A stretch of 64,000 nt of DNA from Roseithermus sacchariphilus (GTDB taxonomy: Bacteria > Bacteroidota > Rhodothermia > Rhodothermales > MEBIC09517), in contig CP030158.1 in assembly GCA_003285105.1 (NCBI GenBank), forward strand, positions 4,016,449 through 4,080,448, written 5' to 3'. The notes below the pieces were generated by a model. The model ran no database searches, had not been told where the DNA came from, and saw only the letters and a program-made list of their open reading frames with translations. Shown piece after piece: positions 1 to 64,000 of this stretch. Both the position numbers and the translations under genes were made by a program. The first letter of the stretch is position 1; each line of letters starts with the position of its first letter.

Positions 1-1
1 C

Positions 2-1822
2 CACGCCCGCTCCGCCGCCCTCGGTGGGGCCTTCACCGCTGTGACGACGGACTATAACCTGCTGCGGTACAACCCGGCCGGGCTGGGCCTGCTCTCCCGC
101 CCCCTCCTCTCGGCCAGCTACCACAGCTGGATCGAGACGAGCCATCAGAACCACTTCGAGTTGGCCTTCCCGACCCGGCGGGGAGGGCTGGGCATGAGCG
201 TTTCCTACCTCAACGCCGGCAGCATCGACGAGATCGACGCCTCGTTCCAGACCACCGGGCGGCGCCTGCACACGAGCGACCTGCTGTGGATGATCGGCGC
301 CGCCCGGCAGCTCCGGCTTGGCGACGGCACCGCGGCCGTGGGCGTGGGCCTGCGATACCTCTACCAGAACCTGGCCTCGTTCCCGGGCACCGCCCTCGGA
401 CTGGACGTGGGTTCGCTGCTGGCCTACGGCCCGCTGAGCATGGGGCTGGCGATCCAGAACCTGCCCCTGCAGGCAGCCCGGTTCGACCGCGCCCTGGAGC
501 CGCTGCCCCGTATGTGGCGGGCTGGCGTGGCGTACTACCTGCGCCGGCACGCTCCGATCTCCTGGCTCGTGACGGCCGACCTCGTGCGGCCGCATCCGGC
601 AGCACCCGTCGCCTGGCACACCGGCGCCGAGGCCCGCATGGCGGGGCTCACGCTCCGCAGCGGCTACCGCATACAGCCGGGCTCCTCCGGCCGCTGGCAG
701 GCCGGCCTGGGCCTGACCATCCCGCTCTCCATGTTTGCCAACGGCGCACACGCGACGGTCGACTACACCTATGCCCTGCCGGCCGGCGGGTGGGAGCCGG
801 TGCACTACCTGTCCGTCGCCCTGCGGCCGGGGCATCGCCCGGCCTCCACGCTCAGCGTCGCCGCGGTCGACAGCGACCTCCCGCCCGAGCTGACCACGCT
901 TCCGCCGTGGTCCGGCGATAGGCCGGCTCCACGACCGCCGCGGGCCGCGCCCTCGCTGGCCCGTCTGGCCCCGGCCCCGACGGCTCCCCTGCCGCCGTTC
1001 ACCCCGCGCGTCTGGCCACCCGCCGCCGTCCGCCCCCCCGTGCTGCCGCCCGACCTGCTCGCCCTACGCCCGCCCCGGGCCGCCGCGGTGCAGCGCATCC
1101 CCCTCCGCCCCCTGCACGAACCGCCGGCGCTGATCCGGGTCCATATTCTATTCGACTATGGCGAGGACACCATCCCCCCCGGGGAATACGCCCGGCTGGA
1201 CCGACTGGCCGCGCAACTCCTGGCCATGCCGGATGAACCGCTCTGGGTATCCGGCCATACCGACGACCACGGTCCTCTGGCCTGGAACCTGGACCTCTCG
1301 GCCCGACGGATCGACCGCGTCCTGGATGCGCTCGAACGCCGGTATGGCATCCCGCGCTCGCGCTTCGTCAAACCCACGGCCTACGGAGAGACGCGCCCCA
1401 TCGCCGACAACCGCACCGAAGCCGGACGCGCCCTGAACCGGCGCGTCGAGTTCATGCGGTTGCCGCCGGGAACCGACCCGGACACCTTCGTACCCGAAGG
1501 TAGCCTCGTGGAGGGCGTCCACGCGCTGAGCGAAACCACCGTCGCCGTCTTCCGCAACGGGTGCTCGGCCTGGGAGGTGCGGGTCGAAGACGGCGGGCGT
1601 CGGCTCGTGCTCGTGTTGCCCGGGCTGTTCCGCCTGGACCCCACCCCGCCGGTGCCCCCGCTGGAGCGTCGCCTCATCCGTCGCCTGCGTACCGAAGAGA
1701 CCGCCACGCCACGACGCACGCTCGTGGTGCTGGACCTCACACAGCCGGTCCATTACCGGGTGGAGGAACAGGGCCGCGTGCTTCTGCTCCACCTCCAGCC
1801 GTCCGGCACGGCCACTCAGTAA
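2..1822 (+). CDS. PorV-like outer membrane barrel fused to OmpA domain (5' truncated)
   Basis: The gene is open from the window edge: the frame reads HARSAALGGAFTAV before the first possible start (GTG at 41), the typical N-terminus of mature PorV/PorQ-like (UPF0164) barrels, so the true start lies outside. About residues 1-275 are the barrel-like part (DYN..YNPAG near the start). A Pro/Ala-rich linker follows to about 375. Residues 379-488 are an OmpA-like peptidoglycan-binding domain with GHTDDHG, YGETRPIADN and NRRVE. The last 100 residues are beta-rich and end in a short-strand pattern (LVVLDLTQPVHYRV, LLLHL) that resembles an AMIN domain; that assignment is my inference. PorV-type proteins act with T9SS as outer-membrane shuttles, and the OmpA part would anchor this one to peptidoglycan. 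The end overlaps the convergent ggt gene by 7 bp. Confidence 0.8.
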   Translation, partial: HARSAALGGAFTAVTTDYNLLRYNPAGLGLLSRPLLSASYHSWIETSHQNHFELAFPTRRGGLGMSVSYLNAGSIDEIDASFQTTGRRLHTSDLLWMIGAARQLRLGDGTAAVGVGLRYLYQNLASFPGTALGLDVGSLLAYGPLSMGLAIQNLPLQAARFDRALEPLPRMWRAGVAYYLRRHAPISWLVTADLVRPHPAAPVAWHTGAEARMAGLTLRSGYRIQPGSSGRWQAGLGLTIPLSMFANGAHATVDYTYALPAGGWEPVHYLSVALRPGHRPASTLSVAAVDSDLPPELTTLPPWSGDRPAPRPPRAAPSLARLAPAPTAPLPPFTPRVWPPAAVRPPVLPPDLLALRPPRAAAVQRIPLRPLHEPPALIRVHILFDYGEDTIPPGEYARLDRLAAQLLAMPDEPLWVSGHTDDHGPLAWNLDLSARRIDRVLDALERRYGIPRSRFVKPTAYGETRPIADNRTEAGRALNRRVEFMRLPPGTDPDTFVPEGSLVEGVHALSETTVAVFRNGCSAWEVRVEDGGRRLVLVLPGLFRLDPTPPVPPLERRLIRRLRTEETATPRRTLVVLDLTQPVHYRVEEQGRVLLLHLQPSGTATQ

Positions 1823-3606
1823 CCGATGGCCGCCCCGTTGCCCCGGGGGTCGACGCCGCCGAGCAACACCCGCCGGGCAGTGACCACCTCGAAGCGCTCC
1901 GTCGCGGCATCGTTGGCGCGCACCTCCGTCTCCCCCTCCGCCACCGCGATGGCATGGGCTCGCCCCCAGGGAGCGCCCCGATCCACCACGCGCCATCCGC
2001 GCCGCTTCAGGTTGTCCACCACGTCGCGCTGCAGGCCGAACGGCTCGTACCACAGCTCGTCCGGCAACCACTGGTGATGGATCCGCGGTGCCGATACGGC
2101 CTCCTGCACGTCCATCCCATATACCACCATGTTCACGATGACCTGAAACACCGTGGTGATGATGGTAGACCCGCCCGGCGCACCGACGACCAGCATGGGC
2201 GTGCCGTCCGGGCGCTCTACGATGGTCGGCGTCATGGACGAGAGCATACGCTTGCCCGGCTCGATGGCATTGGCCTCGGCCCCCACCAGCCCGAACTGGT
2301 TGGGGACCCCCGGCTTGGCGCTGAAGTCGTCCATCTCGTTGTTCAGGAAGAACCCGGCCCCGTCCACCACGACCTTCGAGCCGAAGAAGCTGTTGAGCGT
2401 CGTCGTCGTGCTGACGGCATTGCCCGCGGCGTCGACGACGGAGTAGTGCGTCGTCTCCGTCGATTCGTGGGCGAAGGGATCCCCGTGCGTCATCGTCACG
2501 CTCGTATCGGCGCGGTAGGGGTTGAAGTCGGCCATCCGGCGATCCATGTAGGCCCGGCTGATCAGCTCCTGAACGGGCACCCGGACGTAATCCGGATCGC
2601 CCAGCCAGTGGGCGCGGTCGGCATAGACCCGGCGCATGGCCTCTCCCATGAGGTGGACCGTCGCGCTGCTGTTCCATCCCATCTCTCGGAGATCATACGG
2701 CTCGACAGCCCGCAGCAGCTGTAATAGCGCCACCCCACCGGAGGACGGCGGGCCCATCGTAATGATGCGATGACCATGAAACGACCCCACGACCGGGGGG
2801 CGCTCGACGGCCTCGTAGGCGGCCAGGTCCTCGTGCGTGATCAGCCCGCCTCCCCGCTGCATCTCCGCCACGATCAGATCGGCCGTACGGCCCCGATAGA
2901 AGCCGTCGCGGCCGTCCTTGCGGATGCGTTTGAGCACGGCGGCGAGGTCCTTCTGCACGAAGCGATCCCCCTCCCGGTAGGAGCGAGACGCGTCGCCGAG
3001 GGTGAAGTATCGCGCGGTGCTCTCGTAGGCGGAGAAGGCGTCGTAGTACGCGTTGAACCGCGCCGCCTGCCAGCGCGGGAGCACGAACCCTTCCTCGGCC
3101 AGGCGGATGGCAGGGGCGAGCACGTCCTTCAGAGGCAGGGTACCGTACCGTTCGTGGGCCAGCAGCAGCCCCGCCACCGAGCCGGGCACCCCGGAGGCCA
3201 GGTACCCCTCCCGGCTGAGTTCCGGGAGCACGTTGCCGGCCTCGTCCTGATACATCGTCCGCGTCGCGGCCGCCGGGGCCCGCTCCCGGTAGTCGATGGT
3301 CGTCGTCGTGCCATCGGCGAGGCGGATGACCATGAAACCGCCCCCGCCCAGGTTGCCCGCGGCCGGGTAGACGACGGCCAGGGCAAAGCCCGTCGCCACG
3401 GCGGCGTCGACGGCGTTGCCGCCTCGCTTCAGGATCTCAGCCCCGGCGGCCGACGCCTCGACGTGGGCCGACACCACCAGGCCGTGCTCGGCGCGGACGG
3501 GGTCCGGCGCGTCCGCCGGCAGGGGCACGGGGCGGGCCGGACCCGCTCCGGCAGGCAGCAACCACAACAGACAGAGGGCCACGCAGCGCCGAACCGTCAT
3601 CTTCAT
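1816..3606 (-). CDS. ggt: Gamma-glutamyltranspeptidase (glutathione hydrolase)
   Basis: This 596-residue enzyme cleaves the gamma-glutamyl bond of glutathione and transfers or hydrolyses the glutamyl group in the periplasm. The family is made as a proenzyme that self-cleaves at a threonine. The cleavage site is visible as TTHYSVVDAAGNAVSTTTTLNSFFG, where the Thr of THYSVVD becomes the N-terminal nucleophile of the small subunit. Other family blocks are RGGNAVDAAVA, GGGGFMVIRLADG, SSGGVALLQLL, MLSSMTPTIV and GGSTIITTVFQVI. I chose the start at 3606 because MKMTVRRC followed by a hydrophobic stretch and GAGPARP makes a good signal peptide. Upstream in-frame ATGs at 3627 and 3675 would lengthen the N-terminus. 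It appears to be a single gene. Confidence 0.93.
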   Translation of the reverse strand: MKMTVRRCVALCLLWLLPAGAGPARPVPLPADAPDPVRAEHGLVVSAHVEASAAGAEILKRGGNAVDAAVATGFALAVVYPAAGNLGGGGFMVIRLADGTTTTIDYRERAPAAATRTMYQDEAGNVLPELSREGYLASGVPGSVAGLLLAHERYGTLPLKDVLAPAIRLAEEGFVLPRWQAARFNAYYDAFSAYESTARYFTLGDASRSYREGDRFVQKDLAAVLKRIRKDGRDGFYRGRTADLIVAEMQRGGGLITHEDLAAYEAVERPPVVGSFHGHRIITMGPPSSGGVALLQLLRAVEPYDLREMGWNSSATVHLMGEAMRRVYADRAHWLGDPDYVRVPVQELISRAYMDRRMADFNPYRADTSVTMTHGDPFAHESTETTHYSVVDAAGNAVSTTTTLNSFFGSKVVVDGAGFFLNNEMDDFSAKPGVPNQFGLVGAEANAIEPGKRMLSSMTPTIVERPDGTPMLVVGAPGGSTIITTVFQVIVNMVVYGMDVQEAVSAPRIHHQWLPDELWYEPFGLQRDVVDNLKRRGWRVVDRGAPWGRAHAIAVAEGETEVRANDAATERFEVVTARRVLLGGVDPRGNGAAIGY

Positions 3607-3945
3607 CGAACCATGAGCCTGGGTCATTAGGAAACCACGATCGGTCGTTTCGTAACGCCCCGCCGGCTCGGCCAAGGGCGACGACGCCGAAACCGCCGCA
3701 ACTTACGGCCTGCCGGCACCATCGGCAACGCCCTGCCCATCCCCCCTGACGCCACGATCAGCCCTGTTTCCAGATCCTGCCGGCCCGGCACCTCGATGCG
3801 GGACCGGCTCGATCCGTCCACGGCGTGCCAACCTGGCACGACTGTGGATAACTTGTGCAAATATCACCCGATTCACTGGCACGAACGGCGGGGAGGCCGT
3901 ATATTCGGGGCCCCCTGTTCCCCACCTGTAACCTTTTTCAGACCC
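3607..3945. other. Intergenic spacer between ggt and the small membrane-peptide gene
   Basis: A 339-bp divergent spacer that should hold the ggt promoter on the minus strand. The only signal I recognise is the TATATTCG box at 3900 for the plus-strand small ORF. I see no convincing larger gene here. Confidence 0.4.
3900..3907 (+). promoter_or_regulatory. Promoter-like TATATTCG box before the 29-residue ORF
   Basis: TATATTCG lies 39 nt upstream of the ATG at 3946. The same TATATT core occurs 38-73 nt before several other starts in the window (18496, 50544 minus strand, 51215), so it may be the -10/-7 element. No clear upstream TTG box is seen. Confidence 0.3.
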
Positions 3946-4035
3946 ATGAACCGCGTCGATCGAATGATTCGGGCGATGACGGTTGGAGCGGGCGTCGTCT
4001 CCCTGATCGTCTACACCGTCTTCAACCTGCTGTAG
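3946..4035 (+). CDS. 29-residue single-pass membrane peptide (hypothetical)
   Basis: A short ORF reads MNRVDRMIRA and then a hydrophobic run of about 18 residues (MTVGAGVVSLIVYTVFNLL) ending exactly at the stop. A basic N-terminus followed by one helix predicts a small inner-membrane protein with its N-terminus in the cytoplasm. It is flanked by a TATATTCG box 39 nt upstream and an intrinsic terminator 57 nt downstream, so it looks like a self-contained transcription unit. I do not recognise a family. It might instead be a regulatory RNA that merely contains an ORF, or the chance tail of a longer frame that opens at 3796. Confidence 0.45.
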   Translation: MNRVDRMIRAMTVGAGVVSLIVYTVFNLL

Positions 4036-4092
4036 CGATCCCGCTCTCCTGCCGCCCCGCCCCGGCGGTGCGCAGGCGCCTTCCACGTACTG

Positions 4093-4136
4093 AACGCGCA
4101 CGGTGCTGCTTCGGCGGAGCCGTGCGCGTTTTTTTT
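4093..4136 (+). terminator. Intrinsic terminator after the small membrane ORF
   Basis: An 11-bp perfect stem pairs AACGCGCACGG (4093-4103) with CCGTGCGCGTT (4120-4130). The loop contains a TTCG tetraloop mini-stem, and a run of T follows to 4136. It ends transcription 57 nt after the stop at 4035 and 95 nt before the symporter start. Confidence 0.85.
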
Positions 4137-4230
4137 GCGGCGCGCGGGCGTTCGTTTCGGCTTGACCTTTCCGCCGTCAGCCCTCAACTTGGGCGCTTCG
4201 TTTGTTTCACGGACCCGATCGCGCGCACGC

Positions 4231-6069
4231 ATGTACCTGGCCCCCCTCGACTGGCTGCTGGTCGGCGGCTACTTCGTCTTTTCTTTCGGCATCGCCCTGT
4301 ACTACTACCGGCGGGCCAGCCGGGACACGTCGGAATTCTTCCTGGGGGGGCGGCACATGCCCTGGTGGCTGGCCGGCACCAGCATGGTGGCGACGACCTT
4401 TGCGGCGGACACCCCGCTGGCCGTGACCGAGCTGGTAGCCCAGAACGGCATCGCGGGCAACTGGCTCTGGTGGAACTTCGTCTTCGGCGGGATGCTGACG
4501 GTGTTCTTCTTCGCCCGGCTGTGGCGTCGCAGCGGCGTGTTGACGGACGTGGAGTTCGTGGAATTGCGATACACGGGCCGGGCAGCGGCGTGGCTGCGCG
4601 GGATCAAGGCGATCTACTTCGGCCTGCTGCTGAACGTCATCATCATCGGCTGGGTGTCCCTGGCGATGGAGACGGTCCTGACGACGCTGTTCCCGGGGAT
4701 GACGCTCTTCGGGCGGACCTCGTTCGACGTGCTGGGCTTCGAGTTCAGCGCGGCGTTGTTGCTGGTGGGGCTGCTGGTGCTGCTGGTGGCCGTCTACTCG
4801 CTGCTCTCCGGGCTGTGGGGTGTGATGGTGACGGACGTGTTCCAGTTCGTCATCGCCATCGGTGGGTGCATCATCCTGGCCGTGTGGGCGGTGGATCTGC
4901 CGGAGATCGGCGGGCTGGCAGGCTTACGTGCGAAGCTGCCGGATTCGACCTTCCGGATGCTGCCGACGATCGGTGAGGCGGCCGAGGGGGCGGGCGTGCT
5001 GGCACTCTCGGCGCTGGCGTTCGTGGCCTACGTGGGCGTGCAATGGTGGTCCAGCTGGTATCCGGGGGCCGAGCCGGGCGGTGGCGGGTACATCGCCCAG
5101 CGGATGATGAGCGCGAAGGACGAAAAGCACGCCCTCTTCGCCACGCTGTGGTTCAACGTGGCCCACTACTGCCTTCGGCCGTGGCCGTGGATCATCGTGG
5201 CGCTGGTGGCGCTGGTGCTCTACCCCGGGCTGGACGACCCCCGCGCGGGCTTCGTACTGGTCATGCGCGACGTGTTGCCGCCGGGGCTGCTGGGGCTGCT
5301 CTTCGCGGCGTTCCTGGCGGCGTTCATGAGCACCATCTCGACCCAGCTCAACTGGGGCACGTCCTACCTCGTCAACGACCTCTGGCGGCGCTTCATCAGG
5401 CCCGACGGCGACGAACGGCACTACGTGCTCGTGGCGCGCATCACGACGTTCGCGCTCGGCGCGATCAGCCTTTTCGTCACCGCCCGCCTGGAATCCATCA
5501 GCGGCGCCTGGGGCCTGATCCTGACGGCCTCGGCCGGCCTGGGGCTGGTGCTCATCCTCCGGTGGTACTGGTGGCGCATCAACGCCTGGAGCGAACTGGC
5601 CGCCACGGTCGCCCCCATCGTGCTCACGGCGGCCGCGCTCGTCCTCCAGCCGATGGGCATCACCATCCCCGGCCTGGAATCCCCCTTCCCCACCAACCTC
5701 TTCGCCGTGACCGCCTTCACGACGGTCGTCTGGCTCGTGGCGACGTTCGTGACGCGCCCCACCGAGGCGGCCACGCTGGACGCCTTCTACCGCCGCATCC
5801 ACCCGGGCGGGCCGGGCTGGAAGCCGGTGGCGGCCCGGCACCCGGACGTCGTGCCGGACGCCGGCCTCGGCGCGCTGGCGCTGGACTGGCTGGCCGGGGT
5901 GGTGCTCGTCTACAGCACCCTGTTCGGCGTGGGCAACCTGCTCGTCGGAAGCACGCTGACGGGCGTGGGCTGCCTCGTGCTGGCGGGCCTGGCCACGGGC
6001 TTCCTGGCGTGGGATCTCAACCGGCGGGAATCGGGTATGGTGTTCGCCGCGCCGCGCGCCCGGCCCTGA
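4231..6069 (+). CDS. Sodium:solute symporter family protein
   Basis: This 612-residue integral membrane protein belongs to the SSS (SLC5/PutP-like) family, which couples Na+ entry to uptake of a sugar, amino acid or organic anion. The start at 4231 gives MYLAPLDWLLVGGYFVFSF, beginning directly with TM1; extending to 4135 only adds a polar stretch overlapping the terminator. Family features include SEFFLGGRHMPWWLAGTSMVATTFAADTP near the N-terminus and the AAFLAAFMSTISTQLNWGTSYLVNDLW block in the second half, plus about 13 hydrophobic segments. The substrate cannot be read from sequence. The downstream GroES-like gene follows after 32 bp and may be co-transcribed. Confidence 0.88.
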   Translation: MYLAPLDWLLVGGYFVFSFGIALYYYRRASRDTSEFFLGGRHMPWWLAGTSMVATTFAADTPLAVTELVAQNGIAGNWLWWNFVFGGMLTVFFFARLWRRSGVLTDVEFVELRYTGRAAAWLRGIKAIYFGLLLNVIIIGWVSLAMETVLTTLFPGMTLFGRTSFDVLGFEFSAALLLVGLLVLLVAVYSLLSGLWGVMVTDVFQFVIAIGGCIILAVWAVDLPEIGGLAGLRAKLPDSTFRMLPTIGEAAEGAGVLALSALAFVAYVGVQWWSSWYPGAEPGGGGYIAQRMMSAKDEKHALFATLWFNVAHYCLRPWPWIIVALVALVLYPGLDDPRAGFVLVMRDVLPPGLLGLLFAAFLAAFMSTISTQLNWGTSYLVNDLWRRFIRPDGDERHYVLVARITTFALGAISLFVTARLESISGAWGLILTASAGLGLVLILRWYWWRINAWSELAATVAPIVLTAAALVLQPMGITIPGLESPFPTNLFAVTAFTTVVWLVATFVTRPTEAATLDAFYRRIHPGGPGWKPVAARHPDVVPDAGLGALALDWLAGVVLVYSTLFGVGNLLVGSTLTGVGCLVLAGLATGFLAWDLNRRESGMVFAAPRARP

Positions 6070-6101
6070 CCGTACTCCCCCCGCCCTCCTGATTGCCCCC
6101 C

Positions 6102-6509
6102 ATGCCCGAACTGATCCTGGTCGGCGACCGTGTGTTGATCGACGTCGATGATGAGGACAAACAGACTCAGGCCGGCCTCTACCTGCCGGCCACCGTCGTC
6201 GAGAAGGAGCGGGTGCGCAGCGGGCGGGTGGTGAGCACCGGCCCCGGCTATCTCATGCCGAACCCGGACTACTCCGAGAGCGAGGCCTGGGCGCCTCATC
6301 GCAACGCGGCCCGCTACCTCCCCCTCCAGGCCCGCCCCGGCGACCGCGCGCTGTTCCTGCGCAAGGAAGCCATCGAGATCCGGTACGACGAGCGGGAGTA
6401 CCTCATCGTCCCCCACGGGGCCATCCTCGCCCTCATCCGCCCGGACCCGGACGACCTCGACGACCTGCCCGGCACCCTGGACGACGAGATCCAGGATCTG
6501 CTGGATTAG
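6102..6509 (+). CDS. GroES-like co-chaperonin homologue, long variant with acidic tail
   Basis: The 135-residue product opens with a Cpn10 pattern: GDRVLIDVDDEDKQTQAGLYLPATVVEKE, then SGRVVSTGPG. These match the beta-barrel and mobile-loop region of GroES. It is longer than the usual 95-100 residues because of an insert around residues 53-80 (NPDYSESEAWAPHRN) and a strongly acidic C-terminus (PDPDDLDDL...DDEIQDLLD). No groEL lies beside it, so it is probably not the housekeeping GroES. It may be a GroES-fold protein with another partner. I chose the ATG at 6102 over an upstream in-frame TTG at 6093 because Cpn10 starts two to four residues before the first strand. Confidence 0.75.
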   Translation: MPELILVGDRVLIDVDDEDKQTQAGLYLPATVVEKERVRSGRVVSTGPGYLMPNPDYSESEAWAPHRNAARYLPLQARPGDRALFLRKEAIEIRYDEREYLIVPHGAILALIRPDPDDLDDLPGTLDDEIQDLLD

Positions 6510-6535
6510 GCGACGGACGGAACGGGCGGCGGGGT

Positions 6536-8323
6536 CTACCCCGGCTGCTCCGTGCGGGCCACGGCGGCCCCGGCCACGGGGAAGTGGATCGTCGCGCCTT
6601 CGATGACGGGTGGCCGGGGCGCCTCGGCGTACTCGGGCTGCTCGCTGTGCCAGACGAGCTCCGCCCCGGCGGGCCAGGGCAGTCGCAGGTCGTCGGCCAG
6701 GGCGATGGCGATCAGGTAGGGACCGCGCCGGAGGGTGAGCCCGCGCGGCCCGTGTGCATGGGCTTCGGCGTCGGCGGGCAGATCCCGGCGGAGGCGGAGG
6801 AGGTCCCGGTAGAGGCGGTGCATGCCGGCGTGCGGCGGTTGCGCCCGTTCCTCCCAGCGCAGCCGGCTGCGTTCGAACGTGGCGGGGTCCTGCGGATCCG
6901 GCACGTCGCCCTGGAACCCGGAGAAGGCATCGAACTCCTTCTTGCGCCCCTCGGTGACGAGCCGCCCCAGTTCGGGCGCATGGTCGCTGAAGAACAGAAA
7001 CGGCGTCGAGGCGGCCCACTCCTGCCCCATGAAGAGCAGCGGCAGCTCCGGTGCCAGCAGAATCGTCGCCGAGGCGGCCCGGTAGACCGGCAGCGGGATG
7101 CGGTGGTGGAGGCGGTCGCCGAGGGGGCGGTTGCCCACCTGGTCGTGGTTCTGGATGAAGACGACGCACTGCTCGTGGCGCACGGGGGTGGCGTCGGTGC
7201 CGCGGGGCCGGCCCGACGTCGGCGAATGCTGCCCGTCGTAATACCAGCCCTGGTTCAGCGCCTTCGCCAGCTGTGCCGCCGTGGCGTCCCGGAAGTCGGC
7301 ATAATAGCCCTCCGTGTCCCCCGCGGTCATGTTGCGCAGCAGGTGATGCACGTCGTCGACCCACACGCCGTCGAGGCCATAGCCGCCTTCGGAGCGGGGG
7401 CGCACCAGGGTGTTCAGGTTGCGGTGGTCTTCCGCGATGAGCCACCGCCGCGGCCCCTCGTCCAGGGCGGCCACCGCCGCAGACAACTCGGCCAGGAAAT
7501 GGGTGGGGCTATCGTCGAAGAGCGCGTGCGTGGCATCCAGGCGAAAGCCATCGACGTGGTATTCCCGGAGCCAGTGCAGGGCATTGTCCAGGAAGAAGTG
7601 CCGGACGCCCTCGCTCCCCTCATCGTCCAGGTTGATGGCATCGCCCCAGGGCGTGCGGTGCTTGCTGGTGAAGAACGGGCCGTACGCCGCGGCATAGGCC
7701 CCGTCCGGGCCGAGGTGGTTGTAGATCACGTCGAGGAAGACCGCCATCCCGAGCCGGTGGGCTTCATCGACGAGGGCGCGCAGGTCGTCCGGGGTTCCGT
7801 AGGCGCGCGAGGGGGCGTAGAGCGCCGCGTGGTCGTAGCCCCAGTTCCAGCGGCCCGGAAAATCCGCCACCGGCATCAACTCGACGGCCGTGACGCCGAG
7901 GTCCCGCAGATAGGGCAGGCGCTCGCGCACCCCCGCGAAGGTCCCCTCCGGCGAGAAGGTGCCCACGTGCAGCTCGTAGAAGACCAGCTCCTGCAACGGC
8001 CGCCCCGTCCATCCGGCATCCTGCCAGGCGTATGCCGAAGGGTCCACGACCATCGACGGGCCGTGGACGCCCTCGGGCTGGTACCGGGAGGCCGGATCGG
8101 GGTACACCGCATCGCCGTCCAGCCGGAACTTGTAGCGCGTTCCGGCTCCGATGCCGGGCACCGTTCGCTCGAAGTATCCCCGGCCGATGGCGTCCATCGG
8201 GTACACGGCGTCCGTCTCCGTCAGCACGACGTCGACGCGCTCGGCACGGGGAGCCCATACGCGGAACAGCACGCCGGCATCGGTCGGGAGCGCACCGAGG
8301 GGGAAGCGATCGGATCGTGACAT
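6536..8323 (-). CDS. treZ: Malto-oligosyltrehalose trehalohydrolase
   Basis: TreZ releases free trehalose from the maltooligosyl-trehalose made by TreY. The 595 residues fit the family. An N-terminal beta-sandwich (VLFRVWAPRAERVDVVL) precedes the GH13 barrel. The catalytic triad is visible as D263 in DGFRLDATHA, E298 in WLIAEDHRN and D394 in FIQNHDQVGN. VELMPVADFPGRWNWGYDHAALYAP is characteristic of TreZ. Its partner treY is 24 kb away (32594) rather than adjacent. malQ lies 51 bp upstream on the same strand, so malQ-treZ is a likely operon. Confidence 0.95.
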   Translation of the reverse strand: MSRSDRFPLGALPTDAGVLFRVWAPRAERVDVVLTETDAVYPMDAIGRGYFERTVPGIGAGTRYKFRLDGDAVYPDPASRYQPEGVHGPSMVVDPSAYAWQDAGWTGRPLQELVFYELHVGTFSPEGTFAGVRERLPYLRDLGVTAVELMPVADFPGRWNWGYDHAALYAPSRAYGTPDDLRALVDEAHRLGMAVFLDVIYNHLGPDGAYAAAYGPFFTSKHRTPWGDAINLDDEGSEGVRHFFLDNALHWLREYHVDGFRLDATHALFDDSPTHFLAELSAAVAALDEGPRRWLIAEDHRNLNTLVRPRSEGGYGLDGVWVDDVHHLLRNMTAGDTEGYYADFRDATAAQLAKALNQGWYYDGQHSPTSGRPRGTDATPVRHEQCVVFIQNHDQVGNRPLGDRLHHRIPLPVYRAASATILLAPELPLLFMGQEWAASTPFLFFSDHAPELGRLVTEGRKKEFDAFSGFQGDVPDPQDPATFERSRLRWEERAQPPHAGMHRLYRDLLRLRRDLPADAEAHAHGPRGLTLRRGPYLIAIALADDLRLPWPAGAELVWHSEQPEYAEAPRPPVIEGATIHFPVAGAAVARTEQPG

Positions 8324-8374
8324 GGCGAGAGCGTGCGTAACAGCGGGAGGAGTCTTCGAGAGGGGTGCGAACGG

Positions 8375-9898
8375 TCAGCGGCCGGCGTCGGCGGTGAGGC
8401 GACGGAGGCGCTCGGTCATGGCGTCGGTCAGCCGGGCAGGCTCGTAGCGCCAGCGCCAGTTACCCGCGTCGGTGCCCGGCGTGTTCATGCGGCCCTCGCT
8501 GCCCAGGCCGAGCACATCCTGCATCGGCGTGACGACCGTGCGGGCCCGCGAGGTCCACAGGGCTTCGATGAAGCGCCAGTTCAGCTCGCGCTCGTCGCCG
8601 GGCCGGAGGTCGAAGTAGTGGCGGACGTGTTCGCGGGTGCGCTTCGCCGCCTCGGCGCCGATGACCTCCTCCAGGTGCGCCCACCAGCCGAGGACCGTGT
8701 CGTTGTCGTGGGTGCCCGTGTAGGCCACCAGGTGCTCTTTGAAGTTCGGCGGGAGGAAGGGAGAATCCTCCCCGCTGCCGAAGGCGAACTGAAGGACGGC
8801 CATCCCCGGCAGGTCGAACCGGGCCATGAGCGCGCGCACTTCGTCCGTGATGATGCCCAGGTCCTCGGCTACGATGGGCAGCGCGCCGAGCGTGCGGCGT
8901 ACTGTCTCGAAGAAGTCGTCTCCGGGTCCTTTGACCCAGCGGCCGTTGACGGCAGTCGGCTCGGAGGCCGGAATCTCCCAGTAGGCCTCGAAGCCACGGA
9001 AATGATCGAGGCGCACGAGGTCCACCTGCGTGAGCACGGCCCGGAGGCGTTCGATCCACCAGGCATAGCCGTTCTCCCGCATGACGTCCCAGCGGTAGAT
9101 GGGATTGCCCCAGCGCTGGCCCGTCTCGCTGAAGTAGTCCGGCGGCACCCCGGCCACGACGGTCGGGTTGCCGGCCTCGTCGAGGTGAAAGAGGGAAGGG
9201 TTGCTCCAGACGTCCGCGCTGTCATGGGCGACGTAGATGGGCAGGTCCCCGAAGATGCGCAGGCCGCGCTCGTTGCAATAGGTCTTCAGCGCCTGCCATT
9301 GCCGGGCGAAGAGGAACTGCCAGAGCCGATGCCGGTGGATGGCCCGGGCATGGGTGCGCCGGGCCTCGGCGAGGGCGGCCGGCTCCCGGGCGACGAGCGC
9401 CGGGTCCCAGGTGGTCCAGAGGCGGCCGTCGTGGGCCTCTTTGAGGGCCATGAACAGCGCATAGTCTTCCAGCCACCCCGCCTGGGCCGTGCGAAACGCC
9501 TCGAAGGGCTCCTGCAGATGGGGGGCCGCACCGTCCTCGTAGCGTTCGAAGGCCCGCGCCAGCAGCGCCTGCTTGAAGGGAATGACCCGCGCGAAATCGA
9601 CCGCATCCGCCGGGAACGCCGGGGTGTCTTCCAGGTCATCGGGAGTCAGTAGCCCGTCCTCCACCAGCCGCTCCGGGCTGATACACAGCACGTTGCCGGC
9701 AAAGGTGGACGGACTCGAATACGGCGACCCTCCCTCGGCCACGGGCACGAGCGGCAGCACCTGCCAGAGGGTCTGGCCCGTCTCCACGAGCCAGTCGGCA
9801 AACCGGTAGGCTTCGGCGCCGAGATCTCCGATGCCGTAGGGGCCGGGGAGCGAGGTGACGTGCAGCAAAATGCCGCTGCAACGAGGCCAATCCTTCAT
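8375..9898 (-). CDS. malQ: 4-alpha-glucanotransferase (amylomaltase)
   Basis: MalQ moves glucan segments between maltooligosaccharides and releases glucose, so it recycles short maltodextrins left by TreZ or GlgX. The 507 residues match the GH77 family. MKDWPRCSGILLHVTSLPGPYGIGDLG is the usual N-terminus and fixes the start at 9898; upstream in-frame extension has no family similarity. Catalytic residues are visible as D298 in LVRLDHFRGFEAYW, E345 in PIVAEDLGIIT and D398 in TGTHDNDT. SSPSTFAGN and YVAHDSADVW are further GH77 signatures. It is the first gene of the malQ-treZ unit. An AAGCGCTT palindrome lies 128 bp upstream. Confidence 0.95.
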   Translation of the reverse strand: MKDWPRCSGILLHVTSLPGPYGIGDLGAEAYRFADWLVETGQTLWQVLPLVPVAEGGSPYSSPSTFAGNVLCISPERLVEDGLLTPDDLEDTPAFPADAVDFARVIPFKQALLARAFERYEDGAAPHLQEPFEAFRTAQAGWLEDYALFMALKEAHDGRLWTTWDPALVAREPAALAEARRTHARAIHRHRLWQFLFARQWQALKTYCNERGLRIFGDLPIYVAHDSADVWSNPSLFHLDEAGNPTVVAGVPPDYFSETGQRWGNPIYRWDVMRENGYAWWIERLRAVLTQVDLVRLDHFRGFEAYWEIPASEPTAVNGRWVKGPGDDFFETVRRTLGALPIVAEDLGIITDEVRALMARFDLPGMAVLQFAFGSGEDSPFLPPNFKEHLVAYTGTHDNDTVLGWWAHLEEVIGAEAAKRTREHVRHYFDLRPGDERELNWRFIEALWTSRARTVVTPMQDVLGLGSEGRMNTPGTDAGNWRWRYEPARLTDAMTERLRRLTADAGR

Positions 9899-10207
9899 GA
9901 GCGCGACGCCGCTACCGGCGGGGATGTCAGATGCGATGAACAGAGCACGACGCGACCGGCAACCGACCGCGAACACCACAAACTTACCGGCCCGGCGGGT
10001 GGGATGCCGTCCGCGGCAGGCCGGAAAGCGCTTCTATTCGTAAAGTTTTAGAAGTTTCGCCAAAATAGAGCGATCCGACGCCCCTTCCCCTCCTGCCTCG
10101 CCTCCCGCCGGCGCTCTTCCGCCACCCGGCCGGGGCGCGGCGTAACCTCTGCCCACCGCCGTCGTTTCATCCTCCCACCCCCTCGCATCGAACCCGTAGC
10201 ACCCACC
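9899..10207. other. Divergent intergenic region malQ / YaaW-like gene
   Basis: This 309-bp spacer contains the only AT-rich patch of the area (about 10026-10070), the expected site of divergent promoters. It includes the 8-bp palindrome AAGCGCTT at 10026-10033, which resembles the core of LacI-family operators. No gene is supported in it. Confidence 0.4.
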
Positions 10208-10969
10208 ATGCACGACATCTTCTCGTCTCTGACGCTGGCCGACTACACGTTCCTCGTCGCCCTCATCCAGAGCCCGTTCAACCTGACCGACGACCGCCGC
10301 CTGCAAGCGCTGCTGGCTACCTATGAGCAAGAGGGCACGGAGGAGGCGCGGGCCGCCCTCAACCGGCAACTCGAGCGGGAGCTGCGGTACCTGGGCAGTG
10401 CCGACGTGGCCTACTTCATCCGCTACGTCGCCGGGCGAGATCCGGGCGCGCCGTTCCAGGAGATCGTGCGGGACGTGGCGCGAGCGCTGAAGGTGGAGTT
10501 GCCTCCGCTGGGCACCGAGCGGGATCTGCTGGAGCACCTCGTGCAGGAGTACGCCACGCAACAGTTCGCCCGGCTGTCGCCGGAAGCGCAGCAGAACATG
10601 CTCGTCTCGCTGGGCGTCGAGCAGGAGCGTGCGGCCGCCTTCATCCGAAGGTCCGCCGGGGTCTTTGCCGTTCCGGCGCTGATCCAGGCGTTCGACCTGC
10701 TCGTGGTGCAGGGGCTGATCAAGAACATCGTCTTCGGCACGATTTCCCGGATCATCGGCAGTCAGCTCTCGCAGCGGCTGTTCGGCTTTCTCGCCGGGCG
10801 GTTTCCGTGGTGGCTGCGGTGGGTGGGTCCGGTGAGCTGGGGCGTCTCGGCCGGCTGGGCGTTCGCCGACCTGCAGGGTCCGGCCCAGCGCAAGATCATC
10901 CCGGCGATGCTCTACCTGGGGGTGTGTTCGTTGAGGGAACGGCAGGAGGACGATGCGGGAAAAGGGTGA
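10208..10969 (+). CDS. YaaW/UPF0174-like protein of unknown function
   Basis: The 253-residue product resembles the YaaW (UPF0174, DUF3944-containing) family. The match is a central EIVRDVARALKVELP...LLEHLVQEYATQQFARLSPEAQQNML segment, a hydrophobic C-terminal half with two possible membrane-associated stretches (about residues 160-180 and 205-222), and the closing RKIIPAMLYLGVCSLR, which parallels TIPAVLQIACLRR in E. coli YaaW. The function of that family is not established. The start at 10208 follows a CCC-rich leader, as for many genes here. It stands alone, between divergent malQ and the convergent GH15 gene. Confidence 0.6.
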   Translation: MHDIFSSLTLADYTFLVALIQSPFNLTDDRRLQALLATYEQEGTEEARAALNRQLERELRYLGSADVAYFIRYVAGRDPGAPFQEIVRDVARALKVELPPLGTERDLLEHLVQEYATQQFARLSPEAQQNMLVSLGVEQERAAAFIRRSAGVFAVPALIQAFDLLVVQGLIKNIVFGTISRIIGSQLSQRLFGFLAGRFPWWLRWVGPVSWGVSAGWAFADLQGPAQRKIIPAMLYLGVCSLRERQEDDAGKG

Positions 10970-11074
10970 AGGACGAAGCCCGACGGGCGGGCGAGGCAAC
11001 GCGGCGTCCGCCTGCCCATCGCGCGTCAGTCTCGGTCGACGTCCTCCCCGGCCCTCAGCCTCATCCCAGACGCC

Positions 11075-12934
11075 TCACCACCCTTCCTGCAGGCGCTTGA
11101 GTTCTTCCAGGCGGAAGATGGCGTTGACGAGGCCGAGGTGGCTGAAGCCCTGCGGGAAGTTGCCCAGCAGCGATTCGTCCTCCGGGTGGATCTCCTCGGC
11201 GTAGAGGCCGAGCGGGCTCATCATCCCCATCAGCGTGGCGAGCGTGGCGCGGGCGACGCGCAGGTTGCCGGACAGGGCGATGGCTTCAACCATCCAGAAC
11301 GACGGCAGCAGGAAGGCCCCTTCCGGCCCGCCGACGCCGTCGTCGTTGAGGTAGCGGTAGAGCAGCGGGTAGCGGCCGGCCTGGAGCTGCTCGATGCAGG
11401 CATGCAGCGTACTCTGGAAGCGCCGGTCGTCGGCCGGCAGGAAGCCGACGCTGGGCATCACCAGGACCGAGCTGTCGAGGACGTCGCCGCCGTAGTACTG
11501 GGTAAACGCGTTGAGCGCGGGGTTCCAGGCCTTCTCCAGCACCTCCTCCCGGATGGCCTCGGCCTCCTGCTCCCAGACCTCGACGGGCGCGTCGGCGCCG
11601 AGGTGGCGTGCCAGCTGGACGGCCCGGGTGAGCCCCACCCAGGCCCACACCTTCGAGTAGGTGTAGTGCTGCGGCTCGTTGCGGGCTTCCCAGATGCCGG
11701 CGTCCGGCTCCCGCCAGCGCAGCCGGACCTCGTCGGCCAGGAGGGAGAGCTTTTCCCACTCGGTGATGGTCAGCAGCCCCCCCTGCCGGTCGTAGCGGAG
11801 CGCGGCATCGAGCAGGCTGCCGTAGATGTCGAGCTGGAACTGATGGACGGCGCCGTTGCCGATGCGGACGGGGCGGGAATCGCGGTAGCCGCGCAGGGGC
11901 AGCGTCCGCTCGGGCAGATGCCGCTCGCCGCGGATGCCGTACATCACCTGTAGCGGCCCGCCCTCCAGGGCCTGCCCCAGCAGCCAGTCGAAGTACTTCG
12001 TGCCCTCCTCCATGTACTGCGCCTGGAAGAGCGCCCGCAGGATGAAGGCCGAGTCGCGCACCCAGGAATAGCGGTAGTCCCAGTTGCGGCCGCCGCCGGG
12101 CCACTCGGGCAGCGACATCGTCGGAGCCGCCACGATGGCGCCCGTGGGCTCGAAGATGAGCAGCTTCAGCATGAGCAGGCTGCGCTCGACGGCGTCGCGG
12201 TAGCGCCCGTGGTAGGTGAGCTGATCCACCCAGTTGCGCCAGAAGGTACGGACCTGCCACAGCCGCCGGTCGCACTGGTAGCTCGCCACGGGATGGATGC
12301 CGGCAGCCCCCCAGTCCGCCACGAGGTACGTGTCCTGCCCCGCCTCGATGGTCGTCCGCCCCACGGCACGGCCGTCTTCCAGGCGCATCGGGATCTCGGA
12401 GGCCAGCACGACGGCCTCGCCCTGCTCGTCGTAGGCCCGCACGCCGTAGTGCGAGGCATCCAGCACGGGCGTGACCAGCCCGTAGTTGAACCGCGGCTCG
12501 AAGACGACCTCCAGATCGACCCGCCCGCGAATGCACTCGATGCGGCGATAGATCTCGGCCGTGGGGACGACGCGGTTGGGGATGTAGGGCATGAAGTCGC
12601 GCAGGCGGATCGTCCCGGAGGCCGTCGTCATCTCGGTGACGAGCACGTTCGTGCCCCGTTCGTAGCGCTGCCAGGCGGTGAAGCGCTCCAGCGGGCGAAT
12701 GGCGAAACGACCGGCCGAGGGATCCAGCAGCGCCCCGAAGACCGAGGGGCTGTCGAAGTCGGGGAGGCAGGCCCAGTCGACGGAGCCGTGCGCGCCGACG
12801 AGCACGGCCGTCCGGCTGTCTCCGATCACGCCGTAGCTCTCCAGCGGGAGGAAATCGGGCAACCGGGCCGGGTCGAACGTCTGGGGATGGGCCGGGTAGG
12901 CGGATTCTCGAAAGGACGTCGTATCAGATTCCAC
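11075..12934 (-). CDS. Glycoside hydrolase family 15 protein (glucoamylase or trehalase)
   Basis: The 619 residues have the layout of bacterial GH15 enzymes. An N-terminal domain begins PLESYGVIGDSRTAVLVGAHGSVDWACLPDFDSPSVFGALL, and an (alpha/alpha)6 barrel carries SLPEWPGGGRNWDYRYSWVRDSAFILRAL, the sugar-binding signature. Members hydrolyse alpha-1,4-glucosidic ends, or, in several actinobacterial and archaeal cases, trehalose. No signal peptide is visible, so it acts in the cytoplasm. Its proximity to malQ-treZ makes a trehalase or an internal maltodextrin hydrolase equally plausible. The 3' end converges on the YaaW-like gene with 105 bp between. Confidence 0.88.
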   Translation of the reverse strand: MESDTTSFRESAYPAHPQTFDPARLPDFLPLESYGVIGDSRTAVLVGAHGSVDWACLPDFDSPSVFGALLDPSAGRFAIRPLERFTAWQRYERGTNVLVTEMTTASGTIRLRDFMPYIPNRVVPTAEIYRRIECIRGRVDLEVVFEPRFNYGLVTPVLDASHYGVRAYDEQGEAVVLASEIPMRLEDGRAVGRTTIEAGQDTYLVADWGAAGIHPVASYQCDRRLWQVRTFWRNWVDQLTYHGRYRDAVERSLLMLKLLIFEPTGAIVAAPTMSLPEWPGGGRNWDYRYSWVRDSAFILRALFQAQYMEEGTKYFDWLLGQALEGGPLQVMYGIRGERHLPERTLPLRGYRDSRPVRIGNGAVHQFQLDIYGSLLDAALRYDRQGGLLTITEWEKLSLLADEVRLRWREPDAGIWEARNEPQHYTYSKVWAWVGLTRAVQLARHLGADAPVEVWEQEAEAIREEVLEKAWNPALNAFTQYYGGDVLDSSVLVMPSVGFLPADDRRFQSTLHACIEQLQAGRYPLLYRYLNDDGVGGPEGAFLLPSFWMVEAIALSGNLRVARATLATLMGMMSPLGLYAEEIHPEDESLLGNFPQGFSHLGLVNAIFRLEELKRLQEGW

Positions 12935-13099
12935 GAGGCAGCGGGCAGAGGCAGCAGGCAGAGCCGGGCGGGAGGGTATGACAAGCGCCTCGGCTCCGAA
13001 GAGACGCGAGGCGCTGGGGCCGGGGTGGTATGCAGGGACGGGCCGGCGGGTTTCGCCCGTCCGCGCCCGGCCCCGGCGGCGCCTCCGTCGGCCCCGGTG

Positions 13100-13507
13100 T
13101 CAGAACCCACCCCGGCGGTTTCCGCCCCGGTCGCGCAGGGCCTCCCGGCGCTCCCGCACCCAGGCCCGGTACCGCGCCTGCTGGTCCTCGTCCAGCAGGT
13201 CCAGGATGGCCCGGTCCAGCGCCTCACGCTCGGCCCGCATCCGCTCCATCCGCGCCCGTCGCTCGCGACGTCCGGCCGGGCGCGGCCCCTCCCGGAGCGC
13301 CTGCATCTGCCGGGCGTGCTCGGCCAGCAGGCCCCGGATGGCCACGGCCTGCTCGTCGGACAGGGACAGCACCGCCTCCATCTCCTCCATCTGGCGGTCG
13401 ATGAAAGCCGCGATACGCGCCGAGTCCGGCTCGACGGGTTGGGCCCGGAGGGACGGGGCCGCGACCGAGAGGCAGAGTACCGTCAGGATCAACCAGCGTG
13501 CGTGCAT
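13100..13507 (-). CDS. Spy/CpxP-like small periplasmic protein
   Basis: The 135-residue protein has a signal peptide (MHARWLILTVLCLSVAAPSLRAQ, cut near LRAQ) and an all-helical, highly charged remainder. It carries the spaced pattern LSLSDEQAVAIRGLLAEHARQM...LLDEDQQARYRAW, like the LTxEQ motifs of Spy/CpxP/heavy-metal-resistance periplasmic proteins. Such proteins act as ATP-independent chaperones or modulators of envelope stress. The Arg-rich segment around residue 75 and the Gly/Arg tail (RDRGGNRRGGF) are common in Rhodothermales homologues, as I recall. The start at 13507 was chosen from the signal peptide. The neighbours give no pathway. Confidence 0.7.
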   Translation of the reverse strand: MHARWLILTVLCLSVAAPSLRAQPVEPDSARIAAFIDRQMEEMEAVLSLSDEQAVAIRGLLAEHARQMQALREGPRPAGRRERRARMERMRAEREALDRAILDLLDEDQQARYRAWVRERREALRDRGGNRRGGF

Positions 13508-13686
13508 GACTGGATACCATGGTTTGATGAGGTGAGACGTTAGCGTCACAGCACCCCGGAACGTCTCCACCCGGGCGGAGTTGTCACGAAACGATGGCGA
13601 TTCGGCGGCTTTCCACGAGAACTTTTCCGCCGGAGCCTGGTACCGAACCGCACGCTGCCCATCACGAACGGCTACGGCCTCGTCTC

Positions 13687-13788
13687 ATGCCTACCCTCTC
13701 CACGGTCCACCTCGCTGCACACCCGATGTGTTGTTGTCCGGCAGGACCCGGGAGAGGCGGCCCCGGGGCACCGGTTGCGACCACGTGA
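13687..13788 (+). CDS. Putative Cys-rich leader peptide (33 aa, three consecutive Cys codons)
   Basis: This short ORF encodes MPTLSTVHLAAHPMCCCPAG followed by a Gly/Pro-rich end, with three TGT codons in a row at 13729-13737. TGT is the less expected Cys codon in DNA this GC-rich. The stop (13786-13788) lies 33 nt before a strong intrinsic terminator that precedes the sulfurtransferase gene. The segment just after the Cys codons can pair with the terminator's 5' arm. These are the parts of a ribosome-mediated attenuator that senses Cys-tRNA. An in-frame ATG at 13594 would give 64 residues. Confidence 0.55.
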   Translation: MPTLSTVHLAAHPMCCCPAGPGRGGPGAPVATT

Positions 13789-13832
13789 CGGGTGTCCCTG
13801 CGACGGACCCTGTGCGTGCCGGCCTCTCTCGG
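13748..13832 (+). promoter_or_regulatory. Candidate antiterminator helix of the Cys attenuator
   Basis: CCGGGAGAGGC (13748-13758) and GCCTCTCTCGG (13822-13832) can form 11 consecutive pairs including one G.U. The second strand is the 5' arm of the terminator, so the two folds exclude each other. A competing CCCGGG/CCCGGG hairpin (13747-13752 with 13762-13767) could sequester the first strand. Confidence 0.55.
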
Positions 13833-13855
13833 ATCGATCCGGGGGAGGCTTTTTT
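13822..13855 (+). terminator. Intrinsic terminator in the sulfurtransferase leader
   Basis: A 12-bp stem with TCGA loop runs from 13822 to 13849 (outer strands GCCTCTCTC and GGGGGAGGC, inner GGA/TCC), followed directly by six T. No annotated plus-strand gene lies upstream except the 33-codon leader ORF, so it should act on the transcript that continues into sseA. Confidence 0.8.
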
Positions 13856-13914
13856 CGTTGATGGCGGCGGAGCCCGTTTTCGTTTCCCTTCCACTCACCC
13901 AATCTCTACCACCC

Positions 13915-14796
13915 ATGGCCACCTACGCACACCCCGAGGTGCTCGTCTCGACCGACTGGGTCGCCGAGCACCTCAACGACACCGACACGATCCGCATCGT
14001 CGAATCCGACGAGGATGTGCTGCTCTACGAGACCGGCCACATCCCGAACGCCGTCAAGATCGACTGGGTCAACGACCTCCAGGATCAGATCGTCCGCGAC
14101 TACATCGGCAAGCAGCGGTTCGCACAGCTCTGCGAGGAGCTGGGCATCAGCAACGACACGACGGTCGTCTTCTACGGCGACAAGAGCAACTGGTGGGCCT
14201 GCTATGCCTTCTGGGTCTTCCGGCTCTTCGGGCACGAGAAGTGCCTGCTCATGGACGGCGGCCGCAAGAAGTGGGTGGACGAAGGCCGCCCGCTCACGCG
14301 CGAGCGCCCCACGTTCGCGCGCGGGTCGTACACCGCCAAGGACCCCGACCCGAGCATCCGCGCGTTCCGCGACGAGGTGCTCCGGCACATCGAGACGAAC
14401 CGGCCGCTCGTGGACGTTCGCTCCCCGGCCGAGTATCGGGGGGAGGTAACCCATATGCCCGGTTATCCGCAGGAAGGCGCGTTGCGGGGCGGCCACATCC
14501 CCGGGGCTCGCAGCATCCCGTGGAGCCGGGCCGCCAACGAAGACGGCACCTTCAAGAGCCGTGAGGAGTTGGAAGCGATCTACCTGCAGGAGCAGGGCCT
14601 GAAGCCCGACGACGACGTCATCGCCTACTGCCGGATCGGCGAACGCTCCAGCCATACCTGGTTCGTGCTGACGTACCTGCTCGGCTTCGACCGGGTACGC
14701 AACTACGACGGCTCCTGGACCGAGTGGGGCAACCTCGTCGGGGTTCCCATCGAGAAAGGCGCTCCCACCCCGGCCGAGGCGGAAGCCTCCGCCTGA
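13915..14796 (+). CDS. sseA: Thiosulfate/3-mercaptopyruvate sulfurtransferase (tandem rhodanese)
   Basis: The 293-residue enzyme has two rhodanese domains. The N-terminal one is inactive (residues about 8-130, ending near [17 protein letters not shown]). The catalytic one follows (about 145-285), with [12 protein letters not shown] and the active-site loop [12 protein letters not shown], where C239 forms the persulfide. The CRIGERS loop is usual for thiosulfate sulfurtransferases of this type. It transfers sulfane sulfur to cyanide or biological acceptors and sits 102 bp upstream of sufE, linking it to cysteine and Fe-S sulfur trafficking. An ATG at 13861 would add 18 residues; 13915 begins at the conserved part. 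The candidate Cys attenuator precedes it. Confidence 0.92.
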
Positions 14797-14818
14797 GGTC
14801 CGTCCATGTTTCCCTGGC

Positions 14819-14858
14819 GCGCAGGGTCCGATCCCCTCTCCCGGGTCGGGCCCTGCGC
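14819..14858 (+). promoter_or_regulatory. Hairpin between sseA and sufE
   Basis: GCGCAGGG (14819-14826) pairs with CCCTGCGC (14851-14858), with an inner CCGA/TCGG. No T run follows, so it may be a processing or stability hairpin within an sseA-sufE transcript rather than a terminator. Confidence 0.35.
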
Positions 14859-14898
14859 CCGTTTCATCCCTGTCTCCCTATCTCGACCCCGTTCCCTC

Positions 14899-15327
14899 AT
14901 GACCACCCTCGATGCCCTCGCCGATGAGTTGCGCTTTGCCGACGATGCGATGCGGCTGGAGATCCTGCTGGATTATGCCGGCCGCCTGCCGCCCCTGCCC
15001 GAGCAATACCACGCGCTGCGTGATGCCGGCCTGAACCGGGTCGATGAATGCCAGGCCCCGGTCTTTCTGATGGTAGACGTCGTCGACGGCAAGGTGAAGA
15101 TCCTGGCCGACGTGCCCGAGGAAGCGCCCACGGCCCGCAGCTTCGTCGCCCTCTTGCTCGAGGCCTTCAACGACCAGCCGCCCTCGGTCGTGGCCGAGGC
15201 CCCGCCAGACATCCTGCACCGGCTCGGCCTGACGGGGCTACTGGGGATGCAGCGCACGCGCGGCCTCTCGGCCATCTACCAGCGCATCAAACACGAGGTC
15301 GCGCGGAAAGCGGAGGCGAGTCGATGA
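14899..15327 (+). CDS. sufE: SufE family Fe-S cluster assembly sulfur acceptor
   Basis: The 142-residue protein matches SufE/CsdE. Its key cysteine is C51 in NRVDECQAPVFL, at the same position as in E. coli SufE, and accepts persulfide sulfur from a SufS-type desulfurase. LPPLPEQYHALRDAGLNRV and LGLTGLLGMQRTRGLSAIYQRIK are family blocks. The ATG at 14899 matches the usual N-terminus (LADELRFADDAMRLEILLDYAG). It follows sseA by 102 bp with no clear terminator between, so the two sulfur-transfer genes may share the Cys-controlled transcript. No other suf gene is in the window. Confidence 0.92.
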   Translation: MTTLDALADELRFADDAMRLEILLDYAGRLPPLPEQYHALRDAGLNRVDECQAPVFLMVDVVDGKVKILADVPEEAPTARSFVALLLEAFNDQPPSVVAEAPPDILHRLGLTGLLGMQRTRGLSAIYQRIKHEVARKAEASR

Positions 15328-15447
15328 GGGCTGGGGGCTGCTGGCTTCTGGCTGGGGGCTGCTCGCTGGGGGCTGCTGGCTGAAGGCTGACGGCTGACGG
15401 CTGACGGCTGAAGGCTGACTGCTGGAAGCGGACTGCTTCATCAAGCC

Positions 15448-15486
15448 CTTCCCCCTGGCCGCCCCCGGCGGCCGCACAGGGGGAAG
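15448..15486. repeat. REP-like palindrome
   Basis: CTTCCCCCTG (15448-15457) and CAGGGGGAAG (15477-15486) form a perfect 10-bp inverted repeat with a second GC-rich palindrome inside. The right arm sequence CAGGGGGAAG recurs a few bases further on. Confidence 0.6.
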
Positions 15487-15624
15487 TCCCCGCAGGGGGA
15501 AGGGGGTCAGACCCCGTCGCTGGGTCGCCATCGCCCGCGCCTATCCCTCCGTCGCTGTCAGTCCCTGCGGAAGCCTCCGGTTTCCGATAAGGCGGGACGT
15601 CCGTCCACAGGCTCCGTTTTCTGG

Positions 15625-15645
15625 ATCCCCAATCGAGTTGGGGAT
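15625..15645. repeat. Short REP-like palindrome ATCCCCAA-TCGAG-TTGGGGAT
   Basis: A perfect 8-bp inverted repeat with a 5-nt loop. Motifs of this kind (TGGATCCCC...GGGGATGAC) are dispersed intergenic repeats in many bacteria. Confidence 0.5.
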
Positions 15646-15842
15646 GACGGATCGAAAGGGCTCTACGGGTCTCAAAAGCCACTTTCTGTGAAAACCTGCC
15701 CCCTGTCAACCTTCGCATGGGGTGGAGCTGCCCATTGAGGACTGCTGGCTGAAGGCTGACTGCTGGAAGCTGAGGGCTGAGGGCTGCTCGCTTCGTGTGT
15801 CGCCAGGCCCGTCGACCGGCATCCTTCGCCTCCGGGCACGGC

Positions 15843-16481
15843 TCATGCCGCCTCGAACAGGGCCAGCAGCTCGGACAGCATCATCGCCGTAGCGCCCCAG
15901 ACCTTGTGCCCGGCCAGGGCAAAGAAGGGCACCTCGACCTCCCGGCCGTGCAGACGCCACGATTCGACGCGGCGGGTGTCCGCGGCCTGCAGGAGGGGCA
16001 GCGGCACGTGCAGGATCTCGGCCACCTCTTCGTCGGCCGGATACAGCACGGGCGGGACCGCCATGGCGCCGACGAAAGGATAGACACAGAAGTTGGACGG
16101 CGGGATGTAAAGCGGCGTGAGCGCCCCCAGCAGCTCCACCTGCTCCGGGGGGAGGCCGATCTCCTCGTGCGCCTCGCGCAGGGCCGTGGCCTCCAGCGAC
16201 TCGCCGGGCTCGCGGCGTCCGCCGGGGAAGGCGACCTGGCCGCCGTGGTGCCGGAGATCCGGCGGGCGCACGGTGAGGACCAGAGCGGGCACGCCGTCGG
16301 CCATCGGATGGAGGAGAGCCAGCACCGCCGCTTCCCGGCAGGGCTTGCCGCGCACGTCGGCCAGGGCGGCGTCCTGTCGGTAGCGCGGGGCCATGCGAAA
16401 CTGAGCCGCCCGGCCCGGCAGCGGTCGGGCCAGGCGGTGGCGCAGGTCGGCAAGGCAATCCGTGAAGCAGGCGGCCGTCAT
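15843..16481 (-). CDS. Nudix hydrolase, CoA-pyrophosphatase type
   Basis: The 212-residue protein has a complete Nudix box, GGRREPGESLEATALREAHEEIGL, matching GX5EX7REUXEEXGU. The flanking HHGGQVAFPGGRRE and the later LTPLYIPPSNFCVYPFVG are typical of the NudL/CoAse group, which cleaves coenzyme A or its derivatives to phosphopantetheine and ADP. The preceding LLTVRPP-like strand (VPALVLTVRPPDLRHH) fits UPF0035. The ATG at 16481 was chosen because upstream codons to 16592 are non-conserved. It stands alone next to a repeat region and a decayed gene. Confidence 0.85.
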   Translation of the reverse strand: MTAACFTDCLADLRHRLARPLPGRAAQFRMAPRYRQDAALADVRGKPCREAAVLALLHPMADGVPALVLTVRPPDLRHHGGQVAFPGGRREPGESLEATALREAHEEIGLPPEQVELLGALTPLYIPPSNFCVYPFVGAMAVPPVLYPADEEVAEILHVPLPLLQAADTRRVESWRLHGREVEVPFFALAGHKVWGATAMMLSELLALFEAA

Positions 16482-16544
16482 GCCGCTGCGTATGCCGGGA
16501 TCGCATACACGTTCCGCCCCGGCACAGCCGTGCCTTCGCCGCCG

Positions 16545-16895
16545 GCCGCGCTCGTATTCGGGCGACGGCACGGCCGGGCAGGTGCTGACCATCGAAGCGG
16601 GTCAGGTCGTATGGACAACCTCGGAGTCCGTCGATCCGGGCGTGCCGGGGCTGACCGCGACCGCGTTGTCTGACGACCATGACGTCCACCCGCTCCACCG
16701 GGCGAAACGCATCGGTGCGGCACGAATGGCAACGTTTTTGCCGACGGCACCTTCAACCCGGGCGGTGCCGACCTCGCCGAAGCGTTCGATGTGGAAGGCC
16801 ACGCCTCTGCCTACGAACCGGGCGATGTGCTGGTGATCTCCACGGACCGCGACCGCACCGTGGCTCGCAGCGCCGGGACGCATTCAGGTGCTGGT
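16545..16895 (+). pseudogene. Remnant of a large surface or tail-fibre-like protein gene
   Basis: Two fragments of what looks like one former protein lie here in different frames. Around 16555-16650 the frame reads SGDGTAGQVLTIEAGQVVWT, the linker style of tail-fibre/self-cleaving surface proteins. Around 16729-16890 a second frame reads NGNVFADGTFNPGGADLAEA followed by FDVEGHASAYEPGDVLVIST, typical of the C-terminal autoproteolytic-type module of such proteins. Neither has a sensible start, and the intervening DNA is frame-shifted. The second fragment runs in frame into the start region of the next gene. I read this as gene decay. Confidence 0.6.
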
Positions 16896-16961
16896 CAACA
16901 TCAGATGAGCCCCGTCACGGTCCGTCTCGCCCTTTTCCGACCCTTTCCGCGCAGGCTTCCC

Positions 16962-17513
16962 ATGTGCCCTCGACGGCTTTCCGGCCCCCTCCTTCTCCTG
17001 TTCCTCCTCGGCATGGTGCCGGGCATCCGGCCCCTCCCGGCGGCCGCCCAGGTCCTCCCCGGCCACGTGTTCGCGGCGGCCGGAGGCACCACGGGAAACG
17101 CCACCTACCGGCTTGAAGGCACCCTCGGCGAGCCCATCGCCGGCCACACCGCCTCGTCCACGGAGGGGGTGTACGCCGGCTTCTGGGCAACGGCGGCGGT
17201 GCCGGCCCACACCGGCACCGCCGTGGACGACACCGCCGGCGACCGCCCGGCCGCCTACCGCCTCGACGCCAACTACCCGAACCCCTTCAACCCGCAGACG
17301 ACGCTGCGCTATGCCCTCCCCGAACCGGCCACCGTGCGACTGGTCGTCTACGATGCCCTCGGGCGCGTCGTCCAGGTCCTGGTCGATCGGCCTCAGACGG
17401 CAGGGTGGCACGAAGTCTCCTTCGGAGGCGCCATGCTGCCGAGCGGGGTGTATTTCTACCGGCTCGAAGCCGGCGCCTATCAGGCCGTCCGGTCGATGCT
17501 GCTGGTCAAGTGA
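16962..17513 (+). CDS. Small secreted protein with T9SS sorting tail
   Basis: The 183-residue product has a signal peptide (MCPRRLSGPLLLLFLLGMVP...AAAQ), a 55-residue segment containing HVFAAAGGTTGNATYRLEGT and GVYAGFWAT, and then a complete type A T9SS C-terminal domain: YPNPFNPQTTLRYALPEPATVRLVVYD, ending SGVYFYRLEAG...MLLVK. It should be carried across the outer membrane by T9SS. The passenger is very short; the GxxxxxxGFW motif often precedes the sorting tail in related secreted proteins. I chose the ATG at 16962 for the signal peptide; the in-frame ATG at 16905 adds 19 residues. Confidence 0.8.
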   Translation: MCPRRLSGPLLLLFLLGMVPGIRPLPAAAQVLPGHVFAAAGGTTGNATYRLEGTLGEPIAGHTASSTEGVYAGFWATAAVPAHTGTAVDDTAGDRPAAYRLDANYPNPFNPQTTLRYALPEPATVRLVVYDALGRVVQVLVDRPQTAGWHEVSFGGAMLPSGVYFYRLEAGAYQAVRSMLLVK

Positions 17514-17546
17514 TCCGGGCCGTCCGGCGCCGGCCGAGCGGCCGCC

Positions 17547-18299
17547 TCAGCGCTCGTCGACGTGCAGCGTGCAGTCCCGGTAGGACGCCTCCAGCGTGAA
17601 GAGTTGCGTGAAGCTCTGCCCGCGGCGGCGCGTCCGGAGCGTGCCTTCGACGTGACGCGCCACCGGGAGGTCCAGCCCCTCCCGCCGCTCGTAGTCGACC
17701 GTGGCGACGAGGGTAGAGCCGGCCGGCTGCAGGATGGTGCGGCTGCGTAGCAGGGCCTGCGTGGCCGGGTCGAACCACAACGTCACGCGCTCGACCGGTC
17801 CCGGGCCGGGCTCGCCGGGCGGGATGACCTCGACCCGCCAGGCCTCGACCTCCCCGAGGCGCTCCGTCCGCACCGGCCCGGCAGGGCGGCCACGGGCCAG
17901 CAGGCGCCCCAGCGGCAGCATGCCCGGACCGAGCAACGCCGCCCCACCGCGCCAGCCGGGACCGCCGGGCCGCCCCAGCAGCCGCCCCAGATACCGCTGC
18001 ACCGGGTCCCAGCGCTCGCGCGGCACCGGCTCCCCGTTGACGCGCAGGTCCCGGATCTCACGGGTCCAGTCCGCGCCCCCCGGCCGGCCTCGCAGATACG
18101 CCTCCAGGCGCGTCTCCCGACGGCCGAAGGCGCCGTCCACCACCCACGTCATGACCTCGGTGCAGGCCAGCTCCTCCAGCGCTTCCTCGGCCTCCATCTG
18201 GCCGCGCCCCCAGTCTCGCAGCAGGGCGGTGGGCGACGGCTGGGCACGCAGCACCGCCGGGCTCAGGACGAACGCAACGAGCAGGAGCACGCGACACAT
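17547..18299 (-). CDS. Putative periplasmic protein, LolA/outer-membrane-lipoprotein-sorting-like
   Basis: The 250-residue protein begins with a signal peptide (MCRVLLLVAFVLSPAVLRAQ). The rest alternates beta strands with patterns such as VERVTLWFDPATQALLRSRT and LVATVDYERREGLDLPVARHVEG, which resemble the incomplete beta-barrel of LolA/MucB-like periplasmic lipid- or lipoprotein-binding proteins. Direct identification is not possible by eye. It faces the response regulator gene head to head (275 bp between starts), so it could be a target of that two-component system. Confidence 0.5.
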   Translation of the reverse strand: MCRVLLLVAFVLSPAVLRAQPSPTALLRDWGRGQMEAEEALEELACTEVMTWVVDGAFGRRETRLEAYLRGRPGGADWTREIRDLRVNGEPVPRERWDPVQRYLGRLLGRPGGPGWRGGAALLGPGMLPLGRLLARGRPAGPVRTERLGEVEAWRVEVIPPGEPGPGPVERVTLWFDPATQALLRSRTILQPAGSTLVATVDYERREGLDLPVARHVEGTLRTRRRGQSFTQLFTLEASYRDCTLHVDER

Positions 18300-18495
18300 G
18301 GCATCCTTCGGGTTTTCGAGACGTGTTCCCTGAACCGGTCGGGGTCGAGGGGGTTCTCGCCGATGCAGGCCCCGGCTACGGACCGACGCCGGCACGCTTC
18401 CGTCCTGTAATGCCACACGGACCGGCGGGTTGTCACAGAAGTGTGGCAAGAGTGTCGTTTTCCGCCGGAATGGGGCGAACGTGGCAGGGAGAGGA

Positions 18496-18502
18496 TATAT
18501 TG
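18496..18502 (+). promoter_or_regulatory. Promoter-like TATATTG box before the response regulator
   Basis: TATATTG lies 73 nt upstream of the ATG at 18575 and matches the same element at 51215 (plus) and 50544 (minus). Confidence 0.35.
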
Positions 18503-18574
18503 CGGATCCCGGCCCTCCGGCGCGACGCCCCGGGCCGGCGGCCCTCCGCATTTCACCATCAACCCCTCCCACCG

Positions 18575-19294
18575 ATGCAGGCCCCCCGGATCCTTCTGGT
18601 CGAAGACGATGCGGAACTGAGCGCGCTCGTGGCCGGACGGCTGCGAGAATCCGGCTACGAGGTGGAGACGGCCGCCACCGGCCCGGCGGCCCTGGCGCAC
18701 GCCTCCGCCCACCCGCCGGACCTCGTCCTGCTCGACGTGATGCTGCCGGAGATGGACGGCCTGGAGGTCTGCCGTCGGCTCCGGGCCGCCTATCCGTTGC
18801 TCTACATCATCATGCTCACCGCCCGCACCGCCGAGCTGGACCGGGTAGTCGGGCTGGAGGTGGGCGCCGACGACTACGTCACCAAGCCCTTCAGCCTGCA
18901 AGAGCTGGTGGCGCGGGTGCGAGCGGCCTTCCGCCGCATCCGGCTCACGGCCGAGCAGGCCTGCCCGGGCAGCGACCCGGACGCCGTCATCGACGTCGCC
19001 GGGCTGCACATCGACCCCGTACGCCGGGACGTCCGCCTTCACGGCCAGCCCGTGCACCTGACCGTCCGCGAGTTCGACCTGCTGCTGTTCCTCGCCCGCA
19101 ACCCGGACCGCCCGTTCACCCGCACCCAGATCCTGGATCAGGTCTGGGACATCCAGTATGAGGGCTATGACCGCACGGTGGACTCGCACGTGCAGCGGCT
19201 GCGCGCCAAAATCGAGGAGGACCCCGGCAACCCCCGCTTCATCAAGACGGTGTGGGGCGTCGGCTACAAGTTCCAGTCGGAGCCGGAGGCATGA
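18575..19294 (+). CDS. OmpR/PhoB-type response regulator
   Basis: The 239-residue protein has a receiver domain (residues 1-118) with the acidic pair D11/D12, phospho-acceptor D54 (LVLLDVMLPEMDGLE), T82 and K104 (DDYVTKPFSLQELVAR). It then has a winged-helix DNA-binding domain (about 140-235) with VHLTVREFDLLLFLARNPDRPFTR and DRTVDSHVQRLRAKIE. Phosphorylation by the adjacent histidine kinase should control DNA binding. The gene overlaps the kinase by 4 bp (ATGA), so the pair is translationally coupled. Confidence 0.95.
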   Translation: MQAPRILLVEDDAELSALVAGRLRESGYEVETAATGPAALAHASAHPPDLVLLDVMLPEMDGLEVCRRLRAAYPLLYIIMLTARTAELDRVVGLEVGADDYVTKPFSLQELVARVRAAFRRIRLTAEQACPGSDPDAVIDVAGLHIDPVRRDVRLHGQPVHLTVREFDLLLFLARNPDRPFTRTQILDQVWDIQYEGYDRTVDSHVQRLRAKIEEDPGNPRFIKTVWGVGYKFQSEPEA

Positions 19295-20865
19295 CCGGCG
19301 GGGGTGAGGCGCGGCGGCCGACGCCGGAGCCGCCGGAGACGCCGGCGACCCCGGCGGGCGGAGCGCCGGAGGCCACGCGGGCGCGTCCGGACCGCTGGCA
19401 TTCCGTGTTCTGGAAGGTGGCCGGCGTGCTCGTCGGCGTGCAGGTGGCAACGGGGCTGCTGGCCGTCGGGCTGAGCGCGTGGTTCGCGCTGGACCGGGGG
19501 CTGGATCTGGCCGCCAACAGCCTGCGCCTCCGCCTGGACGACCTGGCCGAGGAGATCGAGCAGCGCGCCGCCCCGTTGGACGACGGCCTCGCCGAGCTGC
19601 CGCCCCTGCTGGACCTCGACCTCGCCCGCCGCTTCCCGGACCCCATCTACCTGCTCGACGCGGACGGCACCGTGCTGCGGGTCGTCCTCCCGGACCCGGA
19701 CGAGTTCCCGGAGGCGCGTCCGGCCCCGGCGGACGCCTCGCCCCCGCCCGGCCTGGACAGCCTCCTGGCCGCCGGCGACGTGGTCGTCCGGCTGGATCCC
19801 ACCGCGCCGGGCGGGACGTGGGCGCTGGCGCCCGTCTACGCCCCGGACGGGCTGCTCGTGGGGGGGCTGCTCGTGCAGCCGCTCACCAACGCCCTGGCAC
19901 GGGAGCTGGCCGGCACGCGGACAGCCTTCGCCCGCGCCATGATCGCCGTGGCCCTCCTGGCCGTGGTCCTGGCGCTGCTGCTGGGGTCGATCTTCACGGA
20001 TCGGCTGGTCCGGCCGCTGCGGCGGATGACGGCGCGGGTGGAGCGCATCGGCGCCGGGGACTACGGCACGCGGCTGCCGGCGGACGGCCGCGACGAGTTC
20101 GGCCGCCTGGCCGCCGCCATCAACCGCATGGCCGCCGAGGTGGAGCAGAGCATGGCCGCGCTGCGCGAGACGGACCGGCTCCGCCGCCAGCTGATCGCCA
20201 ACGTGGGGCACGACCTGCGGACGCCGCTGGCGGCGTTGCAGGGCTATCTGGAGGAGGCCGAACGCCACCTCGCCTCCGGCCGGGCGGACGCCGCCCGGGA
20301 GGCCCTGGCGACGGCCGCCCGGCAGGGGCAGTACCTCCACCGGCTCGTCTCGGACCTGTTCGAGCTGAGCCAGCTGGACCAGGTCCCGGCCCCGCTGCAC
20401 CGCGAGCCGATCCCGCTCGCCGAGCTGCTCACCGACGCCGCCCGCGCGCACCGTGCCGCCTTCGAACAGGCCGGCATCCGGTTCGTGCTGGACCTGCCTC
20501 CGGGCCTGCCCCTCCTCGAAGCCGACGGCGTCCGCCTGCTGCGGGTGCTGGACAACCTGCTCGCCAACGCGCGCCGCCACACCCCGCCCGGGGGAACCGT
20601 CCGCCTCCGCGCCACCGCCGAGCCCGGCCGGGTCCACATCGACGTGATCGACACGGGCGAGGGGCTGACGCCGGAGGAGCAGGCACACGTCTTCGAGCGC
20701 TATTACCGCGGACGCCACGCACGCACCCGCGGCGCCGGCGGCACCGGCCTCGGCCTCGCCATCAGCCACGCCATCGCCCGCGCCCACGGCGGCGACCTGT
20801 CCGTGACCAGCACACCGGGGGCCGGCAGCACCTTCCGCCTGACGCTGCCCCGGCAGGAAGGGTGA
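19291..20865 (+). CDS. Membrane sensor histidine kinase
   Basis: The 524-residue partner of the upstream regulator has a Pro-rich N-terminus, TM1 (about residues 44-66), an extracytoplasmic sensor of about 150 residues, TM2 (about 212-236) and a HAMP domain (TDRLVRPLRRMTARVERIGAGDY). HisKA follows with H307 in NVGHDLRTPLAALQGYLE. The HATPase domain shows the N box DNLLANARRHTP, G1 DTGEGLT, the F box VFERYY and G2 GGTGLGLAIS. The signal is unknown. The 4-bp ATGA overlap with the response regulator fixes the start. Confidence 0.95.
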   Translation: MTGGGEARRPTPEPPETPATPAGGAPEATRARPDRWHSVFWKVAGVLVGVQVATGLLAVGLSAWFALDRGLDLAANSLRLRLDDLAEEIEQRAAPLDDGLAELPPLLDLDLARRFPDPIYLLDADGTVLRVVLPDPDEFPEARPAPADASPPPGLDSLLAAGDVVVRLDPTAPGGTWALAPVYAPDGLLVGGLLVQPLTNALARELAGTRTAFARAMIAVALLAVVLALLLGSIFTDRLVRPLRRMTARVERIGAGDYGTRLPADGRDEFGRLAAAINRMAAEVEQSMAALRETDRLRRQLIANVGHDLRTPLAALQGYLEEAERHLASGRADAAREALATAARQGQYLHRLVSDLFELSQLDQVPAPLHREPIPLAELLTDAARAHRAAFEQAGIRFVLDLPPGLPLLEADGVRLLRVLDNLLANARRHTPPGGTVRLRATAEPGRVHIDVIDTGEGLTPEEQAHVFERYYRGRHARTRGAGGTGLGLAISHAIARAHGGDLSVTSTPGAGSTFRLTLPRQEG

Positions 20866-20970
20866 AAGGCCCCAGGCACATCGCTTCGCCGGCCCGACCT
20901 TCCCCCGTCCCCGCCCCGCTCTTTCCATCCTTCTCACCGTTTCCTCTGAATCCTGTTGGCCGGGCCCCGG

Positions 20971-20977
20971 TATATCG
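20971..20977 (+). promoter_or_regulatory. Promoter-like TATATCG box before the vWA gene
   Basis: TATATCG lies 38 nt upstream of the ATG at 21015, the same spacing as for the box before 51259. This suggests that the vWA-PP2C-kinase triad has its own promoter. Confidence 0.3.
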
Positions 20978-21014
20978 AAGCGACCATCCCGACCGTCTCA
21001 TTCGTACCGATCCC

Positions 21015-21878
21015 ATGCCTTATTCCGCCGAGATCAGCCGGCAGTCTCCCACGGCGTTTCTGTTTCTGCTGGACCAGTCGGCCTCGATGCAGGAGTCGTT
21101 CGGGGGGGCGAAGCAGAAAGGCGACGCCGCCCCCAGCAAGGCCCGCGTGCTGGCCGACGTGGTCAACCGGCTCTTGCAGAATCTCATCCTCCGCTGTGCC
21201 AAGGAAGACGGGGTGCGCGACTACTTCCACGTCGGCGTCATCGGCTACGGCGACCGCGTACAGCCGCTGCTGACGCCGGCCGAGGGCTTCGAGCAGCCCG
21301 GGGATCTGATCCCGATCAGCCACCTGGCCGAGCGACCGCTGCGCCTCGAAGAGCGGCTCACCTCCGTGCCCGACGGGCGGGGCGGCCGCGTGGAGCGGCG
21401 CGTCAAGGTGCCGGTCTGGTTCGACCCGCACGCCCGGAACGGCACGCCGATGTGCCAGGCGCTGGACCTCGCCGCCGCCACCGTCCGCCGGTGGATCGAC
21501 GCGCACCCGCACGGGTTTCCGCCCATCGTCGTCAACGTCACCGACGGCGAGGCCACCGACGGCGACCCGCTGAAGTACGCCCAGCAGCTTCGCTCCTTCG
21601 CCACCGACGACGGCGAGGTGCTGCTGTTCAACGTCCACCTCTCCAGCGTCGACGAGCCGGCCGTGGAGTTGCCGGACTCGCCGGCGGAGTTGCCGGACGA
21701 CGCCTACGCCCTCCAGCTCTTCCAGATGTCGAGCCTCCTGCCGTTCACCATGCGCGCCGCTGCCGAGCAGGAGGGCTATCGCATCACGATGGACACGCGC
21801 GGCTTCATCTTCAACGCCAGCCCGGCGGCGCTCGTGCGGTTTCTGGAGATCGGAACGCGGCCGAGCAACCTGCGATGA
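21015..21878 (+). CDS. von Willebrand factor A domain protein (YegL/TerY-like)
   Basis: The 287-residue cytosolic vWA protein has an intact metal-binding MIDAS: D20-x-S22-x-S24 (LLDQSASMQ), a Thr in RNGTPMCQALDLA, and an Asp in VNVTDGEATDGDP. An insert of about 50 residues (PLLTPAEGFEQPGD...RRVKVPVWFD) sits between the first strands, as in TerY/YegL proteins. It is the first gene of a three-gene unit and overlaps the phosphatase gene by 4 bp (ATGA). In the E. coli yegL-yegK-yegI set and the TerY-type triads, a vWA protein, a PP2C phosphatase and a kinase are encoded together. The role of the vWA partner is unknown. Confidence 0.85.
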   Translation: MPYSAEISRQSPTAFLFLLDQSASMQESFGGAKQKGDAAPSKARVLADVVNRLLQNLILRCAKEDGVRDYFHVGVIGYGDRVQPLLTPAEGFEQPGDLIPISHLAERPLRLEERLTSVPDGRGGRVERRVKVPVWFDPHARNGTPMCQALDLAAATVRRWIDAHPHGFPPIVVNVTDGEATDGDPLKYAQQLRSFATDDGEVLLFNVHLSSVDEPAVELPDSPAELPDDAYALQLFQMSSLLPFTMRAAAEQEGYRITMDTRGFIFNASPAALVRFLEIGTRPSNLR

Positions 21879-22591
21879 CGCCGCAGATCCGCACCTTCCG
21901 GCTACCGAAGGCCGGCCACGGCGAGGACGAGTACGAGGACGCCTGGGCGGTGTCCTCTTCGCCGCTGCGCGCCGCGGTGGCCGACGGAGCGACCGAGTCG
22001 GCCTTTGCGCGGGCCTGGGCGGAGCAGCTCGTCCGGGGCGCCGTCGCACACGGCGTCACCGGCACCGGGGCGCTCGCAGCCGTCCTCCCCACCTGGCAGG
22101 CCGCCTGGGCCCGCGCCGTCGCGGACCGCCTGCCGGCGCTGCCCTGGTACGCCGCCGCCAAAGCCGAGCAGGGCGCCTTCGCCGCGCTGCTCAGCCTCGC
22201 CGTCGCCCCGGAGGGCACCTGGCAGGCCCTGGCGGTGGGCGACTGCTGCCTGCTGCACCTGCGGGACGCCGCGCTCGTCACGGCCTGGCCGCTCGACGAC
22301 CCGGCGGCGTTCTCCCACCGGCCGGCGCTGCTGCCCAGCCGCGAGGCCGGCCCCGCGGCGCCCGTCGAGACGACGGAGGGCACCTGGCACCCCGGCGATG
22401 CCTTCCTGCTCGTCACCGACGCCCTCGCCGCCTGGCTGCTGCGCTCCGACCCCGCCGCCCCGCTCGGCTGGACGGACGCCGACTTCCGCCGGTACGTCGA
22501 CGCCGCCCGCGCCGACGGCACCCTCCGCAACGACGACGTCACGCTCGTGCGGCTGTGCCTGCCCCCAGCACGGGCTCCCCGAGCGCGGTGA
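21875..22591 (+). CDS. PP2C-like serine/threonine phosphatase (YegK-like)
   Basis: The 238-residue product carries the metal-binding pattern of PP2C phosphatases in compact form: GHGEDEYEDAWAV (D22), AAVADGATES (D37, G38), a central LAVGDCCLLHLRD strand, a late DAFLLVTDALAAWLL (the Asp of the usual SDG motif) and NDDVTLVRL near the C-terminus. It is shorter and more divergent than canonical Stp enzymes, as is E. coli YegK. It would be expected to reverse phosphorylation by the next gene's kinase. Its ATGA overlap with the vWA gene implies coupled translation. Confidence 0.82.
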   Translation: MTPQIRTFRLPKAGHGEDEYEDAWAVSSSPLRAAVADGATESAFARAWAEQLVRGAVAHGVTGTGALAAVLPTWQAAWARAVADRLPALPWYAAAKAEQGAFAALLSLAVAPEGTWQALAVGDCCLLHLRDAALVTAWPLDDPAAFSHRPALLPSREAGPAAPVETTEGTWHPGDAFLLVTDALAAWLLRSDPAAPLGWTDADFRRYVDAARADGTLRNDDVTLVRLCLPPARAPRAR

Positions 22592-22623
22592 ACAACCCGA
22601 CCCTCGACCTTCGACCCTCGACC

Positions 22624-24477
22624 ATGCGTTATCCCACGCCCGGCGATTATCAGGACGCTCTGCAGGTTCCACAGGTCGCCTTCACCGACCCGACCTTGCA
22701 GCAGGCCGAACTGGAGACGACGGCGCTGGGGCTGCCGCGGGTCATCACGGGCGCCTTCGCGGCGGTGTTTCAGGCCCGCACGCGCACCCGGTGCTGGGCC
22801 GTCAAGTGCTTCCTGACCGAGGTTCGGGACCAGGCGGCGCGCTACGAGGCCATCGCCCGGCACCTGCGGGAGGCCGCACTGCCCTACACCGTGGCCTTCG
22901 ACTACCAGCCGGCCGGCATCCGGGTGGACGGGCAGACGTGGCCGCTGCTCAAGATGGCCTGGGTGGAGGGGACGCCGCTCAACGCGTTCGTGGCCGCGCA
23001 CCGGGCGACGCCGGAGGTGCTGGACGAACTGGCCGCCCGCTGGCGGCGGATGCTGGCCGACCTCGACGCCGCCGGCATCGCACACGGGGATCTCCAGCAC
23101 GGCAACGTGCTCGTCGCCGGCGAACCCGGGGACCTGCAACTGCGGCTGGTGGATTATGATACGATGTATGTGCCGGCCCTGGCCGGCCGCAAGAGCCCGG
23201 AGGTGGGTCATCGCAACTTCCAGCACCCGGACCGGGACGAGGGCGACTTCGGCCCCTACCTGGACCGCTTCGCCGGGCTGGCCGTCTACGTGGCGCTGCG
23301 GGCCTGCCGGCAGGATCCGGCGCTGTGGGCGCGCTACGACACCGGCGAGAACCTGCTCTTCCGCGCGGCCGACTTCTTCGACCCCGATGCCTCTCCCCTG
23401 ATGCAGGACCTCGCCCGGCTCGACGCCCTGGCGCCGCTCGTCGCCGCGCTGCGGCAGGCCTGCTACCTGGAGCCCGAGCGGGTCCCCACCCTGGAGGCGG
23501 TGCTGGAGGGGAACGGCCCGGCGACGCCGGGCGGGCTGCCGCTGCGGCGACTCCAGCGCCGACGTGCCGCCCGGCCGCCCCGCCGACCGGCCCGGCGCCC
23601 CCTGGCGGATCGGCTGTTCGCGCCGGCTCTGGTCGTGCTCGCTGCGGCCGCCCTGGCCTTCGGCGCGCTGGGGTGGACCCTCCCCCTGCTCGCTGCCCTC
23701 GGGCTCGGCGGGGTGCTGATGGGCCTGAGCGTGCACCGCTACCGCCGGCTCCCGGTCGTGCGCCGCCGCCATCGCCTGCGCCGCGAGGTGCACTACATCG
23801 ACCGCACCATCGACCGGCTGCGCCAGGAGATCGAGCGCCTCCAGCACGAACGCACCTCCTTCGTCCACCGCACGGACACCCTGCGGGCCGAACGGCTGGC
23901 CGAACTGCGCGACGAACGGCTGGCCCATCACCTGAAACACCACTTCGTCGGCACCGCCTCCTCGTTCGACGGCATCACCCACAAGGTCGTCGTGCGGCTG
24001 AAAGCCGCCGGCATCCGGACGGCCTACCAGGCGACCCCGGAGCGGCTGGCTGCCGTGAAAGGCATCAGCGACGAGAGCCGTGCGCGCGTGGGGCTGTGGC
24101 GGGCCGCCCTGGCCGCGGAGGTGCAGGACGACCTGCCCGAGGCCCTCTCCCCGGCCGAGGAACGCCGCTTCCAGCGCCGCATCCACCAACACCTGTCCGC
24201 CCTCGACGAGGAGATCGAGCGGCTCCGGGAGAAGATCCGCGTGCAGGACGTCGAGCGCCGGCAGGTGCTGGAACGCGCCTCGGCCCTGCCGGCGGTGACC
24301 TACCCCGGCTACCTCGGCTACCTGCTGCGCCTGCGCGCACTCCCGGCCCTGCACCCGCCCCGCACGGCCCCGACGCCCTCCCCACCACAGCCTACCGAGC
24401 CGCAGCCCACGCCATCCCCCACACCCGAACCCCCACCCACCCGTCCCTGGTGGGAAACCCACCCGCAGCCCGAGTAG
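22624..24477 (+). CDS. Hanks-like protein kinase with membrane segment, coiled coil and HhH domain (YegI-like)
   Basis: The 617-residue protein has an N-terminal kinase fold: K61 in CWAVKCFL, a catalytic loop HGDLQHGNVLV (D156, N161) and DYDTMYVP (D177/D179) in place of the usual DFG. After a basic linker come one or two hydrophobic segments (about 332-370), a charged coiled coil (about 385-440) and a helix-hairpin-helix-like stretch (about 447-495; VVVRLKAAGIRTA...AAVKGISDESRARV). A second coiled coil and a Pro/Thr-rich tail follow. This matches E. coli YegI, a Hanks-type kinase with a C-terminal HhH. It follows the phosphatase by 32 bp. The HhH hints at nucleic-acid contact; substrates are unknown. 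Confidence 0.85.
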   Translation: MRYPTPGDYQDALQVPQVAFTDPTLQQAELETTALGLPRVITGAFAAVFQARTRTRCWAVKCFLTEVRDQAARYEAIARHLREAALPYTVAFDYQPAGIRVDGQTWPLLKMAWVEGTPLNAFVAAHRATPEVLDELAARWRRMLADLDAAGIAHGDLQHGNVLVAGEPGDLQLRLVDYDTMYVPALAGRKSPEVGHRNFQHPDRDEGDFGPYLDRFAGLAVYVALRACRQDPALWARYDTGENLLFRAADFFDPDASPLMQDLARLDALAPLVAALRQACYLEPERVPTLEAVLEGNGPATPGGLPLRRLQRRRAARPPRRPARRPLADRLFAPALVVLAAAALAFGALGWTLPLLAALGLGGVLMGLSVHRYRRLPVVRRRHRLRREVHYIDRTIDRLRQEIERLQHERTSFVHRTDTLRAERLAELRDERLAHHLKHHFVGTASSFDGITHKVVVRLKAAGIRTAYQATPERLAAVKGISDESRARVGLWRAALAAEVQDDLPEALSPAEERRFQRRIHQHLSALDEEIERLREKIRVQDVERRQVLERASALPAVTYPGYLGYLLRLRALPALHPPRTAPTPSPPQPTEPQPTPSPTPEPPPTRPWWETHPQPE

Positions 24478-24502
24478 GAGAAAACCCGTCAGCCCCCGCG
24501 GC

Positions 24503-24531
24503 TTGACAACCTCAGCTTGTGTGGCGACATA
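24503..24531 (+). promoter_or_regulatory. Possible sigma70-like promoter before the ferredoxin reductase gene
   Basis: A perfect TTGACA (24503-24508) is followed after 17 bp by a weak GACATA (24526-24531). The ATG is at 24609. Confidence 0.25.
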
Positions 24532-24608
24532 GAGGAGGGCCCGACCCGCCGGCCGTCCAACGGGTTGCCCGCGCCCGCTCCCCCCCTCTCAACCAGCCCG
24601 TCGCCTTC

Positions 24609-26030
24609 ATGCCGTCCGTTGGAACCGCTTCCCATCCCCTTCGCGTCGCCATCATCGGCGCCGGCCCGGCCGGGTTCTACGCCGCCGGACACCTGCTCGG
24701 CCAGAGCGACCTGACCGTCGAGGTCGACCTGTTCGACAAGCTGCCGACGCCCCACGGGCTCGTCCGCGCCGGCGTGGCGCCGGACCACCAGAAGATCAAG
24801 AACGTCACCCGCGTCTTCGACCGGATCGCCGCCCTGCCCGGCTTCCGGTTCTTCGGCAACGTCTGCCTGGGCGAGCACGTCACCGTGGACGACCTCAAGC
24901 GGCATTATCACCAGATCCTCTATGCCACCGGCGCCCAGACGGACCGCTCCCTCGGCATCCCGGGCGAAGCCCTCGACGGCAGCCACTCCGCCACCGAGTT
25001 CGTCGCCTGGTACAACGGCCATCCCGAGTTCAAGGATCGCCGGTTCGACCTGACGCAGGAGCGCGTCGCCGTGATCGGCGTGGGCAACGTGGCCATCGAC
25101 GTCGCCCGCATCCTGTGCCGCACGCCGGAAGAGCTGGAACGGACCGACATCGCCGACTATGCGCTCGACGCGCTGCGGGCGAGCCGGGTCCGCGAGGTGT
25201 TCATCCTGGGCCGGCGCGGACCGGCGCAGGCCAAGTTCACCAACGCCGAGATCAAGGAACTGGGCGAACTGGACGGGGCCGACGTCCGCGTGCCGCCGGA
25301 CGAGGCCGAGCTGGATCCGCTCAGCGCCGCCGAGCTGGAGAACGCCCCCCGCTCCGTGGTGACGAACGTGGAGATCGTGCAGGACTACGCCCGGCGCCCC
25401 CTCAGCGGCAAGCCGAAGCGGCTGACCATCCGGTTCCTCGTCTCACCCGTCGAGGTGCTGGACGACGGCACCGGGCACGTGGGCGGGCTGAAGCTCGTCC
25501 GCAACCGGCTCATCCGGGGCGACGACGGCTCCCTGCGCCCGCAGCCTACGGATACGTTCGAGACGCTGCCGGTCGGGCTGGTCTTCCGCTCGGTCGGCTA
25601 CCGCGGCGTGCCGCTGCCCGGCGTCCCCTTCGACGACCGCCGTGGCATCATCCCGAACGACGGCGGGCGCATCCTGGACGACGGCCGGCCCGTCGTGGGC
25701 CAGTACGTCGCCGGCTGGATCAAGCGCGGCCCGACCGGCGTGATCGGAACCAACAAGGCCGACGCCGTCGAGACGGTCGAGCACATGCTGGAGGACCTGC
25801 GCGAGGGCCGCCTGCTCGACCCGCCGGAGCCTTCCGCCGAGGCCGTGCTGCACCTCATCCGTTCGCGCCGGCCCTGCTTCTTCTCCTATGCCGACTGGCA
25901 ACGGCTGGACGGGATCGAAACCACCCAGGGCCGGCAGCGGGGCCGCCCGCGTGTGAAGCTCACCTGCGCCGAGGACATGCTGGCCGCCCTCGGGCGTACG
26001 GCCGACTGCCACGTGGCCGGGGCCGAATGA
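24609..26030 (+). CDS. Ferredoxin-NADP+ reductase, adrenodoxin-reductase/FprA type
   Basis: The 473-residue flavoenzyme has an N-terminal FAD-binding motif (VAIIGAGPAGFYAAGHLL), the family block LPTPHGLVRAGVAPDHQKIKNV and an NADP-binding motif (VAVIGVGNVAIDVARIL). Near the C-terminus are VGQYVAGWIKRGPTGVIGTNKADA, the diagnostic FAD/NADP contact of adrenodoxin reductases, and a C-terminal extension. It moves electrons between NADPH and ferredoxin. It is 217 bp upstream of nifJ, so it could reoxidise ferredoxin reduced by pyruvate oxidation, or supply reduced ferredoxin. The ATG at 24609 starts just before the conserved strand. Confidence 0.9.
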   Translation: MPSVGTASHPLRVAIIGAGPAGFYAAGHLLGQSDLTVEVDLFDKLPTPHGLVRAGVAPDHQKIKNVTRVFDRIAALPGFRFFGNVCLGEHVTVDDLKRHYHQILYATGAQTDRSLGIPGEALDGSHSATEFVAWYNGHPEFKDRRFDLTQERVAVIGVGNVAIDVARILCRTPEELERTDIADYALDALRASRVREVFILGRRGPAQAKFTNAEIKELGELDGADVRVPPDEAELDPLSAAELENAPRSVVTNVEIVQDYARRPLSGKPKRLTIRFLVSPVEVLDDGTGHVGGLKLVRNRLIRGDDGSLRPQPTDTFETLPVGLVFRSVGYRGVPLPGVPFDDRRGIIPNDGGRILDDGRPVVGQYVAGWIKRGPTGVIGTNKADAVETVEHMLEDLREGRLLDPPEPSAEAVLHLIRSRRPCFFSYADWQRLDGIETTQGRQRGRPRVKLTCAEDMLAALGRTADCHVAGAE

Positions 26031-26153
26031 CGCCGACCCGGGCGTGCGCCACGGCCCGGACCCTTCATCATGCAGGGGAACCCGTAGGGCAATCCCTCAC
26101 CCGGAGCACCGAGGATCAACCACACCCGGCGCGGGCACCTCCTGTCAGGCATC

Positions 26154-26172
26154 GTAAGCGCTTCCGGCTTAC
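26154..26172. promoter_or_regulatory. Inverted repeat upstream of nifJ
   Basis: GTAAGC (26154-26159) and GCTTAC (26167-26172) form a perfect 6-bp inverted repeat 76 bp before the nifJ start. It contains the palindrome AAGCGCTT (26156-26163), also seen upstream of malQ (10026). Confidence 0.35.
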
Positions 26173-26236
26173 TTGCCCCTGTGCGCATCGGCTCCACGAC
26201 GCCGGCGCACACGTCCGGTCCACGTCACGTTCTGCC

Positions 26237-26242
26237 GGGAGG
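26237..26242 (+). promoter_or_regulatory. Ribosome binding site of nifJ
   Basis: GGGAGG ends 5 nt before the ATG at 26248, one of the few strong Shine-Dalgarno sites in the window. It decides the start against an upstream in-frame codon at 26173. Confidence 0.7.
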
Positions 26243-26247
26243 ATGCC

Positions 26248-29922
<3,675 letters not shown>

Positions 29923-29987
29923 CCGGCCCGCACGGCCCTGACCCCGCACCTGCCCGGCGCATCTGCCCAACCCTGAAAGGATCGACC

Positions 29988-31001
29988 ATGGACCTGACGA
30001 CGACCTATCTCGGCCTCCCCCTCGCCCATCCCATCGTGCCGTCGGCCTCGCCGCTGTCGGAGCGCCTCGACACGATCCGCCGGCTGGAGGATGCCGGCGC
30101 GCCGGCCCTCGTCATGCATTCCCTCTTCGAGGAACAGCTCACCGGCGAGAGCCACCGGCTCGACCATTACCTCGACTACGGCACGGAGAGCTTCGCCGAA
30201 GCCCTGAGCTACTTCCCGGACGTCGGCAGCTACCACGTCGGACCCGAGGAATACCTGGAGAAGATCCGCAAAGCCCGCGAGGCCGTCGACATCCCCATCA
30301 TCGGCAGCCTCAACGGCATCTCCGCCGGGGGATGGACGCGCTACGCGCAGTACATCGAAGAAGCCGGCGCCGACGCGCTCGAACTGAACATCTATTACCT
30401 CCCGACCGACCCGAACCTGTCGGGAGCCGAGGTCGAGGAGCGCTACCTGAAGGTCGTCCGGGGCGTGCGCAGCAGCATCTCCATCCCGCTGGCCGTCAAG
30501 ATCGGTCCTTACTTCAGCGCGCTGGCCCACATGGCCCGGCGCTTCGCCGAGGCCGGCGCCGATGGGCTCGTGCTCTTCAACCGTTTCTACCAGCCGGACT
30601 TCGACCTGGAGCGCCTGGAGGTGACGCCGCACCTGGTCCTCAGCACGTCGGACGAACTGCGGCTGCCGCTGCGGTGGGTGGCGCTGCTCTATGGCCGCGT
30701 CGACGTGGACCTGGCTATCACCAGCGGCGTGCACACGCACATCGACGTGATCAAGGGGCTGATGGCCGGGGCGCAGGTGACGATGGTGGCGTCAGAGTTG
30801 ATGAAGAACGGCCTCCAGCGCATCGGCGAGATCCGCACCCAGTTGGCCGTCTGGATGGAAGAGCACGAGTACGAGTCGGTCCGGCAGATGCAGGGGAGCA
30901 TGAGCCAGATTCACGTCGCCGAGCCGACGGCCTTCGAGCGTGCAAATTACATGAAGGTGCTCCAGTCCTGGCGCCCCGATCCGGCCGGGGCCTTGTTCTA
31001 G
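29988..31001 (+). CDS. Dihydroorotate dehydrogenase-like flavoprotein (nifJ-linked)
   Basis: The 337-residue TIM-barrel protein resembles PyrD at several strands: [96 protein letters not shown] and a C-terminal FMN-phosphate region ([15 protein letters not shown]). The catalytic Ser/Cys context of true dihydroorotate dehydrogenases is not convincing, and this group is usually called DHOD-like. It follows nifJ by 65 bp with a GAAAGG ribosome site, and that pairing recurs in several phyla as far as I recall, so a role in pyruvate or ferredoxin metabolism is more likely than pyrimidine synthesis. Its TAG stop lies inside the CTAG flank of a MITE-like element. Confidence 0.82.
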
Positions 31002-31164
31002 TGCTGCGTCAAGTATGAAATGACGTGTTTATGCGCGCGGCTGTTTGGTCGCCGGCAAGGCGCCGAATCGCGGTGTAGCCAGAGCTACGGCAAGATTCGG
31101 GAACGCCGCCGGCGGGCGAACGGACCGCGCAGAACCTGTCCGAACAGGCTTGACGGAGCACTAG
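30998..31164. mobile_element. 167-bp MITE-like palindromic element
   Basis: The ends CTAGTGCTGCGTCAAG (30998-31013) and CTTGACGGAGCACTAG (31149-31164) are 16-bp inverted repeats with one mismatch. Nested inside are complementary pairs: GCGCGG/CCGCGC (31035, 31125), GCCGGC/GCCGGC (31051, 31108), CCGAATC/GATTCGG (31063, 31094) and GTAGC/GCTAC (31075, 31084). The whole element can fold into one long hairpin. CTAG at both ends may be a target duplication. No transposase is encoded, so it is a non-autonomous element. Confidence 0.75.
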
Positions 31165-31188
31165 GGTCTATTTTTGCATGCCGGTGCG

Positions 31189-31196
31189 TATACTTG
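31189..31196 (+). promoter_or_regulatory. Promoter-like TATACTTG box upstream of the porin
   Basis: TATACTTG is close to the Bacteroidetes -7 consensus TAnnTTTG and lies between the MITE and the porin gene, 177 nt before its ATG. The intervening stretch (31197-31372) holds no gene that I can support. Confidence 0.25.
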
Positions 31197-31372
31197 CGCC
31201 TGCATCTGGTGTGCGGCGCTTCTGAAGGGACCCGGCCCGCGCATCCGTTCACGCGGCGGGATGCTGCCTCCGCCCCATCAGCATCCTGCGTGTACGCAGG
31301 CCTCTGCCGTTTCGCGCGGGGCCCGCCGCACGATGCCAGACCCCTCGACAACAGGACATCGGAGACTGTGCT

Positions 31373-32407
31373 ATGATCCGTCATACGACCCGCCCTGGCC
31401 GGCTGCTGGTGCTGGGACTCACCCTTCTGCTCAGCGGGCTCCAGAACGCCGCGGCTCAGAGCCCCCGGTTCAGCGGCTACATGTTCGGCGACTACTACTA
31501 CGTGGCCGCCAGCCATGACCCGGATCTGGAGGACCGTAACGGCTTCTGGTTCCGGCGCATCTACTTCACGTTCGATCAGCGCATTGCCGAGAGGTGGTCG
31601 GTGCGGCTGCGGACCGAGATGAACCAGCCCGGCGACTTCACCTCCGGCAGCAAGATGACCCCGGTGGTCAAGGACGCCTACGTGCAATGGTCCAACGACC
31701 GGCACACGATCCTGCTCGGGATTGCGCCGACGCCCACCTGGGAGCGGGTGGAGAAGGCCTGGGGGTACCGATCCGTGGAGAAGACCCCCCTGGACCTGTA
31801 CGGGTTTGGCTCCTCTCGGGATTTCGGGCTGGCCGCCAGGGGCACGCTCGACGCCGACGGGCGGGTGCAGTACCACGTGATGGTGGCCAACGGCGCCAGC
31901 AACGGCACCGAAACCGATCGGGGCAAGAAGGTGCTGGCTTCGCTGGCGTTCTCGCCGGTGAACGCCTTCACCGTGGAGGCCTACGCCGACTATGAAGACC
32001 GGCCCGGCCGCACCAACCGGGCGACGGTGCAGGGGGCGGCCTGGTACAGCCGGAAGGCCGGACGCCTGGGCGTGCAGGTCGCGCACCAGATCCGCCAGAA
32101 GGCCGACGGCGGCGAGGATGCCTTCGACGTCGTCTCCGTCTTCGGGGTCGTACGCCTGCAGGACCGGCTCCATGCCCTGGCCCGCTTCGACCGCCAGTTC
32201 CAGCCCAACCCGAAAGCCGAGAGCATCGCCTACCTCCCCTTCGCCGAGGGCGCCGAGGCCAGCTTCATCGTCGCGGGACTGGACGTTGCCCTCACCGACA
32301 AGGTGCACGTGATGCCCAACGTGGAGGTGGTGACCTACGGCGAGGCCGACGGCGCGACGCCGGACAGCGACGTGCTGGCCCGGTTCACGTTCTACTACAC
32401 CTTCTGA
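31373..32407 (+). CDS. Outer membrane porin-like beta-barrel protein
   Basis: The 344-residue protein has a signal peptide (MIRHTTRPGRLLVLGLTLLLSG...AAAQ). It is built from amphipathic strands with alternating aromatic residues (FSGYMFGDYYYVA, FWFRRIYFTFDQRIAERWSVRLRTE, DAYVQWSN) and ends in FTFYYTF, the C-terminal aromatic signal of barrels inserted by BAM. The layout is like phosphate-selective or general porins of 14-16 strands. Substrate specificity cannot be read. It sits downstream of the MITE; 186 bp later treY begins, so it might serve uptake of an oligosaccharide or anion, but nothing shows which. Confidence 0.8.
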   Translation: MIRHTTRPGRLLVLGLTLLLSGLQNAAAQSPRFSGYMFGDYYYVAASHDPDLEDRNGFWFRRIYFTFDQRIAERWSVRLRTEMNQPGDFTSGSKMTPVVKDAYVQWSNDRHTILLGIAPTPTWERVEKAWGYRSVEKTPLDLYGFGSSRDFGLAARGTLDADGRVQYHVMVANGASNGTETDRGKKVLASLAFSPVNAFTVEAYADYEDRPGRTNRATVQGAAWYSRKAGRLGVQVAHQIRQKADGGEDAFDVVSVFGVVRLQDRLHALARFDRQFQPNPKAESIAYLPFAEGAEASFIVAGLDVALTDKVHVMPNVEVVTYGEADGATPDSDVLARFTFYYTF

Positions 32408-32507
32408 CGGTAGGCCCCGGGTCATCGGACCCTGCGTGACGCTGCGGTGCCGGGCCGATGGGCGCGGGACCCTGCACCACTCCGGGGGGAGATCCTGAGG
32501 CGAAGGC

Positions 32508-32593
32508 ATGAGTAGGAAAGAGCCGAGCCGCCGGCCCGTCACCGCCGGCGGCATGCGGACCGATCTGCTTTCCTACCGACTCGACCTCCCCTC

Positions 32594-32597
<4 letters not shown>
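32508..32597 (+). CDS. Possible 29-residue leader ORF coupled to treY
   Basis: ATG at 32508 opens MSRKEPSRRPVTAGGMRTDL and ends at a TGA (32595-32597) that overlaps the treY ATG as ATGA. The ORF coincides with a hairpin-forming region. The overlap is the classic arrangement for translational coupling. No family is recognised, and the ORF could be chance. Confidence 0.3.
32512..32576 (+). promoter_or_regulatory. Structured leader of treY
   Basis: GTAGGAAAG (32512-32520) pairs perfectly with CTTTCCTAC (32568-32576). Inside, GCCGCCGG (32527-32534) pairs with CCGGCGGC (32545-32552). The fold ends 17 nt before the treY ATG, so it could hide or expose the start region. Confidence 0.5.
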
Positions 32598-35227
<2,630 letters not shown>

Positions 35228-37451
35228 CCGCTGCCGCGCCATCGACGGGCGGGTGGTCTTCACCGGACTGATGGGCGCGCAGCACCGCCACCGCGTGGGC
35301 CGGCACCTCCAGCACCTCGTCCGCGGCGTGTGTGGGCGTGCCCAGATGCGCCCCTACGTCCGATTCCACCGACCAGTACGGCGGCGTCCCGGCCGGGTCG
35401 CCGGGCAGGTGGAACGAAACGGGGTCCTCCCCGCCGTTGAAGATCAGGAAGAAGGTGTCGTCCTTGAGCGGCCGCCCGCGGCGGTCCATGCCCTCGATGC
35501 GATCGCCGCGGAGCACCAGCCCGAAGGCCTGGAGGTCCTCCCGGCTCCAGTCCTCCCAGGTCATCTCCCGCCCGTCGGGGTGCCACCACAGCGCATCCCG
35601 GACGCCCCGCTCGTCGGGCTCGCCCGTCAGGAAGCGGCGGCGGCGGAAGTTGTGGTGCGCCTTGCGGAAGGCAATGACCTTCTGCACGAACCCCAGGAAG
35701 GCTCTGCGCCGCTCGTTCAGGTCCCAGTGGTACCAGTTGAGCTCGCTGTCGTGGCAGTAGGGGTTGTTGTTGCCCTGCTGCGTGCGCGAGAGTTCATCGC
35801 CGCCGAGCAGCATCGGCACACCCTGCGAGAGCATGAGCGTGGTGACGAAGCTGCGCTTGAGCGTCTCCCGCCGGGCGATCACCTCCGGGTCTTGCGTGGG
35901 GCCTTCGACGCCGCAGTTGGTGCTGTAGTTGGCGTTGCTGCCGTCCCGGTTTCCCTCCTGGTTGGCCGCGTTGTGCTTCTGATTGTAGCTGACCAGGTCC
36001 TGCAGCGTGAAGCCGTCGTGCGCCGTGACGAAGTTGATCGAGGCGAAGGGGCGGCGGCCGGAGAGTTCGTAGAGATCGCTGGAGCCCGTGATGCGCGTGG
36101 CAAACTCCCCCTTGAGCCCTTTGTCGCCTCGCCAGAAGCGGCGGACGGCATCGCGGTAGCGGCCGTTCCACTCGGCCCATTGCCACGGGAAGGAGCCCAC
36201 CTGATACCCGCCGGGGCCGACGTCCCACGGCTCGGCGATCAGCTTGACCTGGCTCAGCACGGGATCCTGCTGGATGACCTGGAAGAAAGACGAGAGCATG
36301 TTGATCTCGTAGAGGTCACGCGCCAGCGCCGCCGCCAGATCGAAGCGGAAGCCGTCCACGTGCATCTCCAGCACCCAGTAGCGGAGGCTGTCCATGATGA
36401 GCTGGAGGACGTGCGGGTTGCCGGCGTGCAGCGTGTTGCCGGTGCCGGTGTAGTCCATCAGATACCGGAGGTTGTCCGGGTTGCCCTTGTAATAGGCCCG
36501 GTTGTCGATCCCCCGGAACGAGAGCGTGGGGCCGAGATGGTTGCCCTCGCCGGTGTGGTTGTAGACCACGTCGATGATGACCTCGAACCCCTCGGCGTGC
36601 AGCGTGCGCACCATCATCTTGAAGTCGCGCACGGCCGTCAGCGGGCCGTTGGTGGAATAGTCCGGCTCCGGCGCGAAGTAGGCGAGCGTGTTGTACCCCC
36701 AGTAGTTGGAGAGGCCCTTCTTGACGAGGTGCCAGTCGTGCACCTTGGCATGCACGGGGAGCAGCTGGATGGTGGTGACCCCGAGGTCCTTGAGGTGCTC
36801 CAGGATCGGCTCGCTGGCCAGACCCAGGTAGGTGCCGCGCAGGTGCTCCGGCACCTCGGGGTGCAGCTTGCTGATGCCCTTGACGTGCGTTTCGTAGATG
36901 ATGGTATCCTGCCAGGGAATGTTGGGCCGGCGGTCGTCCCCCCACTCGAAGCCGCCCTCGACGACGGCGCCCAGCGGCGCATAGGGCGCGCTGTCCTCCT
37001 CGCTGAAGGACAGGTCTTCCCGCGGATCCCCCACCTTGTATCCGAACAGGCTGGTATGCCACCGGAGCGACCGCCCGACGGCCTTCGCGTAGGGGTCGAG
37101 CAACACCTTGTGCGGATTGAAGCGGTGCCCCTGCTCGGGCTGATACGGCCCGTAGACCCGGTAGCCGTAGAGCTGCCCGGGGCGCAGGCTGGGGATGTAG
37201 CCGTGCCAGATCGGCCCCGTCCGCTCCGGCAGCTCCACGGTCCAGGACGGCGCCTTGTCCTCCGGCGCGTCGAAGAGCACCAGCTCTACCTTCTCCGCAT
37301 GCTCGCTGTACAGGGAGAAGTTCACCCCGAGGCCGTCCCACGTCGCCCCCAGCGGGTGCGGCTTCCCCGGCAACACCCGCATCTTCTCGTACCAGGCAGG
37401 CGGGTTTTTGCCATGCCTTTCACGGGAATCCTTCGAAACAGACCGTATCAT

Positions 37452-37693
37452 GAATCCATCAAAAAGCTGAACATGCTGGGCGATGCGTGCCGGCCGGCGC
37501 GCCCGTAGTATGGCAAACAGGCTGGCAAAGCACCAGCCGGCTGCGTAAACTTTTCCTGACGACGGATTCGCCTGCCGGCGGGCACACCGTCTTCTTTTTT
37601 TCGCTCGTTTCCACCGCTTCCGCCCGTTCCATCACCCGGCCCCGGCAGGGACCACCGGCCGGCCCGGCGTGCCCTTCATCCGTTAAACCCTGT
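37452..37693. other. Divergent spacer glgX / glgE
   Basis: A 242-bp divergent region should hold both promoters. It contains a pyrimidine run (about 37589-37604) but no hairpin before it. I see no gene or clear operator. Confidence 0.35.
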
Positions 37694-39643
37694 ATGCCGT
37701 CCATGCCTGCAACACCCGTTCCCGAACGCTGGTCACGCGTCGCACTCACCCGTGTAGATCCTCACGTCGATGGCGGACGCTGGCCCATCAAACGCGTGGT
37801 GGGCGAGACGGTGGAGGTGGTGGCCGGCCTCATCATCGACGGGCACGATCTGCTGTCGGCCGAGCTGCAGGTGGAGTTCGACGGCGCGCCCGACCGGACC
37901 GTCCCGATGGTGCTGCGCTACAATGACGAGTACGTCGCTTCGTTCCCCATCGAGCGGATCGGCCGGTACACCTACCAGGTCCATGCCTGGACGGATCGCT
38001 TCGGGACGTGGCAGGACCGCTTCCGCCGCCGCGTCGAGGGCGGGGACTCGGACTACGAGATCACCAGCGAACTGCTCGACGGCATGGCGCTGCTGCACGA
38101 GGCCGCCGGGCAGGCCCGCGGGAAGGACCGCAAACGGCTCCAGGCGCTGGCCCGGGCCTTCGAGGAAGGCGACGTGAAGGCGGCGCTCTCGGAGGAGGTG
38201 CTGGAACTGGCCCGCCAGTACGACCCCCGCGAAGGTGCGATTGCCAGCCCGGTCTACGAGGTCCGGGCCGAGCCCGAACGAGCCCGCTTCGCCGCCTGGT
38301 ACGAGTTCTTCCCCCGCTCGGCCCCCAGCAAGCGCCCCCACGCCACGCTGGACGACGCCGCCGAGCTGCTGCCCCGCATCCAGGAGCTGGGCTTCGACGT
38401 CGTCTACCTCCCGCCCATCCATCCCATCGGCACGACCAACCGCAAAGGCAAGGACAACGCCCCGGTGGCCCGGCCGGGGGACCCCGGCAGCCCGTGGGCC
38501 ATCGGCAACGTCGAAGGCGGCCACAAAGCCGTCCACCCCGAGCTCGGCGGCATCGAAGCCTTCGACCGCTTCGTGCACCGCGCCGACGCGCTGGGCCTGA
38601 AGGTCGCCCTCGACATAGCCTTCCAGACCTCCCCCGACCACCCCTACATCAAGGAGCACCCCTCCTGGTTCCGCCAGCGACCCGACGGCACGATCCGCTA
38701 CGCCGAGAACCCGCCCAAGAAGTACCAGGACGTCCACCCGTTCGACTTCGAGAGCCCGGACTGGCCGGCCCTCTGGCAGGAGCTCAAAAGCATCTTCGAG
38801 TTCTGGATCGACCACGGCGTCACCATCTTCCGCGTGGACAACCCGCACACGAAGCCGCTGGCCTTCTGGCAATGGTGCATCGAGGACCTGCGCAGCCGCC
38901 ACCCGGAGCTGATCTTCCTGGCCGAGGCCTTCACCCGGCCGAAGATGATGTACACCCTGGCCAAACTGGGCTTCAACAACTCCTACACCTACTTCACCTG
39001 GCGCAACACCAAGTCCGAACTCCAGTCCTACGCCGAAGAGCTCTTCCAGACCGACGTGGCGGAGTTCTTCCGGCCCAACTTCTGGCCCAACACGCCGGAC
39101 ATCCTGACCGACTACCTGGTCCACGGCGGCCGCCCGGCCCACGTGATCCGGTTCGTGCTCGCCGCCACGATGTCCTCGGCCTATGGCGTCTACGGCCCCC
39201 CCTTCGAGCACGTCGACAACAACCAGCACCCCGAGCGCGAGGAGTACGCCAACAACGAAAAGTACGAGATCCGGTCGTGGAACTGGTACGACCCGCACTC
39301 GCTACAGCCGCTGATGAGGCGCGTCAACCGCATCCGCCGGGAGAACCCCGCGCTGCAGTACATGCGCAACATCCGGTTTCTGGAGATCGACAACCCGGAG
39401 ATCCTGGCGTTCTACAAGCAGCATGAGGACAACCTGATCCTCGTCGTCGTCAACCTCGATCCGCACCACACGCAATCCGGCTGGATCACGCTGCCGATGA
39501 ACGACCTGGCGTTGCCCTGGGATGCCTCCTACCAGGTACACGACCTGCTCGGCGGCGAGTATTACCACTGGCACGGGGCCCGCAACTTCGTGCAGTTGAA
39601 CCCGCACGTGCTGCCCGCGCACATCCTGCGGCTAGAGCGCTGA
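37694..39643 (+). CDS. glgE: Alpha-1,4-glucan:maltose-1-phosphate maltosyltransferase
   Basis: GlgE extends alpha-1,4-glucan by adding maltose from alpha-maltose-1-phosphate. The 649 residues include an N-terminal immunoglobulin-like region (about 10-115), a helical insert, and a GH13_3 barrel with the GlgE hallmarks EFFPRSAPSKRPHATLDDA and YLPPIHPIGTTNRKGKDNA. The nucleophile is D382 in IFRVDNPHTKP and the general acid E411 in FLAEAFTRPKMMY. It is the first gene of glgE-treS/mak-glgB, which holds every step from trehalose/maltose to branched glucan. The ATG at 37694 (or 37703) is chosen because upstream sequence is non-conserved. Confidence 0.96.
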   Translation: MPSMPATPVPERWSRVALTRVDPHVDGGRWPIKRVVGETVEVVAGLIIDGHDLLSAELQVEFDGAPDRTVPMVLRYNDEYVASFPIERIGRYTYQVHAWTDRFGTWQDRFRRRVEGGDSDYEITSELLDGMALLHEAAGQARGKDRKRLQALARAFEEGDVKAALSEEVLELARQYDPREGAIASPVYEVRAEPERARFAAWYEFFPRSAPSKRPHATLDDAAELLPRIQELGFDVVYLPPIHPIGTTNRKGKDNAPVARPGDPGSPWAIGNVEGGHKAVHPELGGIEAFDRFVHRADALGLKVALDIAFQTSPDHPYIKEHPSWFRQRPDGTIRYAENPPKKYQDVHPFDFESPDWPALWQELKSIFEFWIDHGVTIFRVDNPHTKPLAFWQWCIEDLRSRHPELIFLAEAFTRPKMMYTLAKLGFNNSYTYFTWRNTKSELQSYAEELFQTDVAEFFRPNFWPNTPDILTDYLVHGGRPAHVIRFVLAATMSSAYGVYGPPFEHVDNNQHPEREEYANNEKYEIRSWNWYDPHSLQPLMRRVNRIRRENPALQYMRNIRFLEIDNPEILAFYKQHEDNLILVVVNLDPHHTQSGWITLPMNDLALPWDASYQVHDLLGGEYYHWHGARNFVQLNPHVLPAHILRLER

Positions 39644-39693
39644 CGGTCCCGACGCACCGATCCCGCCCGCTCTCTCCCTGCTGCCCCTCTCCC

Positions 39694-42600
39694 ATGCCCT
39701 CCGACTTCCTCACCGATCCCACCTGGTACAAAGACGCCGTCATCTACGAACTGCACGTGCGCTCGTTCTTCGACGCCAACGATGACGGCTACGGCGACTT
39801 CGAAGGCCTGCGACGCAAACTGCCCTACCTGGCCTCGCTCGGCATCAACACGATCTGGCTGCTCCCCTTCCTGGAGAGCCCGCTCCGCGACGACGGCTAC
39901 GACATCGCCGACTACTTCAAGATCCTCCCCGTCCACGGCTCGCTGGACGACTTCCGGGCCTTCCTGGACGAGGCCCACGCGCGCGGCATGCGCGTCATCA
40001 CCGAACTGGTGCTCAACCACACCTCGGACCAGCACCCCTGGTTTCAGGAGGCCCGCGACCCCGCCTCGCCCCGGCACAACTGGTACGTCTGGAGCGATAC
40101 CACCGAGCGCTATGCCGATACGCGCATCATCTTCACGGACACGGAAGTCTCCAACTGGACCTGGGACCGCAAAGCCCAGAAGTACTACTGGCACCGCTTC
40201 TTCAGCCACCAGCCGGACCTGAACTACGACAACCCGGAGGTCCGCCAGGCCATGAAGGAGGTCATGTTCTTCTGGCTCGACCTGGGGGTGGACGGGCTGC
40301 GCCTGGACGCCGTGCCGTACCTCTACGAGCGGGAGGGCACGAACTGCGAGAACCTGCCCGAGACGATCGCCTACATCAAGGAGTTGCGCGCGGCCATCGA
40401 GGCGCGCTACGGGCCGGGCAAGATCCTCCTGGCCGAGGCCAACCAGTGGCCCGAGGATACCCTCCCCTACTTCGGCGACGGCGACGGCGTGCAGATGGCC
40501 TTCAACTTCCCCATCATGCCGCGCATGTACATGGCGCTGCGCCGCGAGAACCGCCGCCCGCTCGTGGAGATGCTGGAACTGACCCGGGACATCCCGGAGG
40601 ACGCCCAGTGGGCCATCTTCCTGCGTAATCACGACGAACTGACGCTGGAGATGGTCACCGACGAGGAGCGGGACTATCTCTACCACGAATATGCCAACGA
40701 CCCCCGCTTCCGCATCAACGTGGGCATCCGGCGGCGGCTGGCCCCGCTGCTCGGCGGCGAACGCAAGCGCATCGAGTTGATGACGGCCCTGCTGCTCTCG
40801 CTCAAGGGCAGCCCGGTGCTCTACTACGGGGACGAAATCGCCATGGGCGACGACCCCTTCCTCGGCGACCGCAACGGCGTCCGCACGCCGATGCAATGGA
40901 GCGCCGACCGCAACGGAGGCTTCTCCCGGGCGCCCCATCACCGCCTCTTCCTGCCGCCCATCGCCCGGGGGCCGTACAGCTATGAGTTCGTCAACGTCGA
41001 AGATGCCGAGCGGGACCCCCACTCGCTGCTGAACTTTACGAAGCGCCTCCTGGCGCTGCGCCGGCAGCACGTCCGCGTCTTCGGGCGCGGCTCGTTCACG
41101 CTGATCCCGGTCGACAACCAGAGCGTGCTGGCCTTTCTGCGGGAGTACGAAGGCCGCCGCATCCTGGTCGTCGCCAACCTGTCCCGCTTCGCCCAGTCGG
41201 TCCACCTGCCGGTGCTCGATGCCCTGCAGGGGCTCGTCCCCGTCGAGCTCTTCAGCCAGGCGCCGTTCCCGGTGCTGGGCGAGACGCCCTACCATCTGCT
41301 GCTCGGCCCGCACAACTTCTTCTGGTTTGCGCTGAAGCCCGAGGACGAGATCGACCCGCCCGCCGCGACCCGGCCGGAGCCGATCCGCCTCCGCGTCCAC
41401 AGGGGAACGCCCCTGCCGGAACTGCCGCTGGACGCCGGGCTGGAAAACCTCCTCGTCCGCACCATGGCCCGGCAGGATGCCATGGAGTCGCTGGAGCGGC
41501 TGCTGCCTGCCTACCTGGAGCAGCAACGCTGGTTCGGGGCGAAAGGCCTCGGCGTCGAACGCGTGGAGATCGCCGATGCCGTCCGGCTGCGTGCCAGGCC
41601 CCACCCGATCTACCTGACGCTGCTGGACGTGACGCGCCCCGGCGGCACGGATCGCTACGTGCTGCCGCTCACCCTCGCCCCCGACGCCGAGACGGCCGGC
41701 CTACTGGACCGCCACCCGCACGCCGCCGTCGCCTGGGTGACCACCCCGGACGGGCGCGCGCTGCTCTATGACGCCACCATCGACCCCGCCTTCTGGACGA
41801 CGCTCCTGACGTGGTGGCAGGACGGGCGCAACAGCCGCTCCCTCAAGGGGCTCTACGTCCCGGAAGCCGATGCGTCCGTGGGCACCGCGCCGGCCGACGC
41901 CGTGCGGCTGCTCTCGGGCGAGCAGAGCAACTCGGCCGCGGTCCTGGGCGAGCGCTTTTTTGCCAAGCTCTACCGCCGGCTGGAGCGCGGCCCCAATCCG
42001 GAAGCCGAGATGCTGGCGTACCTCACCGAGGCCGGGTTCGCCTTCAGCCCGCGCCTGCACGGCACCGTCACCTTCCGCCAGGGCGAGCACGCCTATGCCC
42101 TCGCCGTGCTGCAGCAGGCCCTGCCCATGGATGAGGACGGATGGACCTACGCGCAGGAGATGACCCGCCGCTTCCTGGAACGCATCGCGGATACCCGCCT
42201 GCCCGAAACCCGGCCCGACCCCGGCGAAGCGGTCCCCGTCTGGCTGGACGACGTGGCCGCCGAGATGCTGTCCCTGGCCCGCATCCTGGGCGTCCGCACG
42301 GCCGAGCTGCACCTCGCCCTGGCCCGCGCCGACACGCCCGCGCTGCGCCCGGTGGCCTGTACCGCGGACGACCTCCCCACGCTGGTGCAGCGCGTCCAGG
42401 CCGAGGCCGACGAGACCCGCCGCCTCCTCGACGAACGGGCCGCCGACCTGCCCGGCGCGCTCCCTCCCGACGCGCGCTGGGCCGACGCGCTGGCCTTCCT
42501 CGACGGCCTCACGACCCGCCGCCCCCCCGGCGTCAAGATCCGCGTCCACGGGGACTACCACCTCGGCCAGATCGCCCGGGCCCAGGGCGAATTCTACATC

Positions 42601-42993
42601 CTCGACTTCGAGGGCGAACCCGCCCGCTCCCTCGCCGAACGCCGCCGGCACGACCATGCCCTGCGCGACGTGGCCGGGATGCTGCGCTCGCTGGAGTACG
42701 CCGCCCTCGCCACCTGGCAGGAACGCTTCGACGGCGCCCCCGCGCTGGAGCCCTGGACCAACGAGCTCGTCCGCTGGTCGATGGCGCTGTTTCTGGAGGC
42801 GTACTTCGATACCGCAGAGGAGGCCCCCTTCCTGCCCCCGCCGCCGGACCGCAAGGCGCTCCTGTGGATCTACCTCTTCAGCAAGGCCCTCTATGAGGTG
42901 CGCTATGAACTGAGCCACCGGCCGGACTGGACCTGGCTCCCCCTCCGCGGGCTCGACCGCCTCCTGAGGACCGAGGCCATGAAGCCGGCCTGA
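39694..42993 (+). CDS. treS: Trehalose synthase-maltokinase fusion
   Basis: The 1099-residue protein joins two enzymes. Residues 1 to about 555 are TreS (GH13_16), which interconverts trehalose and maltose: [26 protein letters not shown]205 in [18 protein letters not shown]248 in [13 protein letters not shown]314 in [12 protein letters not shown]. Residues about 595-1099 are a maltokinase (Mak/Pep2) that uses ATP to make maltose-1-phosphate for Glg[17 protein letters not shown], a catalytic HGDYHLGQI (about 951) and [12 protein letters not shown] (about 969). The gene lies 50 bp after glgE. Fusion lets trehalose flow directly to maltose-1-phosphate; TreS-Mak fusions are known from other bacteria. 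Confidence 0.95.
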
Positions 42994-43145
42994 TCGCATC
43001 CACCGGGCACCCCGGAAGCGTTTTTCATCGACGTTTCTTTGCCGTATCCTCGAAACGCCCACCCGCCTGCTGCGCTTAACCCCCACGCCATCGCCCCTCT
43101 ACCTTCCCGCACCTCCCTGTTCACCTCACCCGGACTGACACCATC

Positions 43146-45011
43146 ATGGCTCTGGACCCGACCGACCTGCAACGCTGGAACGACGGCACCTTCCACGACA
43201 GCTACCGCAAGCTGGGCGCCCACCCGAACCAGCAAGGGACCTGGTTCACCGTCTGGGCGCCCCATGCCGAGACGGTCTCCGTCGTCGGGGACTTCAACGG
43301 CTGGGACCCCGGCGCGCACCCGCTGCAGCGCACCGACGCCGGCCTGTGGCAGGGCTACGTACGGGGCGCCCGGCCCGGCCACCGCTACAAGTACCGCATC
43401 AAGAACGGCTACTACCAGGCCGACAAGTCGGACCCCTATGCCTTTGCCATGGAGCCGCCCACCGGGCTGGCCACCGAAGGCCTCGCCTCCATCATCACCG
43501 AACTGGACGACTACACCTGGAACGACGCCGAGTGGATGGCCCAGCGCAAGGGTCCCTCCGGCCTCCACGAACCGCTCTCCATCTACGAGGTGCACCTCGG
43601 ATCCTGGATGCACAAGCGCCCCGGCGAGTCCTACGGCTACCGCGAGATCGCCGAGCCGCTGGCCGAGCACGTGCTCACCATGGGCTTCACGCACGTGGAG
43701 TTCCTGCCGCTGATGGAGCACCCCTACTACGGCTCGTGGGGCTACCAGGTCATCGGCTACTTCGCCCCGACGCACCGCTTCGGCAGCCCGCAGGACCTCA
43801 TGTACCTCATCGACTACCTGCACCAGCGCGGCATCGGGGTGCTGCTGGACTGGGTGCCCGGCCACTTCGCCGCCGACCCCCAGGGCCTCGTCTACTTCGA
43901 CGGCTCCACCCTCTTCGAATACGACGACCCGCGCATGCGGTATCACCCGGACTGGGGCACCTACGTCTTCGACTACAACAAACCCGGCGTCAAGAACTTC
44001 CTCATCAGCAACGCCCTCTTCTGGTTCGACAAGTACCACATCGACGGTCTTCGCGTCGATGCCGTGGCCTCGATGCTCTACCGGGATTACTCCCGCTCCG
44101 ACTGGACGCCCAACATCTTCGGCGGACGGGAGAACCTGGAAGCCATCGACGTGCTCAAGCGCACCAACGAGATGGTCTTCACCCACTTCCCCGAAGCCCT
44201 GATGATCGCCGAGGAGTCCACGGCCTGGCCGGGCGTCTCGGCGCCGACCTACAACCACGGCCTCGGCTTCCTCTACAAGTGGAACATGGGGTGGATGCAC
44301 GACACGCTGGAATACATGTCCAAGGACCCCATCCACCGTCGGTACCACCACAACGACCTCACTTTCCCGCTCGTCTACGCCTTCGCAGAGCACTACTGCC
44401 TCCCGCTCTCCCACGACGAGGTCGTCCACGGCAAGGGCTCCCTCTGGGGCAAGATGCCGGGCGACGACTGGCAGAAGGCCGCCAACCTGCGGCTGCTCTA
44501 CGGCCACATGTTCGGCCATCCCGGCAAGAAGCTGCTCTTCATGGGCAGCGAGTTCGGGCAGGTGGCCGAGTGGAGCCATGACCACTCCATCGAGTGGCAC
44601 CTGAAGGACGTCCCGCTCCACCGGGAGTTGATGCAGTGGCTCAAGGACCTCAATGCCCTCTACCGCACCCACCCCGCCCTGTGGAACGACGAGCCGGGCG
44701 GCTTCGAGTGGATCGACTACCACGACGAGGCGCAGAGCGTCATCAGCTACATCCGTCAGAACGGCGACGAGCGGCTGATCTTCGTCTTCAACTTCACCCC
44801 GGTGCCGCGTCCGAACTACCGCATCGGCGTACCGGCCGAGGGGACCTACCGCGAGCGGCTCAACAGCGACGCCACCGTCTACGGCGGCAGCGGCATGGGC
44901 AACTACGGCGCCGTCGAGTCGACCCCGGTGTCGTACCACTACCGCCCGGCGTCGGTCGTCCTGACCCTCCCGCCGCTCAGCGTGCTGGTCCTGGAGCGAG
45001 ACGGGGACTGA
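43146..45011 (+). CDS. glgB: 1,4-alpha-glucan branching enzyme
   Basis: GlgB makes the alpha-1,6 branches of glycogen. The 621 residues include a CBM48 domain ([22 protein letters not shown]) and a GH13_9 barrel with D305 in [19 protein letters not shown]356 in [11 protein letters not shown] and D424 in [15 protein letters not shown]. The length equals that I recall for the Rhodothermus obamensis/marinus branching enzyme, and it lacks the longer N1 extension of enterobacterial GlgB. It follows the treS-mak fusion by 152 bp. That gap has a GAAGCGTTTTTC motif near 43016 and could hold its own promoter. Confidence 0.97.
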
Positions 45012-45077
45012 GTGGGCGGCGGGCGGGACAAGCCGGGCCTGTACGGGCCCCCGGACGCGCCCCGCCCGCCGGCCTCC

Positions 45078-47182
<2,105 letters not shown>

Positions 47183-47253
47183 GCATCGAAGATAGCCCAC
47201 GGTACCCGGCGGCGCAACCGCATCGCGCAACCGCATCGCGCCTCGCCGTCGCC

Positions 47254-47679
47254 TCAGGCGGCCTCTCCGAAGGCCGTCACCACCAGCGAGCGGGCACCGC
47301 CGTGGTTACGGTGCTCGCAGAGGTAGATGCCCTGCCACGTACCCAGCTTCAGCCGCCCGTCCGCCACGGGGATCGTGAGCCCGCTCCCCAGCAGCGACGC
47401 CTTGATGTGCGCCGGCATGTCGTCCGGGCCTTCCAGCGTGTGCCGGTAGTAGGGGGCGTTCTCCGGCACCATCGTGTTGAAGTGCCGCTCGAAGTCGCCC
47501 CGCACGTCCGGGCTGGCATTCTCGTTGAGCGTCAGCGCGGCGGACGTGTGCAGGATGAACACATGCACCAGCCCGACGGCCAGCTCGCGCAGCTCGGGCA
47601 GCTGGTCGACGATCTCGCGGGTGACGAGGTGAAACCCGCGCGGGCGCGGCTTCAGGGTGATGGTCTTCTGGATCCACAT
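47254..47679 (-). CDS. YjbQ family protein (UPF0047)
   Basis: The 141-residue protein matches the YjbQ/UPF0047 family: the [15 protein letters not shown] start, the strongly conserved [46 protein letters not shown] and [26 protein letters not shown]. YjbQ proteins are small, single-domain and widespread; a weak thiamin phosphate synthase activity has been reported for the E. coli member, and the position 75 bp upstream of the thiC riboswitch on the same strand is notable in that light. Otherwise the function is unsettled. The start at 47679 matches the family length. Confidence 0.9.
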
Positions 47680-47767
47680 GACCGCGGGAACGATGCGTGG
47701 CACGACGGCGGAAAGGTGCCGCCGCGGAAAGGTACCGCCCGGCACCGCACCGTTCAAGCCGACCTGG

Positions 47768-49978
47768 TCACCCCGTGGTACCTTCCAGCGCGAAGCCTTG
47801 CAGGCTGGTGATGAACGGCTGGTCGTAGAGCCGCTGGCCGGTGGCACGCGCCAGCGCATTGGCCAGCGCCCCGATGACGGGCGGCAGCGAGGGCTCGCCC
47901 AGCCCCGTCGGGTCGATGCCGTTGTCCACGAAGAACGTCTCGATCTCCTTCGGCGCCTCGGCATGCCGAATCAGCCGGTAGCGGTCGAAGTTCTTCTGCT
48001 CGGGCACGCCGTCGACGAACGACAGGGTGCTGTACATCGCGTGTCCGATGCCGTCGACGATCCCGCCTTCGACCTGGTTGCGCGCCGCACCCGGGTTGAC
48101 CACGATCCCGCAATCCACGGCGCACCAGACCTTCTGCACGCGCGGCCGGTTGGCCTCCACCACGACGTCTACGACCTGGGCCACGTACGAGTTGTGGCAA
48201 TAGTAGGCGGACACGCCCCGGTGCACACCCGGACGCGGCGTGTCCCAGCCGGACTTCTCCCGCACCAGGCGCAGCACGCCGGCGTAACGCTCGGCGTCGT
48301 AATCGTGCGCCTCACCGACCGGGTCGTTCATGGCCCGTTCGAAGAGCTCCAGGCGGAAGTCGATGGGATCCTTGCCCGCGGCCTCGGCGACCTCGTCCAA
48401 GAACATCTGCTCGGCGCCGGCGATGAAGTTGGAGCGCGGCGCCCGCCAGGCCCCGGTCGAGACGTTGGACTCCAGCGAGAGGTCCTCGGCCAGGTAATGC
48501 TCGACGGCGCCGGCCGGGAAGCGGTCGGCGAAGACCGGGCCGCCGTGTACGCCGGCTCCGCGCACGTGGAAGGCGATCAGGCGCCCCCGGTCGTCCAGCG
48601 CGGCGCGGTAGGTGACCTGGTAGGCAGGGCGATAGGTGCCCTGCGTCATGTCGTCTTCGCGGGTGTAGACCAGCTTGACGGGCGCCTGCACCTTCTGCGA
48701 GATGAGCGCGGCCTCCACGCCGAAGTTGCCGTAGAGCCGCCGCCCGAAGCCCCCGCCCATCCGCGTCATCTGGATGGAGATCCGGTCCTCCGGCAACCCG
48801 AGCACGCTCGCCACCGAACGGCGCAGGAACTCCGGCGTCTGGATCGGCCCCAGCAGCTCGGCCCGGTCCGGCTTCACGTCGGCGAAGAAGTTCATCGGCT
48901 CCAGGGTGTTGTGCGCCAGGAACGGAGCGCTGTAGGTTCGTTCGATCACCGTCGCCGCGCGCCGGAAGGCTGCCTCCGGGTTGCCGTCCCGCCGGGCCGG
49001 CTCGACGCGCCCTTCCCGCAGCAGCCGCGCCAGGCCGGCCGTGTGATCGGCGCTGCTCTCCAGCGGAGAGGCCACCTCCCACTCCACCTTCAGCGCCCGC
49101 TTGGCCTGCAGGACCTCCCAGGTCGAGCGGCCCACGACGACGACCAGGTGCGGAAAGGCGTTCACGTCCGACCATTGCCGGTCGAAGCCGTCGGGCGCCG
49201 CATCGATGGTGAACACGTCGTGGATGCCCGGCATGGCCTTCGCCGCCTCGGCATCCAGCGACTTGATCGTCATGCCGAAGGCCGGCGGGTGCTCGATCAT
49301 CGCGATCAGCATCCCCTCCCGCTGCGTATCGAGCCCGAAGAGCGGCTTGCCCGTGACGATGGCCGGGCCGTCCACGTTCTTGCGCGTGGTCCCGATGATC
49401 GTGAAGTCGCGCGGGTCCTTTAGCGCCACGTCTTCCGGAACCGGGATGCCGGCGGCGTCGGCCGCGACGTCGCCATACCCCAGGGTACGGCCGCTGGGCT
49501 CGTGGCGGATGACACCGGCCTTCGTGGTCAGCTCTTCGACGGGGACCTGCCAGCGTTGGGCCGCGGCTTCGAGCAGCATGCGGCGGGCCGTGGCGCCGGC
49601 CAGGCGGAGCCCCCGCCAGCCCTGCCGGATGGACTGGCTGCCACCGGCCAGCTGCCGCGTAAACTTGTGCGTGTCCAGCGGGGCCTGCTCGACGATCACG
49701 TCCTTCCAGTCGACGTCCAGCTCCTCGGCCACGATCATCGGCATCGACGTCTTCACGTTCTGCCCGATCTCCGGGTTGGGCGACATGATCGTCACCAGCC
49801 CGTTGTTTCCGATCTTGAGATAGGCATTGATGTCTGCCCACGTGTCCGGCATCCCTTTCACGGGAGGCTCGGACGGGGCGCAGCCGGCCCAGTTGAAGCC
49901 CAGCATCAGGCCGCCACCGGCCAGCGCGGACGCTTTCAGGAAGGCGCGTCGGTTGAGTGTCGTGTTGATGCGTGCCAC
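47768..49978 (-). CDS. Molybdenum-binding subunit of an aldehyde oxidoreductase-type enzyme (IorB-like)
   Basis: The 736-residue protein is a xanthine dehydrogenase family molybdopterin-binding subunit of the isoquinoline 1-oxidoreductase beta type. It begins with a Tat signal ([20 protein letters not shown]) and shows [82 protein letters not shown] and a late [22 protein letters not shown]. The start is a GTG at 49978, preceded by a GCGGAG site; no ATG suits the Tat signal. It forms a two-subunit enzyme with the 2Fe-2S protein encoded 52 bp upstream. The Tat signal places it outside the cytoplasm. The substrate is not predictable. Confidence 0.92.
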
Positions 49979-50030
49979 GGTTCTCCGCTCGTCAAGGTGA
50001 ATAAGGCCAGATCCGGTTCTCCCCGGCGTA

Positions 50031-50492
50031 TCACCGCATGCGCTGCGCCGCCGTCTTGATGGCGGCCCGGATGCGCAGATAGGTCCCGCACCGGCAGATG
50101 TTGCCATTCATGACGGACTCGATGTCTTCATCGCTCGGGTCGGGGTTCGACTGCAGGAGCGCCACGGCCGTCATGATCTGCCCGGCCTGGCAGTAGCCGC
50201 ACTGCGGCACGTCGTGCTCCAGCCAGGCCTGCTGAACCGGATGGTCGCCCGTTTCGGACAGGCCTTCGATGGTGGTGATGGCGCGCCGCCCGACGGCCGA
50301 GACGGGCAGCGTGCAGGACCGCACGGCCACGCCGTCGAGATGGATCGTGCAGGCCCCGCACTGCGCGATACCGCAGCCATACTTGGTGCCGACCAGGTTC
50401 AGATGCTCGCGCAGCACCCAGAGCACCGGGGTGTCCGGCGCTACCTCCACCTGATGCTGTTTTCCATTGACGGTAAGCGTATACGTCGCCAT
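50031..50492 (-). CDS. (2Fe-2S) subunit of the aldehyde oxidoreductase-type enzyme (IorA-like)
   Basis: The 153-residue protein binds two [2Fe-2S] clusters. The N-terminal ferredoxin-like domain uses C40, C45, C48 and C60 ([17 protein letters not shown]...SC). The C-terminal helical domain uses C98, C101, C133 and C135 ([26 protein letters not shown]). It passes electrons from the molybdenum subunit encoded downstream. No FAD subunit is present, as expected for the IorAB type. The subunit lacks its own signal and is probably exported with the Tat-bearing partner. A TATATTG box lies about 52 nt upstream. Confidence 0.95.
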
Positions 50493-50860
50493 GATCTTCG
50501 AGAGGCAGGGAATAGGCTTCGAGGCGTCTCCGGGGACTTCATGCAATATACACGTCCGGCCCCCATTTTCAAGCTGCCCGGATCGCAGCCGGGCCTCGAT
50601 CCTCTGCTCACCGAACCGCGAATCCCGTCCCGTTTCGGGGCATCCGGGGACGACGGGAGACCCGATCGGAGAGGAAAGACACGCATCCCGACCGATGCGG
50701 AACATCCGGCACACAGGCACATACCATAAGCCTGTTCAATACTTTTCAACACGTCACTTTCTGCGTGCAACTCATCGTGAAGAAAACGTCCGGCCGCATA
50801 CGGCCTCTGGTGCTCTTCCGACCGGTTACCGCGTGAAGAGACACCAACACCCAAGGTTCT
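50493..50860. other. Divergent spacer iorA-like / cold-shock gene
   Basis: This 368-bp region contains the minus-strand TATATTG box (50544-50550) for the iorAB pair. Toward the right it holds a relatively AT-richer leader (about 50725-50860) for the cold-shock gene; long leaders are common for csp mRNAs. No gene is supported. Confidence 0.45.
50544..50550 (-). promoter_or_regulatory. Promoter-like TATATTG box for the iorAB-like pair
   Basis: CAATATA on the plus strand reads TATATTG on the minus strand, 51 nt before the start at 50492. It is identical to the boxes at 18496 and 51215. Confidence 0.35.
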
Positions 50861-51088
50861 ATGCAGCTCGGAAGAGTCAAGTGGTTCAGCATCGAAAAAG
50901 GCTACGGTTTCATCGAGCCCCGTGACGGGAGCAAAGATGTCTTCGTGCACCGGAACAACGTCCCCGGCCTCGGCTGGGACGAAGGTCTCCGGGACGGCGA
51001 AGAGGTCGAATATGAAGTCGAGCGGACCCCGAAGGGCTTGAACGCCCAGAACGTCGAGCGCGTCGAGCACTCGTCGGGTCTGCTCTAA
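50861..51088 (+). CDS. csp: Cold-shock domain protein
   Basis: The 75-residue protein is a single cold-shock domain that binds single-stranded RNA/DNA and melts secondary structure. RNP1 is KGYGFIEP (residues 13-20), RNP2 is DVFVHRNN (26-33), and GRVKWFSIEKG is the usual start. The RNP1 motif has Ile where Phe is frequent. It is monocistronic: a leader of at least 100 nt precedes it and a strong intrinsic terminator follows 19 nt after the stop. Confidence 0.95.
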   Translation: MQLGRVKWFSIEKGYGFIEPRDGSKDVFVHRNNVPGLGWDEGLRDGEEVEYEVERTPKGLNAQNVERVEHSSGLL

Positions 51089-51106
51089 GCGCCTCAGACG
51101 GTTCCT

Positions 51107-51142
51107 GAAAAAGCCCGGTTGCCTCGGCAGCCGGGCTTTTTT
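51107..51142 (+). terminator. Intrinsic terminator of the cold-shock gene
   Basis: AAGCCCGG (51111-51118) pairs with CCGGGCTT (51131-51138), the stem being extendable by flanking A/T pairs. The loop is 12 nt and a T run continues to 51142. Confidence 0.92.
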
Positions 51143-51214
51143 GCGTCCGGGCGTCTCCGGGGATCCGCCGGCGGTGCGCCTTCGCTGGGCGTGGCGAGCG
51201 GGCCGGCGCAGGCC

Positions 51215-51221
51215 TATATTG
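51215..51221 (+). promoter_or_regulatory. Promoter-like TATATTG box before the Dabb gene
   Basis: TATATTG lies 37 nt before the ATG at 51259, downstream of the csp terminator, so a new promoter is expected here. Confidence 0.4.
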
Positions 51222-51258
51222 GCGGCTCCCATCGTGTTCGTCCACCCGCATACCGGTC

Positions 51259-51651
51259 ATGAAACCCATCCTGATCCTCCTCCTTCTGCCCCTCCTGGCC
51301 CTGCTCCTCCTGGCAACCGGCCTCGCTCCCGACCGCGCCGAGCCCGTCCGGCACGTCGTCGTCTTCAAGTTCAAAGCCGACGCCACCGACGCGCAGATCC
51401 AGACGGTCACCGACGCCTTCCGGGCGCTTCAGCATGAGATCCCGGGCATCATCGGCTTCGAGCACGGCGTCAACAACAGCCCCGAGGGTAAGAACCTCGG
51501 CTTCACGCACGTCTACCTGCTGACCTTCGAGAGCGCGGAGGCCCGTGATGCGTACCTGCCCCACCCGGCCCACAAAGCCTTCGGCGAAACGCTGCGCAGC
51601 ACCGGCATCTTCGAGGACGTCTTCGTCGTCGACTACGTGCCGCAGGACTGA
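51259..51651 (+). CDS. Exported Dabb (stress-responsive alpha/beta barrel) domain protein
   Basis: The 130-residue protein has an N-terminal hydrophobic segment (MKPILILLLLPLLALLLLATGLAPD), a signal peptide or anchor. One Dabb domain follows: PVRHVVVFKFKADATDAQIQ, FRALQHEIPGIIGFEHGVNNSPEGKNLGFTHVYLLTFESAEARDAYLPHPAHKAF and DVFVVDYV. Dabb proteins are dimeric ferredoxin-like barrels, usually cytosolic; the export signal is less usual but occurs in this phylum. The function is unknown. Its 3' end is convergent with the amidase gene 45 bp away. Confidence 0.85.
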   Translation: MKPILILLLLPLLALLLLATGLAPDRAEPVRHVVVFKFKADATDAQIQTVTDAFRALQHEIPGIIGFEHGVNNSPEGKNLGFTHVYLLTFESAEARDAYLPHPAHKAFGETLRSTGIFEDVFVVDYVPQD

Positions 51652-51696
51652 CGCCCGATCCGGGGGGCGAGACATCTCCCGCCCGGCGCCACGGCG

Positions 51697-54258
51697 CTAC
51701 TTCACCAGGAGCATCCGGCGCGTCTGCCGGAACGCCGGGGTTTCCAGCCGAGCCAGATACACGCCACTGCCGACCGGCCACCCGGCGGCATCGCGGGCAT
51801 CCCACGCGGCTTCGTGCGTACCGGCCGCAAGGTGTCCCTGGACCAGCGTGGCCACGTGCCGGCCCATGATGTCGTACACGGCCAGCGTCACCTCGGTGGC
51901 CTCGGGCAGGTGGAAGCGCAACGTGGTGGAGGGGTTGAAGGGGTTCGGGTAATTGACTTCGAGGCGATACGCCGTCGGCACACCGGGCGCAGGCGCCACC
52001 GGCGTCGCCGCCGGGGCACGGGCCAGCTGCAGGTCGTCGATCACGAGCCGGCCGTACACGGCGGCTCCCGGGACGTGCGTGAGCTGGATGCTGTCGAAGC
52101 GGAGGGTGCCGTCGAGCACGCCGTCTCCGCGCCAGTCGCCCGTTTCCCCGGCAGCCAGGTCCCACGATACGAGCTTCCAGCCCAGCCAGTCGATCGTGAT
52201 CCAGGGGCTGACCTCGTGATGGTCGGCCGCGGTGAGCGGCACCTGGTCGTCCACGGCGAAGCGGATCTGATTGCCGCTGCCGTCGCCGAAGACGTAGGCC
52301 TGGAGGACATAGCCGTCGTCGAAGGTGCGGTTCGCGGGCGCGTCCGGCGGGAGGTAGGTGCGAATCAGCCAGTCGACGGCCGTGGTGTCCCACCCATAGG
52401 TGAGGCGCAGGGCCTGCCGTCCGTCGTCGAAGCGCAGGGCCGTCGTCGTATCCGGCAGCGCATTGGTCGAGTCGATGACGATGCCGGTGGTCGTTCCGCT
52501 CTGCTGGGGCACCCACCAGGCATCGACGCCCGCCTCGAAGTCATCGAGCCGGGTGATCTCCGGCGGCCGGGCCGTGGTGGTGAAGCGGACCTTCCGGGGG
52601 ACGGTCATCGCGTTGCGGAAGCGATCCTCGATGCCCTCCCGCACCTCCAGGCTGTAGGCCGTGCCGGGGTCGAGGTCGTCGTCGGGAAAGAAGGTGATGA
52701 TGCCCTGCTCCTGCACGGCATAGACGTCCAGCCGGCCGGGGATGCGGGTGCCGGTCGCACTCGCCTCCAGCCAGACCCGTCCCGGCACCGAGGCCGGGTT
52801 CAGCGGCTCGTCGAAGACAATGGAGATCGGCGGGCGTAGCTCCGTCTCGCGGGCATTGACCCGGGGATAGCTGGCCCGGGGCGCCGGCGGCTGGTAGTCG
52901 GGGTAGCCCGTCGTAAAGGTGAGCGAGAAGGCCGAGCCCGGCGTCCCGGTCCCGGCCCCGTCGAAGCCGTGTCCGTAGCGCCCCCGGGCCGTGCCGTCCA
53001 GCGTGAAGGTGTAGGTCGTCAGCGGCAGCAGCGTGTCCGGCACGACGGTCACCCGCCGGTCGCTGCTCCAGAGGAAGGACAGCGGCGTCTCCGGCACGAG
53101 CGAGGCGGCCGCCTCCACCGAGGCCCGATCCATCTGCCGGTCGAAGTCGATCACGATCGGGTCGATGAGGCGGACGGCCTCGGCGCCGTCGGCCGGCGAG
53201 ACGGCCGCCACCCTCGGCGGACGCGTCGAGATCAGGGCGACGTCGAGAAACGTGAAGAAGGAGTCGGCCGGGCTGACGACGGCGTCGAAGGGCAGGTAGC
53301 CCTCCCGCTCCACCCGGACGGCCAGCGACCCGGCGGGCAACGCCTCGAAGTAGTAGAAGCCGTTGCGGAGCTGGTCGGGGTCGCTGGAGTACTGCGAGAA
53401 GAGCGACGCCCAGGTATCCGTCGTGTAGGTCTGCCCGCCGGCGGTGACGGTGGCGCCGTTGATCGGCCGGCCGGTGTCGACGTCGGAGATGACGCCGGCC
53501 AGGATACGCTCGGCCGGGGGCGAGGCGCCGTGGAAGGCCAGGATGGCCCAGTAGAGCGCGCGGGCCTCCAGCCGTTTCCACTCGGCGTTCATGTTCAGCT
53601 GGTTCTGGCGCGGGTTCGTGTGAAAGCCGCCCTCACTCAGCGACGACGGCATGGCCGTAAAGCCCTGCACGAAGTTGCGCGACCCCTTGTAGTTGCGCAG
53701 CCCGCTGGAAAAGGAACCCGGACTCCGGCAACTCTCGACGCCGTAGAAGTCGCACTCCCCGCGGGCACCCACCGTCGGCACCCGCATCGCATCGGTCAGA
53801 TACGGGATCATCAGCTCGGCCATGCGCTTGCCGCCGGGCGGCGAGGCTTCGGCCCCCGAGCGGAGCTGCGGCCAGAGCAGCAGCGTGTAGGCCGCATCCG
53901 GCGGGCCGGCATTGCTGTGGATCGAGTGGAAGTACGACGCCCCCGTCCGGTTGGCGTGATCGACCCGCTGGCTCAGGCTCACGTCGCGGTCCGTGGTGCG
54001 GGACATGAACACGGTGTCGATGTCGGTCGTCTGCAGGAGCAGGTCCCGCAGGTGCAGCCCCACGGCCAGCACCTTCTGCGCCTCGCTGTAACCGAAGGCG
54101 CCGACGTTCTGGTTGGACCCGCCGTGGCCGGGGTCGAGGTAGATCGACCAGCCCGCCAGGCCGGTCACCTCCTGGGCGGCACCCGGCACCGCGCCGGCCA
54201 CGCACAGCAGCCCTATCGCCAGATACTTTGTCATCATCCGCTGAGAGTCTGAGTTCAA
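51697..54258 (-). CDS. T9SS-exported N-acetylmuramoyl-L-alanine amidase, multidomain
   Basis: The 853-residue protein begins with a signal peptide (MMTKYLAIGLLCVAGAVPGAAQ) and an Amidase_3 domain (about 36-245) whose zinc ligands are visible: H45 (DPGHGG), E59, H114 (FHSIHSNAG), plus catalytic E209 (SLSEGGFHTNP). A carboxypeptidase-regulatory-like domain (about 252-345, LAGVISDVDTGRPINGATV), two Ig-like domains (about 349-565, each with an FD(R/E)xM/LN-type strand) and a jelly-roll-like region (575-760) follow. A complete T9SS tail (YPNPFNPSTTLRFHLPEATEV...MLLVK) ends it. It should be carried to the cell surface. It may remodel the cell's own wall or attack other bacteria. Confidence 0.92.
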   Translation of the reverse strand: MNSDSQRMMTKYLAIGLLCVAGAVPGAAQEVTGLAGWSIYLDPGHGGSNQNVGAFGYSEAQKVLAVGLHLRDLLLQTTDIDTVFMSRTTDRDVSLSQRVDHANRTGASYFHSIHSNAGPPDAAYTLLLWPQLRSGAEASPPGGKRMAELMIPYLTDAMRVPTVGARGECDFYGVESCRSPGSFSSGLRNYKGSRNFVQGFTAMPSSLSEGGFHTNPRQNQLNMNAEWKRLEARALYWAILAFHGASPPAERILAGVISDVDTGRPINGATVTAGGQTYTTDTWASLFSQYSSDPDQLRNGFYYFEALPAGSLAVRVEREGYLPFDAVVSPADSFFTFLDVALISTRPPRVAAVSPADGAEAVRLIDPIVIDFDRQMDRASVEAAASLVPETPLSFLWSSDRRVTVVPDTLLPLTTYTFTLDGTARGRYGHGFDGAGTGTPGSAFSLTFTTGYPDYQPPAPRASYPRVNARETELRPPISIVFDEPLNPASVPGRVWLEASATGTRIPGRLDVYAVQEQGIITFFPDDDLDPGTAYSLEVREGIEDRFRNAMTVPRKVRFTTTARPPEITRLDDFEAGVDAWWVPQQSGTTTGIVIDSTNALPDTTTALRFDDGRQALRLTYGWDTTAVDWLIRTYLPPDAPANRTFDDGYVLQAYVFGDGSGNQIRFAVDDQVPLTAADHHEVSPWITIDWLGWKLVSWDLAAGETGDWRGDGVLDGTLRFDSIQLTHVPGAAVYGRLVIDDLQLARAPAATPVAPAPGVPTAYRLEVNYPNPFNPSTTLRFHLPEATEVTLAVYDIMGRHVATLVQGHLAAGTHEAAWDARDAAGWPVGSGVYLARLETPAFRQTRRMLLVK

Positions 54259-54270
54259 TACGAGCGAGGG

Positions 54271-55224
<954 letters not shown>

Positions 55225-55315
55225 GAAACCGATGGGGAGAGAACTTGAACGGCCGAGGGCTTGGCCCACCGTCGGGAAGCCGTCTTCCATACCCGGCAGT
55301 ACAGCGGGGGTTGCC

Positions 55316-56554
55316 TCAGCGCGGCAGATCCACGTCGATCCAGACCATGAAGTGATCGCTCACGGGCAGACCGCCGGCGGCCGGATCGGGGCGGACGATG
55401 CCGGCCTCCCGCACGCGCAGGGTCCTCGCAGGCAGCACGTAGTCGATCCGCAGGCCCCACGCGGCGGTATCGTCCGGGTCCAGATCGGGGTAGGCAGCCT
55501 GCCCGGCCGGGGTGGCCCGGGGCACGACGTCGCCGTGGATGCGGGGGTGATCGAGCAGAAAGGTCTGAATCGGATTGCCGAGCGCCGACCCCTCATCCGG
55601 GTCGGCGTTGAGGTCGCCGACGATGACGAACGCCGCCTCGCCGGCCAGTCCACCGGCCCTCTCCTCGTCGTCCACGATGTAGGCGGCTCCATCGAGGTAA
55701 TCCGCCCAGAAGCGGATCTCATCGTGGTTGCGGCGTTTGTTGCGACCTTCCGGCCCGTCGAAGGCCGGCGGGGTCGGATGGCTGGCCAGCACGTGGAGCA
55801 CGCCGCCGCCGGGCAGGTGCACCGGCACGTCCCAGTGGCTCTTGGAGCTGAGCCGGAAGACCTCCCACTCCGCGTCGTCGTACCACGGCGTCCCCGTCTC
55901 CGGGTCGACCGGCCGGAGCGCACCGGGCATACGGGACCAGGGCAACAGCCGAAAGGTGCGCACCTCCTCCTCCCGGATCGTCAGGCCCTCGCGCACGAAC
56001 AGCGCCATGCCGTACTGACCGGGAAACATCCCGAAACCCCAGGCATCGTTGCCGTAGGCCCGGCCCTCGGGGGTCTGCGGCGGCGGGCTGCCGTCGGCGG
56101 TGGTGGCCGGCAACGTCGGGACCGTCGTCACCGCCCGGCCGTCGTTGTCCAGGTCGAAGCCGCTGGCGAGGCCGGTGTTGGTCGGCGCCATGAACGGCCG
56201 GTAGCGCAGGGGCTCCAGCGAGTCCGCCTGAGCAACGGCCAGGAAGGCCTCGGCAAAGCGCCGGGCGTTCTGCCCGACGGGGTCGCCCGGCGTGTAGCCG
56301 GGGTCCCCGGGCTGGTCGTACGTCATCTCATTGATGAGCAGCACATCGGGGCGCACCTGCTGCAGGAGCGCCGCCGCCGCCGTCAGCCGGGGATGATCCG
56401 GGTTCTTCAGGTCCGCCGTGCGTACGTCCTCGATGTTGTAGGTGGCGATGCGCAGGACGTCGGGCGGGGTCGGCGGGGGCTCGGCCGGGCGGCAGGCCGC
56501 CAGCAGTCCGGCGAGAACCAGCACCCCGATCGCCCGGTTCGAAACGTGTGACAT
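55316..56554 (-). CDS. Endonuclease/exonuclease/phosphatase-fold lipoprotein
   Basis: The 412-residue protein has a lipoprotein signal (VLVLAGLLAACRPAEP, lipobox LAAC). It has the DNase I-like fold motifs: RIATYNIEDVR at the start, LLINEMTYD (metal-binding Glu), LHVLASHPTPPAF, FVIVGDLNADPDEGS (GDxN motif) and LPVSDHFMVWIDV (final SDH). The fold includes nucleases and phosphodiesterases; the periplasmic or surface lipoprotein position suggests scavenging of extracellular DNA or phosphoesters. It is divergent from pncA (109 bp between starts). The start at 56554 gives the lipoprotein signal. Confidence 0.88.
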   Translation of the reverse strand: MSHVSNRAIGVLVLAGLLAACRPAEPPPTPPDVLRIATYNIEDVRTADLKNPDHPRLTAAAALLQQVRPDVLLINEMTYDQPGDPGYTPGDPVGQNARRFAEAFLAVAQADSLEPLRYRPFMAPTNTGLASGFDLDNDGRAVTTVPTLPATTADGSPPPQTPEGRAYGNDAWGFGMFPGQYGMALFVREGLTIREEEVRTFRLLPWSRMPGALRPVDPETGTPWYDDAEWEVFRLSSKSHWDVPVHLPGGGVLHVLASHPTPPAFDGPEGRNKRRNHDEIRFWADYLDGAAYIVDDEERAGGLAGEAAFVIVGDLNADPDEGSALGNPIQTFLLDHPRIHGDVVPRATPAGQAAYPDLDPDDTAAWGLRIDYVLPARTLRVREAGIVRPDPAAGGLPVSDHFMVWIDVDLPR

Positions 56555-56663
56555 GGGCTTGCTGCGTGGATGAATCGTGGCCGAGACAACATAGCACGCG
56601 CCTCTCATCCCCGCGAGCCCCCGTCCCGTTTTCGCACAATCTCTCCCAGGCCGCTTCGTTCTC

Positions 56664-57284
56664 ATGCACGCGTTGCTCGTCATCGACGTTCAGAATGACT
56701 TCTGCCCGGGGGGCGCGCTGGCGGTCCCCGACGGCGACGCCATCCTCCCGGTCGTCAACCATCTCATCGAAGCCTTCGATCACGTGATCCTGACGCAGGA
56801 CTGGCATCCGCCCAGCCACCGGTCCTTCGCCAGCGCCCATCCGGGGCGGGCGCCTTTCGACACCGTGACCATGCCCTACGGCTCGCAGGTGCTCTGGCCC
56901 GACCACTGCGTGCAGGGCACGCCGGGCGCGGCGTTCCACCCGGCGCTGCACACCACGAAGGCCGAACTCATCCTCCGCAAAGGCTTCCGCCCGGAGATCG
57001 ACTCCTACTCGGCCTTTTACGAGAACGACCAGCGCACCCCGACCGGGCTGGCCGGCTACCTGCGCGAGCGCGGCATCGACACGCTCTACGTCTGCGGCCT
57101 TGCCGCCGACTTCTGCGTGAAGTGGTCGGCGCTGGACGCCCGGCGGGAGGGCTTCACGGTCCACGTCGTCGAGGACGCCACGCGCGGCATCGACCAGGAC
57201 GGCTCGCTCGCCCGGGCCTGGGCGGCCATGCAGGAGGCCGGCGTGCACGTTCACGCGTCGGCCGACGTGATGGCGGCGCGTTAG
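56664..57284 (+). CDS. pncA: Nicotinamidase
   Basis: PncA hydrolyses nicotinamide to nicotinate for NAD salvage. The 206 residues include the catalytic triad D8 (LLVIDVQNDFCPGGALAV), K106 (ELILRKGF) and C151 (CGLAADFCVKWSALDA), with metal ligands D46, H48 and H52 in TQDWHPPSHRSF. SQVLWPDHCVQGTPGA is a family block. The length and motifs match E. coli PncA. The stop overlaps the convergent kinase/ATPase gene by 4 bp. Confidence 0.97.
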   Translation: MHALLVIDVQNDFCPGGALAVPDGDAILPVVNHLIEAFDHVILTQDWHPPSHRSFASAHPGRAPFDTVTMPYGSQVLWPDHCVQGTPGAAFHPALHTTKAELILRKGFRPEIDSYSAFYENDQRTPTGLAGYLRERGIDTLYVCGLAADFCVKWSALDARREGFTVHVVEDATRGIDQDGSLARAWAAMQEAGVHVHASADVMAAR

Positions 57285-58888
57285 GGCGTGGCGGCCCGGC
57301 CCGGCTCCAGCAGGATGACGCCCCGCAGAATGTCCAGCGTCGTCGCCTCGACGCCGGCGTCGGCCCGGGCGATCAGGTGAACGGCATCTTCGAGGGCGTC
57401 GGGGAGGTCGTAGCGCGCATCGAGGCGGTCGACGTCTTCGAGCCGGGCGTCCGAGACGACGTCCGGGGCGGTTTCCCGTGCCTGAAGCCGGGCCCGTCGC
57501 GCCTCGGGCGCAGCCTCCAGTTCGACGAACACCCATGGCACCCCTCGCGCCCGCAGCGCCTCGCGGAGCGCCTCGCGGCGGTGACGGTCGCCGAAGGTGG
57601 CATCGAGCACCGTCCCCTGCCCCTGTTCGGCACGCTCCACGGCGATGCGGGTGAGCGCCGCATAGGTCGCGTCCGTCCGCTCGGCGGCATAGAGGCGTGC
57701 CCGCTCCTCGGAGGATCCGCGGCGGTGCAGCGGCACGCCGGCCTGCGCCTTGCGTATGCGGTCGGACGAGACGTGCGCCCAGCCCAGCGCATCAGCCAGC
57801 GCCCGGGCCTGCGTCGTCTTTCCCGACCCCGTGCGGCCCATCACCACCAGCACGAGCGGCTGCGAGCCGGCCACGGCGTAGCGCAGCGCCTGGCGGAAGT
57901 ACCGACGTGCCCGGTCACGGCTGGCCTCTCGCTCCGCGGGCGGCACCTCGGCCTCCCTGCTGCGCATCCCCTCCACCTTGCCCCGCACGTACGCCCGGTA
58001 ACACGCGTAGAAATCGACCAGCTCGTAGAGCGCCGGGTCGCGCCGCCGCTCTGCCAGGCGCCGCACGACGAAGCGGGCCAGATCGGGCCGTCCGTGGACG
58101 TCCAGGTCCATGGCGAGGAAGGCGATGTCGGCGGCGACGTCGAGGCAGCGGAAGCGCTCGTTGAACTCGATGGCATCGTAGATGCACACCCGCTCCGGGG
58201 TGAGGTGGATGTGCTCCAGGCGCAGATCGCCGTGCCCGTCGACCAGATGCCCGCCCACGCGCCGTTCGTTCAGCAGCCGGGCCCGATGGGTGTAGAACCA
58301 GTCGTTGTACCACCGCAGGGCTTCGTAGGCCGGCGGCGCGATCAGGTCGCCCACCATGGCGCGCGTCTGCTCGGCGTTTTCGTCGGTGTTGATCCGCAGC
58401 CGCTCGATCCGTCCCCACGCGGCGACATCCGGCCGCGGGGGCTGCCGATAGAGCGCCGCCAGCACGTCGACGACGCGCTCCAGATCGTCCCGGCTCAGCG
58501 TTCCCTGCTGGAGGCGCCGGTGCAGGAACCCGTCGCCGGGCAGGTAGCGCATCTTCACGGCATAGGTGACCGGTGGCCCCGGCCCGTCGAACCGCAGCCC
58601 ATCGGCCTCCTGCGTGATGGCGACCACGCCCAGGTAGAGGTCGGGGCACAGCCGCCGGTTGACCCGCACCTCCTCCTCACAGAAATGCCGACGACGCGCC
58701 GGCGTGGAAAAGTCCAGGAAGCCCAGATCGACGGCCTTCTTGATCTTGTAGACGTACGGCGGGGCGAGCGCGACGTAGGAGATGTGGGTCTGGACGATCT
58801 CGATGCGATCCGGGGAGTAGGGATACGAGGCCGGATCCTGCAGAAACGCCAGCAAGGTGGCCGGGGAGACCGTGGGCTCGGAGGGCAT
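57281..58888 (-). CDS. Bifunctional aminoglycoside phosphotransferase-like / ATP-binding (zeta-like) protein
   Basis: The 535-residue protein fuses two nucleotide-dependent modules. The N-terminal one (about 1-330) is like aminoglycoside/choline phosphotransferases, with VYKIKKAVDLGFLDFST, DGHGDLRLEHIHL (catalytic Asp, about residue 218) and IYDAIEFNERFRCLDVAADIAFLAMDL. The C-terminal one (about 345-520) is an AAA_33/gluconate-kinase-like P-loop domain: LVVMGRTGSGKTTQARALAD (Walker A, about 350), DATFGDRHRREALR and an R-rich lid. Proteins of this layout are widespread with unknown substrate. queE ends 16 bp upstream on the same strand, suggesting co-transcription. Resistance function is not implied. 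Confidence 0.87.
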   Translation of the reverse strand: MPSEPTVSPATLLAFLQDPASYPYSPDRIEIVQTHISYVALAPPYVYKIKKAVDLGFLDFSTPARRRHFCEEEVRVNRRLCPDLYLGVVAITQEADGLRFDGPGPPVTYAVKMRYLPGDGFLHRRLQQGTLSRDDLERVVDVLAALYRQPPRPDVAAWGRIERLRINTDENAEQTRAMVGDLIAPPAYEALRWYNDWFYTHRARLLNERRVGGHLVDGHGDLRLEHIHLTPERVCIYDAIEFNERFRCLDVAADIAFLAMDLDVHGRPDLARFVVRRLAERRRDPALYELVDFYACYRAYVRGKVEGMRSREAEVPPAEREASRDRARRYFRQALRYAVAGSQPLVLVVMGRTGSGKTTQARALADALGWAHVSSDRIRKAQAGVPLHRRGSSEERARLYAAERTDATYAALTRIAVERAEQGQGTVLDATFGDRHRREALREALRARGVPWVFVELEAAPEARRARLQARETAPDVVSDARLEDVDRLDARYDLPDALEDAVHLIARADAGVEATTLDILRGVILLEPGRAATP

Positions 58889-58904
58889 GCGTCCGTGCGG
58901 GTCG

Positions 58905-59546
58905 CTACGGGATGGCGAGCAGCTTGTGCGTCTGGAGGCTGAGGCGCCACTGCGGATGGGCGAGGCAGTAGGCCAGGGCCTCACGGGTGTTCCGTTCCAG
59001 GTCCGGCCCGTCCATCGGCTGGAGGAAGAAGCGGTCGAAGTCGAGGTGCGCGAACCGTTCCGGCAGGGCGCCGGGCTGCGGGAAGACCAGCTTGAGCTCG
59101 TCTCCGCGCTGCACCACCAGCTCGGCCCCGGCCTTGGGGCTGACGCAGATCCAGTCGATGCCGGGCGGCGGCCGGCGCGTCCCGTTCGTCTCGACGGCCA
59201 CCTCGAAGCCCTGCGCGTGCAGCGCCTCGACCAGCGGGGCGTCGAGTTGCAGGAGGGGCTCGCCGCCGGTGCACACGACATACGGCCGGGCACGCCCCCC
59301 TCGCGAACCGGGCCAGGCCGCCGCTACGGCGGCCGCCAGCGCCTCGGCTTCCGAAAACTTGCCCCCGCCCGGCCCGTCCGTGCCGACGAAGTCGGTGTCG
59401 CAAAACGTGCAGACGGCCGTGGCCCGATCCGCTTCCCGCCCCGTCCACAGGTTGCACCCGGCGAAGCGGCAGAACACGGCGGGCCGGCCGGCCTGCGCGC
59501 CCTCCCCCTGCAGCGTGTAATAGATCTCTTTGACGGCGTACCCCAT
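58905..59546 (-). CDS. queE: 7-carboxy-7-deazaguanine synthase (queuosine precursor pathway)
   Basis: QueE is a radical SAM enzyme that contracts 6-carboxytetrahydropterin to the 7-deazaguanine core used for queuosine. The 213 residues begin YAVKEIYYTLQGEGAQAGRPAVFCRFAGCNLW. The cluster cysteines are C31, C46 and C49, a CX14CX2C spacing of the E. coli-like QueE subtype rather than CX3CX2C. VCTGGEPLLQLD and VETNGTRRPPPGIDWICVSPKAG are the SAM- and substrate-binding blocks. The usual partners queC and queD are not in the window. It appears to be the first gene of an operon with the phosphotransferase-ATPase fusion. Confidence 0.94.
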   Translation of the reverse strand: MGYAVKEIYYTLQGEGAQAGRPAVFCRFAGCNLWTGREADRATAVCTFCDTDFVGTDGPGGGKFSEAEALAAAVAAAWPGSRGGRARPYVVCTGGEPLLQLDAPLVEALHAQGFEVAVETNGTRRPPPGIDWICVSPKAGAELVVQRGDELKLVFPQPGALPERFAHLDFDRFFLQPMDGPDLERNTREALAYCLAHPQWRLSLQTHKLLAIP

Positions 59547-59917
59547 GCTGCCCCTGTGTGATCGATGGGCCTTCCGCCCCGGCCTACCCGTGTCCGGTAG
59601 ATTTTACCCGTCTGGATGACTGAACGTGCCCGCCGCACCCCGGCACGACGCCTGTTTCGCCACCGCGGGGCACGGCGCGGTTTTCACGATCACCCCGTCG
59701 GTCCGGGTCCCCCGACGGCGCAGATCCCCTCATTTTTAACGACAAGCCCGGTTTTCGGCGTGCCCCTGCGCAGGCGGGCCGGAACGGCCCGGCCACGACG
59801 GATCGCTCGCGCCGACGCCGCGGGCGGCTCGTGCAGACGGGCACTTCGCTTGCGACGGGAGCGAGTCTCTTTGCCCTGTGAACCCTGCGATCCCCGGAGC
59901 CTTCCGTGCCCGTCGAT
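59547..59917. other. Divergent spacer queE / Fn3 repeat protein
   Basis: This 371-bp spacer has a GC-poor patch (CTCATTTTTAACGACAAG, about 59728-59745) that could hold a promoter for queE on the minus strand, and CTCTTTGCC (about 59867-59875) on the plus side. I looked for a preQ1-type aptamer before queE and saw none. No gene is supported. Confidence 0.35.
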
Positions 59918-62900
59918 ATGTGCCGCCCGATTCGTGCCGCCGTTCCTGCTCCCTGCATCCATCACACCCTCTGCCGCCCCACCGCCCGAACCCGGGCCCG
60001 CGCTCTGCGGGGGATGCTGGCGTCGAGCCTGGCCCTGCTCCTGCTGGCGGCGTGGCCGACCGGCACCCGGGCCCAGTCCCACTTCACGAACTGCGTATCC
60101 AACACCGGCTCGGACGCCACCCTCATCGTCCCGCTCGCGGCCGCGCCCTCCCTCAACGGGGTGCCTCTGGAGACGGACGATGAGATCGCCGTCTTCACCA
60201 CGGATGGCCTGTGCGCGGGCTTTCTGCGATGGACCGAGATCGACGCGGCCTTCACCATCTGGGGGGACGATTCGCTGACGCCCGAAAAGGATGGATTCGT
60301 CGCCGGGGAGGCGCTCGCGTTCCGCCTCTGGGACGCCTCCGAGGGCCGCGAGGTGCCGAACGACGGGATCAGCGTCACCTACGACGACCGACGCACGTTC
60401 TACCGGACGGAGGGCACCTTTGCGCCCGGCGCCATCTATGCGCTCCGCCGCTTCGAAGCCCGTCAGGCACCTGACGTACCCACGCTCACGGAACCGGCCC
60501 ACGGCGCCGCGGACGTCGGCCGTGACCTCGTCTTGCGCTGGTCCCCGGCGGCGTATGCCACCGCCTACGACGTGGAGGTGTCCGTCCAGCCCGACTTCAG
60601 CAGCCTGGTTGCCCAACAACGCGAGGTGACGACGACCAGCTACCAGGCCAACGGGCTGGCCTATGGCACTCGCTATTACTGGCGCGTCCGGGCGACGGGT
60701 GGAGGCGGCACCAGCGCCTGGTCGGCGGTATGGTCGTTCACGGTGGAGGACGAACCGCTGACGCCTCCCGACGCGCCGCTGCCGGCCGAGCCCGTTGCCG
60801 GGGCGAAGGACCTGGACACGCAGGTCACCATCGCCTGGAATGCCGTGCCGGACGCGCTGTACTACACACTCCAGCTCGCCACGGACCCGGCCTTCCAGAC
60901 GCTGACCTACGAACAGGACGGGCTGCGTACCACGTCGGTGGATGTGCCCGCCCTCGTGGCCGGCACGACCTACTACTGGCGGGTGAGCGCGACCGGCCAC
61001 GGCGGCACCAGCCCCTGGTCCACCGTGCGCTCCTTCTCGACGCGGCCGGCCCCGCCGGCACCGCCGTCCCTGCTGCATCCCGCCCATGCCGCCACCGACC
61101 AGCCCCGCACGCCGACGTTGACCTGGCAGGCCACGGCGGGCGCGGACACCTACACCGTGCAGGTGTCCACCGACGCGGCCTTCGGCACCCTCGTCGAGGA
61201 AGCAACGGAGCAGACGACGACGTCCTACACGACGAGCGTGCTCGACTACGCAACCACCTACTTCTGGCGGGTCCGGGCCTCCGGGACAACCGGGACCGGC
61301 GCCTGGTCCGCCACGCGCTCGTTCACCGTACGGGCGGCCCCGCTCCCCCCGGCGGCCCCCTCGCTCCTGGCCCCGGAAGACGGTGCCGCGTCTCTCTCCC
61401 TCCCTGTCACGCTGACCTGGGCCGCCACCGAGCGCGCCACGACCTACACGCTGCACCTCGCCCGCTCGGCCGACTTCGCTCCGCTCGAACTCGTCCAGAC
61501 CGACCTGTCCGAACCTGCCCTCTCGCTCGACCAGCTCGATCCGGGGACGACGTACTTCTGGCGGGTGCGGGCCTCCGGCGACGGCGGCGACGGCGCCTGG
61601 TCCGCCACGCGCTCCTTCTCCACGCAGCCCGCGCCTCCGGCCGCACCCCTCCCCGCCGCCCCGCGCAACGGCGCCTCCGGCCTCAACCCCTCCGTCTCCC
61701 TCCAGTGGAACCCCGTCCCCGGCGCCCGCTCCTTCCGCGTCCAACTCGACCGCTCCCCCGCCTTCGACAACCCCCTGCTCGACCAGTCCACCTCCGCCAC
61801 CTCCCTCACCACCCCCGCCCTCGACCTCGCCGCCACCTTCTTCTGGCGCGTGCAGGCCTCCGGCGACGGCGGCGACGGCGCCTGGTCCGAAACCTGGTCC
61901 TTCTCCACACGGCCCGCGCCTCCGGCCGCCCCCTCGCTCCGCGACCCGGCCGACGCCGCCACCGCCCTGCCCACCTCCGTCGCCTTCTCCTGGAACCCCT
62001 CCGACGGAGCCCACCACTACACCCTCCAACTCGCCACCTCCGCCGACTTCACCACCCTGACGGTCCAGCAAACCGTCTCGGGCACGTCGTCTACGATCGA
62101 CGCGCTCGACCATGGCACGACGTACTTCTGGCGGGTGCGGGCCTCCGGCGACGGCGGCGACGGCGCCTGGTCCGCCACGCGCTCCTTCTCCACGCAGCCC
62201 GCGCCTCCGGCCGCACCCCTCCCCGCCGCCCCGCGCAACGGCGCCTCCGGCCTCAACCCCTCCGTCTCCCTCCAGTGGAACCCCGTCCCCGGCGCCCGCT
62301 CCTTCCGCGTCCAACTCGACCGCTCCCCCGCCTTCGACAACCCCCTGCTCGACCAGTCCACCTCCGCCACCTCCCTCACCACCCCCGCCCTCGACCTCGC
62401 CGCCACCTTCTTCTGGCGCGTGCAGGCCTCCGGCGACGGCGGCGACGGCGCCTGGTCCGAAACCTGGTCCTTCTCCACACGGCCCGCGCCTCCGGCCGCC
62501 CCCTCGCTCCGCGACCCGGCCGACGCCGCCACCGCCCTGCCCACCTCCGTCGCCTTCTCCTGGAACCCCTCCGACGGAGCCCATCACTACACCCTCCAAC
62601 TCGCCACCTCCGCCGACTTCTCGGTCATCGCCGCGGGGCAGACGACCACCGACACCCACGCCACCGTGAGCGGCCTGACCTACGAAACGACCTATTTCTG
62701 GCGCGTGCAGGCCTCCGGCGACGGCGGCGACGGCGCCTGGTCCGCCACGCGCTCCTTCACGACCGAGGCGGCTCCTCCGCCTCCGCTCCCCCCGCCGGCC
62801 ACCCCCACGCTGACGGCGCCGTCCGACGGCGCCCGGGACATCCCGCTGAGCACCACGCTGACCTGGAACCACGTCAGCGGAGCAGACACGTACGACGTTC

Positions 62901-64000
62901 AGGTAGCCACCACGCCCGGCTTCGACGTCCTGTGGATCGACGAGGTCCATGTGACGAACCCCGTTCTGGAGATCGACGGGCTCGATCATGCGACGACGTA
63001 CTACTGGCGCGTCCGAGCCCACGGCGAGGGCGGCTCCAGCGACTGGTCCGGCGCATGGCACTTCACCACCCGGCCCCCGCTACCGTCCCCCCCGGTGCCC
63101 ACCGCACCCACCGACGGCCTCACCGTCCTCGACAGCGAGGTATCGCTCGCCTGGACACCGGTGGACGGCGCGACCGCCTACGCCGTCGAGGTCGCCACGA
63201 CGGTGGATTTCACGACGCCGATGGTGCAGCAGGAACTCACGGAGACCACCCTGGTCGTGCGCGGCCTGGAGGCAGGCACCACGTATCGCTGGCGCGTCCG
63301 GGCGCGCAACAGCAGCGGCTGGAGTGCCTGGTCGCCCACGCAGCACTTCACGACGGCAGAAGAAGCCGCCAAGGCCCCGAAGCCCGGCAGGCCGCACCCG
63401 ATCCGCCCCCTCGACCGGAGCACGGGGCACGCCCCCGATGACACCCGGCTCGCCTGGTCGGCGACGGAAAACACGGCCGCCTACACGGTACAACTCGCCG
63501 AGGAGGCCACCTTCCTCGTCGTCGCGGAATACACCGTCACCGACACCACGCTGGCCGTCGAGGGGCTTGCCCACGAAACCACGTACTTCTGGCGGATCCA
63601 GGCACACGGGCCGGGCGGCAGCGGTGACTGGTCCGACCCCTGGACGTTCACCACGGCCCCGCCGCCCCCGCCGGACGCCCCCGTCCTCGAAAGCCCGACC
63701 GCCGGAGCCACCGATCAGCCGCTGACGCTCGTGCTGACGTGGCACGTCGTCGCGGGAGCCACGGCGTACGACGTGGAGATCGCCCCCGATGCGGCCTTCC
63801 GTTCCGTCACCGTGCGTCGCACCGCTCTCACGACGACGTCGCTCACGGTGTCGAATCTGGCCGAGGCCACGACCTACCACTGGCGCGTGCGGGCCTCCGG
63901 GCCTACGGGGACGGGCGACTGGTCCACCCCGGCGCGGTTCACCACCCGACGCCTGCCGCCGGCCGCACCCACCCTGGAGGCTCCCGACGATGCCGCCGTC
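59918..64000 (+). CDS. Giant secreted fibronectin type III repeat protein (3' end beyond window)
   Basis: The frame is open from 59918 to the window end (at least 1361 residues). The start at 59918 gives a charged n-region (TARTRARALRG) before the signal core MLASSLALLLLAAWPTGTRAQ; an ATG at 60014 lacks that charge. Residues about 52-175 form an N-terminal module (TLIVPLAAAPSLNGVPLETD, DEIAVFTTDGLCAGF, FTIWGDDSLTPEKDGF) seen in large secreted proteins of this phylum. Twelve Fn3-like repeats of about 95 residues follow, each closing with T(Y/F)xWR(V/I)xAxGxxGxxxWSxxxxF. A 570-bp unit (two repeats) is duplicated almost exactly at 61547-62049 and 62117-62619. A T9SS tail is expected beyond the window. 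Confidence 0.85.
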   Translation, partial: MCRPIRAAVPAPCIHHTLCRPTARTRARALRGMLASSLALLLLAAWPTGTRAQSHFTNCVSNTGSDATLIVPLAAAPSLNGVPLETDDEIAVFTTDGLCAGFLRWTEIDAAFTIWGDDSLTPEKDGFVAGEALAFRLWDASEGREVPNDGISVTYDDRRTFYRTEGTFAPGAIYALRRFEARQAPDVPTLTEPAHGAADVGRDLVLRWSPAAYATAYDVEVSVQPDFSSLVAQQREVTTTSYQANGLAYGTRYYWRVRATGGGGTSAWSAVWSFTVEDEPLTPPDAPLPAEPVAGAKDLDTQVTIAWNAVPDALYYTLQLATDPAFQTLTYEQDGLRTTSVDVPALVAGTTYYWRVSATGHGGTSPWSTVRSFSTRPAPPAPPSLLHPAHAATDQPRTPTLTWQATAGADTYTVQVSTDAAFGTLVEEATEQTTTSYTTSVLDYATTYFWRVRASGTTGTGAWSATRSFTVRAAPLPPAAPSLLAPEDGAASLSLPVTLTWAATERATTYTLHLARSADFAPLELVQTDLSEPALSLDQLDPGTTYFWRVRASGDGGDGAWSATRSFSTQPAPPAAPLPAAPRNGASGLNPSVSLQWNPVPGARSFRVQLDRSPAFDNPLLDQSTSATSLTTPALDLAATFFWRVQASGDGGDGAWSETWSFSTRPAPPAAPSLRDPADAATALPTSVAFSWNPSDGAHHYTLQLATSADFTTLTVQQTVSGTSSTIDALDHGTTYFWRVRASGDGGDGAWSATRSFSTQPAPPAAPLPAAPRNGASGLNPSVSLQWNPVPGARSFRVQLDRSPAFDNPLLDQSTSATSLTTPALDLAATFFWRVQASGDGGDGAWSETWSFSTRPAPPAAPSLRDPADAATALPTSVAFSWNPSDGAHHYTLQLATSADFSVIAAGQTTTDTHATVSGLTYETTYFWRVQASGDGGDGAWSATRSFTTEAAPPPPLPPPATPTLTAPSDGARDIPLSTTLTWNHVSGADTYDVQVATTPGFDVLWIDEVHVTNPVLEIDGLDHATTYYWRVRAHGEGGSSDWSGAWHFTTRPPLPSPPVPTAPTDGLTVLDSEVSLAWTPVDGATAYAVEVATTVDFTTPMVQQELTETTLVVRGLEAGTTYRWRVRARNSSGWSAWSPTQHFTTAEEAAKAPKPGRPHPIRPLDRSTGHAPDDTRLAWSATENTAAYTVQLAEEATFLVVAEYTVTDTTLAVEGLAHETTYFWRIQAHGPGGSGDWSDPWTFTTAPPPPPDAPVLESPTAGATDQPLTLVLTWHVVAGATAYDVEIAPDAAFRSVTVRRTALTTTSLTVSNLAEATTYHWRVRASGPTGTGDWSTPARFTTRRLPPAAPTLEAPDDAAV
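61547..62619 (+). repeat. Near-perfect 570-bp tandem duplication within the Fn3 protein gene
   Basis: 61547-62049 and 62117-62619 match base for base at an offset of 570, except one silent C/T difference (62003 against 62573) and about one base at the left edge. The unit equals 190 codons, or two Fn3 domains. The 67-bp joins between copies (62050-62116) and after them (from 62620) differ. Confidence 0.9.

Follow-up and report, generated by a model that had tools for sequence, protein, structure and literature searches.

Three adjacent genes in the Roseithermus sacchariphilus genome encode a von Willebrand factor A (vWA) protein, a PP2C-type phosphatase, and a Ser/Thr-type kinase with an unusual C-terminal arm. 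We interpret them as a variant of the TerY-P phospho-switch that is fixed in the chromosome and tethered to the membrane, and put the probability of this reading at roughly 0.6. It is strongly supported at the sequence level that the vWA protein, the PP2C, and the kinase domain belong to the TerY-P triad families, with a PADLOC profile match for each. The set lies within a 64,000-nucleotide stretch of contig CP030158.1, hereafter the window; its features are as follows (all positions are those of the window).

21015-21878, + strand: vWA protein, TerY-type, 287 aa (PADLOC TerY over the full length, E 1.1e-95)
21875-22591, + strand: PP2C-type phosphatase, 238 aa (PADLOC TerY-P PP2C, E 6.7e-30; Pfam PP2C_2, E 1.3e-8)
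22624-24477, + strand: Ser/Thr-type kinase, predicted membrane-anchored, 617 aa (PADLOC STK_OB, E 9.1e-85)
22624-23517, + strand: kinase domain, TerY-P type, residues 1-298 (PADLOC STK_OB; sequence alignments)
23602-23745, + strand: hydrophobic helical hairpin, residues 327-374 (hydropathy; two helices in the AF2 model)
23752-23934, + strand: coiled-coil helix 1, residues 377-437 (AF2, pLDDT 78-93)
23947-24120, + strand: helix-hairpin-helix (HhH)-like domain, residues 442-499 (weak HHH_5 match; hhalign to YegI; AF2)
24151-24282, + strand: coiled-coil helix 2, residues 510-553 (AF2, placed to run back along helix 1)
24352-24456, + strand: Pro-rich disordered tail with terminal Trp-Trp, W609-W610 (alignment of 23 sequences)

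The triad and its families

The gene arrangement is as a first-pass annotation of this DNA had described it: the vWA and PP2C genes share an ATGA overlap at 21875-21878, and 32 bp separate the PP2C gene from that of the kinase. For the latter, the ATG at 22624 is preferred over an upstream GTG at 22555 because the N-terminus of its relatives is conserved. Given PADLOC matches of 1e-95, 7e-30, and 9e-85, these are not chance ORFs.

The vWA protein was said to have an intact MIDAS, and does: D20, S22, S24, T144, and D177 are all present, and the set (D20-x-S22-x-S24, T144, D177) is invariant in 13 aligned vWA sequences. Among window-type triads of the order Rhodothermales, vWA identity is 71-84%. 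In the PP2C, the acidic residues D22, D37, D182, and D220/D221 (metal-ligand aspartates) are invariant in 24 sequences; its match to Pfam PP2C_2 is above the cut-off, and that to the TerY-P PP2C profile runs across residues 10-228. The parallel originally drawn with TerY-type triads is thus borne out, in that all three proteins match TerY-P profiles and the three genes co-occur completely in relatives within the order (see below). The accompanying remark that no other Ter gene is present holds for TerD, the family searched genome-wide (PF02342, no match).

The kinase domain

Recognizable motifs of the kinase domain include K61, HGDLQHGN (154-161), DYD (177-179), and GHRNxQHPDR (195-204). The general Pfam Pkinase model barely detects it (E 0.0054). 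Neither the catalytic loop HGDLQHGN nor the DYD varies across the 23 kinases aligned from the order, and both recur in Calothrix, Streptomyces, and Acaryochloris kinases of the TerY-P type; kinases of one genome of the order (G150) have HGDLSDGN with DYD or DFD. DYD in place of DFG, which the first-pass annotation had singled out, is therefore really there, but is the family norm rather than an oddity. The beta-3 lysine, K61, is more variable: it is Arg in seven of the 23 order kinases, and, of five TerY-P-type kinases not belonging to the HhH-arm variant, four have Arg at the same position, so that catalytic activity is not to be assumed family-wide. The AF2 model of this part of the protein is poor (pLDDT mostly under 50), and a fold search with the full-length model returned kinases only, with weak scores.

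The same annotation had likened the three genes to E. coli yegL-yegK-yegI, a parallel that it regarded as refuted should the kinase prove to lie outside the YegI group. With E. coli K-12 yegL, pphC (yegK), and yegI as the comparison set, the kinase domain falls outside that group: YegI gives no STK_OB match at E<=1, and it is missed when the window's kinase domain is run through phmmer, which picks up all the TerY-P kinases tested. The similarity between the two kinases lies further downstream. The HhH region of YegI aligns to the window kinase with an hhalign probability of 88.6 (E 2.6e-6), and the BLASTP match (E 4e-5) begins at residue 353; by hydropathy, a hydrophobic hairpin precedes the HhH in both. 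In sequence terms, this HhH region appears to be the sole detectable similarity between them. As for the partner proteins, PphC and the window PP2C have Pfam PP2C_2 in common but an hhalign probability of 0.7%, and YegL resembles the window vWA protein marginally (28.7%, E 6e-4). What remains of the proposed parallel is domain architecture and the HhH; the kinase and phosphatase subgroups differ, and the vWA subgroups probably do.

It is accordingly highly improbable that the triad genuinely belongs with YegL-PphC-YegI. Such membership would explain the three matching domain types, the C-terminal HhH similarity, and the hairpin-coiled coil-HhH succession common to both kinases. Against these stand the different kinase groups (STK_OB finding the window kinase at 9e-85 and YegI not at all), the phmmer result, and the low hhalign probabilities for both partner proteins.

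The C-terminal arm of the kinase

The hydrophobic segments, coiled coils, and HhH-like region reported for the kinase were all found, by hydropathy and in AF2 models. A variable linker joins the kinase domain, which ends at residue 298, to a hydrophobic stretch seen by hydropathy in all 23 kinases. In the window kinase this stretch has Arg-rich flanks on either side, and AF2 places two helices there (pLDDT about 60-68); it is predicted to be a membrane anchor with both ends cytosolic.

Modeled alone, the arm is all-helical, with a mean pLDDT of 89.7 from two sequences and about 90 in the HhH-like region. The models suggest a coiled-coil hairpin carrying the HhH at its tip. Structural comparisons are in keeping with a coiled-coil hairpin at most: the best VIA-align Z for the arm, 11.4, is in the range for generic long helices. 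In Foldseek, an HhH-sized piece matched RAD51-family chains with probabilities of 0.93-0.96 over ~82 residues, at E-values that are not significant. The HhH hairpins are degenerate, as seen from their weak HHH_5 match (E 0.18), and nucleic-acid binding by the arm is for that reason a guess. Beyond the arm, the tail is 31% identical, yet its WW is invariant in 23 of 23 sequences.

Two C-terminal modules of related kinases were looked for here. The STK_OB match to the window kinase stops at 298 of 562, and that to an OB-type control from a Calothrix plasmid continues to 537; from this alignment end and the all-helical arm model, no C-terminal OB-fold was found. There is no cysteine in residues 299-617, and hence no zinc ribbon. 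Within the order, the arm is carried by the TerY-P-type kinase only, in 29 of 99 genomes.

Distribution and inheritance

Co-occurrence of the three genes in relatives had been named beforehand as a check on the triad, and it is complete, if read with the reservation that related genomes are not independent: PP2C and the TerY-P-type kinase are present in 31 of the 31 vWA-bearing genomes (from 99 in the order), and the kinase in none of the 68 without vWA (best E 1.6e-6, a generic match). The 31 include one kinase cut by a contig end (G219) and one with a different C-terminus (G150). Presence and absence shift jointly within at least three families (f4, f7, f39); the genes are found in all seven genomes of family f2 and in all but one of f7. 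There was no match in 135 genomes of the phylum sample from outside the order, and a scan of genome contigs gave two loci only.

Linkage is not needed for the set to be kept. In two genomes, G182 and G175, PP2C and kinase lie side by side and the vWA gene is located apart from them; none of the three has been lost, so the set is retained even when scattered. In G182 it is the vWA gene that lies beside delta-prime/TPR genes, with the pair elsewhere; in G175 the pair is beside a Cpn10-like gene, with vWA elsewhere. One candidate for further disruption was rejected. An apparent split kinase in G189/G199 (residues 1-353 on one contig, the C-terminus on another) consists of pieces that reach contig ends, which makes a break in the assembly the most likely cause. 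In G157, too, the partial vWA pieces begin or end at contig edges.

Gene trees broadly track families, with f2 and most of f7 clustering, although G210/G232 of f7 sit elsewhere in the kinase tree. Distance correlations, computed for the three triad genes alone, are r 0.84 for vWA with kinase and weaker for the pairs including PP2C (0.64 and 0.52). Mean identities are 79% for vWA, 46% for PP2C, and 51% for the kinase; conservation of vWA exceeds that of the linked delta-prime (57-66%) and PSP1 (72-73%) genes.

Plasmids, phages, and viral contigs gave no window-type copies. Two distant cyanobacterial triads were the exceptions in the plasmid, phage, and viral collections; scans of viral contigs with A1 and A2, of plasmids with the C-terminal arm, and of phages with vWA all yielded nothing.

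Gene neighborhood

Many relatives have the triad downstream of genes encoding the delta-prime subunit of DNA polymerase III, a PSP1-domain protein, and/or a TPR protein, and upstream of a Cpn10-like gene. Rhodothermus-like genomes have an HTH-ImmA/IrrE gene and a gene for an unknown protein between PP2C and kinase. In the window, the neighbors are a two-component system on one side and a pyridine-nucleotide-oxidoreductase-like/pyruvate:ferredoxin oxidoreductase pair on the other.

The two-component system directly upstream, correctly noted as such in the initial reading, consists of an OmpR-type regulator and a HAMP histidine kinase. Being on the same strand and ~150 bp away, the triad could conceivably be its output branch. 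This is improbable, however: among the relatives examined, none has orthologues of the regulator or histidine kinase next to the triad.

Proposed mechanism and possible roles

As a membrane-tethered TerY-P switch, the triad might work as follows. The hairpin would anchor the kinase, leaving the catalytic domain and the coiled-coil/HhH arm both on the cytoplasmic side of the membrane. The arm could sense or dock a ligand, whether nucleic acid or a protein partner. By analogy to YegI and PphC, ligand at the arm might then trigger autophosphorylation of the kinase and phosphorylation of a target, and the PP2C would reverse the kinase's phosphorylation. The MIDAS vWA protein may act as a metal-dependent adaptor joining kinase, phosphatase, and target.

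What such a switch is for is a separate question. It might be an anti-phage system on the model of OB-fold TerY-P; the HhH arm would then stand in for the OB-fold as the sensor of foreign nucleic acid or of a phage protein. OB-folds and HhH domains are each able to bind nucleic acid; the HTH-ImmA/IrrE and unknown genes inside the operon of Rhodothermus-like relatives, and the rapid divergence of PP2C and kinase (46 and 51% identity), would also fit. The same three families make up TerY-P systems that act against T7-like phages (PMC7699616) and protect P. aeruginosa from Autographiviridae (PMC10889362), and PMC11090510 presents the OB-fold version as a defence system in its own right, so that defence is a serious rival. 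We nonetheless consider it unlikely for the window triad. Retention is family-wide and largely vertical (7/7 in f2, all but one in f7), at housekeeping positions; vWA shows higher conservation than delta-prime and PSP1; no copies turned up in the collections of plasmids, phages, and viruses apart from the two cyanobacterial triads; and no defence genes were recognized among the immediate neighbors scanned. Near-universal presence in two families, the conserved vWA, the housekeeping neighbors, and the absence from mobile elements favor a cellular function.

Until now, TerY-P has figured chiefly as an anti-phage module and a Ter/CoCoNuT partner. Largely vertical inheritance, retention of the full set when it is scattered, and a probable membrane anchor suggest an everyday cellular job for the variant described here, and its role would be directly testable if relatives in the order prove genetically tractable. 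A broader and more tentative idea, possible if doubtful, is that TerY-P is a modular phospho-switch with an exchangeable sensor arm. The HhH-tipped, membrane-anchored arm would then be shared with YegI on two kinase groups, and the Rhodothermales variant would be a core cellular regulator, from or alongside which anti-phage TerY-P modules arose.

Comparison with known systems

The triad type itself is already known. The TerY-P kinase domain together with a membrane-anchored, YegI-like HhH arm may be a new combination relative to the part of the literature compared, although Anantharaman et al. (2012) may list it.

The closest counterpart is the OB-fold TerY-P phosphorylation triad (PADLOC TerY/PP2C/STK_OB; Gao et al., 2020, as relayed in PMC11090510 and PMC7699616). 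It has the same three protein families in the same vWA-PP2C-kinase order, and the same kinase-domain subgroup with HGDLQHGN and DYD. Unlike it, the window kinase has, in place of an OB-fold, a predicted membrane hairpin with coiled coils and an HhH, and the window variant is chromosomal and mostly of vertical descent. In type II/III-A CoCoNuTs, which also include a vWA-PP2C-kinase triad, the TerY-P kinase is fused to a zinc ribbon (PMC11090510); the window kinase has none, and helicase/HEPN partners are absent among the genes scanned. Within the order itself, G150 and G157 have a TM-anchored TerY triad (L041, P0009) with the same vWA, PP2C, and kinase-domain families and a kinase that is probably membrane-anchored as well, but by a single hydrophobic segment followed by a predicted extracytoplasmic domain, without the HhH arm.

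In E. coli, YegI is a membrane-bound autophosphorylating kinase that is dephosphorylated by PphC, according to the account of Rajagopalan et al. in PMC13232886. YegL-PphC-YegI and the window triad have the same domain set and gene order and the same kinase-hairpin-coiled coil-HhH sequence; they differ in that the kinase domains are of different groups and the PP2C and vWA proteins not close, and in that yegJ lies between pphC and yegI in E. coli K-12. The C-terminal HhH region that they share nevertheless ties the poorly understood YegI to TerY-P.

Kinase sequence variation

Two sites in the window kinase stand out in the alignment of 23 window-type kinases from the order:
22804-22806, + strand, codon of the beta-3 (VAIK) lysine, K61
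24448-24453, + strand, Trp-Trp near the C-terminal end, invariant

The K61 position is occupied by Arg in seven of the 23 sequences. Beyond this variant, four of five TerY-P-type kinases (Calothrix, Acaryochloris, and two from G150, a genome of the same order) also have Arg for the beta-3 lysine, the sole exception being that of Streptomyces, with Lys. The tail is Pro-rich and evolving fast, yet the Trp-Trp close to its end does not vary, and looks like a putative short docking motif.

Gene neighborhoods and other triads

Features surrounding, interrupting, or resembling the triad are:
18575-20865, OmpR-type regulator and HAMP histidine kinase, immediately upstream of the triad
L035:9146-12114, and the corresponding place in L032 (Rhodothermus-like genomes), HTH-ImmA/IrrE protein and unknown 434-aa protein
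L041:5242-10737, TerY triad of a second kind, same order
L097:5748-10388, triad on an Acaryochloris conjugative plasmid

No orthologues of the two-component system adjoin the triad in the relatives examined. In the Rhodothermus-like genomes, the two extra genes separate PP2C from kinase. The L041 kinase carries a single hydrophobic segment together with a domain that is probably extracytoplasmic, and a YfbK-type vWA protein adjoins the triad. Both kinds appear to be present in genome G157 (triad loci L040 and L043; assembly 83% complete, in 560 contigs), where one of the two could in principle derive from a contaminant. The Acaryochloris plasmid kinase combines a hydrophobic segment with a long C-terminus in which no domain was recognised; it represents a further C-terminal type.
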